Origin: Collinsella aerofaciens
Lineage (GTDB): Bacteria; Actinomycetota; Coriobacteriia; Coriobacteriales; Coriobacteriaceae
Assembly (NCBI RefSeq): GCF_015670795.1
Contig: NZ_JADPCJ010000004.1
Coordinates: 1-64,000 of the forward strand
DNA length: 64,000 nt
Direction: 5' to 3'
The notes below the pieces were generated by a model that saw only the letters and a program-made list of their open reading frames with translations, was not told where the DNA came from and did not search any database. The translations under genes and the position numbers were made by a program. Below are positions 1 to 64,000 of the stretch, one piece after another. Each line of letters starts with the position of its first letter. Position 1 is the first letter of the stretch.

Positions 1-72
1 TCGGCGGCCCGTTCTGGGCGCGCCTCAATCGTAGCCCGAGACGGTCCCGGGCTGACAATTTCGACTGTAATG

Positions 73-109
73 GACGTTCTTAAATGACTAGTCGTTAAAG
101 AACGTCCCC
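73..109 (-). terminator. Hairpin after the dihydrouridine synthase gene
   Basis: Ten-base arms (ggacgttctt at 73-82 and aagaacgtcc at 100-109) face each other about 10 bases past the stop codon of the reverse-strand dus gene. There is no clear T-run on the reverse strand, so this may be a weak terminator or a 3' protecting hairpin. The remaining bases 1-72 hold no gene that I can recognise. Confidence 0.5.
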
Positions 110-118
110 AACGACCAA

Positions 119-1078
119 CTAGCCGTGGAAGCGAGCTATGAGTGCAAGTGGCTGCTCGCGAAAGACGCGCTCGACGGCGGCGCGATATTCGTCGACCTTT
201 TTAGTCTTGCGTACGAGCTTGTGAACGGTAGCGGGGTCGGCGAAAGCGCACTTGGCGTAGAACCACCACTCCTTCATACGAAAGACCGCGTTACCGCCAA
301 TCTCTTCTGCATAAGCCGCAAACAGCGTGTCGTGGAAACGTTGCAGTTCGGCTGCCGTGGCAGCAGGACCGCCGTTGACCATGCGAGCCAGAGCGGGGTT
401 CGCGAGCAGGCCACGCCCCAGCATCACATGGCGCGTGCCGGGATAGGCCTCCACCAGCGCATTCATATCCTCAAGATCGAAAATGTCGCCGTTATAGGCC
501 ACGGGGAACGGCGCACGTTCCAGCGTCTCGCCGTAAAACTCCTTGCGCGGCGATCCCGTATAGCGGTCCTTTTGCACGCGCGGGTGCACGATCAGCTCTG
601 CCAGCGGCATGCGGCAATACAGATCGAGCACACGCTCATACTCGTCATCGCGCTCCAACCCCAGCCTGGTTTTTACCGACACCGGCAACGGCGATCGCTC
701 GCACGCGTCGCTCAAGAATACCTCGAGCTCGTCGAGATTACGCAAGAAACCTGAGCCCTTGCCCTTGGCAACAACCGTACCCGAGGGGCAGCCAAGGTTG
801 AGATTAACCTCGCGGTAGCCCATGTCGGCGAGCACGTGCGCCGCCCACACAAACTCATCCGCGTTCTTGGACATCAGTTGAGGCACCACATTGAGCCCCT
901 GGTTGTTGGCAGGATCGATCTCCTTAAACGCCTTGCCGCCAAAGCGGTTTCCCACCCGTGGCGGCGGCAAGAACGGCGTGTAATAGCAATCGAGCGCACC
1001 GAAGCACTCCGCGTGCACGCGACGGAACACATGCCCGGTAATCCCCTCCATGGGGGCCAACGATAGAATCATCAACAT
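119..1078 (-). CDS. dus: tRNA-dihydrouridine synthase (Dus family)
   Basis: FMN enzyme that reduces uridines in the tRNA D-loop with NAD(P)H in the cytoplasm. The 319-residue TIM barrel shows the family signatures in order: APMEGIT near the N-terminus (residues 8-14), NLGCPSG with the catalytic cysteine at about residue 97, VKTRLG, HPR, YNGDI for the FMN phosphate, and MLGRGLLANP near residue 220. Length is normal for DusA/B/C-like proteins; the subfamily cannot be assigned by eye. The start is the ATG at 1078, with a weak GAGAG upstream. It lies 39 bases downstream of the LysR gene on the same strand, so read-through is possible, but no functional link is evident. Confidence 0.93.
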   Translation of the reverse strand: MLMILSLAPMEGITGHVFRRVHAECFGALDCYYTPFLPPPRVGNRFGGKAFKEIDPANNQGLNVVPQLMSKNADEFVWAAHVLADMGYREVNLNLGCPSGTVVAKGKGSGFLRNLDELEVFLSDACERSPLPVSVKTRLGLERDDEYERVLDLYCRMPLAELIVHPRVQKDRYTGSPRKEFYGETLERAPFPVAYNGDIFDLEDMNALVEAYPGTRHVMLGRGLLANPALARMVNGGPAATAAELQRFHDTLFAAYAEEIGGNAVFRMKEWWFYAKCAFADPATVHKLVRKTKKVDEYRAAVERVFREQPLALIARFHG

Positions 1079-1095
1079 CTACTCTCAAATCAATG

Positions 1096-1120
1096 CGGCA
1101 AAGGAGCCGTCCCTTTGTCA
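1096..1120. repeat. Short hairpin of the GACAAAGG...CCTTTGTC family
   Basis: An imperfect inverted repeat (ggcaaagg, then ccctttgtc) overlaps the stop codon of the LysR gene. A perfect relative lies at 5550-5582, overlapping the stop of the ABC protein gene. Both sit at 3' ends of reverse-strand genes, which suggests a dispersed terminator-like repeat. I see no T-run. Confidence 0.5.
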
Positions 1121-1999
1121 CATCCTATTCAAACGGTTCAGAAACTCTTCGCAGGCGCGGGAACGCAGGCGATATTTTTTCCATACCAGATACGACGCAA
1201 TGGTAAGCGGCGGCTCAAATGGGACAAAACGCAAATCGCTGCCTTCATCTATCTGCAGCAAGCTTCCAATGCTAACCGCACACGCAACGCCCGAACGCAC
1301 CAGATGTGACGCGTTGCCGATCAGGTCGAAATGCCCCACGATGTTGAGTTCATCGACGCCAAGGACGCCACTCGACCACGTTTCTAGGTCCAGCGCTCGA
1401 TTCGAGGTGCGCGAACTCACCAGCAGCGGCATATTCGCCACGTCCGCAGGCGTCAGCACGTCCCGGCCGCCCCATGGACCGCTCGCGGCAACAACAGCAC
1501 CGACTCGATCCGCCTCGGGCATACGAATCCATTCGTATTTCTCGACGTTAACGGGCTCCAGCAACAACGCAAAGTCGAGCAGGCCACGCTCCAGACGCTC
1601 CTCCACCGCATCGGCGTTACCGGTATAGAGCTCAATCGTCACTCCTGGATAATTCCGATGCAGCTCTGCAAAGGCATCGAGCACCAGCCGCATCGATTTG
1701 GTTTCGCCGGCGCCAATGCGGATAACGCCCGTAATGCCGAGCTCCCGATCCGCCAACTCCAGCTCGGTCTGCTCCACCAGCAAGACAATCTCCTCGGCGC
1801 GTTGGCGCAGGCGCATGCCATCGCTCGTGAGCACGCACGATCGATTGGTGCGCTCGAACAGTTCCACGCCCAGCTCGCGCTCAAGATCAGCTATCTGGCG
1901 CGAGAGCGTGGGCTGCGTCACATGTAGCACGTTGGCAGCTTCGGTCATGTTCTCCTCGCGGGCCACAGCAAGAAAATAACGCAGCGTTCGCAGCTCCAT
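1118..1999 (-). CDS. LysR-family transcriptional regulator
   Basis: DNA-binding regulator of about 293 residues. The N-terminal winged helix-turn-helix (MELRTLRYFLAVAREENM, then TEAANVLHVTQPTLSRQI) is canonical, and a substrate-binding domain follows from about residue 90. I place the start at the ATG at 1999 because MELRTLRYF is the usual LysR beginning; an in-frame ATG at 2032 would add 11 unusual residues. It is divergent from the aldo/keto reductase at 2150 with a palindrome between them. The classic LysR arrangement makes it the likely regulator of the 2150-4744 operon. The inducer is unknown. Confidence 0.92.
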   Translation of the reverse strand: MELRTLRYFLAVAREENMTEAANVLHVTQPTLSRQIADLERELGVELFERTNRSCVLTSDGMRLRQRAEEIVLLVEQTELELADRELGITGVIRIGAGETKSMRLVLDAFAELHRNYPGVTIELYTGNADAVEERLERGLLDFALLLEPVNVEKYEWIRMPEADRVGAVVAASGPWGGRDVLTPADVANMPLLVSSRTSNRALDLETWSSGVLGVDELNIVGHFDLIGNASHLVRSGVACAVSIGSLLQIDEGSDLRFVPFEPPLTIASYLVWKKYRLRSRACEEFLNRLNRM

Positions 2000-2051
2000 A
2001 CTTGCCCCTTCGTGCACAACGGGGAACCTCATTCGGTCCGTTTCATTCTAC

Positions 2052-2066
2052 ATACGTAATCCGTAT
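2052..2066. promoter_or_regulatory. Putative LysR operator
   Basis: The palindrome ATACG-TAATC-CGTAT (five-base arms) lies in the 150-base gap between the divergent LysR and aldo/keto reductase genes. It fits the dyad T-N11-A style of LysR sites. A second AT-rich element (tatctagctagtcgctata) follows at 2065-2083. This is assigned from position and symmetry only. Confidence 0.55.
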
Positions 2067-2149
2067 ATCTAGCTAGTCGCTATAAGCAATATACATTATC
2101 AAATCTCGAAACTATCGTTACAGAAGAGAACCATCGAGAAAGGAAACGC

Positions 2150-2998
2150 ATGGAATACATCACGCTCAATAACGGCACCAAAATCCCCCAGCTAGGACTT
2201 GGCACGTATCTGCTTAAACCCGACGATGCCCAATCGTCGGTTACCTCCGCACTCGGCATGGGGTATGAGCTCATCGACACTGCCAATGCATACGTGAATG
2301 AGCGAGCAGTGGGTCGTGGCGTGCGCGAATCAGACTTGCCGCGCGAAAACGTGTATCTCGAAACCAAGCTCTGGCCCTATTTTTACAACAGCGACACCGC
2401 CGTCGACGAAACGCTCGAGCGTCTGAACACGCCTTACATCGACCTCATGATTCTGCACCAACCCGCAGGCGACTACTTGGCGGGCTATGAGAAGCTTGAG
2501 ATCGCGTACAAGGAAGGCAAGCTCCGCTCCATCGGAATCTCCAATTTCGACGAGAACGAAATCGAGAAGCTTCTCGCAAATTGCGAGATCGTTCCATCCC
2601 TTATTCAGGTCGAGTGCCATCCGTATTTCCCGCAGACCGAACTGAAGAAGCTGCTCGCCCAGCACGACATCGCGTTGCAGGCGTGGTACCCGCTCGGCGG
2701 GCGCGGTAACAGCAGCATCATGGACGAGCCCGTCGTGCGCGACCTCGCTGTCAAGTATGGCAAAACGCCTGCTCAAATCATTATGCGTTGGCATATCCAA
2801 GAGGGAAATATCGTCATTCCAGGCTCCAAGAATCCGACGCACATCGCCGACAACATCGATGTCTTCGACTTCGAGCTCACGGACAGCGACATGACCGCCA
2901 TGGCTGCCCTCGATCGCGGGAAACCCTTCTATGAGCGCACGCCCGAGAAGCTTGCGCAATATGCCGCCTGGCACCCCGACGTTGAGAGCCAGAAATAG
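2150..2998 (+). CDS. Aldo/keto reductase (AKR)
   Basis: NAD(P)H-dependent carbonyl reductase of 282 residues with the AKR TIM barrel. The catalytic tetrad is visible: Asp and Tyr in LIDTANAYVNE, Lys in LETKLW, His in ILHQP. The C-terminal IIPGSKN-type loop binds the cofactor (here IVIPGSKNPTHIADN). The start ATG follows GAGAAAGGAAACGC, a good ribosome site. It is the first gene of an operon with a second AKR, a small protein and a flavodoxin, and it is divergent from a LysR regulator. It closely resembles the AKR at 35132, which has the same LysR-AKR layout. The substrate cannot be deduced. Confidence 0.93.
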   Translation: MEYITLNNGTKIPQLGLGTYLLKPDDAQSSVTSALGMGYELIDTANAYVNERAVGRGVRESDLPRENVYLETKLWPYFYNSDTAVDETLERLNTPYIDLMILHQPAGDYLAGYEKLEIAYKEGKLRSIGISNFDENEIEKLLANCEIVPSLIQVECHPYFPQTELKKLLAQHDIALQAWYPLGGRGNSSIMDEPVVRDLAVKYGKTPAQIIMRWHIQEGNIVIPGSKNPTHIADNIDVFDFELTDSDMTAMAALDRGKPFYERTPEKLAQYAAWHPDVESQK

Positions 2999-3005
2999 GA
3001 GCATC

Positions 3006-4025
3006 ATGCAGTACACAACCCTTGGCCATTCCGGCATCAAAGTCTCTAAACTCTGCCTGGGAGGCATGAGCTTTGGCGAGGCCAGCCCCGACTTCCACCA
3101 GTGGACCATCGGACCCGACGACACACGCGCCGTCATCAAACGCGCGCTCGACACCGGAATCAACTTTATCGATACCGCGAACTGCTACAGCTTTGGCACG
3201 AGCGAAGAGTACATAGGCGCCGCCCTGCGCAATCTGGGCATCGCCCGCGAGAGCGTCGTGCTGGCCAGCAAGGTTCACTTCAACGAGGGCGGCCTTTCCG
3301 CCGACGGCATCAAACGCGAGATCGAAGGCTCGCTCAAGCGCTTGGGCACCGATTACCTAGACCTCTACATCATCCACCGCTTCGATTACGACGTTCCCAT
3401 GGAAGAGACCATGGAGGCGCTCAATGACCTGGTACGCGAGGGCAAAGTTCGCGCACTCGGCGCCAGCGCTATGTATGCATACCAGCTGCACAACCTTCAG
3501 ATCGTCGCGCGCGGCCACGGATGGACGCCCTTTACGAGCATGCAGTGCCACTACAACCTGCTGTACCGAGAGGACGAGCGGGAGATGATTCCGGTGTGCC
3601 GCCAGTTCGACATGGCCCTTACGCCATACAGCCCCCTGGCGTCGGGACACCTCTGCCGCTCCACGTGGGAAAGCTCGAGCACACGTGGCACCACCGACAT
3701 GACCATGGCCAATAAGTATGACCATGACCGCGCCATCGACATGCCCATCGTTGAGCGCGTGGCCAAGGTTGCCGCCGATCATGACGTGTCGATGGCGCAG
3801 ATTGCGCTGGCGTGGCACTGGGCGCGTGGGGTCGAGGCGCCCATCGTGGGTTGTTCCAAGCCCGAGCGAGTCGACGACGCCGTAGCCGCGCTCGACATAA
3901 CGCTCTCCCCCGCCGAGATCGACTTCCTCGAGGAGCTTTATCAACCGCACGCGCTCGTTGGTCCCAAGGCCCGTCCCGGCGAAAAGCCGCTTGCCGGCAC
4001 TACCAAAGTCAAAATCGCAAAGTAA
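3006..4025 (+). CDS. Aldo/keto reductase, second type
   Basis: A 339-residue aldo/keto reductase of the larger MQYTTLGHSGIKVSKLCLGG type, distinct from the upstream gene. Tetrad residues appear in FIDTANCYSFG (Asp, Tyr), LASKVHF (Lys) and YIIHRFD (His). The cofactor loop is IVGCSKPERVDDAV. I take the start at the ATG at 3006, 8 bases after the upstream stop with an AGGAG just before it; an in-frame start at 2931 would overlap the previous gene. It is translationally close to both neighbours and so shares their operon. The natural substrate is unknown. Confidence 0.92.
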   Translation: MQYTTLGHSGIKVSKLCLGGMSFGEASPDFHQWTIGPDDTRAVIKRALDTGINFIDTANCYSFGTSEEYIGAALRNLGIARESVVLASKVHFNEGGLSADGIKREIEGSLKRLGTDYLDLYIIHRFDYDVPMEETMEALNDLVREGKVRALGASAMYAYQLHNLQIVARGHGWTPFTSMQCHYNLLYREDEREMIPVCRQFDMALTPYSPLASGHLCRSTWESSSTRGTTDMTMANKYDHDRAIDMPIVERVAKVAADHDVSMAQIALAWHWARGVEAPIVGCSKPERVDDAVAALDITLSPAEIDFLEELYQPHALVGPKARPGEKPLAGTTKVKIAK

Positions 4026-4029
4026 CGAC

Positions 4030-4239
4030 ATGGACGACAACATCATCGACGGCCTACACGACGCCGGCTGCAGCGAAGATCTCATCGAGCTGTACAGCTC
4101 GGCCGCCAGCGACTGCGCGCGTATTTGTCTACTAAAACGGTATCGTCGCGAATTGCTCGACGATATTCACTTGGGGCAGCAGAAGCTCGAACGCCTTGAC
4201 TATCTCATCTACCGGCTACGCAACGCCTCAACCGAATGA
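4030..4239 (+). CDS. Small helical protein of unknown function
   Basis: A 69-residue acidic protein starting at the ATG at 4030, only 4 bases past the AKR stop. It has no signal or membrane segment and looks all-helical (IIDGLHDAGCSEDLIELYSS, then RYRRELLDDIHLGQQKLERL). The C-terminal half resembles an amphipathic helix. It sits between a reductase and a flavodoxin in a tight operon, so an accessory role in the same redox pathway is plausible but not shown. I recognise similar short genes in comparable operons but know no function. Confidence 0.75.
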   Translation: MDDNIIDGLHDAGCSEDLIELYSSAASDCARICLLKRYRRELLDDIHLGQQKLERLDYLIYRLRNASTE

Positions 4240-4270
4240 AGGACAAACCGCAGCAACGAAAGGAACTCCA

Positions 4271-4744
4271 TTGGCTAAGATACTTGTGGCATATTTCAGC
4301 GCAACGGGAACCACGAAGGACGTTGCATGTCGCCTGGCTCGTGTAGCGGACAGCGACCTGTTCGCCATTGCACCCGCCAATCCATACACAAGCGCCGACC
4401 TTGACTGGCGTGACAAACAGAGCCGCAGCACACTCGAGGCAGCCGACCCCTCCTGCCGTCCTGCCATAACCTCCAGAGTCGAGCACATCAAAGACTACGA
4501 CATCATCTTTTTGGGATTTCCCATCTGGTGGTACGTGGCGCCGGCGATTGTCAACACGTTCCTCGAGTCTTACGACCTGACAGGCAAAACAATCGTCCTG
4601 TTTGCCACCTCGGGCGGGAGCGGAATGGGCAAGACGGCGTCGGCCCTTAGGGCAAGCGCTCCAGGCGCAAAGATCGTTGACGGCGGTATTCTCAACAACG
4701 CAAGCGACACCGAACTCGAGAAGCTCGCGGCAAGGTACCTCTAA
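4271..4744 (+). CDS. Flavodoxin (long-chain, cytoplasmic)
   Basis: A 157-residue FMN electron carrier. The phosphate loop is the N-terminal SATGTT after AKILVAYF, and the aromatic flavin-stacking loop lies in GFPIWWYVAP. I choose the TTG at 4271 because GAAAGGAA is 5-9 bases upstream and the protein then begins MAKILVAYF; upstream ATGs would add unrelated residues. It is the last gene of the AKR operon and could supply electrons to, or act in parallel with, the reductases. The paralogue at 36027 carries an export signal; this one does not. Confidence 0.9.
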   Translation: MAKILVAYFSATGTTKDVACRLARVADSDLFAIAPANPYTSADLDWRDKQSRSTLEAADPSCRPAITSRVEHIKDYDIIFLGFPIWWYVAPAIVNTFLESYDLTGKTIVLFATSGGSGMGKTASALRASAPGAKIVDGGILNNASDTELEKLAARYL

Positions 4745-4833
4745 CGAGGCGCGTCGGAGGCCCAAGTCGACAATCCGCCCAAGACAGAAGCGGTCACCCG
4801 GCACCAACTACCCCTCCAGCCGTCTCTGCGCAA

Positions 4834-5015
4834 CGAAGGTGAATGGTTTTCCGCGAGGTGAACGAATGAAATCGAGCCCCCGAAGCATCGACACTTTTGG
4901 AGAGCAATTTCCTGCGGTTTTGTCGCTCAAATCCTGCGGTTTTTGCATCCAAAAGTGCGAATGCTTCAGGGGTCCAGAATAGGTCGTTCACTTCTCGGAA
5001 AACCATTCACCTTCG
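4834..5015 (+). repeat. Long hairpin repeat, copy 1 (about 182 bp, MITE-like)
   Basis: Terminal arms 4834-4865 and 4984-5015 match over 30 of 32 bases as an inverted repeat. A second, less perfect pair of inner arms (around gcccccgaagcatcgacac and its partner near 4952-4974) extends the stem. The loop carries a tandem cctgcggttttg/cctgcggtttttg. Copy 2 at 5352-5533 is the same element in opposite orientation. There is no open frame in it, so it is probably a non-autonomous mobile hairpin. Confidence 0.8.
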
Positions 5016-5023
5016 ATTTACTG

Positions 5024-5280
5024 ATGCTCACGAACGGCAAGATCGCAGCGATTGCGCTCATCATGGCATTCGTAGCATGTCTGCTGATCCTGCCACTCCA
5101 AATGATCAACGACATTGTGTTTCGCCAAAGGGAACTCCAGCCAGCGTGCTCGCCACGCAAGCTGCCGGCCGCTTGCTCAAGAACGGCGATAACAATCTCG
5201 CGCGCAACCTGGGCGGCGCCGAGCAGCTTGCCATCGCGCAAGACGCCTTGGAGCCCGTGTGCGAAAGCGTCGCGGATTAG
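5024..5280 (+). pseudogene. Frameshifted small membrane protein remnant
   Basis: The first frame from the ATG at 5024 reads as a credible N-terminal membrane segment (NGKIAAIALIMAFVACLLIL, then PLQMINDIVF). It loses coding character near 5120, while another frame then gives SVLATQAAGRLLKNGDNNLA and ends in ESVAD at 5280 with strongly GC-rich third positions. This suggests one gene broken by a frameshift and trapped between the two hairpin repeats. The family is not recognised. Confidence 0.5.
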
Positions 5281-5351
5281 CCTTGTGCTCTCTGCAAAGA
5301 AGAGCTAGGAGGCTGCACTCTGGTTGCCGCTCGCGAACGCCGCCAATATAA

Positions 5352-5533
5352 CGAGGTCTAATACTTTTCCGAGAAGTGAACGACCGTTTTTGGACCCCCG
5401 AAGCATCGACATTTTCTGACGCCAAAACCGTAGGATTTAACAATCAAAACCGCAGGAAATTGCATCTCAAAAGTGTCGATACTTCGGGGGTCCATTTTGA
5501 CTCGTTCACTTGTCGGAAAAGTATTAGACCTCG
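5352..5533 (-). repeat. Long hairpin repeat, copy 2 (inverted relative to copy 1)
   Basis: Arms 5352-5383 and 5502-5533 pair with one mismatch in 32. The core ttttccgagaagtgaacga and the inner gacccccgaagcatcgaca motif match copy 1, and the loop (caaaaccgcaggaaat) is the reverse complement of the copy 1 loop. The outermost 13 bases differ from copy 1 but are perfectly complementary to each other within this copy. Confidence 0.8.
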
Positions 5534-5549
5534 AATTCACAAGCCGCTC

Positions 5550-5582
5550 AATGTGACAAAGGAACTGTCCCTTTGTCACATT
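5550..5582 (-). terminator. Hairpin at the 3' end of the ABC protein gene
   Basis: Perfect 13-base arms (5550-5562 and 5570-5582, AATGTGACAAAGG type) start within the TAA stop of the reverse-strand ABC gene. No T-run follows, but position and stability make it a likely 3' end. It belongs to the same repeat family as the hairpin at 1096. Confidence 0.6.
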
Positions 5583-8500
5583 ATTCGGAGCGCAGGGCTT
5601 CGACAGGGTCCTTCTTGGATGCGCTGCGGGCCGGCAGCAGGCCGGCAACGACCGTCAGCAGTACCGAAATTGCAATGAGCACCAGCGCATCCTGCACGGG
5701 CAGGCTCATCAGATTGGGTACTTGTTTGGCAGCAAGCGCCCAGGCATTAACCGGAAAGCTTACGGCCACCACGACGACAACAGCAAAGACGCCGGCAATG
5801 AGGCCCTCGATAAAGGTCTCGGCATTGAATACGTTGGCCACGTTACGCTTCGACGCGCCGATCGCGCGCAGGATGCCAATCTCCTTTTTGCGCTCCAGCA
5901 CGCTGATGTACGTGATGATGCCGATCATGATAGAGCTCACCACCAGGCTGATACTCACGAATGCGATGAGCACCAAGCTGATGGTGTTCACGATGTCGGT
6001 CACCGAACCCATGATGATGCCCATGTAGTCGGTGTACGAAATTGCCCGATCATCATGGCCAGCGGCTTTGACCTGCTTGTTGTACGCGTCGATGTGATCG
6101 AGTACGCGCTCCTTGGCCTCAAAGTCGCGCGGGAAAATCTTAACCGAGATGGGGTCCGCCTCATCCGCATAGCCCAACGTGGTCAGATTGTTGTCGTAGG
6201 TGAGCTTCGACGCCTTCGCATAGCTCATCATGAGCGAACTCAGGTCTTCGGCGTCCATGTTGAAATGGATGGCACGAGCAAAGGCGCTCGCATCCACGTG
6301 CATGGCGCTCGCCAGGTTGGCAAAACTCGAAGACATCTGCGTCGCCATCTGGCCCATGAGCCCTGCCGCGCCTATCTTGAGCTGAGCTGACACCGTCGCC
6401 GCAATCTGATCGCTGATCGACTTCATCACCTGATCCATAGCCTGCTGCAAATACGGAGCCAGCTGCTTTTGCACATAGTCGGTCATCGCCTGCTGCAGGC
6501 GCTCGGCCAGGGCATCGCCGCCGAGGGCTTTGAGCTGGGCCAGGATTTGCTGGGCTGCAGCATCATTCTCAAGATACGTCGAGAACGCGGCGGCGAGCTT
6601 CGACGCGTCCTTAAGATCCTCGGGCGACAACGCCTTAAACTGCTCCGACTGCAAAAATCCCTCAAACAGCTGGTTGGCAAGCGTTCCCACCTGCTGCATT
6701 TGCTCAGGCGTGAGCTCCAGACCGTCAAAGACGCCCGAGAAATCTGGAGCCGGCGCTTTGGCCATGATGTCGCTGAAGTCGATGTCCCTCCCAACACCCG
6801 AAAGGTCAATGTCCAGCCCGGACAGGTCAAGACCCGACAGGTCCATGCTGCCGGCCGCACCCGAGAGCGCAGATGTATCAAACGAGAACGCGTTCTTCAG
6901 CGCCGCCTCGTCCACACTGAACATGCTGCCCAGATCCACGCCTTGCTTGGCCTCGCCTTGCAGTTCGTCGAAAGTTTTGCCCGTAAAGACATCCGTCTCG
7001 GGGTGGGCGAGTTGCTCCTGCACAATCTGCGAATCGGCGGCGCGCTCCATAAGCTGGCAAGTCAGCGCATGCGTATAGGCAATGCCCGGAGACAACGCAC
7101 TCGCATTGGCCGTCTCGTTAGGTCGCACCACGCCCACAATGTGCACGTCGATACCGTCGGCAACCTTGGCGGCCATAAAGTCGGTGTCGCCAGACATGTC
7201 GGTCCACATGCCGGTCTCTTCGTTTTTGCGATAGGCATCGGCCGGCGACAACACCTTAAACGTCGTGGACAGCGCATCGTCGTAGGTAAAGTCGGCGCCG
7301 GTCTCGGGCGTCTCGATCTTACCGTCAGCCGTCATGGCGCTGTTAACCAGGTCGTTGAGCTCGTTGATATCCAGCGCGCCGATGCTGTAGAGCGTGTAGT
7401 CGCCCACCGTTCCACGGCTCGAAAGCACCATTACGGCTTCGTTAGCAGACGTAGGCCAATGACCGGCAACGACATCGTACTGGCTGTCGAGCAGACTCTG
7501 ATCGTCAATCATTTCGTTGAAGACCGAGGTTCCCATGGATTCCATGCTCACCATTGCTGCCGAGCTCGCGCCGCCGCTCATGGCCTCGGTCATGGCGTTG
7601 GGCACCAGCCGGACAGGCTTCTCATCGCCCTTGCCGGCACGATAGACAACCGGCGATACACCGTAGCCGTACTGAATGGCGTTGACCTCTTTATCGATGC
7701 CGTCGCCACCGGCATCGAGCCATGCCTTAAAGCTCGTCATGTCGTTGGACTTAACGCTTGCGAACATATCCTTTACGGCCGTGACCACAGGGATCCTATC
7801 GGTCCCCTGAGCCTTGCCGTCGGTGCCGTCGTCGGACGAACCCTCGTTCTTGGACGTATCGTCATCCGTGGCCCTCTGTCCGCCCATCATGGACGACAGG
7901 TCGTAATCCTGTTTGGAAATGGTGAGCGGGTAGCTCGAGAGCGTATCCTCCTCGACCTTTTTGATGTAGCCGTTTACGCCGTTGGACAGCGCCAGAATCG
8001 CCGCGATACCGATAATGCCAATCGAGCCCGCAAAGGCAGTCATGGCCGTACGGCCCTTTTTGGTCATAAGGTTTCGGGCAGAAAGCCCCAGCGCCGTCAC
8101 AAAGCTCATCGAGGTTTTGCGCGTAGGCTTGGCCTCGCGGCGCGTGACGTCAGCGACATCGAAAGGATCGGAATCGTCGGTGATCTTGCCATCCGCCAGG
8201 TTGACGATGCGCGTGGCATATTGGTACGCCAGCTCGGGATTATGCGTGACCATGATGACCAGGCGGTCGCGCGCCACGTCCTTAAGCAAATCCATGACCT
8301 GTACGGATGTCGTTGAATCCAAGGCGCCGGTCGGCTCGTCTGCCAGCACAATCTCGGGGTCGTTGATCAGGGCGCGGGCAATGGCCACGCGCTGCATCTG
8401 CCCGCCCGACAGCTGACTCGGACGCTTGTTAACGTGCTCGCCCAGGCCGACTTTCTCCAACGCCTCGCGCGCACGCTGGCGGCGCTCGGCATGCCCCACG

Positions 8501-8835
8501 CCCGTGAGCGTGAGCGCCAGCTCCACGTTTTCCAAAATGGTCTGATGTGGAATGAGGTTATAGCTCTGGAACACAAAGCCGATGCGGTTGTTGCGATAGG
8601 CATCCCAATCGCGATCGCGAAAGTCCTTGGTTGAAATGCCATCGATGAGCAGGTCGCCGGAATCGAAATGATCAAGCCCACCGATAACGTTGAGCATCGT
8701 GGTTTTACCCGACCCCGAAGGTCCCAGAATGGCCACGAACTCGTTATCGCGAAAAGACAGGCTCACGTTATCGAGCGCCACCTGCGTAAACGACTGCGTG
8801 ACGTACCTTTTGCAAATACCTTTGAGCTCCAGCAT
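5581..8835 (-). CDS. Fused ABC transporter, ATPase plus FtsX/MacB-like permease
   Basis: A 1084-residue single-chain half transporter. Residues 1-230 are an ABC ATPase of the LolD/MacB group: Walker A GPSGSGKT, Q-loop FVFQSYNL, signature LSGGQ, Walker B VLADEPTGALD, then THN for the H-loop. One membrane helix follows (GSIGIIGIAAILALSNGVNG). A very large extracellular part of about 640 residues comes next, and three C-terminal helices with the FtsX signature (ERKKEIGILRAIGASKRNV) end in LLPARSASKKDPVEALRSE. Such proteins move or sense peptides, drugs or envelope stress. The start is the ATG at 8835 (MLELKGICKRY) after GGAGAGG. It is a single gene with no partner nearby. Confidence 0.9.
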   Translation of the reverse strand: MLELKGICKRYVTQSFTQVALDNVSLSFRDNEFVAILGPSGSGKTTMLNVIGGLDHFDSGDLLIDGISTKDFRDRDWDAYRNNRIGFVFQSYNLIPHQTILENVELALTLTGVGHAERRQRAREALEKVGLGEHVNKRPSQLSGGQMQRVAIARALINDPEIVLADEPTGALDSTTSVQVMDLLKDVARDRLVIMVTHNPELAYQYATRIVNLADGKITDDSDPFDVADVTRREAKPTRKTSMSFVTALGLSARNLMTKKGRTAMTAFAGSIGIIGIAAILALSNGVNGYIKKVEEDTLSSYPLTISKQDYDLSSMMGGQRATDDDTSKNEGSSDDGTDGKAQGTDRIPVVTAVKDMFASVKSNDMTSFKAWLDAGGDGIDKEVNAIQYGYGVSPVVYRAGKGDEKPVRLVPNAMTEAMSGGASSAAMVSMESMGTSVFNEMIDDQSLLDSQYDVVAGHWPTSANEAVMVLSSRGTVGDYTLYSIGALDINELNDLVNSAMTADGKIETPETGADFTYDDALSTTFKVLSPADAYRKNEETGMWTDMSGDTDFMAAKVADGIDVHIVGVVRPNETANASALSPGIAYTHALTCQLMERAADSQIVQEQLAHPETDVFTGKTFDELQGEAKQGVDLGSMFSVDEAALKNAFSFDTSALSGAAGSMDLSGLDLSGLDIDLSGVGRDIDFSDIMAKAPAPDFSGVFDGLELTPEQMQQVGTLANQLFEGFLQSEQFKALSPEDLKDASKLAAAFSTYLENDAAAQQILAQLKALGGDALAERLQQAMTDYVQKQLAPYLQQAMDQVMKSISDQIAATVSAQLKIGAAGLMGQMATQMSSSFANLASAMHVDASAFARAIHFNMDAEDLSSLMMSYAKASKLTYDNNLTTLGYADEADPISVKIFPRDFEAKERVLDHIDAYNKQVKAAGHDDRAISYTDYMGIIMGSVTDIVNTISLVLIAFVSISLVVSSIMIGIITYISVLERKKEIGILRAIGASKRNVANVFNAETFIEGLIAGVFAVVVVVAVSFPVNAWALAAKQVPNLMSLPVQDALVLIAISVLLTVVAGLLPARSASKKDPVEALRSE

Positions 8836-8980
8836 GGACGGCAACCTCTCCTGCGCAGGCACCCTGCCCGCTCTCCCCCGCCGTTCGTATTCGACGCGTT
8901 TGTCCTACTCTATCCCCATTTTTTGCCGGCGCCAGTGAGGAATGTAACGAACCGCGCCAAAAAACGAACGGGACGGTGCT

Positions 8981-9009
8981 CAAAAGAAGAGGTCCCGAGC
9001 GGGACCTCT
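8981..9009 (-). terminator. Rho-independent terminator of the TlpA-like gene
   Basis: Nine-base arms AGAGGTCCC and GGGACCTCT with a four-base loop lie 80 bases past the reverse-strand stop codon. On that strand TCTTTTG follows. Confidence 0.65.
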
Positions 9010-9088
9010 ATATGGTGGAGCTTATCTTGAAAGGTAGCGGACTACTTCGCACAGCGACACACGATCCTCGCTATGCTTTACGCGTTTT

Positions 9089-10060
9089 TTACTGCTCGCT
9101 ATTCGCAATCGCCTGGTCGATAAGTTTGTTGAGTGCTGCGCGCTGCTCGGCGGAGCTGATGGCTCCCACGATTGGATCCCCTACGATGTTGCCGTTCTGA
9201 TCGATGACATACGTTGTCGGGAACGAGAACAAATTTGACGTGAACTTACCGGCCTCGCTATCTGACTTGAACCAGATGTTCTTATATGTCACGCCCTTCT
9301 TGCTCAGCACGTCCTTGGCATCTGTAATCTCGCCCTTGTTGCCATCGAGCGTAAAGGAATTGACGCCCACGACCTGGCCGCCCTTCTTGGCAAGCTCCTT
9401 ATTCAGGTCCTCAAGGTCGCCCAACTCACCCACGCACGGCTTGCACGTGGTGAACCAGAAGTTCATGACGGTGACCTTGTTCTTAGCGAACAGCTCGTCG
9501 CTGCTCACGTCGTTGCCATCCAGGTCTTTGCCCGTAAAGCTGGGGAACTTCGTCGCCTCGCTCGAAGCATTGGCACCAGCCGTCATGCCAGCGGCCGAAG
9601 CGTCGACGCTCTCGCCTTCGCTCGGTGTGCTTCCACAGCCGGGGAACTCCTTCTCCAAGCTCTCGAGCTTGTCCTCGATCTCCTTGATCTGCTGCGCACC
9701 GGCCTTGAGCGTCTTGAGCTCATCCGCCGTGAACTCATCCTTGGCGCCGTCGATGGTCTTGAGCAGGAAATCGCCGTAATTGCTGCCGTCCTCAATCATT
9801 ACCGAGTCTTTATTTGCCGCATTGAATACCTTTTCCCACAGCGCGTTATCACTCGAAAGGATATCGTTCTCCTTTTTCATGAGCTTCGCATACAGCTCGG
9901 CGGCCTCATCGGCATTGGTCGGCTTCTGCGCAGTGAGTTCTGCGATCTTAGGATCGGAGCTCGCAGATTCGCTCGCATTGCCACTGGGCGCCGAACACGC
10001 CACAAGGCACAAGGCCAATACTGGCACCATAAACAGGGCCGCAATCTTAGAAAGCTTCAT
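9089..10060 (-). CDS. TlpA/ResA-like thioredoxin-fold lipoprotein
   Basis: A 323-residue membrane-anchored thiol oxidoreductase working outside the cytoplasmic membrane. The signal peptide ends in the lipobox LVAC (Cys22). A helical region of about 140 residues precedes the redoxin domain, which holds the redox motif CKPC in VMNFWFTTCKPCVGELGDL and the late cis-proline segment FPTTYVID. The ATG at 10060 has GGAGG seven bases upstream; the ATG two codons earlier would have only one base of spacing. It lies just downstream of the 4Fe-4S membrane protein and the CXXC mini-protein on the same strand, so electrons probably reach it across the membrane from them. Confidence 0.9.
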   Translation of the reverse strand: MKLSKIAALFMVPVLALCLVACSAPSGNASESASSDPKIAELTAQKPTNADEAAELYAKLMKKENDILSSDNALWEKVFNAANKDSVMIEDGSNYGDFLLKTIDGAKDEFTADELKTLKAGAQQIKEIEDKLESLEKEFPGCGSTPSEGESVDASAAGMTAGANASSEATKFPSFTGKDLDGNDVSSDELFAKNKVTVMNFWFTTCKPCVGELGDLEDLNKELAKKGGQVVGVNSFTLDGNKGEITDAKDVLSKKGVTYKNIWFKSDSEAGKFTSNLFSFPTTYVIDQNGNIVGDPIVGAISSAEQRAALNKLIDQAIANSEQ

Positions 10061-10089
10061 GGTCATTCCTCCGTTTTGTCGAAGCTTGT

Positions 10090-10992
10090 TTACTTTTTAT
10101 CGGCGGTCAAGGGGAGCTTTTCCGCCGACACATCCAGGCCATAGCGATAGCTGATGGCGTCGACGGGACAGGCCCCGATGCACTTTCCGCACCGGATACA
10201 TTCGGCATGATTGGGCGCGCGGACCACATCAACGTCCATCTGACAAACCTTTGAGCACTTGCCGCACGAGACACATTTGCATGCGTCAACCCGAATCCCC
10301 AGTAGGGACACCCTATTCATGAGCGCATAGAATGCGCCGAGTGGACAAATCCATTTGCAGAAGGGGCGGTAGAACAAAACGCTCAGCACTACCACGGCAA
10401 TGAGAACGGCAAGTTTCCAAGTAAAGAGATGTCCCAGCGCAGATCGAATTCCGGCATTGGCAGCCGCCAGCGGAATGGCGCCCTCGAGCACACCCTGGGG
10501 ACAGATGTACTTGCAAAAGAACGGATCTCCCATCCCCAGATCGTTGACCACCAGCACAGGCAGCAATACCACGGCAAATAGCAGTACAACGTATTTGATA
10601 TACGTAAGCGTCTTGACCCTTTTCGTCGAAAACTTTTTGCTGGGAATCTTATGAAGCAGCTCCTGCAGCCAGCCAAACGGACACAGAAAGCCGCATACAA
10701 AGCGTCCCAGCAGCACGCCGAGCAAAATGAGCGTACCGGTGACGTAGTAAGAAAAGTTGAACTTGGATGAACCTACCACCGACTGAAACGACCCGATGGG
10801 GCACGCACCCGATGCCGCGGGGCACGAATAGCAGTTAAGTCCAGGTACGCAGACTGTTTTTCCCGCGCCCTGATAGATGCCGCCTTTGGCAAAGTTTGGC
10901 AGGTGAATGTTGGTGACCAGCGTCGCCGCCGCCTGAATGAATCCGCGAAATCGGGCCAAAACATGCGACGCAGTGTTTTCTCTTTTATCCAA
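10090..10992 (-). CDS. 4Fe-4S-binding membrane protein (NapH/YccM-like)
   Basis: A polytopic membrane protein of about 300 residues. It has several cysteine motifs, CGFLCPFGWLQE and CKWICPLGA, and two classical 4Fe-4S sets near the C-terminus (CVSCGKCSKVC and CIRCGKCIGACP). Four or more hydrophobic helices lie between about residues 70 and 220. Relatives pass electrons through the membrane. The likely start is the TTG at 10992, overlapping the stop of the CXXC mini-protein by 8 bases with GGAG 10 bases upstream; an in-frame start at 11064 would run through that gene. With the TlpA-like lipoprotein downstream, it should form an electron route to extracytoplasmic thiols. Confidence 0.85.
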   Translation of the reverse strand: MDKRENTASHVLARFRGFIQAAATLVTNIHLPNFAKGGIYQGAGKTVCVPGLNCYSCPAASGACPIGSFQSVVGSSKFNFSYYVTGTLILLGVLLGRFVCGFLCPFGWLQELLHKIPSKKFSTKRVKTLTYIKYVVLLFAVVLLPVLVVNDLGMGDPFFCKYICPQGVLEGAIPLAAANAGIRSALGHLFTWKLAVLIAVVVLSVLFYRPFCKWICPLGAFYALMNRVSLLGIRVDACKCVSCGKCSKVCQMDVDVVRAPNHAECIRCGKCIGACPVDAISYRYGLDVSAEKLPLTADKK

Positions 10993-11131
10993 TTCCGATA
11001 CACTCCAAGCACAGCCTAATCGCTTTGGCCAGCACGGCATCCGCCTCGCCACGCATAACACCAAAGCACACCATGGTAATTCCGACGATCAACAAAGCGA
11101 CCTGTACCACGGGTTTTACCGCTTTGAACAA
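10985..11131 (-). CDS. CD1871A-type CXXC mini-protein
   Basis: A 48-residue single-helix membrane protein too short for usual gene calling. It starts at the TTG at 11131, with AAAGGAG eight bases upstream. The sequence runs MFKAVKPVVQVALLIVGITM and ends RLCLECIGIG, with the CXXC pair at the very C-terminus. This is the hallmark of the CD1871A family seen beside TlpA-like and 4Fe-4S membrane proteins in anaerobes. It is the first gene of that operon and overlaps the next start by 8 bases. The role in the thiol-redox relay is inferred from context. A GTG at 11140 is an alternative start, but it would lie inside the ribosome site. Confidence 0.85.
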   Translation of the reverse strand: MFKAVKPVVQVALLIVGITMVCFGVMRGEADAVLAKAIRLCLECIGIG

Positions 11132-11221
11132 CCCAACCACTCCTTTCGTTACGCGACCATTGGACCATATCGACTATAAAATCCGTGTTAAGCGCGATTT
11201 GGAATGTGCAAGGAGACTGTT

Positions 11222-11896
11222 ATGCGTATTTTGATCGTCGAAGACGAGCGAGCACTGTGCGATGCAATCGCGCGCAGCTTGCGAAACTTGGCGTACAGCG
11301 TCGACTGCTGTCACGATGGACGGGAGGCGCTCGACCTGCTGGGCGTCGAAGTCTTTGACCTCGTGGTGCTCGACCTCAACCTTCCCCGTATCGATGGCAT
11401 GACCGTGCTCAGGGAACTTAGGAAAACCGACTGCGAGACCAAGGTGCTGATTCTGTCCGCACGTGGCGAAGTATCCGATAAAGTCGACGGACTCGATGCC
11501 GGCGCCAACGATTACCTCACCAAGCCGTTTCATCTGGACGAACTTGCGGCAAGGATCCGCAGCCTTACCCTCAGGCGCTTCGCACAAAGCGACATAGTAT
11601 TAACCTGCGGAAAGCTCCGCTTTGACACCAAGGCGCGCATCGCTTCCGTGGACAGTGAGGCTTTATCTCTTACGCGCAAGGAAACGGGAATCTTGGAATA
11701 CCTGATGCTTAATCAGGGGCGTCCGGTAAGTCAAGAGGAGCTTATCGAGCACGTTTGGGATAGCAGCGTGAACAGCTTTAGCAACGCAACCCGCGTTCAC
11801 ATCTCGTCACTCCGCAAAAAGCTACGCAGCGCTTTGGGATACGACCCGATTCGCAATCGGATTGGAGAGGGCTACGTTATGGAGGATGGCGAATGA
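11222..11896 (+). CDS. OmpR-family response regulator
   Basis: A 224-residue two-component regulator. The receiver domain starts MRILIVEDERAL; the phosphoacceptor Asp is in VVLDLNLP and the conserved Lys in YLTKPF. The winged helix of the OmpR/PhoB type ends RVHISSLRKKLRSALG, then IRTRIGEGYVM-like (here IRNRIGEGYVM). The start ATG has AAGGAG upstream. The gene overlaps the sensor kinase by four bases and is divergent, 90 bases away, from the CXXC/4Fe-4S/TlpA operon, which is therefore a likely target. Confidence 0.92.
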   Translation: MRILIVEDERALCDAIARSLRNLAYSVDCCHDGREALDLLGVEVFDLVVLDLNLPRIDGMTVLRELRKTDCETKVLILSARGEVSDKVDGLDAGANDYLTKPFHLDELAARIRSLTLRRFAQSDIVLTCGKLRFDTKARIASVDSEALSLTRKETGILEYLMLNQGRPVSQEELIEHVWDSSVNSFSNATRVHISSLRKKLRSALGYDPIRNRIGEGYVMEDGE

Positions 11897-13032
11897 AAAG
11901 GCTTTCGCTGCAATGGCGCATAACGATTATGACGGCACTGCTGACGTGTGCGGCGTGCGTGCTGACGAACTGCCTGGTCGGCTATACGGGCATGCGCTAC
12001 ATGGATGCCATCGGCAGCAACATCTCGGCCTTTAACGCAACCGGCGAAGATTCGCCCCAGGCGTTCGACCCAACGAAAGCGACCCCCGATGACAAGGTCA
12101 CGATCGTCGTAAACGACGCACAGGAGTCTTTTGGCACGACAACCTGGTACATCACGGCTGGAGTCACACTCCTTGGCGGCGTGCTGGCATACTTTGTGAG
12201 CGGCCGTGCACTCAAACCGCTACGGGCTTTTGCAGCCCAGGTTGAGCGTGTGCAGCCTGACAACCTAAGCGAAATCCGACTCAGTGAAGATGTACCCACC
12301 GAGCTACAGCGATGCAGCGTCTCATTCAACGACATGATCGCCCGGCTTGGTGAAGGGTTCTCTGCACAGCGTCAGTTTACCGGCAACGCCGCACACGAGC
12401 TGCGCACCCCGCTTGCCCTTATGCAAGCACAGATTGAACTATTCATCTCCGAGCACTCCGGTTTGCAACCCGAAACAGCCGAGTTGCTTAGCCTGCTACA
12501 AGAACAAACCGAGCGCATGTCTCGAATGACCAAGGTATTGCTCGAGATGAGTGAGCTCCGCAGCGTTCCTTGCGAGGACGGTGTTGAACTTGGTCCCTTG
12601 TCCGAAGAGGTCCTCACCGACCTTGCGCCACTTGCCGAAAATAAGGGCATAGCCCTCAATTGTGCTGGAGACGCTTTAGTAATCGGGAGCGACACGCTCC
12701 TCTATCGGCTGGTGTTTAACCTGGCCGAAAACGCCATCCGTTACAGCCGCTCCGGCTCGACTGTCAACGTCTCCATCAGCGACAGCGACAGCCACGTGCT
12801 CCTGCGAGTCGAGGACCAGGGCCCGGGAATACCCAAGCAGTACCGTGAGAGCATCTTCCAACCGTTCTTTCGTCTAGACAAATCCCGCAGCAGGGCATAC
12901 GGCGGCGCAGGGCTCGGGTTAGCGCTCGTTTGGGAGATTGCAGCGCTTCACGGTGGCGCTGTAGAGGTCGAAACAAGTTCCGAAAACGGAACCGTGATGC
13001 TCGTGACCCTCTCAAAGGGGGCCACCACGTGA
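11893..13032 (+). CDS. Sensor histidine kinase
   Basis: A 379-residue membrane kinase and partner of the upstream regulator (ATGA overlap). Two membrane helices lie near residues 12-32 and 78-98 and enclose a short extracytoplasmic loop of about 45 residues. A HAMP-like linker, the H-box AAHELRTPLAL (phosphorylated His at about residue 167), the N-box NLAENAIRYS, and the G-boxes VEDQGPGIP and GGAGLGLAL follow. The loop contains no cysteine, so direct thiol sensing there is unlikely. Confidence 0.9.
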   Translation: MKRLSLQWRITIMTALLTCAACVLTNCLVGYTGMRYMDAIGSNISAFNATGEDSPQAFDPTKATPDDKVTIVVNDAQESFGTTTWYITAGVTLLGGVLAYFVSGRALKPLRAFAAQVERVQPDNLSEIRLSEDVPTELQRCSVSFNDMIARLGEGFSAQRQFTGNAAHELRTPLALMQAQIELFISEHSGLQPETAELLSLLQEQTERMSRMTKVLLEMSELRSVPCEDGVELGPLSEEVLTDLAPLAENKGIALNCAGDALVIGSDTLLYRLVFNLAENAIRYSRSGSTVNVSISDSDSHVLLRVEDQGPGIPKQYRESIFQPFFRLDKSRSRAYGGAGLGLALVWEIAALHGGAVEVETSSENGTVMLVTLSKGATT

Positions 13033-13062
13033 TCCGACTGTCCAGGGGTTCCACTCGGCATT

Positions 13063-13368
13063 GTGAAACGCGTCCCAAAACTTGGATATGAGGAATGGGA
13101 GGCAGTTCGCATCTATGCCGAGGACGAAGTCCTGGCGGGGATTCAGGATGCGCAGAGGAAGCTTACGGCAGAAAACCCCGACAGAGTCGTGACCGTCGGC
13201 GGCAACCGCATGGTGTCGCTTGCCCTCTTCGATTACCTGCACGGGAAATACGAGAACGTTGGAATCGTCTGGATCTATGCGCATCCGGATGTATCCACGC
13301 TGAATGATGGCTACCCCAACGCTCACGCCATGGTACTTGGCAGCCTTTTGGGAGAAAGTCATCCTGGT
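13063..13368 (+). pseudogene. Arginase/agmatinase-family fragment
   Basis: About 100 residues matching the middle of ureohydrolases: VVTVGGNRMVSLALFDYLHG, then IVWIYAHPDVSTLNDGYP. The manganese motif DAHPD is altered to YAHPD and the protein stops homologous at LGSLLGE, less than half of the normal length. Both points argue for a dead fragment. It abuts a second fragment on the opposite strand near 13368, so a rearrangement joined two broken genes here. Confidence 0.7.
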
Positions 13369-13639
13369 CTTCGGCGGCGAATAACGCGAATGTCCGCAGG
13401 CAGACTCCAACCTGTGCGCGGAGAAGCTGGGCGACGCAAACAAGATTCCTCGATTCGAGCATGGAGATAAATCCGTCTATCAGTCTCATCGCATACTCAG
13501 AGGAGGATGCCAGATATAGATCCCATTGGGTAAAGTCGCCGTTCATAAAGGGAATCACTGCATTGCGCTCGGCGACTCTCAAGGCACTCAGGCTTTGTTC
13601 TATTTTCTCAGCTTCTTGTTTGAACTGTTCGCTATCCAA
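13369..13639 (-). pseudogene. Truncated N-terminal part of an unknown protein
   Basis: From the ATG at 13639 about 90 residues look genuine (MDSEQFKQEAEKIEQSLSAL, then RLIDGFISMLESRNLVCVAQ and LLRAQVGVCLRT). After that the frame runs antisense through the arginase fragment and loses coding character. The visible part resembles helical proteins of the DUF5677 sort, but I cannot confirm this. It is interpreted as a 5' fragment. Confidence 0.5.
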
Positions 13640-13737
13640 AATGCCCCCAAATGCCGGCTTCTCAACAAATCAGAAAAAGCATTGGCTATACTGATGCGGA
13701 CAGTTCCGGGAGGGGTGCAAGAGACGGAAGGGCCGTA

Positions 13738-14187
13738 ATGGGTGAGAAGGGCGAGCGGCCGGAGCGGGTGTTCCCCGGCAGGACAGACCCGTGGTTCATA
13801 GCGGCCATGGTGATTGTGGCGGGCGGTTTATCCGCGGCGTGTATCGCGTGTTTCCTGAGCTCGAGTCCCGCGCTCCTATGGGGCTGGCTCGCGCTGCTGC
13901 CCATCCCGGCCCTCGTGGCCCTGGCTGCCCTTCCCGTCCGCAGCAATCGCCTCGAGCTCTACGGCGACCGCCTCGTCGTCGTGTACGCTGGGACGCGTTC
14001 GGTGATACCCTACGCCCACGTGCGGGGCGTCCGGCGCACCAGGACGCTCTGGGCGGGGACGGCCAACTCGCTCGACCGCGTCTACATCGAGGCGCCCTAC
14101 GACGGCGACGCCATCGTCTCGGTCAGAGACAACGACGCCCTCGTGGCGGAGCTGGGGCGCAGGTGCGGCCTTGGGCCCGGCGCCTGA
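13738..14187 (+). CDS. Small membrane protein with PH-like domain
   Basis: A 149-residue protein with two hydrophobic helices near residues 20-65 (FIAAMVIVAGGLSAACIACF, then WGWLALLPIPALVALAALPV). A soluble part follows that looks like a bacterial pleckstrin-homology fold (LELYGDRLVVVYAGTRSVIP and YAHVRGVRRTRTLW). I take the start at the ATG at 13738 after GGAAGGG. Its high GC contrasts with the fragments just before it. Function unknown. Confidence 0.65.
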   Translation: MGEKGERPERVFPGRTDPWFIAAMVIVAGGLSAACIACFLSSSPALLWGWLALLPIPALVALAALPVRSNRLELYGDRLVVVYAGTRSVIPYAHVRGVRRTRTLWAGTANSLDRVYIEAPYDGDAIVSVRDNDALVAELGRRCGLGPGA

Positions 14188-14207
14188 CGCCCCGAAAGGA
14201 AGAGAGG

Positions 14208-14321
14208 ATGGACGTCCCGCACTGGCCCTACTGGAGGAAGTATTCCCTCGGCGGCACACAGGTCTGGTACGCGGACTGGGGCGACTGCCCCTTCGACACT
14301 GGTCTACATGAGCCCAGTTGA
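14208..14321 (+). pseudogene. Short truncated coding fragment
   Basis: A 37-residue reading frame beginning MDVPHWPYWRKYSLGGTQVW, with a good GGAAAGAGAGG ribosome site 21 bases after the previous stop. It ends abruptly at DTGLHEPS, close to the broken end of the ABC gene on the other strand. It is probably the 5' stump of a gene cut by the same rearrangement. Family not recognised. Confidence 0.35.
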
Positions 14322-14356
14322 GTTCAGGAACGCAGGGCTGTCCCTGTAAAAAATGT

Positions 14357-14674
14357 TTAAGCAACCGTTGCAAATCCATTCTCCCGCGCAGAGAGCCCCG
14401 GGTAGGCCGAGCTCGCGTCGGGCATGTAGCCCATACGCCTCCGGGCGGCGGCAAGCCCGCGCCCGCCGCGCTCGCCGAACAGCTCAACCGAGCCCGAGCT
14501 GGGGCTGGCGGTGCCAGTGACGATACAGATGAGCGTTGACTTCCCGGCGCCGTTTTCGCCGATGAGCCCGTAGACGCGCCCCGCCTCGAGGGCGAGGTCG
14601 ATGGGGCCGAGGACGGTCCTCCCGCGGTACGCCTTCGTGACCCCGTGAAGGCGGAGGGGCATGGCTGTCGTCAT
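14357..14674 (-). pseudogene. Truncated ABC transporter ATPase
   Basis: Only the first 105 residues remain: RLHGVTKAYRGRTVLGPIDL and Walker A GLIGENGAGKSTL. The frame stops just past the Q-loop region (ARRRMGYMPDASSAYPGLSA) and lacks the signature and Walker B motifs, so it cannot hydrolyse ATP. The start ATG at 14674 has AGGAGAAAGGAACGC upstream. It lies after the PadR/DUF1700 operon on the same strand, as intact ABC genes often do. Confidence 0.8.
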
Positions 14675-14836
14675 TGCGTTCCTTTCTCCTCGGATGGATT
14701 TTGGGTATGCGTCATGGGCCCCCGCGCGGGACGGGGAGCGAATCGACGCAGGCTCGAGGCCGGTTGGGTTGGGGTTGAGGTCCGGGTTCCACAGGCTTGC
14801 ACAGCCCGACGGACGGGGCGTCCGGGCACGCTATGC

Positions 14837-15118
14837 TTAGGGAGCGGTGGGCGCCTCCGGGGCAGCAGGGGACTCGGACGCGGTGATGCCGGAGGTGTCG
14901 ACCTCGCCGATTCCGGCGAGCTGCTCGATGAGGGGGAGGCCCGTCGGGTCGTCCACCTCGACGCCGCCGAGCACGATGGTGCTGTCGCGCGTGTCGATTT
15001 GGGTTGTGAACACGGCCGGGTCGAAACCCGAAGCGATAAAGCCAATGCCCGCGAGGACAACACCCGCGGCAACGAGCCCGCCCGCCACGGCGAGGTAGAT
15101 CTTCTTCGCGCTGGTCAT
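14837..15118 (-). CDS. Small membrane-anchored protein of the PadR/DUF1700 operon
   Basis: A 93-residue protein with an N-terminal membrane helix (IYLAVAGGLVAAGVVLAGIG) and an acidic outer part (VFTTQIDTRDSTIVLGGVEV) rich in Pro/Ala/Glu at the end. The ATG at 15118 has AAAGGAG eight bases upstream; a GTG nine bases earlier sits inside that ribosome site. It is the third gene after PadR and DUF1700. It resembles the N-terminal part of secreted DUF4097-like proteins found in such operons, but it is short. Confidence 0.65.
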   Translation of the reverse strand: MTSAKKIYLAVAGGLVAAGVVLAGIGFIASGFDPAVFTTQIDTRDSTIVLGGVEVDDPTGLPLIEQLAGIGEVDTSGITASESPAAPEAPTAP

Positions 15119-15133
15119 GGTACTCACTCCTTT

Positions 15134-15757
15134 CTACGCCGCGAGATGCGCGGCAGCGCCGCCCTTCTCGCCCTTACCCTTCCAGAAGGGCGAGGCGGCC
15201 TTCCTCGCCCAGAGCGCCGAGAGGCGCGCAATTTGTTTTGAGGCGGCCCAAGCGCCAGCACCAACGAAGAGCGCCACGCCGACGAGGCCGAGCCCCACGC
15301 CCGCCGAGGCGAGGGCGTACGGGAAGTGGCCGATGGTGACGCCGCTTACGGCAAGCAGGAGCCCAACTACGCCCACGCCCCCGAGTGCCGCCGCGACGAT
15401 CCACACGCAGAGCGCCAGCACCCAGATGCAGATATAGACCGTGACGGCCACGGCGGCGAAGGCGGCGAGCAGCGGCACCCACACCGGGGAGCCCACGATG
15501 GTCAGCACCCACAGCAGCGCGGTGCTGCGCCGGCGCGTCCTCGCGATCGCGCGCGGCACGGCGGGCAGGTCGTCGAGCGTGGCCTCGGCAACCTCGCCGG
15601 GGGCGCCCATGGCGGCCACGGCCTCCTCCTCGCTCATACCGTCCTCCATGCGGTCGGCGATAGCCTCCGCATAGAACGCCTTGGTCTCCTCCACCTGCTC
15701 GGCCGGCAGGCAGGCAAGCAGCTCGCCCAACCGGCCCAGAAACTCATCGCGCGTCAT
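15134..15757 (-). CDS. DUF1700 (HAAS) membrane protein
   Basis: A 207-residue protein. Its N-terminal HAAS-like helical domain (MTRDEFLGRLGELLACLPAE, then EEEAVAAMGAPGEVA) is typical of anti-sigma-like or PadR-associated membrane proteins. Three or four transmembrane helices follow from about residue 80. The start ATG overlaps the PadR gene by 14 bases, so they are translated together. It probably transmits envelope or drug stress; the partner ABC gene downstream is broken. Confidence 0.85.
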   Translation of the reverse strand: MTRDEFLGRLGELLACLPAEQVEETKAFYAEAIADRMEDGMSEEEAVAAMGAPGEVAEATLDDLPAVPRAIARTRRRSTALLWVLTIVGSPVWVPLLAAFAAVAVTVYICIWVLALCVWIVAAALGGVGVVGLLLAVSGVTIGHFPYALASAGVGLGLVGVALFVGAGAWAASKQIARLSALWARKAASPFWKGKGEKGGAAAHLAA

Positions 15758-16064
15758 GGTGCGCCCCCTCAACGTATGCGTAAATCTCCCGTACGGACGG
15801 CCACTCGGCCAGGAACTCCTCGATGCGCGCACGCCCATCGTCCGTGATGCGGTAGTACCGGCGCAGCCGCCCGTTGTGCTCGGCAGAGCGCGCCGTGATG
15901 CACCCGGCCTTCTCCAGGCGCTTGAGCAGCGGGTAGAGCGTCGACTCCGTGAGCCCCATGCTCGCCGGCACGTCCTTCACGATCTGGTAGCCGTAGGACT
16001 CCTCGCCGGAGACGGCCGCGAGCACGCAGGCCTCCAGGAAGCCGCGCTTCATCTGGGCCTCCAT
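15744..16064 (-). CDS. PadR-family transcriptional regulator
   Basis: A 106-residue winged-helix repressor. The fold signature reads MEAQMKRGFLEACVLAAVSG, then SYGYQIVKD, LTESTLYPLLKRLEKAGCI and RRYYRITDDGR. The ATG at 16064 follows GGAGG by seven bases; an in-frame start at 16085 is weaker. It is the first gene of an operon with DUF1700 and a small membrane protein. It likely represses its own operon through the AT-rich repeat element just upstream. Confidence 0.93.
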   Translation of the reverse strand: MEAQMKRGFLEACVLAAVSGEESYGYQIVKDVPASMGLTESTLYPLLKRLEKAGCITARSAEHNGRLRRYYRITDDGRARIEEFLAEWPSVREIYAYVEGAHHDAR

Positions 16065-16083
16065 CCGCACACCTCCTCTCGTC

Positions 16084-16108
16084 ATATACTATGCTATACA
16101 CACTATAC
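16084..16108 (-). promoter_or_regulatory. Possible PadR operator/promoter
   Basis: Three spaced CTAT(A/G) units (TATACTATGCTATACACACT, then ATACG) lie 20-45 bases upstream of the PadR start in otherwise GC-rich DNA. They overlap a possible reverse-strand -10 region. The assignment rests on composition and position only. The rest of 16109-16404 has no gene that I can see. Confidence 0.35.
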
Positions 16109-16404
16109 GATGCAAGGTATTAGACGTCAACTCTCATCGCGAAGATTCTCCGGCCCCTGCGCGCTGCGAACGTGATGTCGCGGGGCGGTTGGCATTATGC
16201 ATGAAACGTCAAGTAACGCTCTTTTGATCCACTTCCACTCGGCCCCATATGCCTTGTACAACGCCCCCTTCGACCTCGGGTTCAAGAGAGCCGCTAGTCT
16301 TCCTTTATACGTTCGGCATAATCGTCGGCGATACCCACAAATTCCAGTCCCGAGCAACAGGAGTACAATTGCTGCTATTGTTGCCAGCTGTTGGGAGATG
16401 GAAG

Positions 16405-17409
16405 ATGGACTGCGATGGCTACCCATGCGTTCCCATGCCGTTGATGTGCACCGCCTTTGTGCCGGGGCAGATTGACGCTGCGGTTGCAGGCATTTCCGAC
16501 CCCGATTCGCGCGCCATTGCCACAGCAGAAGCGCTGTACTTTCGCGGGCAGGCCACCCTCGCTGCCAAGACGGCGCGCCCCTATCTTGACGCCACCGATC
16601 CCGCACTGCGCTATTCCGCATGCTTTATCTGCGGATACGCCAGCCTGTCGCTCAACCGTATCGCCGACGCCCGCCGGTGCCTTGCTGGCATCCTCGATAC
16701 GCCGGCCGACGAGGAATCATCCGCTATCCACGCCACGCATATCCTGTTCGCCTCGGCCGCAAGCGTCCTGCTGCACTTGCCTTCCCCGTATTCTGCCGAA
16801 GAGTTTTATCCACTTGCGGCGCATCTGCCCGAAGGCCTGCGCCTGTTCGCCAGCTACGTGATGGCGCACGCCTTGTATCTGCGCGGCGAATACGGCCGCA
16901 GCCTGGGCATGGCGGAAAACGCCCTGATCATGAAACAGGGAAGCTATCCGATCTCGGAACTGTTCCTGCACCTGGCAGCCTCCATGGCATGCATGAGCCT
17001 CAAGGACATCGACGCCGCAAAGGCACACTTCGGAGCCGCTTGGGGCATTGCGCGCCCCGACGGCCTTATCGAGCTCATTGGCGAGCACCACGGCCTTTTA
17101 CAGGGGCTCATCGAGGCGTGCCTAAAAACGCAATACCCAGACGACTTCGCGCGCATCATCGAGATCACGTACCGCTTCAGCTACGGCTGGCGGCGCATCC
17201 ACAACCCTGATTCGGGCGAGGACGTGGCCGACGATCTAACGACCACGGAATTCACCATGGCCATGCTCGCCTGTCGTGGGTGGACCAACGCCGAAATCGC
17301 ACGCCATATGGGAGTATCGCCGGGCACCGTCAAAAACCGCCTATCCGGCGTATACGCAAAGCTTGGTATCGGCACACGCGCCGAGCTGGTCGCGCATATG
17401 TTGCGTTAA
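16405..17409 (+). CDS. LuxR-type helix-turn-helix regulator
   Basis: A 334-residue cytoplasmic regulator. Roughly the first 260 residues form a helical, TPR-like repeat region (for example ALYFRGQATLAAKTARPYLD and HALYLRGEYGRSLGMAENAL). The C-terminal 60 residues are a GerE/LuxR helix-turn-helix (MLACRGWTNAEIARHMGVSP, then GTVKNRLSGVYAKLGI). The ATG at 16405 follows GGGAG at 16393; upstream in-frame ATGs would add a poor extension. It stands 155 bases before the giant surface protein on the same strand and may control it. The signal is unknown. Confidence 0.85.
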   Translation: MDCDGYPCVPMPLMCTAFVPGQIDAAVAGISDPDSRAIATAEALYFRGQATLAAKTARPYLDATDPALRYSACFICGYASLSLNRIADARRCLAGILDTPADEESSAIHATHILFASAASVLLHLPSPYSAEEFYPLAAHLPEGLRLFASYVMAHALYLRGEYGRSLGMAENALIMKQGSYPISELFLHLAASMACMSLKDIDAAKAHFGAAWGIARPDGLIELIGEHHGLLQGLIEACLKTQYPDDFARIIEITYRFSYGWRRIHNPDSGEDVADDLTTTEFTMAMLACRGWTNAEIARHMGVSPGTVKNRLSGVYAKLGIGTRAELVAHMLR

Positions 17410-17564
17410 CAACCGGGCTGCCAAGCGCATCGAACGCGTTCCGGAACCCGGCGCTTCGCTCGATCAATTTGGACATTTTGACCCTTGAACGGCACTACCA
17501 CCACGGGGCACCTTCTCGCAAAATTGGATTATTTCCACCGATATCTGCGGGATGGGAGCCCAAA

Positions 17565-20500
17565 ATGCTTGATCGCCGTTCGCTACTCGTTGCCGGAGCG
17601 TCCTCACTGGCGAGCATTATGTTGCCGCGCGCGCCGGGAAGCGCAAACGCCTTCATATTGCCGTTCGCGCCCACCGAAGCCTATGCCGACGAAAAAGACC
17701 CCTTCAGGGTGCTCGTTCTCTCGCGCACCATGTTCGGTGTGGTCGTGGTCGACGTCGCCAACAAGAATACGCCCATCACGGGTGCCCAGGTCACGCTCAC
17801 ATCGCGCTATGCCGCAGGCAAGCAGCTCACCGCCACGACCGATGACGAAGGCACGGCCATCTTTGAGGTCGCGCCGCTTTCGGAAGGCTACGTGGACGAG
17901 GCAACGCTTCTCGACGCGTACGACTTTAACGGCGGCATCTCCATTAGCGTGGCGGGCTACCGTGATGTCGAGATTCCCCTTGCGCGTATCCAGGGCGGCA
18001 CCGCCATAACCGCGCCCACGCGTCCGCTTTCCGACGGCGAGCCGTACTTTCGCCAGCTCACATTCGACGAATGGGACATCCAGTACGCCGACGCCACGTT
18101 TATGGCACTGCCGAAGGACGACGCCGGAAACGACCAACCCGACACGCACGCCTTTACCGTGCAGGCACATCTGCCACAGGGTGGACAGGCAACGCTGCAC
18201 ATCAACAAGGTAATGCCCGCTGCGGGTAGCTCGCCCGAAACCGTCACGCAGATTGGCCAAGTCAAGGCCAGTGCATCGGGTTCGGACAATCTGGCAACGT
18301 TCACACTCGAAGACAAGTTTCTCGACGCGGCATCGGTCCTTCTGGAAGAAGGATGCAAGCTGCGCTTTGTCCTCGACTATCAGGGCAAAACCTACACGCT
18401 CTCCTCCCCCATGGCCGTTGTCACCGCACCGGCCGCAAAGGCGGAATCCGGATCGACCACTATCGTCCCCACTACCATGGACCAAGAGATCACTCCGTTT
18501 GATTTCCCAGCGGCGTTTCCCGGCATCGGCGGCAACAAGTTCACCTGCTGGATGCCCTCGTTCCCCATTCTGTTCGATTTCTCGTTTGCCGGATACGTGC
18601 TGTTTGGCGGAGGATACAAACCAGCCAGCTATATGAACGATTCGGGCAACCCTGATCCGGAATACTGGAAGAAATCGCCGCGCGAATCGGGCGCCAAGCA
18701 GGCAAACCGCTACCTCGACGAGATGGAGGGGAAGTGGAATCAGTACAAGAGTATGAGTGCCGGTTCGGGCACCGATCCAAGAAACACTAAGCTCCTTCGC
18801 CACCATTGCACGCCGCTGTTCACGATGGATATCGCCACACAGCTGTATGGCTCGCTCGCCTACGATTGGGTGGGCAAAACCTGGGGCAACAACAACGATC
18901 CCGCATACGGCAATATTAAGGCTCTCTTCCAGGTAAGAACCGACCTCAATTGGACCGAGCAGTTCACCTTGGGACCGGTGCCCTTTTTCCTAAACGTCAA
19001 CCCCTGGGTGCTGGCGAAGCTGGCGCTCGCCGTGGGTGCCCACACGCACGGCAGCGGCGCGGCGTTTTTCAAGAACATTTCGCTCGACTATTCCAACACG
19101 TCGGGCTCGTTCACCATCCAGATCGGGCTTGCCGTCACCTTTGGCGCCGGCGTTGCAGGCGTCGCCTCGTCTGCCGTGCGCGGCGCCGCATCCCTCACGT
19201 TGTTCATTGGGTACGAGAAGGCGGATGGACACCAGCTTCCGCGACTGCGCGTAGGTGCAGACGTCGATGTCGATGTGATACTCCAGTTCGTAATGTTCAA
19301 GTGGACCACCAAAGCTTGGTCGGGATCGTGGCCCACACTCCTCGATTCGTGGAATATGTCGGTGAACAACGGCGACCAGTATGTACTCCAGTGCTCTGAG
19401 CTTGCATTGGGTGGGGATACGCCTTATACGCTGGATGCCTGCTTCGGCTCGGCCGGCAACGCCGAGGCAGGTGGTGTGCCGCAGTTTATCGCATCGGCCA
19501 CCATCGTCACCAACGCCGAGCTGCTCGCACGCGCCGAGGTTAATGCCACTGCCGCAAACGTTGCGCCTGTCGTGCGCGATTGGGATCAAGCGGTCACGCG
19601 CATTGAGCTCGAGGCGGATGCAGAGAGCGACGACACGGGACAGGTCGAGCATTTCGTCCACGCACTGATAGAGAACGACGAAAACGCCGCGCCGATGTAT
19701 GAGTATACCTACATCGTTCAGGCGACGAACGCCGTTGCGGACCCCAACGCCAATTCTGCCGGCGTGTCGGAGGACGAGCGTGGCGGCATAAAACCCTCGA
19801 GCGACAACGTGCTGTTTACTGGCGTGCTCAGCGAAGCTCACATGAAGCTGGCAATGATCGCCGGCGTAGAATGCCTGTTCCGTATCGCCTCGGTGCGCTA
19901 CGGCGACAATGGCCGCTCGCGCCTGGTGGTGCACACAAAGGCAAACGGCACGTGGTCCGCTCCCACGCCCGTGGACTTCCCCCTTGGCTTTGGCGAGGGC
20001 GACGTGGAGCGCGACGGCCTATTCGATTACGACTTCGACGTAGTGGAATATACGGACGGAAGAGAAAACCAGGACGCTTACGTGCTGCTGGTCTCGGGCG
20101 AGCGCCCCGACGGCGACAACACCTTTTTCGATGCGGCGAGCACATCCGGCATACTGTCCGTTGTGCGCCTGCGCATAAGTAATAGCGAAGTTCGCGTGAT
20201 ATCGCACACGTCGTGGCGCAGCATCTCGCGCGGGCGCCTGCAGGAGGACGGTTACCATTGCCTGCAGTGCCCGCGTATCACAGCGGGTAAGACGCTGGTC
20301 GACGGCCGCCTGTCGGGCGCCTATCTCCATCGCCGCGGAGCCACCTCAGAAAAGGCGCTGGGCAATGAGGCAGAGGTTGCGCTGGAGTGCTTCACCCTGT
20401 GGTCGGACGTTTCGGGCGATAGCCTGACGTTCCGCCAAGTTCTCCGCTTTCCGCAGGCACCGTCGAGTATCGAGCTGGGCGCGCCCGAGAATATCAACGG

Positions 20501-21932
20501 CAAAATGGTGGTGCCCGTTGCGTACGAGACCGCAGACGGTTGTGGCTGTGCATCGTACGCCGTGATCGGCCAATCCATCGCGGGTTGGGGCGTTATGTCG
20601 CCAGATGCCGCAGTACCCCACGCGGTGCCGTGGCCGCAGCACACGGGCTTTTTGGCTACCGTCAACGAGCGACTGCAGCATATTACTTGGACGCGAGGCG
20701 CATCGGCATTTGCAACGCAGCCCGTGGGTGCCGCAGGCTGTGGCCCGGCATCGTTTAGCGTAAGCAACAACGGCAGGTGCGTGCTCTATGTAGAGAACAC
20801 CGACGGCAAGGTGGGACAGACCTACGACGAAGAAGGCAACCCGGTAGCAGTGATGGGCAAGCACTTCCGCATCTTCGCCAGCACCTTGGCAGGCGATCTG
20901 TTCACGGAACCGTTCGTGATGTGCGAGCTGGACCATCCCGTCGATCAGATAACGACATTTTTGACGTCGGGAGGCATGCTCTCCGCGCTCGCCACGCACA
21001 TTGTGAGCGCGGAGAAGAGCGAGGCAGAGCTGCACGGCATCGAAGTGCCCCTGGTGGCGTGTGCCACTCCGACGGGCGCGGTCGCTACCTCGGGTGCGGT
21101 GGTGCCCGGAGCAGCAGGCGAATCCTTTATGGTCACGGTGCGAAACGACGGCAACACCTTGCTGACCGCCGGCACGATCGATCTGTACCGAGAGGGCTCC
21201 AGCCAGCCGTTCTCCAGCGCATCCATCGGGTTCGGAGCGAATGCACGCATGGCATCAATCTACGATCCGGAGCTCGCCGAGGATGCTTCGGCCAACGACA
21301 TGGCACGCGTGAAGTACGCGCTCGAGACGCTGGGCGCACGTTTTGCGACGCACCCGCTGGTTGCCGACAATGGCAACGCCGTGCTGGCACCAGGCTGCAC
21401 GGCACAGTTCCGCATGAGCTTCGCCATCCCCGAGAGTTGGAGCGACGAAGTGGGCAAACGCGTAACGCTGTATGCGAAAGCGCGTGATCTGGTGGCGCTC
21501 GATCCCGTAACGCTCGAGGAAATTCGACCAGGCGCAAACTCGGCGCTGGGTGCCGTACTGCACGAGCTTCATGTGCCCGACGCGACATGCGAACGCTCAG
21601 AAGTTCAGGTCGGCGTATGCGACAGCGCGGATACGACAGGACTTCACGACGCCCCGATGACGGTCGACGGCGATGGCGGCACGAGTGGAGGTGGCTCCGG
21701 CGGAAGCAGCTCCGGAGGCGGCAGTGGATCTGGCAGCGGCAAGAATCACGGCAATAAAAAGCGCTCCGGAAAAGCGGGCGCGCTTGCGGGCACGGGCGAT
21801 GTCAACGCTCCCCTTACGGCAGCCGCCGCAGCACTCGCCGCGGCAGGCGCCGGCCTCGTCGCCTACAGCGCCCGCCGCACGGCGCTCGAAACCGACACCG
21901 CCAATGAGGCCAATTCGGATGAGCCTCGCTAG
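17565..21932 (+). CDS. Giant exported surface protein with LAxTG-like sorting signal
   Basis: A 1455-residue exported protein. The N-terminus MLDRRSLLVAGASSLASIML is a twin-arginine-like signal with likely cleavage near the AYA-DE site (about residue 44). Residues 50-140 look like a carboxypeptidase-regulatory/Cna-B type beta domain (VDVANKNTPITGAQVTLTSR). The middle has alternating beta-rich segments without a recognised enzyme motif, and late regions resemble Ig-like repeats (VTVRNDGNTLLTAGTIDLYR). The C-terminus has a Gly/Ser linker, LAGTGD at 1407-1412, a hydrophobic helix and an Arg pair, which suggests sortase anchoring. The tail after the helix (about 19 residues) is longer and more acidic than usual. 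It probably acts in adhesion or cell-wall interaction. Confidence 0.8.
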   Translation: MLDRRSLLVAGASSLASIMLPRAPGSANAFILPFAPTEAYADEKDPFRVLVLSRTMFGVVVVDVANKNTPITGAQVTLTSRYAAGKQLTATTDDEGTAIFEVAPLSEGYVDEATLLDAYDFNGGISISVAGYRDVEIPLARIQGGTAITAPTRPLSDGEPYFRQLTFDEWDIQYADATFMALPKDDAGNDQPDTHAFTVQAHLPQGGQATLHINKVMPAAGSSPETVTQIGQVKASASGSDNLATFTLEDKFLDAASVLLEEGCKLRFVLDYQGKTYTLSSPMAVVTAPAAKAESGSTTIVPTTMDQEITPFDFPAAFPGIGGNKFTCWMPSFPILFDFSFAGYVLFGGGYKPASYMNDSGNPDPEYWKKSPRESGAKQANRYLDEMEGKWNQYKSMSAGSGTDPRNTKLLRHHCTPLFTMDIATQLYGSLAYDWVGKTWGNNNDPAYGNIKALFQVRTDLNWTEQFTLGPVPFFLNVNPWVLAKLALAVGAHTHGSGAAFFKNISLDYSNTSGSFTIQIGLAVTFGAGVAGVASSAVRGAASLTLFIGYEKADGHQLPRLRVGADVDVDVILQFVMFKWTTKAWSGSWPTLLDSWNMSVNNGDQYVLQCSELALGGDTPYTLDACFGSAGNAEAGGVPQFIASATIVTNAELLARAEVNATAANVAPVVRDWDQAVTRIELEADAESDDTGQVEHFVHALIENDENAAPMYEYTYIVQATNAVADPNANSAGVSEDERGGIKPSSDNVLFTGVLSEAHMKLAMIAGVECLFRIASVRYGDNGRSRLVVHTKANGTWSAPTPVDFPLGFGEGDVERDGLFDYDFDVVEYTDGRENQDAYVLLVSGERPDGDNTFFDAASTSGILSVVRLRISNSEVRVISHTSWRSISRGRLQEDGYHCLQCPRITAGKTLVDGRLSGAYLHRRGATSEKALGNEAEVALECFTLWSDVSGDSLTFRQVLRFPQAPSSIELGAPENINGKMVVPVAYETADGCGCASYAVIGQSIAGWGVMSPDAAVPHAVPWPQHTGFLATVNERLQHITWTRGASAFATQPVGAAGCGPASFSVSNNGRCVLYVENTDGKVGQTYDEEGNPVAVMGKHFRIFASTLAGDLFTEPFVMCELDHPVDQITTFLTSGGMLSALATHIVSAEKSEAELHGIEVPLVACATPTGAVATSGAVVPGAAGESFMVTVRNDGNTLLTAGTIDLYREGSSQPFSSASIGFGANARMASIYDPELAEDASANDMARVKYALETLGARFATHPLVADNGNAVLAPGCTAQFRMSFAIPESWSDEVGKRVTLYAKARDLVALDPVTLEEIRPGANSALGAVLHELHVPDATCERSEVQVGVCDSADTTGLHDAPMTVDGDGGTSGGGSGGSSSGGGSGSGSGKNHGNKKRSGKAGALAGTGDVNAPLTAAAAALAAAGAGLVAYSARRTALETDTANEANSDEPR

Positions 21933-21979
21933 CTCCTAGTTACTTTTGTGAGAGACGCCGACTCGGCTTATCGAGCACC

Positions 21980-22014
21980 AAAAAGGGCTGGCCCCGATAA
22001 CTCGGAGCCAGCCC
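21980..22014 (-). terminator. Terminator between convergent genes
   Basis: Eight-base arms GGGCTGGC and GCCAGCCC pair, and TTTTTGG follows on the reverse strand. It ends the lipoprotein gene and may also stop the surface protein transcript. Confidence 0.75.
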
Positions 22015-22042
22015 TGAGTCGCCTGACATGGGAATCACAGCG

Positions 22043-23062
22043 TTACTTGAGCTTCAGCGCCTCCATCATGGGCACGGCGGCGTCCCAATCGATCTTCCAG
22101 CCAATCGACACGCGGACGGTTTCACCCGTTGCGGGAGCCGTCGCAAACAGCGTATGGCCGTTGTCGGGACCGGTAAAGCGCAGCCACGTTATGCCGTTGT
22201 ACTCGACCTGGTCGGTTGTTGTCTCCTTGCCTTCGTAGACCTGCTCTAGGCTTGCAACCTCTTCCTCCGGCGAGCGCGGGAAAATGCTGATGTTCAGGCG
22301 TCCTCCAGTCTCGTCGTGGAAGAAGTTTGCCTTTTCGCGCTCTTCGTCGGACGAATCCAGCGTGTACCCATCGGCGGCCTCGATGCTGTACGATGCGCAG
22401 TCGATGCCCGTTAAATCTGCCTTCTCGCCAGAATCGGCCACGCCGCCGGCCGCCTTGAACTCCTTGGTCTCGCAGTCCGTGGTGTCAAAGTGCATGGCCT
22501 CATGATTCTTGGCAGGGGCGTAAGCGTCTACGAACTCGACAGTGATGGGCCCGTAGTACGCCGTCTTGGGCGCCCAGAAGTAAACATACTCAACGGTCTC
22601 GCCCGGACCGATATCTGGCCTCTCGGAAAGGTCAATTCCCTTGTGCAGATCATCGGGAGCTTCGCTTGCGACGTAGTCGAGCACAGCCGCCTTGCCGGAA
22701 GTAAACAACGGGTCGCCTGCCTCAAGATCGCCCTGAGCAGCATGCACGTTAAAGGAACTGAACGTCCTGTTCTTTGTGTTGTTGTTGGTAATCTTGATGT
22801 GCAGGTAAAAGCCGTCCTGCTGCTTGGCATCACCGCGATAGAACGTACCGTGAGCCACCGACTCATAGGTAATGCCTGCCACCTCGACCGTCTGCGACTC
22901 ATAGGCCTTGGGCTTTTCCTGCACAGGCGCGCTGCCGCCCGAACCGCCAGGCGAGCCGCTCGGAGCACTACCGCCACAGCCGGCCACTGTACACGCCAGC
23001 ACGGCCGAAAGCGTCACGGTGGGAATTCCTAACAGCAGTTTCTTTGTCATGGGCCTCATCAT
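22043..23062 (-). CDS. Lipoprotein of unknown function
   Basis: A 339-residue lipoprotein. The signal MMRPMTKKLLLGIPTVTLSA ends at lipobox VAGC (Cys29), followed by a Gly/Ser/Pro linker. The first domain (residues ~60-190) looks like an immunoglobulin-like beta sandwich (YLHIKITNNNTKNRTFSSFN and IGPGETVEYVYFW), as in DUF4352/DUF5067-type proteins. The second domain (from about 215) resembles a small alpha-beta module (SIEAADGYTLDSSDEER). The ATG at 23062 has AAAGGAG eight bases upstream. It is a single gene convergent with the surface protein. No enzymatic motif seen. Confidence 0.75.
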   Translation of the reverse strand: MMRPMTKKLLLGIPTVTLSAVLACTVAGCGGSAPSGSPGGSGGSAPVQEKPKAYESQTVEVAGITYESVAHGTFYRGDAKQQDGFYLHIKITNNNTKNRTFSSFNVHAAQGDLEAGDPLFTSGKAAVLDYVASEAPDDLHKGIDLSERPDIGPGETVEYVYFWAPKTAYYGPITVEFVDAYAPAKNHEAMHFDTTDCETKEFKAAGGVADSGEKADLTGIDCASYSIEAADGYTLDSSDEEREKANFFHDETGGRLNISIFPRSPEEEVASLEQVYEGKETTTDQVEYNGITWLRFTGPDNGHTLFATAPATGETVRVSIGWKIDWDAAVPMMEALKLK

Positions 23063-23360
23063 TCTCACCGCTCCTTTCGGCTTGCAGCTCATCCATTGCC
23101 CAAGGCCTTCGTCGTCCCGTGGCATCGGCTTCCACTATGAGCGTATGACGAAACACGGCGCCGGCGAAGTGACCCGTGGCCCAAATAACGACCCACCAGC
23201 GTTCCTTATGGGCCAAAAGAACTCGCACATGCACGCCCCCGGCCCATAAAACGAGACGTCTGTCCCAATGTTCGATTCGATCCAACAATCCGCACGACAC
23301 GTTTTCGACAACGTATCCAACCGCAAACGCAGCAAGACGCATTCGGCCGCCTTCAAATTT

Positions 23361-23463
23361 ACTCGGGCAGAACCGACTCGGTTTTGTCCGAGTAAACTCG
23401 AGCATAAACTGATCCATGCGATACAATTAACTCGGACAAAACCGAGTCGGAAGGAACCGAGTA
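23361..23463 (+). promoter_or_regulatory. Inverted-repeat leader of the first AAA ATPase gene
   Basis: A 21-base sequence occurs twice in exact inverted orientation (23373-23393 and 23430-23450). Each copy is itself a dyad ACTCGG-N6-CCGAGT. Further half-sites lie at 23361 and 23457, the last one between the ribosome site and the GTG start. This dense symmetry is unlike ordinary promoters and looks like an autoregulatory or binding platform. The remaining intergenic DNA 23063-23360 shows no gene. Confidence 0.75.
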
Positions 23464-23464
23464 A

Positions 23465-24847
23465 GTGGAATTTATTGGCAGGGAGCGTGAGCTCGCCCGT
23501 ATTAAGAAAACGCTCAAAGCACCCGAGCAGCGCAATGTTCTCATTTACGGCAGGCGTCGCGTCGGAAAAAGTGAGCTCATCAAGCAGGCGCTAACCGATT
23601 TGTCGGACGTCGCAACGGTCTATTACGAGTGCCGCCAAACCTCCGAGGCAGACAACCTCGAGAGTCTGTCCGTCCTTGTTGCTGAAGCGCTGAGCTTTCC
23701 TCCGCTCGCCTTCACAGGCATCCGCGAGCTCATCGAATTTCTGTTTGCCCAAGCTAAAGACAAGAACATTACCCTCGTTCTCGACGAATACCCCTACTTG
23801 AGAGATGCGGTTAAAGGCTTAGACAGCATTCTTCAGACCTCAATCGACGCCCACAGGGAAGACTCACGTTTAAACATTGTCCTGTGCGGCTCCTACGTTG
23901 AGATTATGAAATCCCTCATCGAGCATGAAAGCCCCCTCTACGGGCGAATTGATCTCACGCTTGAGCTTAAGCCCATGGATTACTTTGACGCTGCGAAGTT
24001 CTATCCCGCGTTCTCGCCCGAGGACAAGGTGCGGCTCTATAGCGTTTTTGGCGGTATCCCCTTTTACAATCGCCTCATCGATCAATCCCAAAGCGTACGC
24101 GACAACATCATCGAGCTCGTCACGGAACCTGGCGCCCGCTTAGAAAGCGAGGTGCCGTCCTATCTCAACGCCGAGATCTCGAAGATGACCAACGCCAACG
24201 AAGTTTTCGGGGCTCTCGCACAAGGCTACTCCCGTTGGGGGGACGTGCTGGCACAGTCGCACGTCTCGAGCGGTCCGGCCATGGCAGACGTGCTCGACAA
24301 GCTCATGTCACTCGAAATCGTCCAAAAGCGTGCACCCATCAACGACCCTACGAACAAGCGCAAGTCTGGCTACTTTGTAGTGGATCCGCTTTCGCTATTT
24401 TACTATCGCTATGTTTTCCGCAATGCCTCAGCGCGTCAGCTGCTCGACCCGGAAGTCTTCTATGATCGTCACGTCTTCCAAGACTTCGAGGAAAACTACG
24501 TTCCTCATATGTTCGAGGAGATCTGCCGTCAATACCTCGTGCGGCAGAACAGGACCGGCAAGATCGAACCGGCTTTCGACGCCATAGGCAAGTACTGGTA
24601 CGACGACCCCGCAAACAAAACGAGCGGCGAATTCGATGTGGTAACGCAAGACCCCGAGGGCTACGCATTCTACGAAGCAAAGTTCCGCAAATCCCCCATC
24701 ACGCAAAAAATGGTCGACGAGGAAATCGCCCAAGTCGAGGCAACGGGACTCAAGTGCCATCGCTATGGATTCTTCTCCCGTTCGGGCTTCGAAGCTGGCG
24801 AAAGCGATCGAACCGTCTTCATCGACCTGCCGCAGATGTTTGGATAG
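23465..24847 (+). CDS. AAA ATPase with C-terminal PD-(D/E)XK-like (DUF234) domain
   Basis: A 460-residue protein of the archaeal-type ATPase superfamily. It begins MEFIGRERELARIKKTLKAP; Walker A is YGRRRVGKSEL (about residues 25-35) and Walker B is TLVLDEYPYL, followed by sensor LCGSYVEIM. A winged-helix region with repeats follows. The C-terminal DUF234-like part carries a nuclease-type pattern, Asp391, Glu404 and Lys406 in GEFDVVTQDP...YEAKF. The start is the GTG at 23465 after AAGGAA. Such genes are common in gut anaerobes, and their function is not established. The upstream inverted repeat is special to this gene in the window. Confidence 0.85.
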   Translation: MEFIGRERELARIKKTLKAPEQRNVLIYGRRRVGKSELIKQALTDLSDVATVYYECRQTSEADNLESLSVLVAEALSFPPLAFTGIRELIEFLFAQAKDKNITLVLDEYPYLRDAVKGLDSILQTSIDAHREDSRLNIVLCGSYVEIMKSLIEHESPLYGRIDLTLELKPMDYFDAAKFYPAFSPEDKVRLYSVFGGIPFYNRLIDQSQSVRDNIIELVTEPGARLESEVPSYLNAEISKMTNANEVFGALAQGYSRWGDVLAQSHVSSGPAMADVLDKLMSLEIVQKRAPINDPTNKRKSGYFVVDPLSLFYYRYVFRNASARQLLDPEVFYDRHVFQDFEENYVPHMFEEICRQYLVRQNRTGKIEPAFDAIGKYWYDDPANKTSGEFDVVTQDPEGYAFYEAKFRKSPITQKMVDEEIAQVEATGLKCHRYGFFSRSGFEAGESDRTVFIDLPQMFG

Positions 24848-24890
24848 GACAGGACAGGTCCCTCCCGCATTCCAAGCATTCATTATCTAA

Positions 24891-24906
24891 TCGAACGATT
24901 GTTCGA
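24891..24906 (+). promoter_or_regulatory. LexA (SOS)-like box upstream of the topoisomerase operon
   Basis: The perfect palindrome TCGAAC-GATT-GTTCGA fits the Gram-positive LexA pattern (GAAC-N4-GTTC). It lies 15 bases before a promoter-like -35 element. If real, the atypical topoisomerase genes belong to the DNA damage response. Confidence 0.65.
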
Positions 24907-24921
24907 TGGATTTCGTGTTGG

Positions 24922-24950
24922 TTGGAATCGTCTGTGGGCTGGGCTATGCT
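24922..24950 (+). promoter_or_regulatory. Putative housekeeping promoter of the topoisomerase operon
   Basis: TTGGAA and TATGCT are separated by 17 bases and lie just after the SOS-like box, about 55 bases before the start codon. Confidence 0.45.
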
Positions 24951-25004
24951 ACCTTGACTATCTATATGACTAAAACGCAGCAAAGGAGCACCGAGAGAGC
25001 GAGT

Positions 25005-27002
25005 ATGGCAAAAAACACCGCAAACTATGGTAACGACAGTATCCGCCAGCTCAAGGACGAGGAGCGCGTACGCCTGCGCCCCGCCGTCATCTTTGGCTCG
25101 GACGGACTCGACGGCTGCGCGCATGCCGCCTTCGAGATCCTGTCCAACGCCGTTGACGAGGCGCGCCAGGGCTACGGCAAGCTCATCACCCTTACCGCCT
25201 TTCGCGATGGTTCCATTCAGGTAGAGGACAACGGCCGCGGCTGCCCGCTCGACTGGAACCCCTCCGAGAAGCGCTTTAACTGGGAACTCGTCTTTTGCGA
25301 GCTCTACGCCGGCGGCAAATACAACAATAACCAGGGCGGCGACTACGACTTCTCGCTCGGCACCAACGGCCTGGGCTCATGCGCAACCCAGTACGCCTCC
25401 GAATACATGGACGTCACGGTTTGGCGCGACGGCAACAAGTACTCCCTGCACTTTAAGAAGGGCAAGGTCGTCGGTGCCAAAAAGAAGGCACTCGAGATTG
25501 AGCCCAGCGACGAGGATCGCACCGGCACCACCATTAAGTGGCGTCCCGATCTTGAGGTCTTTACCTCCATCAGCATTCCCCACGATTGGTATCGCGAGAC
25601 AATGCGCCGCCAGGCCGTGGTCAACGCCAACGTGACCTTCCGCCTGCGTATCGAGGGCGACGATGGCGAGTTTTCCGAAGAGGATTTTTGCTATCCCAAG
25701 GGCATCGAGGACTACGTGCTCGAGAAGGTCGGTACCGACTACCTCACCGAGCCCTTCTTTATCGAGGCCGACCGTCGCGGTCGCGATCGCGAGGACCTGC
25801 CCGACTACAACGTGAAGATTACCGCGTGCATGTGCTTCTCGCGCACCTTCATGATGCAGGAGTACTACCACAACTCATCGTGGCTCGAGAACGGCGGTTC
25901 GCCCGAGAAGGCCGCCCGCAGCGCTCTGACCAGTGCCATCGATGCTTACATTAAGCAACAGGGCAAGTACAACAAAAACGAGAGCGGCATTAAGTGGCAG
26001 GATGTCCAGGACTGTCTGGTGCTGGTGACCAACTGCTTCTCCACCCAGACGTCCTATGAAAACCAGACCAAGAAGGCCATCAATAACCGCTTTATCCAGC
26101 AGGCCATGACGGCATTCTTTAAGGAGCGCCTCTCGACCTACCTAATCGAGAACAAAGACGCTGCCAACAAGATCATGGAGCAGGTGCTCATCAACAAGCG
26201 TTCGCGCGAGAACGCCGAGAAGACGCGTCAGAGCATCAAGACCAACCTACAGCAGAAGACCGACATGGCCAACCGCGTGCAGAAGTTCATCGACTGCCGC
26301 TCCAAGGACAAGAGCCGCCGCGAGATCTACATCGTAGAGGGCGACTCGGCAGCAGGCGCCATTCGCACCTCGCGCGATGCCGAGTTCCAGGGCGTTATGC
26401 CCGTCCGCGGTAAGATCCTCAACTGCCTGAAGGAAGACTATCCGCGCATCTTTAAGTCCGACATCATCATGGATCTCATGCGCGTGCTGGGCTGCGGCGT
26501 GGAAATCAAGGACAAGCGCATCAAGAACCTCGGTGCCTTTGACCTGGATAACCTCAACTGGAACAAGGTCATCATCTGTACGGACGCCGACGTCGACGGT
26601 TATCACATCCGCACGCTCGTGCTCACCATGCTTTACCGCCTGGTGCCCACGCTTATCGACGAGGGCTACGTGTATATCGCCGAGTCACCGCTCTACGAGA
26701 TCAACTGCAAAGAGAAGACCTACTTTGCCTACACCGAGCTCGAGAAGAACGGCATCCTCAAGGAGATTGGCGATCAGAAGTGCTCCATCAACCGCTCCAA
26801 GGGTCTTGGTGAGAACGACCCGGACATGATGTGGCTCACCACCATGAACCCCGAGACGCGCCGCCTGATCAAAGTGGAGCCCGAGGACGTCACCAAGATG
26901 GAAACCATGTTCAATCTGTTGCTGGGCAACGACGAGGCGGGCCGCAAGCGCCATATCTCGGAGCACGGCAAGGAATACCTGGACCAGCTGGACCTGCAGT
27001 AA
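25005..27002 (+). CDS. Atypical type IIA topoisomerase, ATPase subunit (GyrB/ParE-like)
   Basis: A 665-residue ATP-driven DNA topoisomerase subunit. The GHKL ATPase shows the Asn box in EILSNAVDEA, VEDNGRGCPLD and the lid GGKYNNNQGGDYDFSLGTNG. A transducer domain follows, then TOPRIM with EGDSAAGAIR (usual EGDSAGG), PVRGKILN and TDADVDGYHI (usual ...GAHI). These departures, with the Ala in the EGDSA motif, mark it as a divergent pair member rather than the main gyrase. The ATG at 25005 has AAAGGAG 16 bases upstream, rather far, plus a nearer purine stretch. It forms an operon with the A subunit. Confidence 0.88.
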   Translation: MAKNTANYGNDSIRQLKDEERVRLRPAVIFGSDGLDGCAHAAFEILSNAVDEARQGYGKLITLTAFRDGSIQVEDNGRGCPLDWNPSEKRFNWELVFCELYAGGKYNNNQGGDYDFSLGTNGLGSCATQYASEYMDVTVWRDGNKYSLHFKKGKVVGAKKKALEIEPSDEDRTGTTIKWRPDLEVFTSISIPHDWYRETMRRQAVVNANVTFRLRIEGDDGEFSEEDFCYPKGIEDYVLEKVGTDYLTEPFFIEADRRGRDREDLPDYNVKITACMCFSRTFMMQEYYHNSSWLENGGSPEKAARSALTSAIDAYIKQQGKYNKNESGIKWQDVQDCLVLVTNCFSTQTSYENQTKKAINNRFIQQAMTAFFKERLSTYLIENKDAANKIMEQVLINKRSRENAEKTRQSIKTNLQQKTDMANRVQKFIDCRSKDKSRREIYIVEGDSAAGAIRTSRDAEFQGVMPVRGKILNCLKEDYPRIFKSDIIMDLMRVLGCGVEIKDKRIKNLGAFDLDNLNWNKVIICTDADVDGYHIRTLVLTMLYRLVPTLIDEGYVYIAESPLYEINCKEKTYFAYTELEKNGILKEIGDQKCSINRSKGLGENDPDMMWLTTMNPETRRLIKVEPEDVTKMETMFNLLLGNDEAGRKRHISEHGKEYLDQLDLQ

Positions 27003-27047
27003 CAGCAAATCGATAACGACGGCCCATAAGAAGTTCAAGAGGAAATC

Positions 27048-29288
27048 GTGGCAAAGAAGAAGACGAAGAACCAGCCAAAGAAAAAGCAGGTCAACGCCGA
27101 GAACGTCATCGGCCTGCACTCCGAGGTCACCGACCAGCCGATCACGCAGACGCTCGAGGTCAACTACATGCCCTACGCCATGAGCGTCAACGTCTCGCGT
27201 GCGTTCCCCGAGATCGACGGCTTTAAGCCCTCGCACCGCAAGCTGCTCTACACCATGTACAAGATGGGTCTGCTCAAGGGCGAGCGCCAGAAGAGCGCCA
27301 ACATTGTGGGCCAGACCATGAAGCTCAATCCGCACGGTGACGCCGCGATCTACGAAACGATGGTGCGTCTGGCCACCGGCAATGAGGCACTGCTCGCTCC
27401 CTTCGTGGAGTCGAAGGGCAACTTTGGCAAGTACTATTCGGGTGACCTGAGCTACGCCGCTTCGCGTTATACCGAGGCCAAGCTCTCCCCCATCAGCGCC
27501 GAGATCTTCAAGGACATCGACAAGGATCCGGTCGACTTCGTCGACAGCTACGACGGCGCCATGAAGGAGCCGCGCCTGCTGCCCACCACGTTTCCCAACA
27601 TCCTTGTCTCGGCCAATAAGGGCATCGGCGTCGCCATGGCATCCGACATCTGCGGCTTCAACCTCAACGAGGTCTGCACTGCCACAATGCATTACCTGCA
27701 GGATCCCGACTGCGACCTGCTCGAATATATGCCCATGCCCGACTTCTCGACCGGCGGCGAAATTATCTACCGCCGCGAGGAGATGGAGAAGATCGTCGAG
27801 ACCGGCCTTGGCAGCTTCCAGATTCGCTCCCGCTGGCGTTGGATCCCCGAAGAGCGCATCATCGAGGTGTACGAGATCCCCTACACCACCAAGACCGATG
27901 TCATCATCGAGCGCATCGTCAAGCTCTCCAAGGAGGGCAAGGTCAAAGAGATCGCCGACATCCGCGACGAGACCGACCTCTCGGGCTTGCGCATCGCCAT
28001 CGACCTTAAACGCGGCGTCGACCCCGACAAGCTCATGGCCAAGCTCTATCGCTCGACCACGCTGCAGGATTCGTTCTCATGCAACTTCAACGTGCTCGTC
28101 GACGGCTATCCCCGTGTTATGGGCGTGCGCCAGATCCTGCACGAGTGGGTCAAGTGGCGTATTGAGTCCACGCGTCGCCGCATCAACTTTGACCTAGGCA
28201 AAAAGTCCGAGCGCCTGCACCTGCTGCACGGCCTCGAGGCTATCTTGCTCGACATCGACAAGGCGATCGCCATCATCCGTGGCACCAAGCTCGAGGCCGA
28301 GGTCGTGCCCAACCTTATGCGCGGCTTCGACATCGACGAGACCCAGGCCGAGTTTGTTGCCGAACTCAAGCTCCGCAACATTAACGAAGAGTACATTCTC
28401 AACCGCACCAAGGACATCGCTAAGCTCGAGGGTGAGATTGCCGAGCTTGAGGAGATCCTCTCCAGCGAGGAGAACATCAAGAAGGTCATCAGCGACGAGC
28501 TGGCCGCGGTCAACAAGAAATATGTGATGCCGCGCCGCACGGGCAGGATCGAGCCCCATGAGGTCGTCGAGGTAAGCCTGGAGCCCGAGGTCGAGGAGTA
28601 CCCGGTGACCATCATGCTCTCGCGCGATGGCTACCTTAAGAAGATGACGGACCGCGTGCTCAAGAAGGCGACCACGCTCAAGTACAAGGACGGCGATAAG
28701 CCCTTTATCGAGTTCCCGTCCTCCAACACGCACGAGCTGCTCGTGTTTACCAACAAGAGTCAGGTATACAAGTGCAAGGTCGCGACGTTTGAGGATACCA
28801 AGTCGGCCCAGCTGGGCTCGTACCTGCCGACCGATCTTGAGATGGAACCCGACGAGAGTGTCATCTGGGTCATCGACCCCGAGGACTACAAGGCCGACGT
28901 GCTGTTTGTCTTTGAGAACGGCCGCGTGGTGCGCGTCGCGCTTTCTGGATACGTCACCAAGACCAACCGCAAACGCCTCAAGAACGCCATCTACGGTGGC
29001 AGCAAGCTGCTGTATGCCCAGGTGCTCAACACAGATCGTGACATCGCGCTGGTCTCGAGCGACTATCGTTTGATGAACTTCAACACGTCGCTGCTCAAGA
29101 CCAAGACGACCACCAACACGCAGGGCGTCCAGGCCTTTACGGCCAAGAAGGGCCGCTCGGTCACCACCGTCGGCACGACCGAGGAGATTCTTGGCGCCGG
29201 CGTCTCGGCCGAGAAGTTCACCGCGCAGAGCCTCCCCTCAGCCGGTGCCCTCATGAAGGAAAACGACATGCCGAGCCTGTTTGACTAG
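27048..29288 (+). CDS. Atypical type IIA topoisomerase, cleavage subunit (GyrA/ParC-like)
   Basis: A 746-residue DNA breakage-reunion subunit. The Lys-rich N-terminus precedes the winged helix. The catalytic Tyr is in AASRYTEAK (usual AAMRYTE). The quinolone-determining region reads HGDAAIYETM, with Ala where wild-type gyrase usually has Ser and Glu in place of Asp. A coiled coil near 470 (ELEEILSSEENIKKVISDEL) and a beta-pinwheel C-terminus (IMLSRDGYLKKM, LLVFTNKSQVYK) follow. I see no GyrA box, which is more like ParC. The start GTG follows AAGAGGAAATC, 45 bases after the B subunit. The DNA activity cannot be told from sequence. Confidence 0.88.
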   Translation: MAKKKTKNQPKKKQVNAENVIGLHSEVTDQPITQTLEVNYMPYAMSVNVSRAFPEIDGFKPSHRKLLYTMYKMGLLKGERQKSANIVGQTMKLNPHGDAAIYETMVRLATGNEALLAPFVESKGNFGKYYSGDLSYAASRYTEAKLSPISAEIFKDIDKDPVDFVDSYDGAMKEPRLLPTTFPNILVSANKGIGVAMASDICGFNLNEVCTATMHYLQDPDCDLLEYMPMPDFSTGGEIIYRREEMEKIVETGLGSFQIRSRWRWIPEERIIEVYEIPYTTKTDVIIERIVKLSKEGKVKEIADIRDETDLSGLRIAIDLKRGVDPDKLMAKLYRSTTLQDSFSCNFNVLVDGYPRVMGVRQILHEWVKWRIESTRRRINFDLGKKSERLHLLHGLEAILLDIDKAIAIIRGTKLEAEVVPNLMRGFDIDETQAEFVAELKLRNINEEYILNRTKDIAKLEGEIAELEEILSSEENIKKVISDELAAVNKKYVMPRRTGRIEPHEVVEVSLEPEVEEYPVTIMLSRDGYLKKMTDRVLKKATTLKYKDGDKPFIEFPSSNTHELLVFTNKSQVYKCKVATFEDTKSAQLGSYLPTDLEMEPDESVIWVIDPEDYKADVLFVFENGRVVRVALSGYVTKTNRKRLKNAIYGGSKLLYAQVLNTDRDIALVSSDYRLMNFNTSLLKTKTTTNTQGVQAFTAKKGRSVTTVGTTEEILGAGVSAEKFTAQSLPSAGALMKENDMPSLFD

Positions 29289-29325
29289 GTACCACGGCAA
29301 CGAGACCGTTAGATACTTCGCAAAG

Positions 29326-29375
29326 CGACGAGGCCCGGAGCGCAACGGCATTGCGCCCGGGACTCGTCGTTTTTC
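29326..29375 (+). terminator. Rho-independent terminator of the topoisomerase operon
   Basis: A long GC-rich hairpin (acgaggcccgg...gcgcaa pairing with ttgcgcccgggactcgt) is followed by CGTTTTTC, about 40 bases past the A-subunit stop. Confidence 0.85.
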
Positions 29376-29473
29376 TTCTCAACTATTTCTTAACGCAGAT
29401 TAATTGATTTCTGCTTATTTTTCTGCGTTAAAAAATGTCAGCGTCACTGCTTCGATGCCCTTTGGTCGGTCGT

Positions 29474-29530
29474 TAGCAAAACTTGCAAAAATTAGCAAAA
29501 CTTGCAAAAATTAGCAAAACTTGCAAAGGA
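29474..29530 (+). repeat. Three tandem 19-bp repeats leading the second AAA ATPase gene
   Basis: TAGCAAAACTTGCAAAAAT occurs three times end to end (29474, 29493, 29512), with the last copy ending in the ribosome site AAAGGAG. Each unit holds the small dyad GCAAAACTTGC. The array runs right up to the start of the ATPase gene, so it is probably its operator. Confidence 0.85.
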
Positions 29531-29536
29531 GACACC

Positions 29537-30631
29537 ATGGAGTACAGCAAGAACCCCTTTACCCCGACGTTCGGAAGTATCCCTCCCTTTCTAGCGGGTC
29601 GCGAGCATATTCTGCGTGACATCAACCGTGGTTTTATCAACGGCCCGGGAGATCCAAACCTGTCGACTATTTTTACGGGCGCAAGGGGAACGGGCAAGAC
29701 GGCGCTTCTCTCGCTCCTTTCAGAAACGGCGCTTGAACACGGTTGGATCGCAGCAAATGTCTCCGCCATGCCAGGCATGCTCGAAGATATTATCGAGCGA
29801 ACCAAAGAAGCCGCAGATAGCTACCTCTCACAGCCTCATGCGCGCATAAACGGCGTTCAAATTGGTCCAGTGGGCATCGATTGGACATATGCTCAAGAGG
29901 CTCAGGGCAACTGGCGCACGCGCATGAATGGCATCTTTAAGCAACTCGAAAAACATGACATCGGACTTCTCATCACCATCGATGAAGTCACCGTCGATCT
30001 CGAAGAAATGCTTCAATTTGCCTCTGTTTACCAGCACTTTGTACGCGAAGGTAAAAAAGTTGCCCTACTCATGGCAGGACTGCCCTACAAAGTATCGGCG
30101 TTGCTGCGTAACGATTCCGTCTCGTTCCTCAGGCGTTCCCAATATCATCAGTTGGGACGAATCACTGACGTTGAAATTGCAAACGCATTCCGCAAAACCG
30201 TTGAGGCCGGAGGCCGCTCAATCACGCCAGAAGCGCTCGAGGATGCCGTGAAGGCCGTCGACGGATTTCCCTATATGATGCAGCTTGTCGGATATCGCAC
30301 ATGGGATGTTTCGGAGAGCTCGCCCAAAATCAGCGCATCTGATGTCCAGCAGGGTTCTCTGCTTGCCCGCATGGAACTGCGCGATCGAATTCTCGAAACG
30401 ACCTATCGGGAGCTTTCCGATAAAGACATTGAGTTTTTGCTCGCGATGCTGCCCGATTCTGGCCCCAGCAGGGTCTCGGAGATAGCCAAGCGTATGGGCG
30501 TCGCAAGCAACTATGCAAGCCAATACAAGCGCCGCCTCCTCGAGGACGGCGTCATCGGAGAGCGGGGGCGTGGTCTCGTTGGCTTTGACATCCCCGCGCT
30601 CAGGGAATTCTTGAACGAGAAGGCGTTTTAG
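29537..30631 (+). CDS. AAA ATPase of the Orc1/Cdc6-like (AAA_16) type
   Basis: A 364-residue P-loop ATPase. It begins MEYSKNPFTPTFGSIPPFLA-GRE; Walker A is FTGARGTGKTALL (about residues 46-58) and Walker B is GLLITIDEVTVDL. A lid segment precedes a C-terminal winged helix (RVSEIAKRMGVASNYASQYK, then RRLLEDGVI). This layout resembles replication-initiator-like and STAND-like ATPases with no fused effector. The start ATG follows AAAGGAGACACC directly after the triple repeat. No neighbour suggests a pathway. It is AT-richer than adjacent genes, so transfer is possible. Confidence 0.82.
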   Translation: MEYSKNPFTPTFGSIPPFLAGREHILRDINRGFINGPGDPNLSTIFTGARGTGKTALLSLLSETALEHGWIAANVSAMPGMLEDIIERTKEAADSYLSQPHARINGVQIGPVGIDWTYAQEAQGNWRTRMNGIFKQLEKHDIGLLITIDEVTVDLEEMLQFASVYQHFVREGKKVALLMAGLPYKVSALLRNDSVSFLRRSQYHQLGRITDVEIANAFRKTVEAGGRSITPEALEDAVKAVDGFPYMMQLVGYRTWDVSESSPKISASDVQQGSLLARMELRDRILETTYRELSDKDIEFLLAMLPDSGPSRVSEIAKRMGVASNYASQYKRRLLEDGVIGERGRGLVGFDIPALREFLNEKAF

Positions 30632-30660
30632 CACGCCGGAATTGTCCGCGGAAGCATCAA

Positions 30661-30728
30661 CGCATGGCAATCAGCATTCCTCTTGGTAAGGATAGCAAGC
30701 ATTTTCCACCAACACCGATTGCCATGCG
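30661..30728. repeat. Inverted repeat between convergent genes
   Basis: Twelve-base arms (cgcatggcaatc at 30661-30672 and gattgccatgcg at 30717-30728) enclose 44 bases between the ATPase stop and the flavoprotein stop. It could end both transcripts, but I see no T-run. Confidence 0.5.
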
Positions 30729-30740
30729 CCCCTCTTGTCC

Positions 30741-31271
30741 TTAGGCGAACTTGCGAGCGAGCTCTCGCGCCCCTTCCAACTTGGGCGAGGATGCCATGCT
30801 GTCGCGCTCGGTCATACCGCTGATGGTGACAATACCCTGGTCCTCCCACTTGCAGTACGCGCAGGTTGACTTGTACATGGCGATCGCCGCATCATAGACG
30901 CCCTCGCTGTGGCTATCGAGCAAGAGGGCCGTCTTGGTGAACGGGAAGCCCGTGGCACCGAAGGCGTACAGGCGGTCGATGGCGGCCTTCTCCTGCGCGG
31001 TGATATCGAACCAGTAGATGGGCGAGGCGAAGACAACCATGTTGGCGTCTTTCAGTGACTCGATCACGTCGGCCATGTCGTCCTTCTGCACACAGGTGCC
31101 CTCATGGGCGAAGCAATACTGGCATCCCAAGCAGCCGGCAATCTTCTTGCTGGCAACGCGGACGACCTCGACCGTATGGCCGCCCTCACGCGCGGTCTCG
31201 GCAAACGCCTCGACCATGGTGTCGGTATTGGCGCCTTTGCGCGGGCTACCGCTCAATACAACGATGTTCAT
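30741..31271 (-). CDS. Flavodoxin-fold NAD(P)H-dependent FMN reductase
   Basis: A 176-residue flavoprotein. The phosphate-binding loop is GSPRKGANT at the N-terminus. A Cys cluster (GCLGCQYC, then GTCVQKDDM) matches the iron-sulphur-flavoprotein-like reductase family, and SPIYWFDITAQEK is the flavin loop. More cysteines occur at STCAYCKWED. The ATG at 31271 has GGAGGGAG upstream. It is the first gene left of the first candidate att core. Confidence 0.88.
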   Translation of the reverse strand: MNIVVLSGSPRKGANTDTMVEAFAETAREGGHTVEVVRVASKKIAGCLGCQYCFAHEGTCVQKDDMADVIESLKDANMVVFASPIYWFDITAQEKAAIDRLYAFGATGFPFTKTALLLDSHSEGVYDAAIAMYKSTCAYCKWEDQGIVTISGMTERDSMASSPKLEGARELARKFA

Positions 31272-31360
31272 AGAAATCTCCCTCCTTCATGCCGCAGGCG
31301 CGCGGCATATTAGTTTGTTTTAACCTAAACGTATGGAGTTATTCAATCGCCTCGTTTCAG

Positions 31361-31375
31361 CTACTCCCACTCTTT
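31361..31375 (-). other. Candidate integration core (att-like), copy A
   Basis: The 15 bases ctactcccactcttt recur exactly at 48783-48797, and related TCCCACTC cores lie at 56150 and 61388. Read on the reverse strand the core is GAGTGGGAGTAG, coding Glu-Trp-Glu-stop. I see no long coding frame leading into it here. Confidence 0.45.
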
Positions 31376-31419
31376 AGAAGAATCGTTGCTGGAGACTTGG
31401 CATTAAATCAAGGCACACC

Positions 31420-32391
31420 TTATTTCAGATATTCCTCAAAGAATGCCTTCAGCTTTCTAAACGGAATGATGTCCATCTGATCGTAAAGGTCGGTGTGGCT
31501 GGCACCAAGGATAATGAGCAATTCCTTGTTGTCCCCCGTCAGCTTGCCGTACGCGGTTTCGCTGAAATAGCGGGAGTGCGCCTTCTCGCCATGCACCAGC
31601 AGTACCGCAGAGCGAATTTCGCTGCTGTATTGCAAAATCGGCATATTCAAAAACGACAGCGAGGACGTCATATTCCAGCCGCCGTTGGAGTTCAGGCTGC
31701 GGGGATGGTAACCACGCGGAGTCTTGTAGTAGGCGTAATAGTCCCTCACGAACTGCGGCGCATCCTCCGGTAGTGGATCGACCACGCCGCCCGCCAGCGC
31801 ATAGCTGCCGTTTTTATAGTCCTCGGTGCGCTGCGCGTTCAGCGCTTTCCGCTTTTCAAAGCGCGCCTGCTCGGAATCCTCGGCGTCAAAATAGCCGTTT
31901 GCGGTCACGCGGGTCATATCGTACATGGTCATAGCCGCGGTAGCTTTGATACGGGTGTCTATGGCCGCCGCATTGACTGCCATGCCGCCCCAACCGCAGA
32001 TACCGATGATGCCGATACGCTCCGGGTCAACGCTTTCCTGCACAGAGAGGAAATCCACCGCTGCGCAGAAGTCCTCGGTGTTGATGTCCGGCGATGCTAC
32101 ATGGCGGGGTGTACCGCCGCTCTCGCCGGTATAGGACGGGTCAAAGGCAATTGCGAAAAAGCCCAGCTCCGCCATTTTCTGCGCATACAGACCGGAGGAC
32201 TGCTCCTTCACAGCGCCAAACGGGCCGCTAACAGCGATGGCGGGCAGCTTGCCATCCGCGTTCTTAGGCACGTACACGTCGGCAGCCAGCGTGATGCCGT
32301 ATCGGTTGTGGAAGGTCGCCTTGCTGTGCTCAACCTTGTCGTTTTTGGGGAACACCTTGTCCCATTCCTGCGTCAGTTTCAACTGCTCCAT
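31420..32391 (-). CDS. Dienelactone-hydrolase-like alpha/beta hydrolase
   Basis: A 323-residue hydrolase. The nucleophile elbow reads GIIGICGWGGMAV, with Cys where serine hydrolases have Ser, as in dienelactone hydrolases. LLVHGEKAHSR and LGASHTDLYDQ supply the likely acid and the His. There is no signal peptide, so it is cytoplasmic. It follows the carboxymuconolactone-decarboxylase/cupin gene by two bases, in one operon. The pair sits opposite a MerR regulator, a common transferred detoxification set. Base composition is lower in GC than the 35-44 kb genes. Confidence 0.85.
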   Translation of the reverse strand: MEQLKLTQEWDKVFPKNDKVEHSKATFHNRYGITLAADVYVPKNADGKLPAIAVSGPFGAVKEQSSGLYAQKMAELGFFAIAFDPSYTGESGGTPRHVASPDINTEDFCAAVDFLSVQESVDPERIGIIGICGWGGMAVNAAAIDTRIKATAAMTMYDMTRVTANGYFDAEDSEQARFEKRKALNAQRTEDYKNGSYALAGGVVDPLPEDAPQFVRDYYAYYKTPRGYHPRSLNSNGGWNMTSSLSFLNMPILQYSSEIRSAVLLVHGEKAHSRYFSETAYGKLTGDNKELLIILGASHTDLYDQMDIIPFRKLKAFFEEYLK

Positions 32392-32393
32392 GC

Positions 32394-33158
32394 CTAAGCC
32401 TCCTTGTCAGTCGCTTTAAGGTACTGCTCGTCATTCACGGGCTCCAACCACTCGTTGGAGGCCTTCTCGCCCGGAACCTCCATCGCGAGATGGGAGAACC
32501 AGCTGTCGGGCGCCGCACCGTGCCAGTGCTTTACGCCCGCGGGAATATTTACTACATCGCCAGGGCACAGCTCCTGTGCCGGTTTGCCCCATTCCTGATA
32601 AAGCCCTCGACCAGCCACGCAGACGAGGATCTGCCCGCCGCCGCTTTTGGCGTGATGGGTGTGCCAGTTGTTGCGGCAGCCCGGCTCGAACGTAACGTTG
32701 TAAATGCCGACCTGCTCGGTGGAAAGGGGCGCGAGGTAGCTTTGCCCGATAAAGTACTTCGCAAATGCGTCGTTGGGGGCACCGATGGGAAAGGCCATCT
32801 CGTTTTGATGCTTAGCTCTTGCATCAGCGGCATTGTCATCCGCCCAGACCTCCTTCGCCATGCGAAAGGCCGCCCACGCCTTGGGCCATCCCGCATAAAA
32901 CGCCGCATGCGTAAGGATTTCCGCTATCTCAGCCCTGGTCACGCCATTGTTCTTTGCGGACATCAGATGATATTGAAACGAAGAGTCCGTCAGGCCCTGC
33001 GCCATTAGGGCAACCACCGTCACTATGCTGCGATCTCGAAGGGAAAGCCCGTCTTCTCGACTCCATACCTCGCCGAACAGCACATCGTCATTGAGCTGCG
33101 CAAATTTGGGGGCAAAGTCCCCCAGGGCATCCCTGCCCGCTGTCTGCTTAATCGTCAT
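32394..33158 (-). CDS. Carboxymuconolactone decarboxylase-cupin fusion
   Basis: A 254-residue protein. The N-terminal CMD domain (residues 1-110: LSLRDRSIVTVVALMAQGLT and EIAEILTHAAFYAGWPKAW) lacks the CxxC of AhpD peroxidases. The C-terminal cupin (from about 130) shows GCRNNWHTHHAKSGGGQILV, and GDVVNIPAGVKHWHGAA with metal-binding His residues. Relatives often act on quinones or lactones, but the substrate is unknown. It starts at the ATG at 33158 after GGAGGAATCAAAC. It is co-transcribed with the hydrolase, and divergent from a MerR regulator with a clear operator. Confidence 0.88.
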   Translation of the reverse strand: MTIKQTAGRDALGDFAPKFAQLNDDVLFGEVWSREDGLSLRDRSIVTVVALMAQGLTDSSFQYHLMSAKNNGVTRAEIAEILTHAAFYAGWPKAWAAFRMAKEVWADDNAADARAKHQNEMAFPIGAPNDAFAKYFIGQSYLAPLSTEQVGIYNVTFEPGCRNNWHTHHAKSGGGQILVCVAGRGLYQEWGKPAQELCPGDVVNIPAGVKHWHGAAPDSWFSHLAMEVPGEKASNEWLEPVNDEQYLKATDKEA

Positions 33159-33218
33159 GTTTGATTCCTCCTGTCGATGGTTTTGAGTACAAACTGCTTT
33201 CGCGCAGCTAAGCCGCGC

Positions 33219-33345
33219 CTAGATTTCCATGCCCATTCGATGCGCCTGCTCCAGAGCGGGATGCCCGGCGATTTCGCCCACGCCGTTCACGCCGCCGGCG
33301 AAAATCGTTCCGGCAAGCGCGCGCCTTTGGCGAAAATCCCTTGCA
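33219..33345 (-). pseudogene. C-terminal remnant of a flavodoxin-family oxidoreductase
   Basis: Reverse-strand frame reading RRALAGTIFAGGVNGVGEIA, then GHPALEQAHRMGMEI and stop at 33219. This is the usual end of NADPH-dependent flavodoxin-family reductases (GEIxGHPALEEA). No start or N-terminal part is left. It lies in the regulatory gap before the CMD-cupin gene and shows that a third gene was once in this operon. Confidence 0.7.
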
Positions 33346-33378
33346 CTCCTTATATATATTGACGAAAATAAAGGTAAT

Positions 33379-33398
33379 ACCTAAACCTAACTTTAGGT
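33379..33398 (+). promoter_or_regulatory. MerR-type operator
   Basis: Perfect seven-base arms ACCTAAA and TTTAGGT with six bases between, 35 bases before the MerR start. This is the usual shape of sites bound by MerR dimers within stretched promoters. It likely serves both the MerR gene and the divergent operon. Confidence 0.8.
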
Positions 33399-33432
33399 CA
33401 AGGAGTAAATTCGAGATTTGTCCGGAGGAACC

Positions 33433-33873
33433 ATGTACACAATCGGACAGGTGGCGGATATGTTCGGTCTGCCCGTTTCCACGCTGCGCTATTACGACAA
33501 GCAGGGATTGTTCCCGGAATTGGAGCGAACATCCGGCATTCGCCGATTCGGCGATACGGAACTCGAGGCGCTTCGGGTCATCGAATGCTTAAAGAAGGCT
33601 GGGATGGAGATCAAGGACATCCGGCTGTTCATGGAATGGTGCGCGGAGGGCCCATCGACATATCCCAAGCGCAAGGCCATGTTCGAGGAGCGGAAGGCCC
33701 ACATGGAATCGGAAATCGCGAACATGAACCGTGCGCTGGATATGTTGAAGTTCAAATGCTGGTACTACGAGCAGGCGATCCAAGATGGCAACGAGGATAG
33801 AGTGAAGGCGCTGATTCCCGACGATTTGCCGGAAGAGATCAAAGATACCTACGATAGCGCCCACGCTCAATAA
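33433..33873 (+). CDS. MerR-family regulator
   Basis: A 146-residue regulator. The N-terminal winged helix (MYTIGQVADMFGLPVSTLRY, then YDKQGLFPELERTSGIRRF) is typical. A dimerising coiled coil follows at 75-115, with a short C-terminal effector part (KALIPDDLPEEIKDTYDSAH). Few cysteines are present and no metal-binding loop is seen, so an organic inducer fits better than a metal. The start ATG follows GGAGGAACC. It is divergent from the CMD-cupin/hydrolase operon. Confidence 0.92.
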   Translation: MYTIGQVADMFGLPVSTLRYYDKQGLFPELERTSGIRRFGDTELEALRVIECLKKAGMEIKDIRLFMEWCAEGPSTYPKRKAMFEERKAHMESEIANMNRALDMLKFKCWYYEQAIQDGNEDRVKALIPDDLPEEIKDTYDSAHAQ

Positions 33874-33923
33874 TGCCGCCCGATGCTCAAGGGGCTTTGG
33901 CAAGGAGTCGTTTAGGCAGACAT

Positions 33924-33960
33924 GCAAAAAGAAAGCCTCCGAACAGAAGGTTCGGAGGCT
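33924..33960 (-). terminator. Terminator between MerR and LysR genes
   Basis: Eleven-base arms AGCCTCCGAAC and GTTCGGAGGCT enclose five bases. On the reverse strand TTCTTTTTG follows, so it ends the LysR transcript, and may also serve the forward MerR gene. Confidence 0.8.
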
Positions 33961-34102
33961 GTTATTCCCGTCATTTCGCTGATGGCTTTGCTCTATGGCG
34001 ACGCCGAAACAACATCGGGCGGTACTCGACGGTATCAAAACGCAAGCTCAGAAGCCAGTTCCCGTTATTCCCATAGGCATAAGCGCATCTGTTCGCGATT
34101 GC

Positions 34103-35002
34103 CTATCGATGCTTTGCCTCGAGCACGGCAGACACCGCATCGAGGAACTCCCGCACATGGTCTGCGGGGTGCGGCGAATGAAGCAGCCCGTAAGACACGA
34201 GACAGTCCCAATCGGTAGGGACGGTTTTGAGCATGGGGTGGACGTTGGCCCACAACGGCAGCGTCGCAAGCGCGAGGTCCTCGTTCGCGCCGCGATTGAA
34301 CACCTCCACCCGATATTGCGGGAAGTCTACGAGCGCGATTTGAGGATGATGCAAGAGTATCTCGTCGCGTACGCGGTCGATTTCGGTGTTCCAGCCCCGG
34401 CGTATAAGCATAAGACTGTGATTGTGGAGGTCGTCGAATGTGACGATGTCGCGTTTGGCGAGCTCGCTGTCGACGGGAACGGCGCACCAGAGCGGCTCGC
34501 GCGAAAGCTCGAGGCCCAGGCATCCGCGCTCTTTAAGAAAGGCATCGTCGAAAATCCCCACCACGATATCCATGTCTTGCCCGAGGTTCGCCAAACCGCG
34601 CGCCGCCGAGGGTGTGTTTTCAAACGTGACCACCTGAAGGCTCATGCCAGGGCAACGTTCCTTCACCTTCGGCCATAGCTTCGTGAGCGGCGTGCTGGGC
34701 GTCATGAGCGACACTCCCACGCGGATGATGCGCTTCTCTCCGCGCTCGGCGACGCGGGCGCGTGCGATTGATTCTTGAGAGTACTGCACGATATGGCGGG
34801 CGTCGGCGAGCAGCGACCTGCCTGCTCGCGTAAGCGAAAGCCCCTGATGCGATCGGTGGAACAGCGTAAGGCCTAGCCGCGACTCCAGCAGGTTCATCTG
34901 CTTGATGACGGCCGTGGGCGTGATGAAGGACTCTTGTGCCGCCTTGGAGAAGCTGCCCGCCTCCGCCACGCGGATGAAAGTGTCAAGCTGTGGGTTGTAC
35001 AT
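34103..35002 (-). CDS. LysR-family regulator, second locus
   Basis: A 299-residue regulator. The N-terminal domain reads MYNPQLDTFIRVAEAGSFSK, then AAQESFITPTAVIKQMNLLE, which has an unusual Thr-Ala-Val in the recognition helix. A substrate-binding domain follows from about residue 90. The start is the ATG at 35002 with AGGAGG upstream; the GTG five codons earlier overlaps that site. It is divergent from an aldo/keto reductase, as in the 2 kb locus, so it is probably the local activator. Confidence 0.9.
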   Translation of the reverse strand: MYNPQLDTFIRVAEAGSFSKAAQESFITPTAVIKQMNLLESRLGLTLFHRSHQGLSLTRAGRSLLADARHIVQYSQESIARARVAERGEKRIIRVGVSLMTPSTPLTKLWPKVKERCPGMSLQVVTFENTPSAARGLANLGQDMDIVVGIFDDAFLKERGCLGLELSREPLWCAVPVDSELAKRDIVTFDDLHNHSLMLIRRGWNTEIDRVRDEILLHHPQIALVDFPQYRVEVFNRGANEDLALATLPLWANVHPMLKTVPTDWDCLVSYGLLHSPHPADHVREFLDAVSAVLEAKHR

Positions 35003-35031
35003 CGATCCTCCTGTCACGCATTATGTGCCGT

Positions 35032-35050
35032 ATATACCCCATGGTTATAT
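35032..35050. promoter_or_regulatory. Putative LysR operator, second locus
   Basis: The imperfect dyad ATATACC-CCATG-GTTATAT lies 30 bases before the LysR start in the 129-base divergent gap. It is assigned by symmetry and position. Confidence 0.45.
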
Positions 35051-35131
35051 CCATCATTCCAACGTGAACTTCTCGCGCGTCAGTAAACGCCGTAGCCTCG
35101 TATTCGAAAAGTCACCATTAAGGAGGAGACC

Positions 35132-35980
35132 ATGGAGTATCTGAAGCTCAACAACGACGTAGAGATGCCCATCGAGGGTTTGGGCACCTTCCTCATGACC
35201 CCGGCCGAGGCCGAGGCGGCCGCAACCGCCGCGCTCACGGCTGGCTACGAGCACATCGACACCGCCAACGCCTACATGAACGAGCGCGCCGTGGGCCGTG
35301 CCATCGCCAAGAGCGGCATCGCACGCGACAAGATCTTCGTCTCCACCAAGCTCTGGCCGAGTGTCTACGACGCGGGCATGCCGGCGGTGGACGCCACGCT
35401 CCAGCGCCTAGGGCTCGACTACGTCGACATGCTCATCCTGCACCAGCCGGTAGGCGACTACCTGGCCGCGTGGCGCACGATGGAGGAGGCCTACCGCGCG
35501 GGCAAGGTGCGCGCCCTCGGCCTCTCCAACTTCCCGCAAGACAAGATTGCCGAGGTCATCGAGGTCGCCGACATCAAGCCGCAGCTCGTGACCGTTGAGT
35601 GCCACCCCTACCACGCCCAGCGCGACCTGCGCGCCTACCTCGCGCCGTACGGCACGGTGATCGAGGCGTGGTACCCGCTCGGCCACGGCGACAAAGGTCT
35701 TCTGGAGGAGCCCGTCTTCGTCGCTCTCGCCGAGAAGTACGGCAAGACCCCGGCCCAGGTGATCCTGCGCTGGCACGTGCAGATGGGAACCTCCATCATC
35801 CCCGGCTCCAAGAACCCCGCCCACATCGCCGACAACGCGAACATCTTCGACTTCTCCCTCACCGAAGACGAGATGGCCGAGATTGCCAAGCTCGACGGGA
35901 CCATGACCTACTACACCGCCACTGAGGAAGCACTCGCGGGCTACCTGGCCATACGCCCCGATTTCGACGCGCAGGAGTAG
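35132..35980 (+). CDS. Aldo/keto reductase
   Basis: A 282-residue reductase with the AKR tetrad: Asp/Tyr in HIDTANAYMNE, Lys in VSTKLWP, His in ILHQP, and the cofactor loop IIPGSKNPAHIADN. It is clearly a paralogue of the gene at 2150 (same length, MEY-xLNN start, NERAVGR segment) but much richer in GC at third positions. The ATG follows AAGGAGGAGACC. It begins an operon with an exported flavodoxin and an EFR1-type protein. Confidence 0.93.
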   Translation: MEYLKLNNDVEMPIEGLGTFLMTPAEAEAAATAALTAGYEHIDTANAYMNERAVGRAIAKSGIARDKIFVSTKLWPSVYDAGMPAVDATLQRLGLDYVDMLILHQPVGDYLAAWRTMEEAYRAGKVRALGLSNFPQDKIAEVIEVADIKPQLVTVECHPYHAQRDLRAYLAPYGTVIEAWYPLGHGDKGLLEEPVFVALAEKYGKTPAQVILRWHVQMGTSIIPGSKNPAHIADNANIFDFSLTEDEMAEIAKLDGTMTYYTATEEALAGYLAIRPDFDAQE

Positions 35981-36026
35981 CGCTCAGACGATAACGGACC
36001 AACCAAGCCAACGGAGGAGATGCCCC

Positions 36027-36653
36027 ATGACCGCAAACCCGACCGTGACTAGAAGAAACTTCCTACTCGGAGCCGCGCTGTGCGCAACGATGCTCTCCGG
36101 TTGCAACCAGGGTGACGACGGCCAAGCCGCCGCCGAGGACCAGCCCGCCGCCGCGCCCGCTGCAGGCGGCAACGTCCTCGTGGCCTACTACTCGGCACAG
36201 GGCCACACCGCTGCCGTAGCTCAGACCATCGCCGACGAGCTCGGCGCCGATCTCTTTAAGGTGACGCCTACGGAGCCCTACTCCGACGATGACCTCGACT
36301 GGACCGACGACAGTAGCCGCGTGACCCGCGAGCACGAGGACGAGAGCCTGCGCGACGTCGAGCTTACGCAGGTCACGCCGGACGGCTGGGAGAACTACGA
36401 CACCGTGCTCGTGGGGTATCCCATCTGGTGGGGCATCGCGGCCTGGCCCATCGACAACTTCATCTCAGGCAACGACTGGGACGGCAAGACGGTGCTCCCG
36501 TTCTGCACCTCTTCCTCCTCGAGTCTTGGCCGGAGCGGCGAGCTACTCGCCGAGGCCGCGGGCAGCGGGGAGTGGCAGGAGGGCCAGCGCTTTTCGTCCA
36601 GTGTGGACGAGTCCGGGGTTCGCGATTGGGTCGCCGGTCTCGGCCTGGCATAA
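36027..36653 (+). CDS. Exported flavodoxin lipoprotein
   Basis: A 208-residue flavodoxin carrying a Tat-type signal (TRRNFLLGAALCATMLSGC) that ends in a lipobox LSGC at Cys25-26. A Pro/Ala-rich linker comes next, followed by the flavodoxin domain: VLVAYYSAQGHTAAVAQTIA and the aromatic loop YPIWWGIAAWP. Tat export of a folded, FMN-loaded protein makes sense. It would carry electrons on the outer face of the membrane. It is in an operon with a cytosolic AKR and an EFR1 ferredoxin. The counterpart at 4271 lacks the signal. Confidence 0.88.
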   Translation: MTANPTVTRRNFLLGAALCATMLSGCNQGDDGQAAAEDQPAAAPAAGGNVLVAYYSAQGHTAAVAQTIADELGADLFKVTPTEPYSDDDLDWTDDSSRVTREHEDESLRDVELTQVTPDGWENYDTVLVGYPIWWGIAAWPIDNFISGNDWDGKTVLPFCTSSSSSLGRSGELLAEAAGSGEWQEGQRFSSSVDESGVRDWVAGLGLA

Positions 36654-36695
36654 GCAATTAGAGATGACAGACCGCTGACAATCTGGGAGTTTCGA

Positions 36696-37490
36696 ATGAT
36701 CCTATACTTCACCGGGACGGGCAACTGCCTCTACGTGGCGCGCGAGCTGGCCGCGGAGGGCGAGAGGGTCCTGAGCATCCCGCAGGAGCTGCGCCGCGAG
36801 GGCGAGCTCGCCTACGCGGACGATACGATTGGCATCGTGTACCCCATCTACGGGCACATGATGCCCGACATGGTGAAGACGTTCCTCGAGCGCGCGACGC
36901 TCGACACGCCCTACCTCTACTTCGTTTGCACCTACGGCAACCGGCACGCCAATGCCGTCGAGCTGTGCCTGGAGGACGCGCGGGCGGCGGGGCTCAACCC
37001 TGCCTACGCAACCACACTCCTCATGGTGGACAACTGGCTGCCCAACTTCGACATGGACGAGCAGCGCGCCCGCATTCCCGAGAAGAAGATCGGCGAGAAC
37101 CTTGCGCGCATCCGCGCGGACGTCGCGGCGCGCCGCCGCTGGATCGAGCCGGTGACCGACGAGGACCGCGCGGCGCACGAGCAGTTCATGAGCCGGGGCT
37201 TGTGCTTCGAGCCGGCGGCGCTGGGCGGATTCCTGACCGTTGATTCCGAGAAGTGCATGGGATGCGGGGCGTGCGCAAAGGTGTGCCCGGCTGGCTGCAT
37301 CGCGCTCGAGGGCGGTAAGGCCGTCCGTAACGCGCAGGCGGGCTTTGGCTGCAACGCCTGCCTCGCCTGCATGCACGCCTGCCCCGCGCACGCCATCACC
37401 TGCGCGGCGGGCGACAAGAACCCCGCGGCGCGCTTCCGCAACGAACACGTGACCCTTGCCGAGCTGCAAGAGGCCAACAGCGGCCGCTGA
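36696..37490 (+). CDS. EFR1-family ferredoxin (flavodoxin plus 2x[4Fe-4S])
   Basis: A 264-residue electron-transfer protein. The N-terminal flavodoxin-like part (MILYFTGTGNCLYVAREL) is followed by a ferredoxin domain with two clusters, CMGCGACAKVCPAGCI and CNACLACMHACPAHAI. It is a single cytoplasmic chain of typical length. It starts with an ATG 42 bases after the flavodoxin gene. Its partners are probably the flavodoxin and reductases of this region. Which donor it uses is unknown. Confidence 0.92.
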   Translation: MILYFTGTGNCLYVARELAAEGERVLSIPQELRREGELAYADDTIGIVYPIYGHMMPDMVKTFLERATLDTPYLYFVCTYGNRHANAVELCLEDARAAGLNPAYATTLLMVDNWLPNFDMDEQRARIPEKKIGENLARIRADVAARRRWIEPVTDEDRAAHEQFMSRGLCFEPAALGGFLTVDSEKCMGCGACAKVCPAGCIALEGGKAVRNAQAGFGCNACLACMHACPAHAITCAAGDKNPAARFRNEHVTLAELQEANSGR

Positions 37491-37551
37491 TGCGCTTCTC
37501 GCCAAGCCGAAAGCCTGCGGCTTCGGCTTGGTTCATTCAGAAAGAGGAACT

Positions 37552-38403
37552 ATGCACGTGAGCCATCTTTCACGCAGGTCCTTTATCGAGGCTGCCGCGC
37601 TCGCTGCGGGCGGGCTGGTACTCGGGGAAGGCCTGGTCGGCTGCGCGGATGTCCGTGAGCTTGGCGGCTACGTCCTCACGGAGGGGTCGCAGACAGACCG
37701 CGGCTTCGTCGTTGACGACGCCCTGCAGACGCCATCGGGCAGGACGCTGCACTTCTCGCTCCATGTGCCGGACTCCTACAACGGGTCCGTGCCCTATGCG
37801 CTCTACGTGGCCTGCCCCGGCTGGGAGGGGCTCTACTTCCAGGGCGTGGGGGCGAATCTTCAGGAGGACTACCCCTTCGTGGCGAACGACTACATCGCCG
37901 ACATGATCGTGGCCTCGCCCCAGCTCGACGACTGGGACGAGCAATCGGCGTCAGACGTGGTGGAGCTCACCGAATGGCTGCTCGGTGCCTACAGCATCGA
38001 TGCGGACCACGTGTACCTGAGCGGATGCTCGGGCGGCGGCGAGACCATCTCCATCGTCTTGGGAACACGCCCCGAGCTCTACCGACGCGCGCTTCACACC
38101 ATCTCGCGCTGGGACGGCGACATCGAGACGCTCGCCGCAGCCGAGGTTCCCGTGTATATGGCTATCGGCGAGAACGATGACTATTACGGCTCCGGACCCG
38201 CGCGCGAGGCGTACGAGGAGATTCGCGCCGCCTATCGAGCTCGCAGGCTTTCCGAGGAGCGCATCAGCGAGCTGGTGGTGCTCGATGTCAAGCCCACGAG
38301 TTACTTCACCGAGCGGGGCTTTGCTGCGGACGCGGGCCAGCACGGAGCGGGCGGCTACCTCTTTGCCCGTGACGAGGACATCATGGGATGGTTGTTCTCA
38401 TGA
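37552..38403 (+). CDS. Exported esterase-like alpha/beta hydrolase
   Basis: A 283-residue hydrolase with a Tat-like signal (HLSRRSFIEAAALAAGGLVL) ending near VGCAD, a possible lipobox. The nucleophile elbow is LSGCSGGGETI (Ser in GCSGG). The Asp candidate is in IGENDDYYG and the His in AGQHGAGGYL near the C-terminus. This resembles extracellular feruloyl-esterase-like or poly-ester hydrolases. The ATG follows AAAGAGGAAC and comes after a GC hairpin (37503-37529) that may weaken read-through from the EFR1 gene. Confidence 0.85.
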   Translation: MHVSHLSRRSFIEAAALAAGGLVLGEGLVGCADVRELGGYVLTEGSQTDRGFVVDDALQTPSGRTLHFSLHVPDSYNGSVPYALYVACPGWEGLYFQGVGANLQEDYPFVANDYIADMIVASPQLDDWDEQSASDVVELTEWLLGAYSIDADHVYLSGCSGGGETISIVLGTRPELYRRALHTISRWDGDIETLAAAEVPVYMAIGENDDYYGSGPAREAYEEIRAAYRARRLSEERISELVVLDVKPTSYFTERGFAADAGQHGAGGYLFARDEDIMGWLFS

Positions 38404-38522
38404 CGCGGAGAATAAAGGGACTGACGAGAAGGGCGCTGCGCCGCACGGTCGACATAGTCCTTGCGACCCTGCTTGTGGTTCAGATGTTTTCGCGTTTCTG
38501 GGTGCCCTGCTCATGCAGGTAG
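38400..38522 (+). pseudogene. Truncated small membrane protein (DUF4405-like start)
   Basis: A 40-residue frame overlapping the hydrolase stop (ATGA): MTRRIKGLTRRALRRTVDIV, then LATLLVVQMFSRF. The basic start and a single helix resemble the first helix of DUF4405 proteins, but the frame ends at once. Another frame continues with hydrophobic residues (FLGALLMQVVV), which suggests a frameshifted stump. Confidence 0.45.
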
Positions 38523-38561
38523 TCGTCCGCAGCGCCCGTCCGATCATACACTTGGCGAACG

Positions 38562-38601
38562 AAAAGGGGCGGTGGGCCTCCGTCTTCACGGGCCCACCGC
38601 C
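38562..38601 (-). terminator. Rho-independent terminator of the flavodoxin gene
   Basis: Eleven-base arms GGCGGTGGGCC and GGCCCACCGCC, followed on the reverse strand by CCTTTTCG, lie about 30 bases past the stop codon. Confidence 0.8.
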
Positions 38602-38627
38602 GCCGAACTGGGTTACGCAAGTCGGGA

Positions 38628-39077
38628 CTACGCGAGCTTCTTCGAGAGCGCCCTTGCCTCGTGCGTGTTGTCGACCATGCCGCCGTAGGTCATGCCGTAG
38701 AGCGCGGCGAAGCGCTTCATGGTGTACTCGCCCCAATCGAGCATCTCGCGCGTGGGCGCGCCACCTTGGAACACGAAATAGAGCGTCTTGCCGCTCATAC
38801 TGCCCTCGCGCACCGGACCGTAGAAGCGGTCGAGCAGGTTGCGCAGCATGCCGGAGAGGTTGTGCCAGTAGACGGGCGACCCCACGACCAGGGTGTCCGC
38901 CGCCTCGATGCGCGCGAGCACGTCCTCGAAGTCATCGTCGCCGTAGTTCTGGCCGTAGCCGTAGACCTTGTGCTCGGCAAGATTCAGCTGCTCGTACGGG
39001 CGATCGCCGATGAGCTCGCGCGCCAGGCGCGCCGTGTTGCCATCCTTGTTGGGGCTTCCGTTGATGAAAAGAATCAT
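38628..39077 (-). CDS. Flavodoxin-family NAD(P)H oxidoreductase
   Basis: A 149-residue flavoprotein: MILFINGSPNKDGNTARLAR at the N-terminus and SPVYWHNLSGMLRNLLDRFY for the flavin loop. It lacks the Cys cluster of the gene at 30741. The ATG at 39077 has AAGGAG eight bases upstream; a GTG nine bases earlier would overlap that site. It is a single gene between a terminator and a spacer to the hydrolase at 39196. Confidence 0.88.
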   Translation of the reverse strand: MILFINGSPNKDGNTARLARELIGDRPYEQLNLAEHKVYGYGQNYGDDDFEDVLARIEAADTLVVGSPVYWHNLSGMLRNLLDRFYGPVREGSMSGKTLYFVFQGGAPTREMLDWGEYTMKRFAALYGMTYGGMVDNTHEARALSKKLA

Positions 39078-39195
39078 ACGTCTCACTCCTTACGTATTGT
39101 CTGATACCGCCTTTACCATAGGCGTGAGAAGATCCGGCGAGAAGTTCCTGCTCGTAGGCAGCTTATAACCGTGGGGTGTGTACGTCTTGCCATCC

Positions 39196-40197
39196 TCATC
39201 GCTGCGCCTTCCAAAACGCGAGGGCATCGTCGATCCAGCCCTCTGCCACGGTGTCGACACCCAGGCCAGAGCCGTGGCTCAGGCCTTCGTAAACATGAAA
39301 CTCCGTGGGCACGCCCGTTGCTGAGAGCGCTTCGAGACGCGCCTGCATGGTGCGCCAGCTCGCGATGCCGTCGCGATCACCCACGCAGGCGTAGGTCGCG
39401 GGGTCGGCACCCGTCAGTTCGCTCATGCCGGTGTACTGCATGATGGCCGCCGCGGGCTGGGGCGTTCCTACTGGCGCGCCAAAGGCGGCCGGGCCGTAGC
39501 CGCCGACCCATGCCGCCATGCGCGCACCGGCCGAGCCGCCCCACAGCGAATAGCCCGACGTGTCCACGCTGAGCTCGTCGGCGTGCTCGAAGATGAAGGA
39601 GACGGCGCGGGCCAAGTCCTCGCAGGCGAGCTGCGCGTCCGGCCGATAGATGACCGCGAACCCGTTGACGCCGGAACGGGCCAGGTGCAGACAGTGCGGG
39701 AAGGAGTCGTGCATGGCAGCGACGTAGGCGAATCCGCCGCCCGCGCTTACCACGGCAAACGGTGCAGACGCGCCGCCCGCTCCCTCGGCAGCGAAGCGGA
39801 AGAGCCCCGTGTTGGCGAGCGAGGGGTCGGCGGCCTTCTCGGCATCCGTGTAGATGTCGTAGAAGAACGTCCGTTCCGCTGCGCGCTCTGACAGCAGATA
39901 GCTGACGACGTCGACCGTGGTGCTCGTATGGATTTCCGAGTACCACGGCAGGCAAGCGGAAAGGTCATCGAGCGTCATATCCTCCGTCGGCGGATGGAGC
40001 GTTGTGGGGAAGAGCAGCCGTCCGTAGCCATCGAGCAAAGGGTTGTTGATGACGTCGTAGATGGGCGTGTCCGCCGTGACCGGGCCCGGAGCGGAGCCGC
40101 GCGCGAACCCGGCGGTCCCGTCCGACGAGCAGCCGGCAAGGCTGCCCGCAGCGGCCAACCACACGGCAGCCTCCAGAAACGAACGGCGCGGCATCAT
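39196..40197 (-). CDS. Lipoprotein alpha/beta hydrolase (acetylesterase-like)
   Basis: A 333-residue exported enzyme. The signal MMPRRSFLEAAVWLAAAGSL ends at lipobox LAGC (Cys23). The serine elbow is LWGGSAGARMAAW (GGSAG), with HDSFPHCLHLARSG upstream. The His is likely in LSHGSGLG and the Asp in GDRDGIAS. The BD-FAE/acetylesterase type is the best fit. It overlaps the dihydrofolate-reductase-like gene by four bases (ATGA) in the operon 41897-39196. Confidence 0.85.
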   Translation of the reverse strand: MMPRRSFLEAAVWLAAAGSLAGCSSDGTAGFARGSAPGPVTADTPIYDVINNPLLDGYGRLLFPTTLHPPTEDMTLDDLSACLPWYSEIHTSTTVDVVSYLLSERAAERTFFYDIYTDAEKAADPSLANTGLFRFAAEGAGGASAPFAVVSAGGGFAYVAAMHDSFPHCLHLARSGVNGFAVIYRPDAQLACEDLARAVSFIFEHADELSVDTSGYSLWGGSAGARMAAWVGGYGPAAFGAPVGTPQPAAAIMQYTGMSELTGADPATYACVGDRDGIASWRTMQARLEALSATGVPTEFHVYEGLSHGSGLGVDTVAEGWIDDALAFWKAQR

Positions 40198-40901
40198 CGC
40201 CGCACTCGATAGACGAGGTGGAGGCCGTCGCCGGCAAGGCGCTCGACGCGCTCAAGCGAGAATACGTGCGAACCGCCGGCTGAGCGAGGCATCTCGTCGA
40301 AGACGGAAGCCGTTTCGGGCTCCCCCGAGACCGTCGGGGAGAGAACGAGGCTCAGCTCGTCAAGCACGCCCGCGGCAAGAAACGACATGTCCGTCTTTCC
40401 GCCGCCGCACACGAGCAGGCGCTCGATGCCAAAAAGCTCGCGCAGCTTGCGCAGGGCGAGCGGGAGGTCTAGCCCGCGCGAGCCGGCAAGCACGTATGAG
40501 ACGCCGCGCTCTCGCAGATAGTCGCGATACGCCGGCGATGCCGCCTCGGTGAGGATCTCGATGACGTGCGCGTCCGCACGGCCGGCGCGACGATAGGTCG
40601 CAGACTCCCATGCAATCTCCCCGGCGGGGTCGACGGAGACGTAGAACGATCGTTCGTCATGAGGCGCCACGAAGTCCCCCTTGGGCGCGCTCCCGTGGGT
40701 ATCGAGCGCAAGGGGGCGCGACCCGACGAAGCCCTTCGTGGTCACGGCCCCGTACGCCACGGCGTCCGCCCCGAACTCGACCTGCTTGCGAGAGTACGCG
40801 GCGCGTGCGGGCGAGGCGGCGGGGTCGAGCATGTACGCGCCGTCGATACGCCCGTTGAGCCCGGCAAAGACATGACAGACGACATAGGGTCTAATGTTCA
40901 T
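40194..40901 (-). CDS. RibD C-terminal / dihydrofolate-reductase-like protein
   Basis: A 235-residue NADPH-binding reductase of the RibD_C superfamily: IRPYVVCHVFAGLNGRIDGA, LREL-GIERLLVCGGGKTDMSF and LDELSLVLSPTVSG. The family reduces pteridine-like or other carbonyl substrates, and the substrate here is unknown. The ATG at 40901 follows GTAGGGAGCC, six bases after the aldo/keto reductase stop. Middle gene of a three-gene operon. Confidence 0.88.
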   Translation of the reverse strand: MNIRPYVVCHVFAGLNGRIDGAYMLDPAASPARAAYSRKQVEFGADAVAYGAVTTKGFVGSRPLALDTHGSAPKGDFVAPHDERSFYVSVDPAGEIAWESATYRRAGRADAHVIEILTEAASPAYRDYLRERGVSYVLAGSRGLDLPLALRKLRELFGIERLLVCGGGKTDMSFLAAGVLDELSLVLSPTVSGEPETASVFDEMPRSAGGSHVFSLERVERLAGDGLHLVYRVRR

Positions 40902-40907
40902 GGCTCC

Positions 40908-41897
40908 CTACCTTACCGTGTGCCCGCCGAAGACCATGAGGTCGAGTCCGTTGAGCAGCCCGTCGATCTTGGCAACCTCATCGTCGGTGAGCCCGACCTC
41001 GGCGGCACCGAGGTTCTCGAGCAGTCGTTCGGGCTTGCGACTGCCCGGGATGGGAATGATATAGGGCTTCTTCTCGAGCATCCAGGAAAGGGAGACCTGG
41101 GCGGGCGTCGCCGCGTGCAGCTCAGCCAGCTCGCGAACGAACCGCATGAGGGGCTCGGCGCGCCTTTCGCCTTCCTCTGTGTACTGCGGCATGCCATCGC
41201 GGTAGTCTTGGGCGCCCTCGAATCTGGTGTTGTGGCTGTACGCGCCCGTCAGAAAGCCGTTCGCCATGGGAGAAAAGGCCACGAAGGCAACGTTCAGCTC
41301 CTCGAGCACGGGGAACAGGGATTCGTTCCAGCGTGCCATCATGGAGTAGCGGTTCTGAACGGCGGAGACGGGGCACACCGCATCGGCGCGACGCAGGTAC
41401 TCCTCCGTCGCCTCGGAGATTCCCCAGGCGCGGATCTTACCTTCCTTGATGAGGTCTGCCATGGTGTCTGCAACGACCTCGGGCTCGACCTTTGGGTCGA
41501 TTCGGTGCTGGTAGTAGAGGTCGATGTGGTCGGTGCGCAGCCGGCGCAGGCTCTTCTCCACCGAGATGCGGATAACCTCGGGGCGCGAGTCCACGAGGAT
41601 GGTCTTGTCCGGGGCGTGCGTGACGCCGAACTTGGTGGCAATGACAACCTCGTCGCGCACGGGCGCGAGCGCCTTGCCCACCACGTCCTCGTTGTGCGCC
41701 TCGGTCCCATCAGCGCACGTGCCAACGTAGCACTCCGCCGTGTCAAAGAAGGTATAGCCCATCTCGTGGGCCTGACGGACGACGCTCGCGGCCTCGTCGT
41801 CGGGCATCGGGTCTCCGCTCGCGTGCGTGATTCCCATGCAGCCCATGCCGAGCGGGCTGACTTCGATGCCGCTCTTTCCCAAAACGCGCTTGTCCAT
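40908..41897 (-). CDS. Aldo/keto reductase (YhdN/AKR13-like)
   Basis: A 329-residue reductase with a type different from the LysR-linked ones: MDKRVLGKSGIEVSPLGMGC. Tetrad: Asp/Tyr in FFDTAECYVG, Lys in IATKFGV, His in LYYQHRID; the cofactor loop is IPGSRKPERLLENL. First gene of the operon with the RibD-like and esterase genes, divergent from the AKR at 42185 over a 287-base gap. Confidence 0.93.
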   Translation of the reverse strand: MDKRVLGKSGIEVSPLGMGCMGITHASGDPMPDDEAASVVRQAHEMGYTFFDTAECYVGTCADGTEAHNEDVVGKALAPVRDEVVIATKFGVTHAPDKTILVDSRPEVIRISVEKSLRRLRTDHIDLYYQHRIDPKVEPEVVADTMADLIKEGKIRAWGISEATEEYLRRADAVCPVSAVQNRYSMMARWNESLFPVLEELNVAFVAFSPMANGFLTGAYSHNTRFEGAQDYRDGMPQYTEEGERRAEPLMRFVRELAELHAATPAQVSLSWMLEKKPYIIPIPGSRKPERLLENLGAAEVGLTDDEVAKIDGLLNGLDLMVFGGHTVR

Positions 41898-42064
41898 TCC
41901 TGTTCTCCCTGTCTATGATATCCGTCATTTGTTTGCGACGCCCACGTCCGCCCGTTCATCGGACTCCGTTAGGCACATCCTCTGTCGATGGCCTTTGCTC
42001 TCTCATCGCCAAGCGTACGACCGCAAAGCGCTCGACGGAATCCCCCTTTGGTGCGGTGCCCTGA

Positions 42065-43036
<972 letters not shown>

Positions 43037-43080
43037 ACGAGCGGTTAGACCGCACTGATAACTTACTAGGAGGAATTGCC

Positions 43081-44244
43081 ATGAACTCATTCACGTACGA
43101 CTACCCGGTCAGGAACTACTTCGGCGAGGGGGCCATGGACCAGGCGCTCGACGCCGAGATGGGTGCCATGGGCAAGACAGTGATGCTCGCCTACGGCGGA
43201 GGCTCGGTCAAACGAACCGGCGTCTACGGCCACGTGGTCGATAAGCTCACGAGCGCGGGCAAGCGCGTGGTGGACTTCGGCGGCATCATGCCCAATCCGA
43301 CCTACGAGAAGTGCCAGGAAGGCGCCGCGCTCGCACGCAAGGAACAGGTCGACTTCATTCTCTCCGTCGGCGGCGGGTCGGTCTTCGACTGCTGCAAGGT
43401 GGTCTCCGCGCAGGCGATGCTTGACGAGGACATCGAGACGTTCGAGCACGTCGACGGCAAGATGCCGAGCTCGTTCATTCCCATGGGCTGCATCGTGACA
43501 CTCTCCGGCACGGGCGCCGAGCAGAACAACGGCGCCGTCATCACCAACGAGGAGACACACGTGAAGGGCGCCTATCTGGGGGCGATGCCCATGTGGGCGG
43601 CGCTCGACCCGGCGCTCACGCTCACCGTACCGCACGCGCAGTTCATGAGCGGCGCGTTCGACACGCTCTCGCACTGCATGGAGAGCTATTTCGGAAGCCC
43701 GCGCGGGCGCAATGTCACCGACGACATCAACCTCGCCATCCAGCGTAACGTCATCCGCAACATGCGGATCATCGCGGACGACGACCAGAACCTCGATGCC
43801 AGAAGCGAGCTCGTATACGACTCCGCCATGGCCGAGAACGGCGTGCTCAAGATCGGCAAGTCAACGGACTTCCAGGCGCACATGATCCAGCACCAGTACG
43901 GCGCGTACACCCACACCAACCACGGAATGGGCCTCGCGGTCATCCACCCTGCGCTCTACCGCCACCTGGCCCCCGAGGCGCCCGCGCAGTTCGCCCGCTG
44001 GGCGAGCGAGGTGTGGGGCGTCGACGCCAAGGGCAAAGACGACCTTACGGTGGCGCTCGAGGGCATCGACCGCCTGCAGACGTTCATCGGCAAGATGGGG
44101 CTTCCCACGAGCTTCGCCGAGATGGGCTCCGACGCGTCCGACGAGACGCTGCACAAGGTTGCGGGCACCTGCGTGCTCACCGGCGGCTGCGCCAAGAAAC
44201 TGGAGCGCAGCGAGGTGTTCCAGATTCTGACCGAGTGCCTCTAG
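43081..44244 (+). CDS. Iron-containing alcohol dehydrogenase (BDH-like)
   Basis: A 387-residue NAD(P)-dependent dehydrogenase. The dinucleotide loop is SVGGGSVFDCCK, and metal ligands are expected in FDTLSHCMESYF and HTNHGMGLAVIHP. It begins MNSFTYDYPVRNYFGEGAMD, the usual start of butanol-dehydrogenase-like proteins. The ATG at 43081 follows AGGAGGAATTGCC. It is cytoplasmic and follows an AKR gene. It probably reduces a fermentation aldehyde or ketone to an alcohol. Confidence 0.93.
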   Translation: MNSFTYDYPVRNYFGEGAMDQALDAEMGAMGKTVMLAYGGGSVKRTGVYGHVVDKLTSAGKRVVDFGGIMPNPTYEKCQEGAALARKEQVDFILSVGGGSVFDCCKVVSAQAMLDEDIETFEHVDGKMPSSFIPMGCIVTLSGTGAEQNNGAVITNEETHVKGAYLGAMPMWAALDPALTLTVPHAQFMSGAFDTLSHCMESYFGSPRGRNVTDDINLAIQRNVIRNMRIIADDDQNLDARSELVYDSAMAENGVLKIGKSTDFQAHMIQHQYGAYTHTNHGMGLAVIHPALYRHLAPEAPAQFARWASEVWGVDAKGKDDLTVALEGIDRLQTFIGKMGLPTSFAEMGSDASDETLHKVAGTCVLTGGCAKKLERSEVFQILTECL

Positions 44245-44255
44245 ATCGGCGGGGG

Positions 44256-44837
44256 TCCCGATCCGCCCGCGCCGAAGGAAACCGTACGACTCCGAGATGT
44301 CATCGTAATCGTAGGACCCGGCGAGCCCGCCGCGCCTGATGAATCCGTCGAAGTCGTCGTCGACGGCCCCCTGCTCGTCAAAGGAGAAGCGGTATTCGCC
44401 GAAGCTGAAGGGGAGGATGTGTACCTCCCCGTGGCGCCCTGTGAACAGGGTCGCCAGGTCCGAACTCAGGAGGAACGCGTTCGATCCCGTGAGGTAGATA
44501 TCCCATCCGCCACGCGCATGAATGCTATTAATTGCTTTCTCGAACCCCTCACACAGCTGCACCTCGTCGATGAAGAGACGGTTGCGGGCGCCCTCTTTGT
44601 GCCGCTCTATGATTTCGCGATGCAGCGCTGGTACTCGAGCAGTAGCTCGTTGTCGAGGTCCAGCAGATCGATGTAGACGTTGTTGGAGGATGGGTCCTTC
44701 CGAGCAACGGAGGTGGAGAACGCCTTCATGAGCTCGGACTTGCTGGAGCGGCGCATCCCCGTGATCACCTTGATGTCCCAGGTGCCCTCGAGCGCCCAAA
44801 GCCGCTCCATGTACGTAGTGCGGTCCACCCATGCCAT
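44256..44837 (-). pseudogene. Broken AAA (DUF4143-type) ATPase
   Basis: The first frame from the ATG at 44837 gives MAWVDRTTYMERLWALEGTW and KVITGMRRSSKSELM, a Walker A in which a Gly has become Ser (SSKS instead of SGKS). Near 44630 the frame shifts, and the second frame continues with the Walker B RLFIDEVQLCEGFEKAINSI, YLTGSNAFLLSSDL and FSFGEYRF. It ends against the dehydrogenase stop. It lacks the C-terminal half of the usual ~400-residue AAA_14/DUF4143 protein. Its leader at 44850 is intact. Confidence 0.85.
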
Positions 44838-44849
44838 CATCCGCTCCCT

Positions 44850-44892
44850 CTCGGTTTCGAAACTCGAATATTTCTAAAGTTTCGAAACCGAG
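44850..44892 (-). promoter_or_regulatory. Inverted-repeat leader of the broken ATPase gene
   Basis: Exact 15-base arms CTCGGTTTCGAAACT (44850-44864) and AGTTTCGAAACCGAG (44878-44892) enclose 13 bases. Each arm holds the dyad TTTCGAAA. It lies 13 bases upstream of the start of the ATPase remnant. This parallels the leaders at 23361 and 29474, although the sequence is different. Confidence 0.75.
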
Positions 44893-44975
44893 AAGACAAT
44901 ATACACAAGGGCGCGTCGGGGAGCGAATCCCGGTCGCGCCATGTCGGCAGCGATGCCGGGCGCATTCACGCGTGC

Positions 44976-45100
44976 TACAATGCGGACATCAGAGATGAAA
45001 ACACAGTCCCCGTCGGGTAGTCGTGGGCGTGCGGGAGTCCGCATCAGTAACCTGCCTCCTTGGTTGTCCCTTCTCTGCATGGTCATCTACATAAAGGAGG
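44976..45100 (+). ncRNA. Probable yjdF (azaaromatic) riboswitch
   Basis: A structured leader lies between a TACAAT -10-like element (44976-44981) and the yjdF start. TGCGGAC (44981-44987) pairs with GTCCGCA (45037-45043) and encloses the A-rich strand AGAGATGAAAACACAG and a CCCCG/TGGGC hairpin. yjdF genes are typically preceded by this riboswitch class, which senses azaaromatic compounds (established for the class). The identification rests on position and the closing stem; a covariance model would be decisive. Confidence 0.7.
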
Positions 45101-45108
45101 AACCAGCC

Positions 45109-45528
45109 ATGCAGATCAGCGTGTCGTCCACCCTGACCGTATATCACGACGGCCAATTCTGGGTCGGGCTGGCGGAGCACGTCGAGGGCGGAAGGTATGG
45201 CGTCGCCCGCATCGTCTTCGGCGCGGAGCCGTCCGATGAGGAGATCCTGCAATTCGTTACAAGCGAATGGGAGAAGCTCTCGTTCTTCGGCGACAAGGTC
45301 ACTGAAACAAGCAAACCCGCGAAGAACCCCAAGCGGCGCGCTCGCGAGGCAGCGAAAGCCCTTAAACGGCCCGCGGTGAGCACCAAGGCACAACAGGCGC
45401 TCGCGGCACAGCGGGAAGCGATGAAGCAGGAGTCGGCTCAAGCAAGAAGTCAGCGTCGCGCGGATGAGGCGGAGGCGCGCTTCGAGCAGCGAAAGCTGAA
45501 GCGCAAGCAGAAGCATCGCGGCCGTTGA
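45109..45528 (+). CDS. yjdF: YjdF-family protein (DUF2992)
   Basis: A 139-residue cytoplasmic protein. The conserved domain covers residues 1-60 (MQISVSSTLTVYHDGQFWVG, then GVARIVFGAEPSDEEILQFV). A very basic, Lys/Arg-rich helical tail (RRAREAAKALKRP and RKLKRKQKHRGR) follows. Its molecular role is unknown; related genes are controlled by azaaromatic-sensing riboswitches. The ATG at 45109 follows AAAGGAGGAACCAGCC. Confidence 0.9.
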   Translation: MQISVSSTLTVYHDGQFWVGLAEHVEGGRYGVARIVFGAEPSDEEILQFVTSEWEKLSFFGDKVTETSKPAKNPKRRAREAAKALKRPAVSTKAQQALAAQREAMKQESAQARSQRRADEAEARFEQRKLKRKQKHRGR

Positions 45529-45741
45529 TCGCCATTTGCAGGATGCTCTATACAGAAGCGATGTCATTTTCACTTGAAAACCGATACCGCTTTCTATTGC
45601 GCCGTTCGTCAGCGGCGCATCCTCGCTTTCAACACAACTGCTCAAAGATGACGACCGCAATTGTCCTAGACAACGCTGCAGGCCCAAGTCATAATTCGAG
45701 TACAAAATCGAGCTACAAATCGGAATTATGAGGATTGAATC

Positions 45742-45933
45742 ATGTGGGATGAATTAGGCATAAGCGCAGGAACGGCAGTCCTTATTTTGATTTCGCTGTA
45801 TTTCGTTATCAAATGGGCAGTGAAGAATGGCATAAAAGAAGCCTACGGTGCCATCACTGGCAAGAAAGCCGATGAAGACATCCGAAACGAAATAGACCTA
45901 AAAGGACCTGGATTGGATCAAGAGGATCGATAA
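45742..45933 (+). CDS. Small single-helix membrane protein
   Basis: A 63-residue protein: an N-terminal helix (GTAVLILISLYFVIKWAVKN) and an acidic cytoplasmic tail (KKADEDIRNEIDLKGPGLDQ). The start ATG follows GAGGATTGAATC. It is AT-rich compared with yjdF upstream, so it may be transferred DNA. It resembles short DUF6019-like proteins, but I am not certain. Confidence 0.6.
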   Translation: MWDELGISAGTAVLILISLYFVIKWAVKNGIKEAYGAITGKKADEDIRNEIDLKGPGLDQEDR

Positions 45934-46343
45934 ATCCAGTTTCGCTGTCTCCGAAACGGCCTCGTTTCGTCCTCGGGGGCAATAAACGCTTGTTCATTCA
46001 TTTGGGTTAAATCGTTATTTCCGTTCCTCCGACTATCTCCCTGTACTTTGCCGCCTCAAGAAACATGGAATAGAGTACAAAATCAAAGGTGAAAAGGAGC
46101 AAACAACAAAGAAATAATCTCTGCTCCGACGTGGAACGGATGCTAGATCGTTGTTTTACTCACCGCTATCGCTGACAGCTTTACCATGGGTTCTCGTACG
46201 AAAGAAAGCCTAACAGTACTCAAAAGTGCAGCTCAAATCCTTATCGGCTTACCCTTGCCTTTCGCGTCGATTCGTTTATGCACCGTCGTTTGATGTAGCC
46301 TGGTGGCAAATTTAAACGTATTCTGCTGTCAGGCTTTCAGGGT
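45934..46343. other. AT-rich intergenic stretch, no gene seen
   Basis: About 410 bases between the small membrane protein and the SEC-C gene, with frequent stops in all frames. A Shine-Dalgarno-like aaaaggagc occurs at 46093 without an open frame. I recognise nothing else. Confidence 0.5.
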
Positions 46344-47267
46344 TTAAGAACTAATTAAATTGCTCTGCCCATGGCACTTTTTGTACTTCCTTCCACTCCC
46401 ACAAGGGCAGGGTTGATTCCTTCCTATTTTTCCATGCTCCCTCTTGTATTTGACAACCCTAAAATCGCCCATTTGCTCACCGTGGCTTTTCAATTCATCA
46501 ATTCGGCTCGGCGGGATTTGGTCAATGTCGATTGAACGAGCGTTAACACTTTGTAGAACGTAATTCGCATCGAATCGAAAGGACAGCATCATTCGATCCT
46601 TCTCGCCATTAGCGAGAAGGATCGAAGCGGCATAATCGAACATCTCTTGATCCGTCTGTGCATCATGCAACTCATCTTGAAGAACAAAGTAAGTCATACA
46701 AATCGAGTCTCCCTTGCCCGAAAACGAGAGAGCACACTGTCTACCGGTTCTCGCCTGCTGTTTTAAAACCTTATCTATGTCATCTGAAAGCTGCTGACGA
46801 GCATCACTGGAGAAGTCCAGCAAATATGAAGATATGCTGACAGCTTGGGAATTGTTGGATTTGAATAATACGTCGATAATTTCGCGGAAACGCTTCGGCA
46901 TGTTTTGCCGAGGTTTCTCGAGTTGCGGCAAAGGTGTATCAACCCTCTCGAAATAACTATCCAGATCTTCCCTATAGCCCGTTATGCATAGAATCTCCCC
47001 TTTAGGGGCGTTGTCAATCTCGAGGGAATAACAGTTGTGGGCAATATACATGCCGAGATGGTCAAACTCGTCGTTAAGGGCAATTCTTTCGTTAAGAGAT
47101 GCCATCTCCCTTTGTTTGAGAAAATGCAGGAATTCAAGAGGATTATCGAAGTACTCTCTGTAGGTCATTAGGTCATCAATGGCAATGCAAGACACACCCT
47201 CCCTCAATTTTAAGAATCCAAGTTTTTCGGCGCGCGCTGCATAAGTGTTGATGTTCTCCATCGTCAC
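46344..47267 (-). CDS. SEC-C zinc-finger protein of unknown function
   Basis: A 307-residue protein. Only the C-terminus is recognised: [19 protein letters not shown], a SEC-C zinc motif with Cys287, Cys289, Cys298 and His299. The rest is a mixed alpha/beta region ([40 protein letters not shown]) without a known domain by eye. It overlaps the nuclease-like gene by four bases, so both are co-translated. It starts at the GTG at 47267 (MTMEN) or two codons later at ATG. GC is low for this region. Confidence 0.75.
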
Positions 47268-48598
47268 CGAAAGGCAGAAATTCTATTGATATTTGAGATA
47301 TTGAGAGCCGCTTTCGGCAGCATGCCCTGATCATACAGAAGCAATTCCGCGCCAGAATCTCTAATGTAGTCCCTCATATGCGCACATTGGCTATTTGATT
47401 TCTGTATCAGCTCTTTGTAGCGTTTAATGTGCGAATCGAAATCAGACACTGGTGGAGCGTCGGTAAAGCGGCCCGCTTTGACCTCAACTACCAAAAGCGC
47501 ATCTCTGTAAATGACCAGAAGATCATTCTCATTTCGATGTTTCTTGCTTCCGTAGTAATTATCGGCATATGAAATGCATCCAGGAAGCATTTCCTTAAAA
47601 ACGGATTCGACCATGCTTTCGCTGGCTTCTTTTTGCCTTTGCTGCCACTGCTCTGAATAGCCAGGATCGAGACGCAGAATCGCTTTCTGGACTGCTCTAT
47701 AAAAGTTATCAGTAAGCGAGTAGTAGTCGAAGCAATAAGTTTTCCCGTTTAGCGTGATGAAAGGCCTGTCGACAATGGGAAGCGTGACGATGGGCCAGTA
47801 TCGCATCTCTCCTTCTTCGAAGAAGGAGGCCTCACCAGGAGCGAACGACAAGGCGTCCATAAACGTCTTTGGCCAGTTGGTTATTCTACCTACATTGAAA
47901 TGATGCACGGAGCACGCTTCAAGGAACGCTTCCTCAGCCGCCCGTAAATCCTTCTCTGGAATTATCGAAAAGTCAGCCTCGTCAGCAGAACCGGCTTTTT
48001 CAAAGAGCTCCCTCAAAGCGGCCAAGCCCTCAAGTCTTCCGTTCGACAAAGCCTTTTCGAGCCTTTCATATCCGTCAATCACAGCATTTGCGGAAACTCC
48101 AAACAGCTTTTGGAATTCGCTGTCGTGAACGAGCACGAGTGGTTGAATATAATCAAGTTGGAGAAAGCGGTATCGATTCCCTCTAACCATGTGCATCATT
48201 TGGGCCTCAAAGACCAGACAGCTAGTTTCGCTGTCGTCCTCGATCACCAAACTTCGAAACATCAAATACTGCGTCGCTTTTTCAAATAGCATTTCCTGAT
48301 CGTGCAAGTATTGGTGGGCAAGCCGTTCGATATCTTCGTCCGTGACATGAAGACAAATCGTGTTGTTCGTTGAAGCGATAAGACTTTGCAAGTATTCGAC
48401 AGGGCGGGACGGCAAGCCACCTTGCTTATAGAAAAGAATGTCGCCTTCAGGAGAGGGATTGCTGAAATTCGAAATATCGGTAACGGCCATCAGCAGAATT
48501 TCTTGCTGGTCAATCTGGATATAGTTCCTGATCGACTCGATGCATTCTCTGATTTCCTTAGCAAGGCATTCCATTTTAATCGGCGCAATGGCCTTCAA
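47264..48598 (-). CDS. Candidate PD-(D/E)XK nuclease-like protein
   Basis: A 444-residue protein. The C-terminal part carries [20 protein letters not shown] (Asp359, Glu372, Lys374), the restriction-endonuclease-like core, with Glu or Asn before it (NEND). The N-terminal 300 residues are unrecognised and helical. It is in an operon with a SEC-C protein, the arrangement of a defence-like or repair pair. It is AT-rich and lies directly inside a candidate att site. The start is the ATG at 48598; the ribosome site is weak. DNA or RNA cleavage is inferred. Confidence 0.7.
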
Positions 48599-48688
48599 TT
48601 CGTTATTTATCTAACTCACTCCTCGCAATGCTATTGATTTTCTTCTTGAAATTGTATGTTGTCGTAGCTGCCCCTGGAATTAGAGCTT

Positions 48689-48797
48689 TCCGTCGATATC
48701 GGTCCAGATATAGTAATGGGCGCGGCTTCGGAAGAAACCGCGCCCATTAGCAGGTATTATATCATATGGTCGAACGTCTGTTCTACTCCCACTCTTT
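48689..48797 (-). repeat. att-proximal module 1 (promoter, SOS-like box, hairpin)
   Basis: About 110 bases that recur at 56053-56164 with roughly 85% identity. Read on the reverse strand it contains the core GAGTGGGAGTAG (48797-48783 side), then GAACAGACGTTC (LexA-like, 48772-48783), a TATAAT -10, and the stable hairpin AATGGGCGCGG...CCGCGCCCATT (48715-48748). The promoter reads towards the nuclease-like gene at 48598. The core ctactcccactcttt (48783-48797) is identical to 31361-31375. Confidence 0.75.
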
Positions 48798-49560
48798 CAC
48801 GCTCGTTTGTCGTGGCGCCATTCCGATTGGGTCTAGCTTGGTTGTCGGTTTTGTCCACCTTGCCGCCGAATCCCTCCGCGTGTCCTCGCGTAAGCGTTTG
48901 AGACAAGCCCTGGACAAATTCGCAAACTATTTCGAAACCGCGAGCCCGCAGTTTCATTTTTGTCCCGGGGACAAAAACGGGTTGGTTTTGAGGCCCTGAA
49001 ACGTCCGAGATGGATGATAAAACGGCTGATTTTCCTCTTTGGCGTCTGTTTAGCGAAGTGAATCGTAGCCAGCGGGTTTGCCGCCTAGCATTTCCGCAGG
49101 TCAAATGGAATGCACAAGAGCGATGACTGAAAGAATCGTCACGGGTGGCTTTGTTTTCGCCCTTATGAGCCGGCTCTAAGCGCCTTAGAAACCGAGTTAG
49201 AGGATCCCGATCGTCGCCTTATTTCGGGCTGATCGCAAATCAGTTGGCAACCGAAAGCCAAGGTATAGGGACGGGCCGCACCTATGCGCACACATTTCGG
49301 TACGTTTCGTGCGGCATCGGCCATAACAAAGCAAACCGCCGAACGATTCAGATTGCAGACGGTCAACTCGACGCGACAAATCCGGCCTGTCATCTTCCCA
49401 ATATCCGCCTTCGCGCCATCAGCGCCCCGCGAAATCGGTGAGTTTTCCGGCACTTTTTCGGGTGCCCTTGCTCCGATTCGGCGTGCTCAGCCTCCGCTCG
49501 ATCTTACGCATGTTTTTTGGGAGGACATGATTCGTCCGCCACGGCGGCTTATACAGCCTC
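48798..49560. other. Non-coding stretch with one perfect palindrome
   Basis: No credible gene in either strand. A perfect dyad TTTTTGTCCC-G-GGGACAAAAA lies at 48957-48977 with no gene directly beside it. The rest looks like decayed DNA next to an insertion site. Confidence 0.5.
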
Positions 49561-49660
49561 TCGGCATGGAGGGAAACGCCATGGTCACGCTCAACATCTA
49601 CGCCGACATCGAGCCGATGCCCAAGATCCAGAGCATGCTGCGCGTGGCGCCTGCCTTGCG

Positions 49661-49880
49661 CGGGAAGTCGAGCAGGCGGTCGCGGTAGTACCCGTACTGC
49701 GCCCGGCGTGCCTCGATCTCGGCGGGGATACCGTCGTTGAGCGATTTCGTTAGGGTGTCGAAGCGGTCGAGGATGTCGACGACCTTCTGCTGGGTGCCGA
49801 TGGATGGGGCGGGAATCTCGACCCTCGATAAGTCCACAGGCGCGGCTTCGATTACCTTTTTCGATTTAGCGTATTGCTCT
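49661..49880 (-). pseudogene. hsdS: hsdS (type I restriction specificity subunit) C-terminal fragment
   Basis: About 73 residues with the end of an HsdS recognition domain: VIEAAPVDLSRVEIPAPSIG, then QQKVVDILDRFDTLTKSLND and IPAEIEARRAQYGYYRDRLL. This is the conserved central/C-terminal helical repeat of specificity subunits. No R or M subunit gene and no N-terminus are present. It abuts a TetR fragment at 49880, so a deletion or recombination joined them. Confidence 0.85.
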
Positions 49881-49982
49881 TCAGATCATCGTGGTGTGCT
49901 CGTAGCCGCGCTCCACGAGGAGCCGCTCGGCAACGTCGAGAATCTTCTCGACCGTCTCCTCCGGGCACTTATTGCGTGCCAC
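49881..49982 (-). pseudogene. TetR-family N-terminal fragment
   Basis: A 33-residue stump (MARNKCPEETVEKILDVAER, then LLVERGYEHTTMI) with a good GGAGG ribosome site before the GTG at 49982. It is the first helices of a TetR DNA-binding domain, cut just before the recognition helix, where it meets the hsdS fragment. The intact gene probably regulated the divergent ABC operon at 50178. Confidence 0.8.
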
Positions 49983-50177
49983 GGGCACCTCCGTCCTTAT
50001 TATCACGATAGAAATACCATGAGCGGCGTACGGTTCGAGAAGGGCTGGCGCCAAAAGAGCCCAACGGCCGTTACGGCTTCGTTAGAAACGCGCCCCACCA
50101 TGGATGGTGAACCCGAAAGGTAAGACGCGCGGGCACGGCGACTCGGCCCGCGCGCCCGGAAGAGAAAGGACGAACCC

Positions 50178-50902
<725 letters not shown>

Positions 50903-50906
<4 letters not shown>

Positions 50907-51673
50907 CGGGCGAGAAAGGCGGCCTGCTCGCGGGCCTGCGCGCCGAGGCCCTGAAGTCGCGCCACGCGGCACCGGTTCGCCTGGCCGTGCTCATGGCGCT
51001 GCCGATGCCGCTGCTCGGCGCGATGCCCTACCGGGGCGTGCAGATCTTCAGCGCGTGGAACTACTGGTACGCGCTCTTCCTGCCCGTGTCTCTCTCGCTC
51101 GTGGTGGCGTGCGTCGCGCGGGCGGACGCTCGCACGCGGATGCGGGGGCTTCTGGGCCTGGGCTTCCCGCTCGGGCGCGCCTGGTGGGCCAAGGCGCTCT
51201 GGTGCCTCGCTCTCTGCGCGCTCTCGAACCTCGTGGTCTTCGGCATCTACCTCGCGGGATCGGCGTTCTCCTCGCAGGGCCTCACGGCCGCGGGCACCCT
51301 CACGATGCTCCTCTGCGCGCTCGCCAACACGGTGACCGCGGCGTGGATGATCCCCGCAGGGCTCTTCCTCACGGCGCGGCTCGGAATGCTCGCGGGCATC
51401 TTCTGCCCGCTCGCCGCGCAGCTCGTGGGCGGGTTCGCCTGGTCGCTGGTGCCGCTGCCGCAGCTCTTTCCGCCGTCGGCGAGCATGGTCATCCCCACGA
51501 GCTTCATCCCCGTGCTGCCGAGCGGCGAGCCACTCGCGGCGGACATGGCGCTCGGCGGGGCGCTCGCGGCGGACGGCATGCTCACGCTAGCGGGCCTTGC
51601 GGTCAGCGCGCTCGCGTTCGCCGCGCTCACGGCGGCGGGCGCGGCCTGGTTCGCGCGCTCCGAGGAGAGATGA
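50903..51673 (+). CDS. ABC permease, MutE/EpiE-like
   Basis: A 256-residue permease with six hydrophobic helices (for example NYWYALFLPVSLSLVVACVA and LVVFGIYLAGSAFSSQGLTA). LLAGLRAEALKSRHAAPVRL is the usual N-terminus. It overlaps the ATPase gene by four bases and the next permease by four. It would build the membrane channel of the immunity exporter. The substrate is inferred from family only. Confidence 0.85.
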
Positions 51674-52488
51674 TGGCCATGACACGACTCTCCGACCCGA
51701 CGCCGCGCACGACTCTCCCGCGGGCCCTGCTCTCCGAGGCCCTGCGCCTGGCGCGCTCCCCGCTCACGGCGGTGCACCTCGTCTGCGGCCTGGCAGCCGG
51801 TCTTGCCTGCGGCGAGTACTTCTCCGTAACCCGATGGGACCCGGCGCTGGGCGCGGACGCCTACGCCCAGTTCCTCGGCGCCCTCATGCCGCTCATGTCC
51901 GCCATCGTCTGCGGGCTCGCCGTGGACGAGGAGCGCGCTGCCGGGCGCCTCGCCAACCTCACGGCGGTCCCCTCGCGCGGGCGCGCCGTCGCGGCGAAGC
52001 TGCTCGCCCTTGCGGCGCTCGGCGCGGGCGCGCTGGCCGTGGCGCTCGGCGTGTTCGGGGCCGTGCTCGCCGTCGCCGGGCGCCTGCCGCTCGGGCCCGC
52101 TCCGCTTGCGGCCGCCTGGGCGGGCATCGTGCTGGGCAGCCTGCCCCTCTACGCGCTGGGGCTCGGCGTGGCCCTGCGCCTCGGCCGCAACGTCGCCATC
52201 GGCGCCGGCGCGGCGGGGGTGCTCCTCGCGTTCTTCTCGGTGGGCGGACTTGCGCACGGCCTCATGACCGGCGAGCTCACCGGTGCCCTGGCGACGCCCC
52301 TGAGTTGGGTGCCGCTCGCCTGGCCCGCGCGCCTGGGGTCGCTCGGGGTGGAGGCCTTCATCGACGCCGCACGCGCGGCGGGCCCTCTCCTCACGACTGC
52401 GATCGCTGGCCTCGTGCTCACCCTGGCAGCCGACGCCGTCCTTCTCGCCTGGTTCCGCCGCTTCGAGGACGGGAGGGTAGATGCGTAG
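51670..52488 (+). CDS. ABC permease, MutG/EpiG-like
   Basis: A 272-residue permease: LLSEALRLARSPLTAVHLVC, AVDEERAAGRLANLTAVPSR (the conserved cytoplasmic loop of this family) and several hydrophobic helices to the end. The ATGA overlap with the upstream permease sets the start at 51670. It partners with the upstream permease and ATPase. Confidence 0.85.
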   Translation: MMAMTRLSDPTPRTTLPRALLSEALRLARSPLTAVHLVCGLAAGLACGEYFSVTRWDPALGADAYAQFLGALMPLMSAIVCGLAVDEERAAGRLANLTAVPSRGRAVAAKLLALAALGAGALAVALGVFGAVLAVAGRLPLGPAPLAAAWAGIVLGSLPLYALGLGVALRLGRNVAIGAGAAGVLLAFFSVGGLAHGLMTGELTGALATPLSWVPLAWPARLGSLGVEAFIDAARAAGPLLTTAIAGLVLTLAADAVLLAWFRRFEDGRVDA

Positions 52489-52882
52489 GAGGCCGCTCGC
52501 CGCCATGCTCGTCCTCCTCTCCGCAGGGCTCGTCCTGGGCGGGAATGCCCTGCTCGACGCCGGCTGGGGGTCGGCGCTGCGTTCGATCTCCGAACGCGCG
52601 CTGCCCAACCCTGAGATCGCCATGTGGGCGCCCGCGCCCGAGCCCGGCAGCCACGCGAGCTCCTACGCCGACGCCACCGGGGCGGGGGCAAACTACGTCT
52701 ACCTGGTGGACGCCGCGGACGACAGAGGCAATGTCCGAGAGCTCCAGCTCATCTTCTTCGGGTGGGAGTCGGACGGCGAGGGCTGGCTCGAGATCGAGGC
52801 GCGCGGCGGCTCGGGCGTGCGCTACCGTGCGTGCGACGCGGCCGAGGCGCCCGCGGCTGCGCGCAGGGCTCTGGACCGCTGA
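52481..52882 (+). CDS. YxeA-family exported protein
   Basis: A 133-residue protein with an N-terminal signal or anchor (MLVLLSAGLVLGGNALLDAG). The YxeA/DUF1093 domain follows: NYVYLVDAADDRGNVRELQL, then GWLEIEARGGSGVRYRACDA, ending in a helical tail. Such small proteins accompany bacitracin/lantibiotic ABC systems. It overlaps the permease gene by eight bases. Confidence 0.8.
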   Translation: MRRRPLAAMLVLLSAGLVLGGNALLDAGWGSALRSISERALPNPEIAMWAPAPEPGSHASSYADATGAGANYVYLVDAADDRGNVRELQLIFFGWESDGEGWLEIEARGGSGVRYRACDAAEAPAAARRALDR

Positions 52883-52927
52883 GCGCGGCGCTAGTACAAT
52901 TCCGACGAGAGTTTCAGGAGGTCAAGC

Positions 52928-53590
52928 ATGGCGAGGATACTGGCAGTGGATGACGAACGGGCGATCCTCGACGCGCTCGCGCGCGTCCTCGGCCGCGACG
53001 GCCATGAGGTCGTCAAGGCAGCGGACCCGACGGCGGTCCCGGGGATGGACCTCTCGCGCTTCGACCTCGTGCTCTGCGACGTCATGATGCCGGGTCTCGA
53101 CGGCTTCGAGCTCGTGCGGCAGATCCGCCCGGACTTCGACGGGCCCATCATCTTCCTGACCGCGCGCGTGGCCGAGGAGGACGCCGTGGCCGGCTACGGC
53201 CTGGGCGCCGACGACTACGTCCGCAAGCCCTTCGGGGCCGCGGAGCTGCGCGCCAAGGTCGCGGCCCATCTACGCCGTGAGCGCCGGCCGCGCTCGCACG
53301 CCCTCTCCTTCGGGGAGGTGCGGATCGACCTCGGGGCGCGCGGCCTCGCCGTGGGCGGCAAGGCTGTGCCGCTCACGCCCACCGAGTACGCCATCTGCGA
53401 GTACCTCGCCCGCCACCCCGGGCAGGTCATGAGCCGCGCACAGATACGCGAGGCGGTGCTCGGCTGGGAGAGCGACGCCGACGACGCGGCCATATCCATG
53501 CAGGTCAGCCGCGCCCGGAGGAAACTCTCCGAGGCCGGCGCCGATCCGATCGCGACCGTCTGGGGGATGGGGTACAAGTGGCAGCTCTGA
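52928..53590 (+). CDS. OmpR-family response regulator
   Basis: A 220-residue regulator: MARILAVDDERAILDALARV, phosphoacceptor Asp in LVLCDVMMP, Lys in YVRKPFGA. The winged helix ends in VSRARRKLSEAGADPIATVW, GMGYKWQL. The ATG follows AGGAGGTCAAGC. It overlaps the kinase by 13 bases and is positioned to control the upstream immunity operon. Confidence 0.92.
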   Translation: MARILAVDDERAILDALARVLGRDGHEVVKAADPTAVPGMDLSRFDLVLCDVMMPGLDGFELVRQIRPDFDGPIIFLTARVAEEDAVAGYGLGADDYVRKPFGAAELRAKVAAHLRRERRPRSHALSFGEVRIDLGARGLAVGGKAVPLTPTEYAICEYLARHPGQVMSRAQIREAVLGWESDADDAAISMQVSRARRKLSEAGADPIATVWGMGYKWQL

Positions 53591-55014
53591 AGATCGGGGC
53601 GCGAGGTCGCGGGGGCATGCCGCTCTCCTTCGTCATCGCGCGCTACTTCGCTTACGCGTTCGCGGCGGTCGCCGCGGCGTGGTTCGCCTCGTTCATGGTA
53701 CTCTCCGCGGCGATCAACGCGGGCTTCGTCTACGAGGCAAGCTGGGGGCCGGCCAATGCGCGCGAGGTCGCGGAGGGCCTGGCACGCGACGGCGTCTGCG
53801 GGCAGCAGGACGTGCCGACGGCGTACCGCTACCTCATCCTGAACAAGGACGGATACGTGCTGATGACAGACCTCGAGGGCACGCGGCTCGAGGACGCGAC
53901 GGAAATGGCCCGTACGGCACTCGCCGCGGATCCGGGCACAGTGGAGATCGAGGGCGGGGGCTCGGGCCTCACCTACGCCGCGTTCCCGCTCAAGGGCGGC
54001 GGGGCCTGTGCGCTCGTCAGCGAGTACCTGCCGCAGTGGGTCTCGCGCGACCTTGCCGGCCTGCTTCCCAACCCGCAGAGCCTCATGCTCGTCGGCGCCG
54101 CTGCGGGAAGCGCGCTCGCGCTCGCGCTCGTGGCGCGCCGTGCGAGCCGCGTGATCTCGCGCAAGATGGTGCCGCTCGCGGAGGCGGCGGGGCGCGTCGG
54201 CGCGGGAGAGCTCGACTTCGCGAGCGGCAGCACCAACGTGCGCGAGGTGAACGACGTCCTCGCCGCGATGGACGCCATGCGGACCTCCCTCGCCGAGTCG
54301 CTCGAGGCCCGGTGGGCCGCGGAGCGGGGGCAGCGCGAGCAGGTGGCGTCGCTCGCCCACGACCTCAAGACGCCGCTCACCGTGCTGCGCGCCAACGCCG
54401 ACTTCGTGGCGGAGGAGCTGGAAGACGAGAAAGACGCCGACCTCGCGGCCGCCGCGCGCGACATAGCCGGCAGTGTCGAAAGGCTCGACGGCTACGTGCG
54501 CCTGCTCATCGAGGCGTCACGCGGGTCCGGCGGGGCGGAGAGGGTCCCCATGCGGCCGGCCGAGCTCTGCGAACAGGTCCTCGCCGAGGCCGCCCAGATC
54601 ACCCGGGCGCGAGGCGTGACGCTCGACGCGGCCACGGGCCCCGCCGTCGCGGGCGCACCCGAGGCCCCGCTCGACCGAACCAGCCTGGCGCGAGCCGCCG
54701 CTAACCTCGTGGCCAACGCCGCTGAGCACGCACGCTCGCGCGTGGCTGTCTCCTGCGACGTCGCGGGCGGGCAGCTCGTCATCGAGGTTGCCGACGACGG
54801 ACCGGGCTTTTCTCCCGCCGCCCTCGAACGCGGCTGCGAGCGCCTCTTCACAGACGACTCCTCCCGCTCCTCGCGCGACGGAGGCCGCCACTACGGGCTC
54901 GGCCTCCACGTCGCCTCCGAGGCCGCGAGCGCCCACGGGGGCTCCGTCTCGCTCGCCAACAGCCCCTCGGGCGGCGCGGTGGCCACCATCGCGGTCCCCC
55001 TGTGCGGGGCCTGA
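53578..55014 (+). CDS. Sensor histidine kinase
   Basis: A 478-residue kinase. Two membrane helices (about 18-45 and 172-195) enclose a ~125-residue outer domain with few charged repeats. HAMP-like linker, H-box SLAHDLKTPLTVL (His at about 261), N-box NLVANAAEHA and G-boxes VADDGPGFS and YGLGLHVASEAA follow. The DHp/CA layout matches BceS/NsrK-like or classical kinases with a long extracytoplasmic sensor. It may sense the antimicrobial peptide. Confidence 0.9.
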   Translation: MAALKIGARGRGGMPLSFVIARYFAYAFAAVAAAWFASFMVLSAAINAGFVYEASWGPANAREVAEGLARDGVCGQQDVPTAYRYLILNKDGYVLMTDLEGTRLEDATEMARTALAADPGTVEIEGGGSGLTYAAFPLKGGGACALVSEYLPQWVSRDLAGLLPNPQSLMLVGAAAGSALALALVARRASRVISRKMVPLAEAAGRVGAGELDFASGSTNVREVNDVLAAMDAMRTSLAESLEARWAAERGQREQVASLAHDLKTPLTVLRANADFVAEELEDEKDADLAAAARDIAGSVERLDGYVRLLIEASRGSGGAERVPMRPAELCEQVLAEAAQITRARGVTLDAATGPAVAGAPEAPLDRTSLARAAANLVANAAEHARSRVAVSCDVAGGQLVIEVADDGPGFSPAALERGCERLFTDDSSRSSRDGGRHYGLGLHVASEAASAHGGSVSLANSPSGGAVATIAVPLCGA

Positions 55015-55093
55015 CGAATCAGGCCCTCACACCGGCGTGGCTCGCAACTAAACGCTTCCCGGATAATAATGCCCGTTGCAGGGATCGCCCTGT

Positions 55094-55387
55094 CTAGTCG
55101 CCGCCCATGTGCATGAGCATGTCAGCGATGCGAGTCGCCATCTCGTCCGCCGCTGCACGGATGATGGCGACCCAGGACGCAAGGCCGGCCTGATCGGATG
55201 CCTCCGCTTCAAGCACGTCGCAGTTCGCGGTCACCGCCATGAGCGGGGTGACGAGGTCGTGCGAGGCGGTGCAAACGAACGCGTGCTCCCGCGCCTCGGC
55301 CTCCGCCACCGGTCGCAGGGCGCGTCCCGTTGCCGACCACGCCACGGTGAGCCCCCCCAAAAAAGCCGAAGCGATCGGCGTCACTCG
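55094..55387 (-). pseudogene. Histidine kinase fragment (HAMP/DHp only)
   Basis: About 97 residues: ATGRALRPVAEAEAREHAFV, then CTASHDLVTPLMAVTANCDV and ending IRAAADEMATRIADMLMHMG. This is the region around the phosphorylated His and the following helix. The ATP-binding domain is missing and no start codon is near. It sits opposite the end of the complete kinase gene, so it came from another kinase. Confidence 0.75.
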
Positions 55388-55392
55388 CTTCG

Positions 55393-56028
55393 CTAAATCA
55401 ACTTTATGGGATGACGGATCACGGTCTTGAGCTTCTCCGGCGCGCACTTGCGCGGGTCGGAGAGGTAAATCTCGTGATGCAGACGGGCTTCGGAGAAGTC
55501 GGGGGCGTAGCCCCGTTCCGCCGCGAATGTGCGCATGGCGTCTATGGTCGCCGGCTCGTCGTCGTAAGGCCCGGTATGCATGCACTGAACGCAAAGGCCC
55601 TCGTCGACCCTCAGCAGCTCGACCGCCGAGAAGTCCAGCTTCTTCTTGGCGGCAGCTTCCGAAACTGCCCAGTCGAAGTCCTCGCGAGTGACGAAATCGG
55701 GCAGACGGATGCACGAGATGAAGTTGAAGTCATCCTTCCGCGCATAATCAATCTCGCCATCGGTGCGGTCTTGCCACCAGAAGCCCTCGAGAGGCGGCAC
55801 GACGAAGTCGAAATAGCCCTCGATTTCCCGCGGGCGCTTCTTCGACATCTTGATGGTATATGCGACGCCGTAGAGCAGCGGCAACGCGTTCTGGTACTCG
55901 CCGCCTTCGGCATTGGGATCGCCCTTGCCCCGCACGGCAACGTAGCTCATAGGCGGAACGGTTACGACGCCCGGCTTGCCCGACGGCCTGTAGAGCTCCC
56001 TGAACTCCTTCTTGAAATCGTACGCCAT
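55393..56028 (-). CDS. GyrI-like domain protein
   Basis: A 211-residue protein of the GyrI-like/SRPBCC ligand-binding superfamily: MAYDFKKEFRELYRPSGKPG, then VTVPPMSYVAVRGKGDPNAE and CVQCMHTGPYDDEPATIDAM. The conserved acidic residue expected in the small-molecule pocket is in the HTGPYDDEP segment. There is no DNA-binding domain, so it acts alone, perhaps against toxins or gyrase inhibitors. The ATG at 56028 has GGGAGG upstream. The promoter is the att-proximal module at 56053-56164, which carries a LexA-like box. Confidence 0.88.
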   Translation of the reverse strand: MAYDFKKEFRELYRPSGKPGVVTVPPMSYVAVRGKGDPNAEGGEYQNALPLLYGVAYTIKMSKKRPREIEGYFDFVVPPLEGFWWQDRTDGEIDYARKDDFNFISCIRLPDFVTREDFDWAVSEAAAKKKLDFSAVELLRVDEGLCVQCMHTGPYDDEPATIDAMRTFAAERGYAPDFSEARLHHEIYLSDPRKCAPEKLKTVIRHPIKLI

Positions 56029-56052
56029 CGCAACAAACCTCCCTGAGCTTGA

Positions 56053-56164
56053 GTTTCCGTCGATATCCGACCAAATATAGCAATGGGCGCGGCTTCGGAA
56101 GAGGCCGCGCCCATTGCAGGATATTATAACACAGAATCGAACGTTTGTTCTATTCCCACTCAAT
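56053..56164 (-). repeat. att-proximal module 2 (promoter, SOS-like box, hairpin)
   Basis: Second copy of the module at 48689-48797. On the reverse strand: core GAGTGGGAATAG (about 56150-56164), LexA-like GAACAAACGTTC (56139-56150), TATAAT with an AGAACA 17 bases before it, then the hairpin CAATGGGCGCGG...CCGCGCCCATTG (56081-56116). It reads directly into the GyrI-like gene. The core ctattcccactcaat differs slightly from copies A/B. The DNA between 56165 and 56278 shows no gene. Confidence 0.75.
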
Positions 56165-56278
56165 GAGGAGAAGCGTCCATAAGGTTTATGGTGTTGCTCT
56201 GATTCCATCACGTTGCATGCAGTGCGTGAGGATGTTCCGCAAAGTGGTACCCATTTGATACTCACTGGATAGCGTCAT

Positions 56279-58300
56279 TCACTCTTGTCCTTGTGGCATG
56301 CGGGTGAGGATATCATTAAGCATCTTCTCGTCGATCCAAGGCCAATCGACGAAATCCTCAACTCCACCTTTTCCGGTGAACACAGAGAGTTCCTCATTGA
56401 TTTTAAGAACAAGGCAAATGAGCAAAGTGAGCAAATAGCAGTAATCATGCTCAATCCCCTGCGAATTAGGATCACTGACGGCTCCGTCGGCGTGATCATA
56501 TCTGTTGCGAAGAGCCATTGAGTTGCTGAACTTGGCATCGTTAAACATGAAATTCATGTAGTCTGCCTCATTTGGAGTCAACAGGTGTTCTGAGTATTCC
56601 AGCATCCTCTCCGAAATTAATCCATCGACAGTTGCCTTGAGTTCTTCAGGCAGAAGACACATCGGGAAAGCGCCACGTTGCCAAACCCGGTAAAGCAGTT
56701 TCGTCTTGGGGGTTGCTTCGATGAAGCCATCAACGGAGATGCAGATAAACCCTTCGTTGACCAATTCTTCAAGTGAGGCTGAGCACCCTTCGTAAAAGTC
56801 GGCAATCGTCAAATCGTTTGTAGTGATTGCATCTATAAATGATCGAAAGCTACGATGGTCGGGGCAATGCGCAAGCATAGACTGGTCCGAGAACAACGCA
56901 TTCCCGTATCGGAACAAGCTCTTCCCTTCTACGAGGTATTTCTTCCCAAGAAGAGACGGCAGAGATTCAAAGTGCTTTATTTGCATGTGACGAAAATAGT
57001 CGCTGTCAATTTCACCGCGATCGACGAACAGCTGAAACGCTTTAACGACTCTCTCAATTTCGGGTCCGATTGATTTGCACTTATCAAACATGCTAGTTTC
57101 TTCGGTCGGCAAGCTAATCGAGAAGCCTGAAATGCCAAACTCATCTTCAATGTAGTCATTGAAAAACCACTCCACTGCTTCTTCTAATCTAGTTCCAGCT
57201 TCCAGAAGAAACCTTCTGTATGCTAGGACGATTGACAAGGCTTGAGTGTTGCGCATATTGAAGCTCATACTCTTTGGATACTCTTCGCGAACATGTACGC
57301 CAAGAGTTTCTACGAGGGCATTGCGTTCGTGCTTGTTAGAAGGCGCCATCAGCAAGCCGTGTGAATCTACGAAATCAAACACATAGATGAAGTTGTTCAA
57401 AATAGTTCCAGGATCTGTATATGCAGAAAGCCATTCAGCGCTGAATGAGAGGGTATAAGTGCTGCCTTTTACAGCGATTCCCTTGCATGGCTTCTGATCC
57501 GGCGAAATAAGAACGCCGACGCCGTATCTCATTGATGTGATTGCGTCACTTTGGAATAACTCGGCAGTCAATCTCGATGCGGACTTCTTTGCGCTAACCA
57601 AAACATCGGCAGAAGGCTTGTATGCATTGAGAGCTTCACGCGGCCAGGTCTCTAGGACGCGTACATAGTTAAGGTTTGCGTTGGGGCTCTCCAAATAAGA
57701 GAGCATCATTTCATCTATTGCAGGGTTCTTCAGCGATTTTGGAAGCACGATATACCCGTCAAAATGGTTATCCGAACCAAGCAACCTGATTATTAGTTCA
57801 GCGGCAATATTGGCGTTGTCGATAAACGCACTAGTGATTTCGGAATCAAACGCATCTACCAAGGGCTTGTGCTTAACGATATCTCCAAATGTATGGGGAT
57901 TGCCGAGCAATAGCCTCAAGAAGTCATCGCAATCGATCTGCTTATAAAGATCAGAAGCGACCAAGAAATCCCAGATTTGTTCGCAGTACTGAATCTCAAG
58001 CATGCCATACAAGTCCGTTATTGAAGCAGTTTTTAAGAGAAGCGATGCATGCTTGCAGGCAAGTCCAAAAAGAGTACGTGCCCTACTATGTAAAACGTCA
58101 ATCTGGCTCTCGGAGAAGATATGTTCGTGAACCTCGATGGTTCGTTTGCATTCGTGAACTTCTATGCAATCGTTTATATCTTTGATGTCCGCATCTTGCC
58201 AAGTTGTTAGGACCTCAATGACTCGATCTTTAAACCAAGCATATGCAAGGTCGTTTGACGGGTAGAACTGAGCCCTTTCCGCATTGAATTCAGCAGGCAT
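56279..58300 (-). CDS. Large HEPN-like protein of unknown function
   Basis: A 673-residue, AT-rich protein without signal or membrane segments. The first 480 residues are helical and unrecognised. Near the C-terminus, residues 590-625 (NSMALRNRYDHADGAVSDPN) carry an R-N-R-Y-D-H pattern (Arg598, His603). This fits the RX4-6H motif of HEPN RNases and the LRNRxxHG style of DUF4209-like proteins. HEPN proteins in mobile DNA are often anti-phage or abortive toxins; here that is inference. It follows an XRE regulator by 13 bases, although that gene is much GC-richer. The start ATG at 58300 has a weak ribosome site. Confidence 0.65.
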   Translation of the reverse strand: MPAEFNAERAQFYPSNDLAYAWFKDRVIEVLTTWQDADIKDINDCIEVHECKRTIEVHEHIFSESQIDVLHSRARTLFGLACKHASLLLKTASITDLYGMLEIQYCEQIWDFLVASDLYKQIDCDDFLRLLLGNPHTFGDIVKHKPLVDAFDSEITSAFIDNANIAAELIIRLLGSDNHFDGYIVLPKSLKNPAIDEMMLSYLESPNANLNYVRVLETWPREALNAYKPSADVLVSAKKSASRLTAELFQSDAITSMRYGVGVLISPDQKPCKGIAVKGSTYTLSFSAEWLSAYTDPGTILNNFIYVFDFVDSHGLLMAPSNKHERNALVETLGVHVREEYPKSMSFNMRNTQALSIVLAYRRFLLEAGTRLEEAVEWFFNDYIEDEFGISGFSISLPTEETSMFDKCKSIGPEIERVVKAFQLFVDRGEIDSDYFRHMQIKHFESLPSLLGKKYLVEGKSLFRYGNALFSDQSMLAHCPDHRSFRSFIDAITTNDLTIADFYEGCSASLEELVNEGFICISVDGFIEATPKTKLLYRVWQRGAFPMCLLPEELKATVDGLISERMLEYSEHLLTPNEADYMNFMFNDAKFSNSMALRNRYDHADGAVSDPNSQGIEHDYCYLLTLLICLVLKINEELSVFTGKGGVEDFVDWPWIDEKMLNDILTRMPQGQE

Positions 58301-58313
58301 TCAATCGTCCAAT

Positions 58314-58763
58314 CTACAGAACCTTCTTCCCCGGCGAGTACGAGTCCTTCCAGTCCTCGTACTCCTCCTGGGTGATCTTCCCGGCTTCGAGTTCGGCGCG
58401 CTTCTCGCCCCAGTCGATGAGGGCGAGCTCGATGGCCGACCCCGGCCTTGTCGCGCGAATCGCGGCCTCGCCCTTTACGGGCTCTAGCCCATGCGCGTCC
58501 TCCAGCTGGAACAGCAGGTGGATCACCTCGGGGTGCGTCCTCGTCTTGCAGTCCGCAAACGCCTCGGGCTTCACGCCCAGCGCTTTGGCCATGAGCTTCA
58601 CCTGCGTCTCGCTGGGCATGCGGTAGCCCAGCTCATAGCTGCGCATGGCGGACTCAGTGAGCCCCGCCTTCTCGGCCAGCTCGCGCTGGGTCATGCCCCT
58701 GCGCTCCCTGACCTCCCGGATCTTCGCGCCGACCTCTTTGCGGTCCTTCTCGCTCGGCCTCAT
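58314..58763 (-). CDS. XRE-family transcriptional regulator
   Basis: A 149-residue protein with an N-terminal helix-turn-helix (IREVRERRGMTQRELAEKAG, then LTESAMRSYELGYRMPSETQ) and a helical C-terminal part of unknown role. Such regulators sit next to integrases or toxin genes. It is divergent from xis/int over a region with repeated CGTAAGG operator-like sites and leads into the HEPN-like gene. The ATG at 58763 follows AAGGGG. Confidence 0.9.
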   Translation of the reverse strand: MRPSEKDRKEVGAKIREVRERRGMTQRELAEKAGLTESAMRSYELGYRMPSETQVKLMAKALGVKPEAFADCKTRTHPEVIHLLFQLEDAHGLEPVKGEAAIRATRPGSAIELALIDWGEKRAELEAGKITQEEYEDWKDSYSPGKKVL

Positions 58764-58826
58764 GCAAGCCCCTTCTCGCTACTTAAGTCCCTGTAAGCCC
58801 TCTGGAGCCATGATACATCACATTTT

Positions 58827-58907
58827 CGTAAGGACATAGTGGATTTACGTTGACCTTACGTAATCGTGATGCTACAGTGCGCAGCAGATGATTATGGATA
58901 CGTAAGG
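58827..58907 (+). promoter_or_regulatory. xis-int promoter with XRE operator repeats
   Basis: CGTAAGG (58827), CCTTACG (58854) and CGTAAGG (58901) repeat across the divergent gap. TTGACC (58850-58855) and TACAGT (58873-58878) are 17 bases apart and overlap the middle site. A regulator bound there would block xis-int transcription. Confidence 0.65.
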
Positions 58908-58965
58908 TTGCGCAAGCGACGGAAGGAGGACACATGGAAGAGAGGATGCTGGGCGCCACGGACTC

Positions 58966-59142
58966 ATGCGAAGGCTGAAAGTGTCGAGGTCCTACGCCTA
59001 CAAGCTCATCAGCCGGCTCAACGAGGAGATGGCCGCTGCCGGCAACATCACCATCCCGGGCAAGGTGAGCGAATCGTACCTAGAGCAGCGCCTGTTCACG
59101 CTGCCGAACACCGAGGGGGCGGAGCGCAATGGCCGTGACTAA
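58966..59142 (+). CDS. xis: Excisionase-like protein, probably frameshifted at its start
   Basis: A 58-residue helical protein: MRRLKVSRSYAYKLISRLNE, then EMAAAGNITIPGKVSESYLE. This is the winged-helix core of Tn916/ICE-type excisionases (VSRSYAYKxIxxLNxEL). Homologues begin about ten residues earlier. The good ribosome site GGAAGGAGG lies before an ATG at 58934, whose frame (MEERMLGATDSCEG) stops after 14 residues, one base out of register. So the gene is either disabled by a one-base deletion near 58963 or uses the inner ATG at 58966. It overlaps the integrase start by 14 bases. Confidence 0.75.
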   Translation: MRRLKVSRSYAYKLISRLNEEMAAAGNITIPGKVSESYLEQRLFTLPNTEGAERNGRD

Positions 59143-60208
59143 GGACCCCGAGCGCGGCACGTGGACTGTGCAGTGCTGGCACCGCGACTGGCAGGGCGCG
59201 CGCCGCAAGAAGACCAAGCGCAGCTTCAAGTCGCGCGCCTCGACGCTCGCGTGGGAGCGCGACTTCGCCGCCCGCAGCGCCGGCGCCATCGACATGCGCT
59301 TCGGCGACTTCTTCGACGTCTACACCGAGGACGTGAAGCCACGCCTGAAGCTCAACACGTGGCTTAGCAAGGAACACATGGTGCGTACCAAGACCATGCC
59401 GTACTTCGAGGACAAGGCCGTCAACGCCATCACGCCCGCTGACATCGTGAAGTGCCAGAACGAGCTGCTGGCCATGACCGACGGGGAGGGCAGGCCCTAT
59501 TCCCCCACCTACCTGCACTCCATCACCAACCAGATGAGCGCCATCATGAACCACGCAGTCAGGCTCTACGGTCTGCGCTCCAACCCCATGCACAAGGTCG
59601 AGCGCATCGGCTCCAAGCGCGCCGGCGAGATGCTCTACTGGACCAAGGACGAGTACCTGGAGTTCTCGCGCGAGGTTATGGACAAGCCCGACTCGTTCCT
59701 GGCGTTCGAGGTCCTGTACTGGACCGGCGTGCGTGTGGGCGAGCTGCTGGCGCTCACGCCCGCGAATTTCGACCTCGACCCCGCGCGCCCCATGGTGAGC
59801 ATCACCAAGAGCTACCAGCGCCTGCAGTGCAGAGACGTTGTCACATCGCCTAAGACGAAGAAGTCCGAGCGCAGGATCCTGATGCCCAGGTTTCTGGCAG
59901 ACGAGGTGCGCGACCACCTGCAGCTCTTCCCGAAGGGCGCAAGTGAGCGCGTCTTCGCGTTCACGAAGGGCTACCTGCACCACAAGATGGACCGTGGCTC
60001 GCGCGCCGCCGGCGTGAAGCGCATCCGCATCCACGACCTGCGGCATTCCCACGTGTCGCTGCTCATCGACATGGGCTACTCTGCCGTGGCGATCGCCGAC
60101 AGGCTGGGGCATGAGAGCAGCGAGGTGACGCTGACGTACGCGCACATGTTCCCGAGCGTGCAGACCAGCATGGCGGCGGACCTCGAGAAGGCGGGAGGAA
60201 AGAGATGA
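59129..60208 (+). CDS. int: Tyrosine-type integrase
   Basis: A 359-residue site-specific recombinase. The N-terminal AP2-like/SAM-like DNA binding part reads WTVQCWHRDWQGARRKKTKR and YFEDKAVNAITPADIVKCQN. The catalytic residues are visible: Arg in YWTGVRVGELLALT, the His-x-x-Arg in RIHDLRHSHVSLLI, His in LGHESSEVTLTYAHMFP, and the nucleophile Tyr in that last segment. Length is typical of ICE/phage integrases. It is preceded by xis and followed by a mobC remnant. Its target is probably one of the TCCCACTC cores. Confidence 0.95.
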   Translation: MAVTKDPERGTWTVQCWHRDWQGARRKKTKRSFKSRASTLAWERDFAARSAGAIDMRFGDFFDVYTEDVKPRLKLNTWLSKEHMVRTKTMPYFEDKAVNAITPADIVKCQNELLAMTDGEGRPYSPTYLHSITNQMSAIMNHAVRLYGLRSNPMHKVERIGSKRAGEMLYWTKDEYLEFSREVMDKPDSFLAFEVLYWTGVRVGELLALTPANFDLDPARPMVSITKSYQRLQCRDVVTSPKTKKSERRILMPRFLADEVRDHLQLFPKGASERVFAFTKGYLHHKMDRGSRAAGVKRIRIHDLRHSHVSLLIDMGYSAVAIADRLGHESSEVTLTYAHMFPSVQTSMAADLEKAGGKR

Positions 60209-60584
60209 GCATGAGGAGCAACGACAGGTGCGGGCGCTGACGCAGCCGCACGGTGGCGTTCCGCGCGTCGGACGAGGAGGCGCGCGAGCTCGACGCGCTG
60301 GTGGCGCTGGGCGGGCTTTCCAAGCAGGACTACATCATGCGGCGGCTCCTCTGCCGCGACGTCGTGGTGGTGCCCTCCTCGCGGGTGCTGAGGCCCTGGA
60401 GGATACATCGCGCGAGGTCCTGGGAGAGCTCAGGCGGCTCGACGACGCCCGCGAGGTGCCGCTCGAGCTGCGGGAGGCCATGGGCGTGCTGGCGCGCACG
60501 CTGGAGGGGCTGGGAAGCCCGGAGGCGATCCCCGAGGCTACGATGGCCGACGACGCCATGGCGAGCATGGAGCGGGGCGACTGA
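60205..60584 (+). pseudogene. mobC: MobC-like mobilisation protein, broken
   Basis: The start overlaps the int stop (ATGA). The frame meets TGA after 11 codons, continues as RTVAFRASDEEARELDALVA, LSKQDYIMRRLLCRDVVVVP, and is then lost near 60395. The next frame picks up GAEALEDTSREVLGELRRLD and ends EGLGSPEAIPEATM. Read together it is a relaxosome accessory protein (MobC type). One nonsense and one frame error make it inactive. No relaxase follows, so the element cannot mobilise itself. Confidence 0.75.
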
Positions 60585-60585
60585 C

Positions 60586-61305
60586 GTGGTCGAGCCGCTT
60601 CAGACCGTCGATGCCAACTGGCTCATCCAGCAGCCCCGCCGCGAGCCCGTGTGGGTGGTGGAGGACCTGATGCCGGCGGGCCTGCACCTGCTCACCGGAG
60701 CCCCGAAGATCGGTAAGAGCTGGCTCGTGCTCGACCTAGCGCTCGCCGTGAGCGCTGGCAGGCCCTTCTGGGGCTATGCCACGCGCCGGTGCGGCGTGCT
60801 CTATCTGGTGCTCGAGGACACGCTCGCGCGCATCCAGGGCCGCATGTGGGGCCTCTCCGACACGGCGAGCGAGCGCCTCTGCTTCGCGCTCAACTCGCGA
60901 AGCATCGCCGACGGGCTCGTGGATCAGCTGGACGATTTCGCGGAGGGGCACGAGGACACCGGTCTCGTGATCGTCGACACCCTGCAGAAGGTGCGCGCGC
61001 TCAAGGGCTTCGCAGACGAGTATGGGCTGGCGATCCTCGCGGTGCACCACACGCGCAAGACGGGCGACGACGACGTTTTCAACACCGTGTCGGGCACCAC
61101 GTGCACCACCGGCAGCGCGGACTCGACCTTCGTGCTCGCCAAGCAGGGCAGGGCAAGCGAGTACGCGACGCTCTCCCTCACCGGTCGTGACGTCGAGTTC
61201 CAGGAGCTGAAGCTGCGGTTTAACGACTCGCCTATAAAGAATGGCTCCCGCAGTCGCAGGAGCCATCCGAATCTCGCATACAAGTCACAAAAGGCTTGCG
61301 TGTAA
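60586..61305 (+). CDS. AAA (RepA-like) ATPase, probably truncated
   Basis: A 239-residue P-loop ATPase of the AAA_25/RecA-like RepA class. Walker A is LTGAPKIGKSWLVLDLALAV, Walker B GLVIVDTLQKVR, then ILAVHHTRK and TCTTGSADSTFVL as sensor segments. The C-terminal DNA-binding part expected for plasmid or ICE ATPases is replaced by NGSRSRRSHPNLAYKSQKAC, which coincides with a small inverted repeat. The start is probably the GTG at 60586, two bases after the mobC remnant stop. It likely served replication of the element. Confidence 0.75.
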   Translation: MVEPLQTVDANWLIQQPRREPVWVVEDLMPAGLHLLTGAPKIGKSWLVLDLALAVSAGRPFWGYATRRCGVLYLVLEDTLARIQGRMWGLSDTASERLCFALNSRSIADGLVDQLDDFAEGHEDTGLVIVDTLQKVRALKGFADEYGLAILAVHHTRKTGDDDVFNTVSGTTCTTGSADSTFVLAKQGRASEYATLSLTGRDVEFQELKLRFNDSPIKNGSRSRRSHPNLAYKSQKACV

Positions 61306-61387
61306 ACCATCATAATCGGACGTAAGAAATGCTAAGAGAATCAATCCAAAAACAACCAAAAGACGGCTGGGGAAATGCACCCCTTCG

Positions 61388-61402
61388 TCATTCCCACTCG
61401 AT
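61388..61402 (-). other. Candidate integration core (att-like), copy D
   Basis: The bases tcattcccactcgat share TTCCCACTC with the core at 56150 and lie 83 bases past the truncated element ATPase. Reverse-strand reading gives VQEAALDLIIEWE-stop, a short open run ending in the same EWE codons. The two cores would bound a 5.2 kb integrase element. Confidence 0.5.
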
Positions 61403-62012
61403 GATCAAATCGAGTGCCGCTTCTTGTACCAACTCGCGCTCTCACCTGCAGTTTCGCTTATCCCCCGGCGCCCGGAAAGCGCCCGAAACCCGTGCACCAG
61501 CCGGTTCCGGGAATGGTACACGGGTTGCGCCACCCATGCCCGTGACGGCAGCCGGTACACGCCGGCGGACCATCCTACCTGCGGAAACGACCGTGAGGAA
61601 TAATCGCCGGCGCAAGAAGCGCGGGCAAGCCGGTTTCTCCAGCGCGCAAGGTCCGGGCGGGCTGGTGAGAATAATCGGCAACTTTCGGGAATAATTGAGA
61701 TGACCTGCGCAAACAGCTCGTCGGAGAGGCAGTTTCCCGACGTCACTTCCAAGCCATCTGCCACCAGCGGAATAATCCTGCGCCAGCTGGAACGCATCCG
61801 GAGGCAGCGGGGCCCTCAACGGCCGATCTCGTCCGATGCATCCTCCGATTGCCCAGAAGGCGCCCAGCGCCGCGGAGCTCACCGACCAACGGGCGAGGCG
61901 TTCGGGCACCGTCAGCCGCAAAATGCAGCACTCGGAACCAGGCCACCTTGAAGCCCGGTCCAAACGGTGGCAGAATAAGCCTGCCGAAAGGCGGAAGCCC
62001 TAGGTGTCAGAT
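61403..62012. other. Decayed GC-rich stretch, no gene recognised
   Basis: Several open frames of 100-170 codons overlap on both strands, but none has start, ribosome site and plausible composition. The string GAATAATC or a close variant occurs at about 61600, 61670, 61690 and 61770. It is likely old element DNA. Confidence 0.45.
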
Positions 62013-62045
62013 TGGCGAGGTACGTACCTCGCCATTTCCTTTTTC
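62013..62045 (+). terminator. Palindrome with T-rich tail
   Basis: A perfect 20-base palindrome GGCGAGGTAC/GTACCTCGCC without a loop is followed by ATTTCCTTTTT. It looks like a rho-independent terminator or a protein-binding site. Confidence 0.5.
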
Positions 62046-62057
62046 TGGAGATTAATC

Positions 62058-62186
62058 TTGCCGGGCCGCTTGAACCTCTATATCAACGAATCCGGGGGCC
62101 AGGACCTCTCCGAGGGCCTCTACCTCGTCGCGGTCGTGCTGCACGACATCCTAGACTCCGTTCTTGCCCGGAACGTTACCGACTAA
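62058..62186 (+). pseudogene. DUF3800 protein N-terminal fragment
   Basis: A 42-residue stump from a TTG: MPGRLNLYINESGGQDLSEG, then LYLVAVVLHD. This is the start of DUF3800 (RNase-H-like) proteins, which normally have about 200-250 residues and begin YxDESG. It stops after ARNVTD. Such proteins are frequent in mobile DNA. Confidence 0.7.
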
Positions 62187-62418
62187 CGCGCCGGGACTTC
62201 AGGCAGTCCTACCTGAAGCAGCTCGCGAGGAAACGGCTCTCCTAGCAGAGCGGCGCGGACGCGCCCGGCGGGTCGCGCAGGGTGCCGGACCGCGCTCGCC
62301 GACGAAGCGGCTCGCCTCTTTCGGGAAAGACCCCGAGATACAGTAACGCCGGGGAAAAGCGCCCCGGCACCTGGAGGCCGTCCTATCGGAATCGCTGGGT
62401 TTGCTAGAATAGCCTCAG

Positions 62419-62695
62419 ATGTCAAAACCCATGGGCTTCATGGGCGGGATTGCGAGCGCGATTCTGCCCTATTTTTATCGTCAACCTGCTGTTCGTAGAC
62501 CCGCCCAGATGCACCGAGCGCTACCACCTGGAGCAGGAGCGCGCCTTCAACGAGTAGCTCGAGCGCGAGCGGACGCACGCGGAGGAGTCCGCCGAGCTCG
62601 ACGAGGTACGGCGCAAGCGGGACATGATGCGGCAGCGCAACTCTCGCCTGTGCAGGAAGTACGGGCTGAAGGGACGGCGGGAGCGGAAGGGTTGA
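62419..62695 (+). pseudogene. Broken small membrane/coiled-coil protein
   Basis: The first frame begins MSKPMGFMGGIASAILPYF. Another frame then gives FIVNLLFVDPPRCTERYHLE, QERAFNE and, after a TAG, LERERTHAEESAELDEVRRK, RDMMRQRNSRLCRKYGLKGR. The sum looks like one helix followed by a charged coiled coil, damaged by a frameshift and a stop codon. Family unknown. Confidence 0.55.
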
Positions 62696-62797
62696 GCTCT
62701 TGCGTGTCGGCCATGCTCGCCTCCAATCTCACGCCTTGTCAGCGGTAAAATTGCACATATTGGAATACCGGCCAACTGAACTGTATTGAGGTGATTC

Positions 62798-63067
62798 ATG
62801 GACGACTTATCTGTGCAGGTGCCACTTTCATGCCCCACGTGTGGCTGCACTGAGTTCTCCGAGGTATCTGGCCAAGATCAGGACTCGGCTGATGAGCGAC
62901 GTTTCATCTGCGCGCATTGTGGAGTGGCAATCTCCAGAGATCAGCTTACTGAAGCGAACTCGGCATCAATCGACGCGACAATCCAGGATATGGGCGACGA
63001 CATCATTTCGGCGCTTTCGAAGGATTTGAAGAAGGCGCTGAAGCGAAAGGGCTGGAAGGTCAAATGA
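62798..63067 (+). CDS. Zinc-ribbon protein (ECs_2282-like)
   Basis: An 89-residue protein. Two CxxC pairs (LSCPTCGCTEFSEVSG and FICAHCGVAISRDQL) form a zinc ribbon. A helical tail rich in Lys (ALSKDLKKALKRKGWKVK) follows. It resembles the ECs_2282 family of small putative zinc-binding proteins. The start ATG follows GAGGTGATTC. It overlaps the next gene by four bases, so the two act together. Confidence 0.8.
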   Translation: MDDLSVQVPLSCPTCGCTEFSEVSGQDQDSADERRFICAHCGVAISRDQLTEANSASIDATIQDMGDDIISALSKDLKKALKRKGWKVK

Positions 63068-63555
63068 CTGGAGATTCGCAATTAATCACCTTTGCCCCCA
63101 TCGTCATATCGGCGCTCAGCCTTATCCTCGCCGTCGTTTCTTTCGTTTTGAACTACAGGCTGAGCCTGCATGACAAGAAGCGAGGCGAGCAGCTTGAGAA
63201 TCTGCAGCTCAAACTTCATGAGTTGCAGCTTCAGAGAGAGGAAGAAACCGCAGAGAGAAGATCATCCTCCAAGGTGGAAGCCCGCTACGTCCGTATTGGA
63301 TTAAAAGGGCACCGCATACGAGTTTCGAACACGGGTGGCACCACCGTAACCAATGTTACCTGTGAGTATGACGAGAATGCCGGACCCTATGCTTTCATAC
63401 AGGATAAAGAGCCTTACGAGCGGCTCGAACCTGGCGAGAGCTTCGATGAAACCATCTTCTTTGCCGACGGCTCTACCAGCAAATTCACGGTCAAGACGCG
63501 CTGGATCGGGGAAGATGGCAAAGAACGCAGCAGGGATAACATCGTCTCTGTTTAG
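63064..63555 (+). CDS. Membrane-anchored coiled-coil protein, partner of the zinc-ribbon gene
   Basis: A 163-residue protein: an N-terminal helix (IVISALSLILAVVSFVLNYR), a charged coiled coil (GEQLENLQLKLHELQLQREE) and a C-terminal beta domain (VRIGLKGHRIRVSNTGGTTV and YERLEPGESFDETIFFADGS) of possible Ig-like fold. The ATGA overlap with the zinc-ribbon gene sets the start. The pair is of unknown function and lies in mobile DNA, so an accessory or defence role is possible. Confidence 0.75.
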   Translation: MTGDSQLITFAPIVISALSLILAVVSFVLNYRLSLHDKKRGEQLENLQLKLHELQLQREEETAERRSSSKVEARYVRIGLKGHRIRVSNTGGTTVTNVTCEYDENAGPYAFIQDKEPYERLEPGESFDETIFFADGSTSKFTVKTRWIGEDGKERSRDNIVSV

Positions 63556-63609
63556 CCAGTTGGCGCGTTAGGAAGCGGGAGCGTCGCTAGGCGATAGAAT
63601 ATGGGGGAA

Positions 63610-63667
63610 GGCGGAGCACGCCCCGACGGAAACGACGGGACACGGCTCCGCCTTTTCCATGCCTTTG
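63610..63667 (+). terminator. Rho-independent terminator of the zinc-ribbon pair
   Basis: Eight-base arms GGCGGAGC and GCTCCGCC enclose 37 bases, and TTTTCC follows, about 50 bases past the stop codon. Confidence 0.6.
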
Positions 63668-63725
63668 TGACGTGCCGCGAGAATCCACCGTGAGAGAACT
63701 GACGAGTTTCACGGGGGTGATACGC

Positions 63726-63866
63726 ATGGCAAGGCGTCCGAAGCTGACGCAGGAGATGGCTGACGAGGCGATCTGCCGCAAGGCGGACGGCCTTTCCAAC
63801 GGCGACATCGTCTGCGCCCTGGGGATCCACGAACCGCCGCGAAGGGCAGACGGCGCAGCCGGCTGA
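63726..63866 (+). pseudogene. Phage-terminase-small-like HTH fragment
   Basis: A 46-residue protein: MARRPKLTQEMADEAICRKA, then DGLSNGDIVCALGIHE, the first helices of a phage-type HTH protein as in small terminase subunits. After IHE the expected continuation is lost and the frame ends at PPRRADGAAG. The ATG at 63726 has GGGGGTG upstream. It stands at the edge of the window, so more phage remnants may follow. I see no gene in 63867-64000. Confidence 0.55.
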
Positions 63867-64000
63867 CCTGAGCCGGGAGCAACACGCAGGCGGAGCTGGC
63901 TGGCCCGAACCGCGGAGCAATACACAGCCGGAGCGGCGGGCATGGCCGTGAGTGACGCTCTCCGCGCAGGGCGGGGCGGTTTCCGAGCCGTGCGCGCAAC

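Follow-up and report, generated by a model that had tools for sequence, protein, structure and literature searches.

Paired inverted-repeat dyads in the leader of a predicted ATPase-nuclease gene of Collinsella aerofaciens as a probable self-addressed operator

Why does a solitary gene for a predicted ATPase-nuclease have two long inverted repeats around its promoter, the second of which runs almost into the start codon? The gene is in a stretch of 64,000 nucleotides from Collinsella aerofaciens (the window), for which the original prediction had claimed a 21-bp dyad present as an exact inverted pair, with half-sites reaching into the start region of the ATPase gene. Both claims held. The 21-mer ACTCGGACAAAACCGAGTCGG is found exactly at 23373-23393 (- strand) and at 23430-23450 (+ strand), and since there is one occurrence per strand, the two dyads are inverted copies of each other. 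The final half-site CCGAGT ends at 23462, 2 bp ahead of the GTG start at 23465. Each copy is in fact longer, a palindrome of 37-39 bp, and the full feature (23358-23464) consists of two near-perfect palindromes with a common core. This 33-bp core, ACTCGG-N6-CCGA-N-TCGG-N6-CCGAGT, is present twice in inverted orientation (23361-23393 and 23430-23462), flanking the promoter of the gene; an alternative reading of it is a pair of 18-bp units, ACTCGG-N6-CCGAGT, that overlap. The distal dyad (23358-23396; TTTACTCGGgCAgAACCGA-C-TCGGTTTTGtCCGAGTAAA) is located upstream of the promoter, and the proximal dyad (23427-23464; TTAACTCGGACAAAACCGA-G-TCGGAAGGAACCGAGTAA) over the expected transcription start and ribosome-binding site. 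A candidate -10 hexamer, TACAAT, was read from the sequence at 23422-23427 (+), 2 bp ahead of the proximal dyad core, and a Shine-Dalgarno-like GGAAGGA (23449-23455, +) is within the proximal dyad. No good -35 was found for TACAAT, and a simple promoter scan gave no full sigma-70 match, so the promoter is a reading and not a demonstrated element. A TATAAT-like hexamer is also found 2-11 bp upstream of the proximal dyad in most homologues of the clade. The best dyad of the leader scored 21, whereas dinucleotide shuffles averaged 5.7 (0 of 40 as high). The 2.34-Mb genome of the strain had no further full dyad, only chance-level matches with 2-3 mismatches, and a search of phage genomes gave zero exact matches to the dyad pattern among 2.9 million viral contigs.

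The gene (23465-24847, +) encodes a protein of 460 aa. Its ATPase_2 domain (23465-24064, +; residues 1-200; PF01637, E 1.7e-20, Pfam match 3-200) has a Walker A motif, GRRRVGKS, at residues 29-36 and LVLDE at 104-108. In the AlphaFold2 model (pLDDT 94.8, pTM 0.91), which was built from 56 locus proteins, the ATPase is followed by a winged helix-turn-helix (24185-24379, +; residues 241-305, with helices at 241-252, 258-265 and 270-282 and strands at 286-289 and 302-305), a helical linker and a PD-(D/E)XK-like nuclease core. The nuclease-like domain (DUF234; 24572-24784, +; residues about 370-440) was matched by PF03008 at residues 313-409 (E 4.3e-15), has modelled strands at 373-381, 386-396 and 399-406 and a helix at 414-426, and includes E389, D391, E404 and K406. 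Among 56 homologues D391 does not vary and K406 is kept in at least 90%, and E404 is invariant among 14. The earlier suggestion of a nuclease-like C-terminus with Asp391, Glu404 and Lys406 thus agrees both with the conservation and with the strand-strand-helix core of the model. The nearest solved structures in Foldseek were the archaeal ATPases SSO1545 (2fna) and PAB2304 (2qen), followed by Orc1/Cdc6 and NLR-type STAND proteins. SSO1545, PAB2304 and the STAND/NLR-type ATPases share the arrangement of ATPase and winged helix, whereas the nuclease domain of the 460-aa protein falls outside the sequence matches to SSO1545 and PAB2304.

A place for the protein among candidate phage-defence genes is suggested by the PADLOC profile of PDC-S27 (PDLC04984), which matches it at E 5.9e-42 over most of the profile length (3-418 of 474). 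The available text of PMC12988326 describes PDC-S27 as an ATPase fused to a PD-(D/E)XK protein, counts about 8,000 of them in one survey, placing it among the commoner candidate defence genes, and notes that most PADLOC PDCs are without experimental validation. The single gene and the domains are the same in the 460-aa protein, where the fusion of ATPase and PD-(D/E)XK domain is indicated by Pfam, the conserved residues and the model. The protein is, on profile evidence, a candidate single-gene defence protein of PDC-S27, in line with the defence-type system that had been proposed, and it would act as a nuclease in defence. PDC-S27 in the available description (PMC12988326) comes with no mention of leader dyads, and the present gene has two.

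The upstream regions of homologues, to which the original prediction had pointed, indicate that the dyads covary with the ATPase. The ACTCGG dyad was kept at the gene start in eight of the nine homologues of a genome-wide scan (L063-L068, L070 and L076), which gave homologues with 54-60% identity in Lachnospiraceae, Ruminococcaceae, Spirochaetaceae and others, and close homologues devoid of dyads, which had been named as the outcome that would speak against the idea, did not appear in the clade at identities of at least 54%. Homologues of this clade with 54-66% identity, from Collinsella-type genomes, Lachnospiraceae, Ruminococcaceae and Spirochaetaceae, have the dyad in the same place. Both copies, with core starts 69-75 bp apart, are found in L064, L067, L070 and L076; in L065 the distal dyad was scored and the proximal copy is degenerate, and L010 (92% identity) has lost the distal dyad together with the intervening promoter region. 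The Sutterella homologue L069 (44-45% identity) is without an ACTCGG dyad. Across 20 dyads the arm positions were paired in 96.5%, and changes on both sides, such as ATTCGG...CCGAAT and ACTCGA...TCGAGT, were found in 8 cells compared to 2.8 in shuffles (0 of 500 as high, slid registers far lower), counts that come from related sequences and are not to be read as probabilities. Within the clade, conservation is highest in the winged helix (72%, vs 59-65% in the other domains). No neighbouring gene is common to the loci of the clade, except at the parE locus of close relatives.

Outside this clade the dyads differ. The paralogue in the same genome (31% identity) has a different dyad of 54 bp, of the TATAGCTAGC type, and further clades of the genus have other, private dyads, the one of clade E (L027) being weak with a score of 6. 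We surveyed homologues less than 60% identical, scoring the dyad in the 120 bp before the start with neighbouring genes of the same loci as controls (start codons and neighbouring genes were set by simple ORF rules). A score of at least 10 was reached by 65% of 49 homologues and by 12% of 97 neighbouring-gene leaders (Mann-Whitney p 5e-11), and the enrichment was confined to the 120 bp before the start, with a strong dyad in just 2-6% at upstream offsets of 120-480 bp. The remaining 35% of the homologues scored below 10, several of them being without a visible dyad (L110, L127 and L128); high-GC actinobacterial members had weaker leader dyads, and among archaeal homologues the dyad was clear in L129 and weak in L125. 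Leader similarity of at least 14 was found in 6% of the pairs at less than 40% protein identity and in 77% at 60-70%, compared to 0% in the same identity bins for control DNA 240-360 bp upstream. In multiple regression on leader similarity the winged helix had the largest effect, 0.23 (bootstrap 0.09-0.39), which is moderate and comes from pairs that are not independent; for ATPase, linker and nuclease an effect of zero is within the bootstrap interval. The dyad overlaps the core promoter (-35 to +1) in 26 of 30 scored cases with a -10-like hexamer, a count without a matched control, and in the other clades it is found at different promoter positions, on the -35 or on the -10.

The gene is present in only some strains, at several loci in the genus, and strains without it upstream of parE retain relics of the dyads. 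A solo distal dyad, at the right edge of which the sequence changes sharply, is left in eleven gene-less strains, the proximal dyad with a few codons in three (G013, G020 and G032) and a 5' gene fragment in one (G005). The solo dyads in gene-less strains had no sign of extra constraint compared to their flanks (identity 0.88-0.95 vs 0.76-0.96 in adjacent flanks) and drifted at least as much as most of these, as is expected if constraint on the dyad ended with the gene. Precise excision from empty sites was rejected as the relic endpoints vary, and these varied endpoints seem to fit gene loss better. The mobile system proposed in the original prediction is therefore retained as far as gain and loss of the gene at several loci is concerned, but not as precise excision. 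In G039 (L222, 8342-8515) a second copy of the ATPase gene has an internal deletion, and its 3' end is fused to a dyad; a divergent AAA gene (888 aa) starts 27 bp from this relic. In G029 (L221, contig C6) two ACTCGG dyads at 3357 and 15191, one of distal type and one of proximal type, bracket an 11.8-kb island of pPIWI-RE genes and a methylase/restriction pair, with no ATPase remnant detected between or beside the dyads. The sharp edge of the solo dyads and the G029 island leave a minor place for a role in recombination.

We consider it likely, at a probability of roughly 0.7, that the leader works as a double operator, recognised by the protein whose gene it precedes, and that this would repress the predicted nuclease. 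This is the least strained reading because nothing but the protein is conserved together with the dyad and because the dyads are on the core promoter at clade-specific positions. In different phyla the dyad and the gene are inherited together, with no neighbour conserved beside them; the dyad decays to relics once the gene is lost, and it varies with the DNA-binding domain of the protein, if with a moderate effect. The autorepressor proposed earlier thus gains from the comparison of sequences, in which the dyads are family-wide, private to clades, on the core promoter and varying with the winged helix, and its binding, repression, control by ATP and link to infection are predicted as follows. 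The winged helix of the ATPase-nuclease would bind the 18-bp units, ACTCGG-N6-CCGAGT, which overlap in pairs. The proximal dyad covers the point where transcription is expected to begin as well as the Shine-Dalgarno sequence, and the distal dyad is just upstream of the promoter; with this placement, transcription would be shut off when both are occupied, and an oligomer formed in an ATP-dependent manner may bridge them. A potentially toxic single-gene defence nuclease would in this way be held low, and infection might relieve the repression when the protein is titrated or activated. In C-protein restriction-modification systems and in toxin-antitoxin operons, the level of a dangerous enzyme is kept down by a DNA-binding protein that the system encodes itself and that sits on a dyad at the promoter. 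The DNA-binding protein of those systems is a separate regulator or antitoxin, whereas here the candidate regulator, the ATPase and the nuclease are one protein. The regulation of such autoregulated operons has been reviewed (PMC3874152).

The dyads could instead delimit a mobile unit or be its target sites, with ATPase and nuclease cutting or inserting there and the leader as a recombination site, which we find unlikely. The several loci of the gene in the genus, the solo distal dyads with their sharp right edge, the two dyads around the G029 island from which the ATPase is gone, and a distant likeness of the ATPase to TnsC (the profile also matches VchTnsC, E 5e-7) would all agree with it. 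However, the repeats at both ends, target duplication and precise empty sites of a transposon or homing element were not found: in the sequence examined there is no dyad 3' of the gene and no target-site duplication, and the relics end differently, with the distal dyad only, the proximal dyad and codons, a 5' fragment, or a dyad and the 3' end. The relic dyads also drift, the dyads of other clades are at other promoter positions, and the layout of distal and proximal dyad recurs in other phyla, which indicates that the distal dyad travels with the gene. A regulator other than the ATPase, either a host repressor or a separate regulator of a defence island, could also use the dyads as operators, given that autoregulation is a prediction from sequence comparison and that winged-helix domains can instead serve oligomerisation. 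This is quite improbable, as dyads specific to a clade accompany the ATPase from phylum to phylum with no neighbouring gene in common, the full dyad is nowhere else in the genome of the strain, and leader similarity tracks the winged helix of the protein itself.

It is very unlikely that the proximal dyad works at the RNA level, as a hairpin in the transcribed leader that causes attenuation or controls translation at the Shine-Dalgarno sequence, even with GGAAGGA inside the dyad and arms that are complementary also as RNA. Transcripts from this promoter would not include the distal dyad, which is upstream of the -10, and this argues against an RNA element; the predicted start is inside the first half-site of the proximal dyad, which would leave the transcript without the full left arm. 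Moreover, four predicted transcripts had no more stable folds than shuffled sequences (z +1.0 to -0.5), and in other clades the dyad is on the -35 or -10. Rfam gave no match to the leader at gathering score, and a known RNA element was rejected, the sub-threshold matches being only to microRNA models and caused by the inverted repeat. As Orc1/Cdc6 came next after the archaeal ATPases in Foldseek and has a similar fold of ATPase and winged helix, the protein might also be regarded as an initiator with an origin-like binding site beside its gene. Archaeal orc1/cdc6 genes often adjoin their own recognition boxes, a protein gene beside its own inverted-repeat sites. Here, however, the repeats are on the core promoter, the protein has a nuclease domain, the gene is at a chromosomal site beside parE and in only some strains, and no origin features were seen, with no AT-rich unwinding element noted at the leader. 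The protein also falls short of the curated orc1/cdc6 profile TIGR02928 (16.3 bits against a cut-off of 181.3), and this explanation is scarcely credible.

Autoregulation by the ATPase-nuclease combines features of which some are known already, as dyad autoregulation is an established type of control and the protein family is a recognised defence candidate. The apparent novelty is that an ATPase-nuclease in a single protein is encoded together with an operator that occurs throughout the family and is private to each clade. The open literature that we searched had no previous account of these leaders, which is weak evidence with subscription papers outside the scope, and we know of no established trigger or regulation of PDC-S27. 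The private leader dyads provide a cheap and concrete handle, as they point to the likely DNA target of each protein. They predict a one-gene circuit of regulator and nuclease, and they suggest how many paralogues can coexist without cross-talk. As the relics persist, dyads can also mark lost copies of the gene.

The finding might be widened by the leaders of PDC-S01 and by a second ATPase family with leader iterons. It is a rather doubtful, if attractive, extension that prokaryotic defence genes of the ATPase-winged-helix type generally have self-addressed leaders, in PDC-S27, part of PDC-S01 and the second Collinsella-type iteron family. The operator would then be part of the switch itself: an ATP-dependent oligomer held on DNA would keep the nuclease inactive, and loss of binding or titration during infection would both derepress and arm it. 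PDC-S01, a sister family with AAA_14 and DUF4143, was rejected as a clean negative control, with strong leader dyads in 5 of 11 representatives (L253, L240, L238, L232 and L244). In the window, the second ATPase-winged-helix gene (29537-30631), in which no nuclease was found, has three tandem 19-bp repeats of TTAGCAAAACTTGCAAAAA directly 5' of it (29473-29529). Its family is expanded in the genus, often with 4-9 matches per genome, several of them broken, and several paralogues have differing leader iterons. Finally, a short palindrome, ATCGAACGATTGTTCGAT, is found at 24891-24908 before the topoisomerase gene (24906-27002) and is mostly retained in close relatives.
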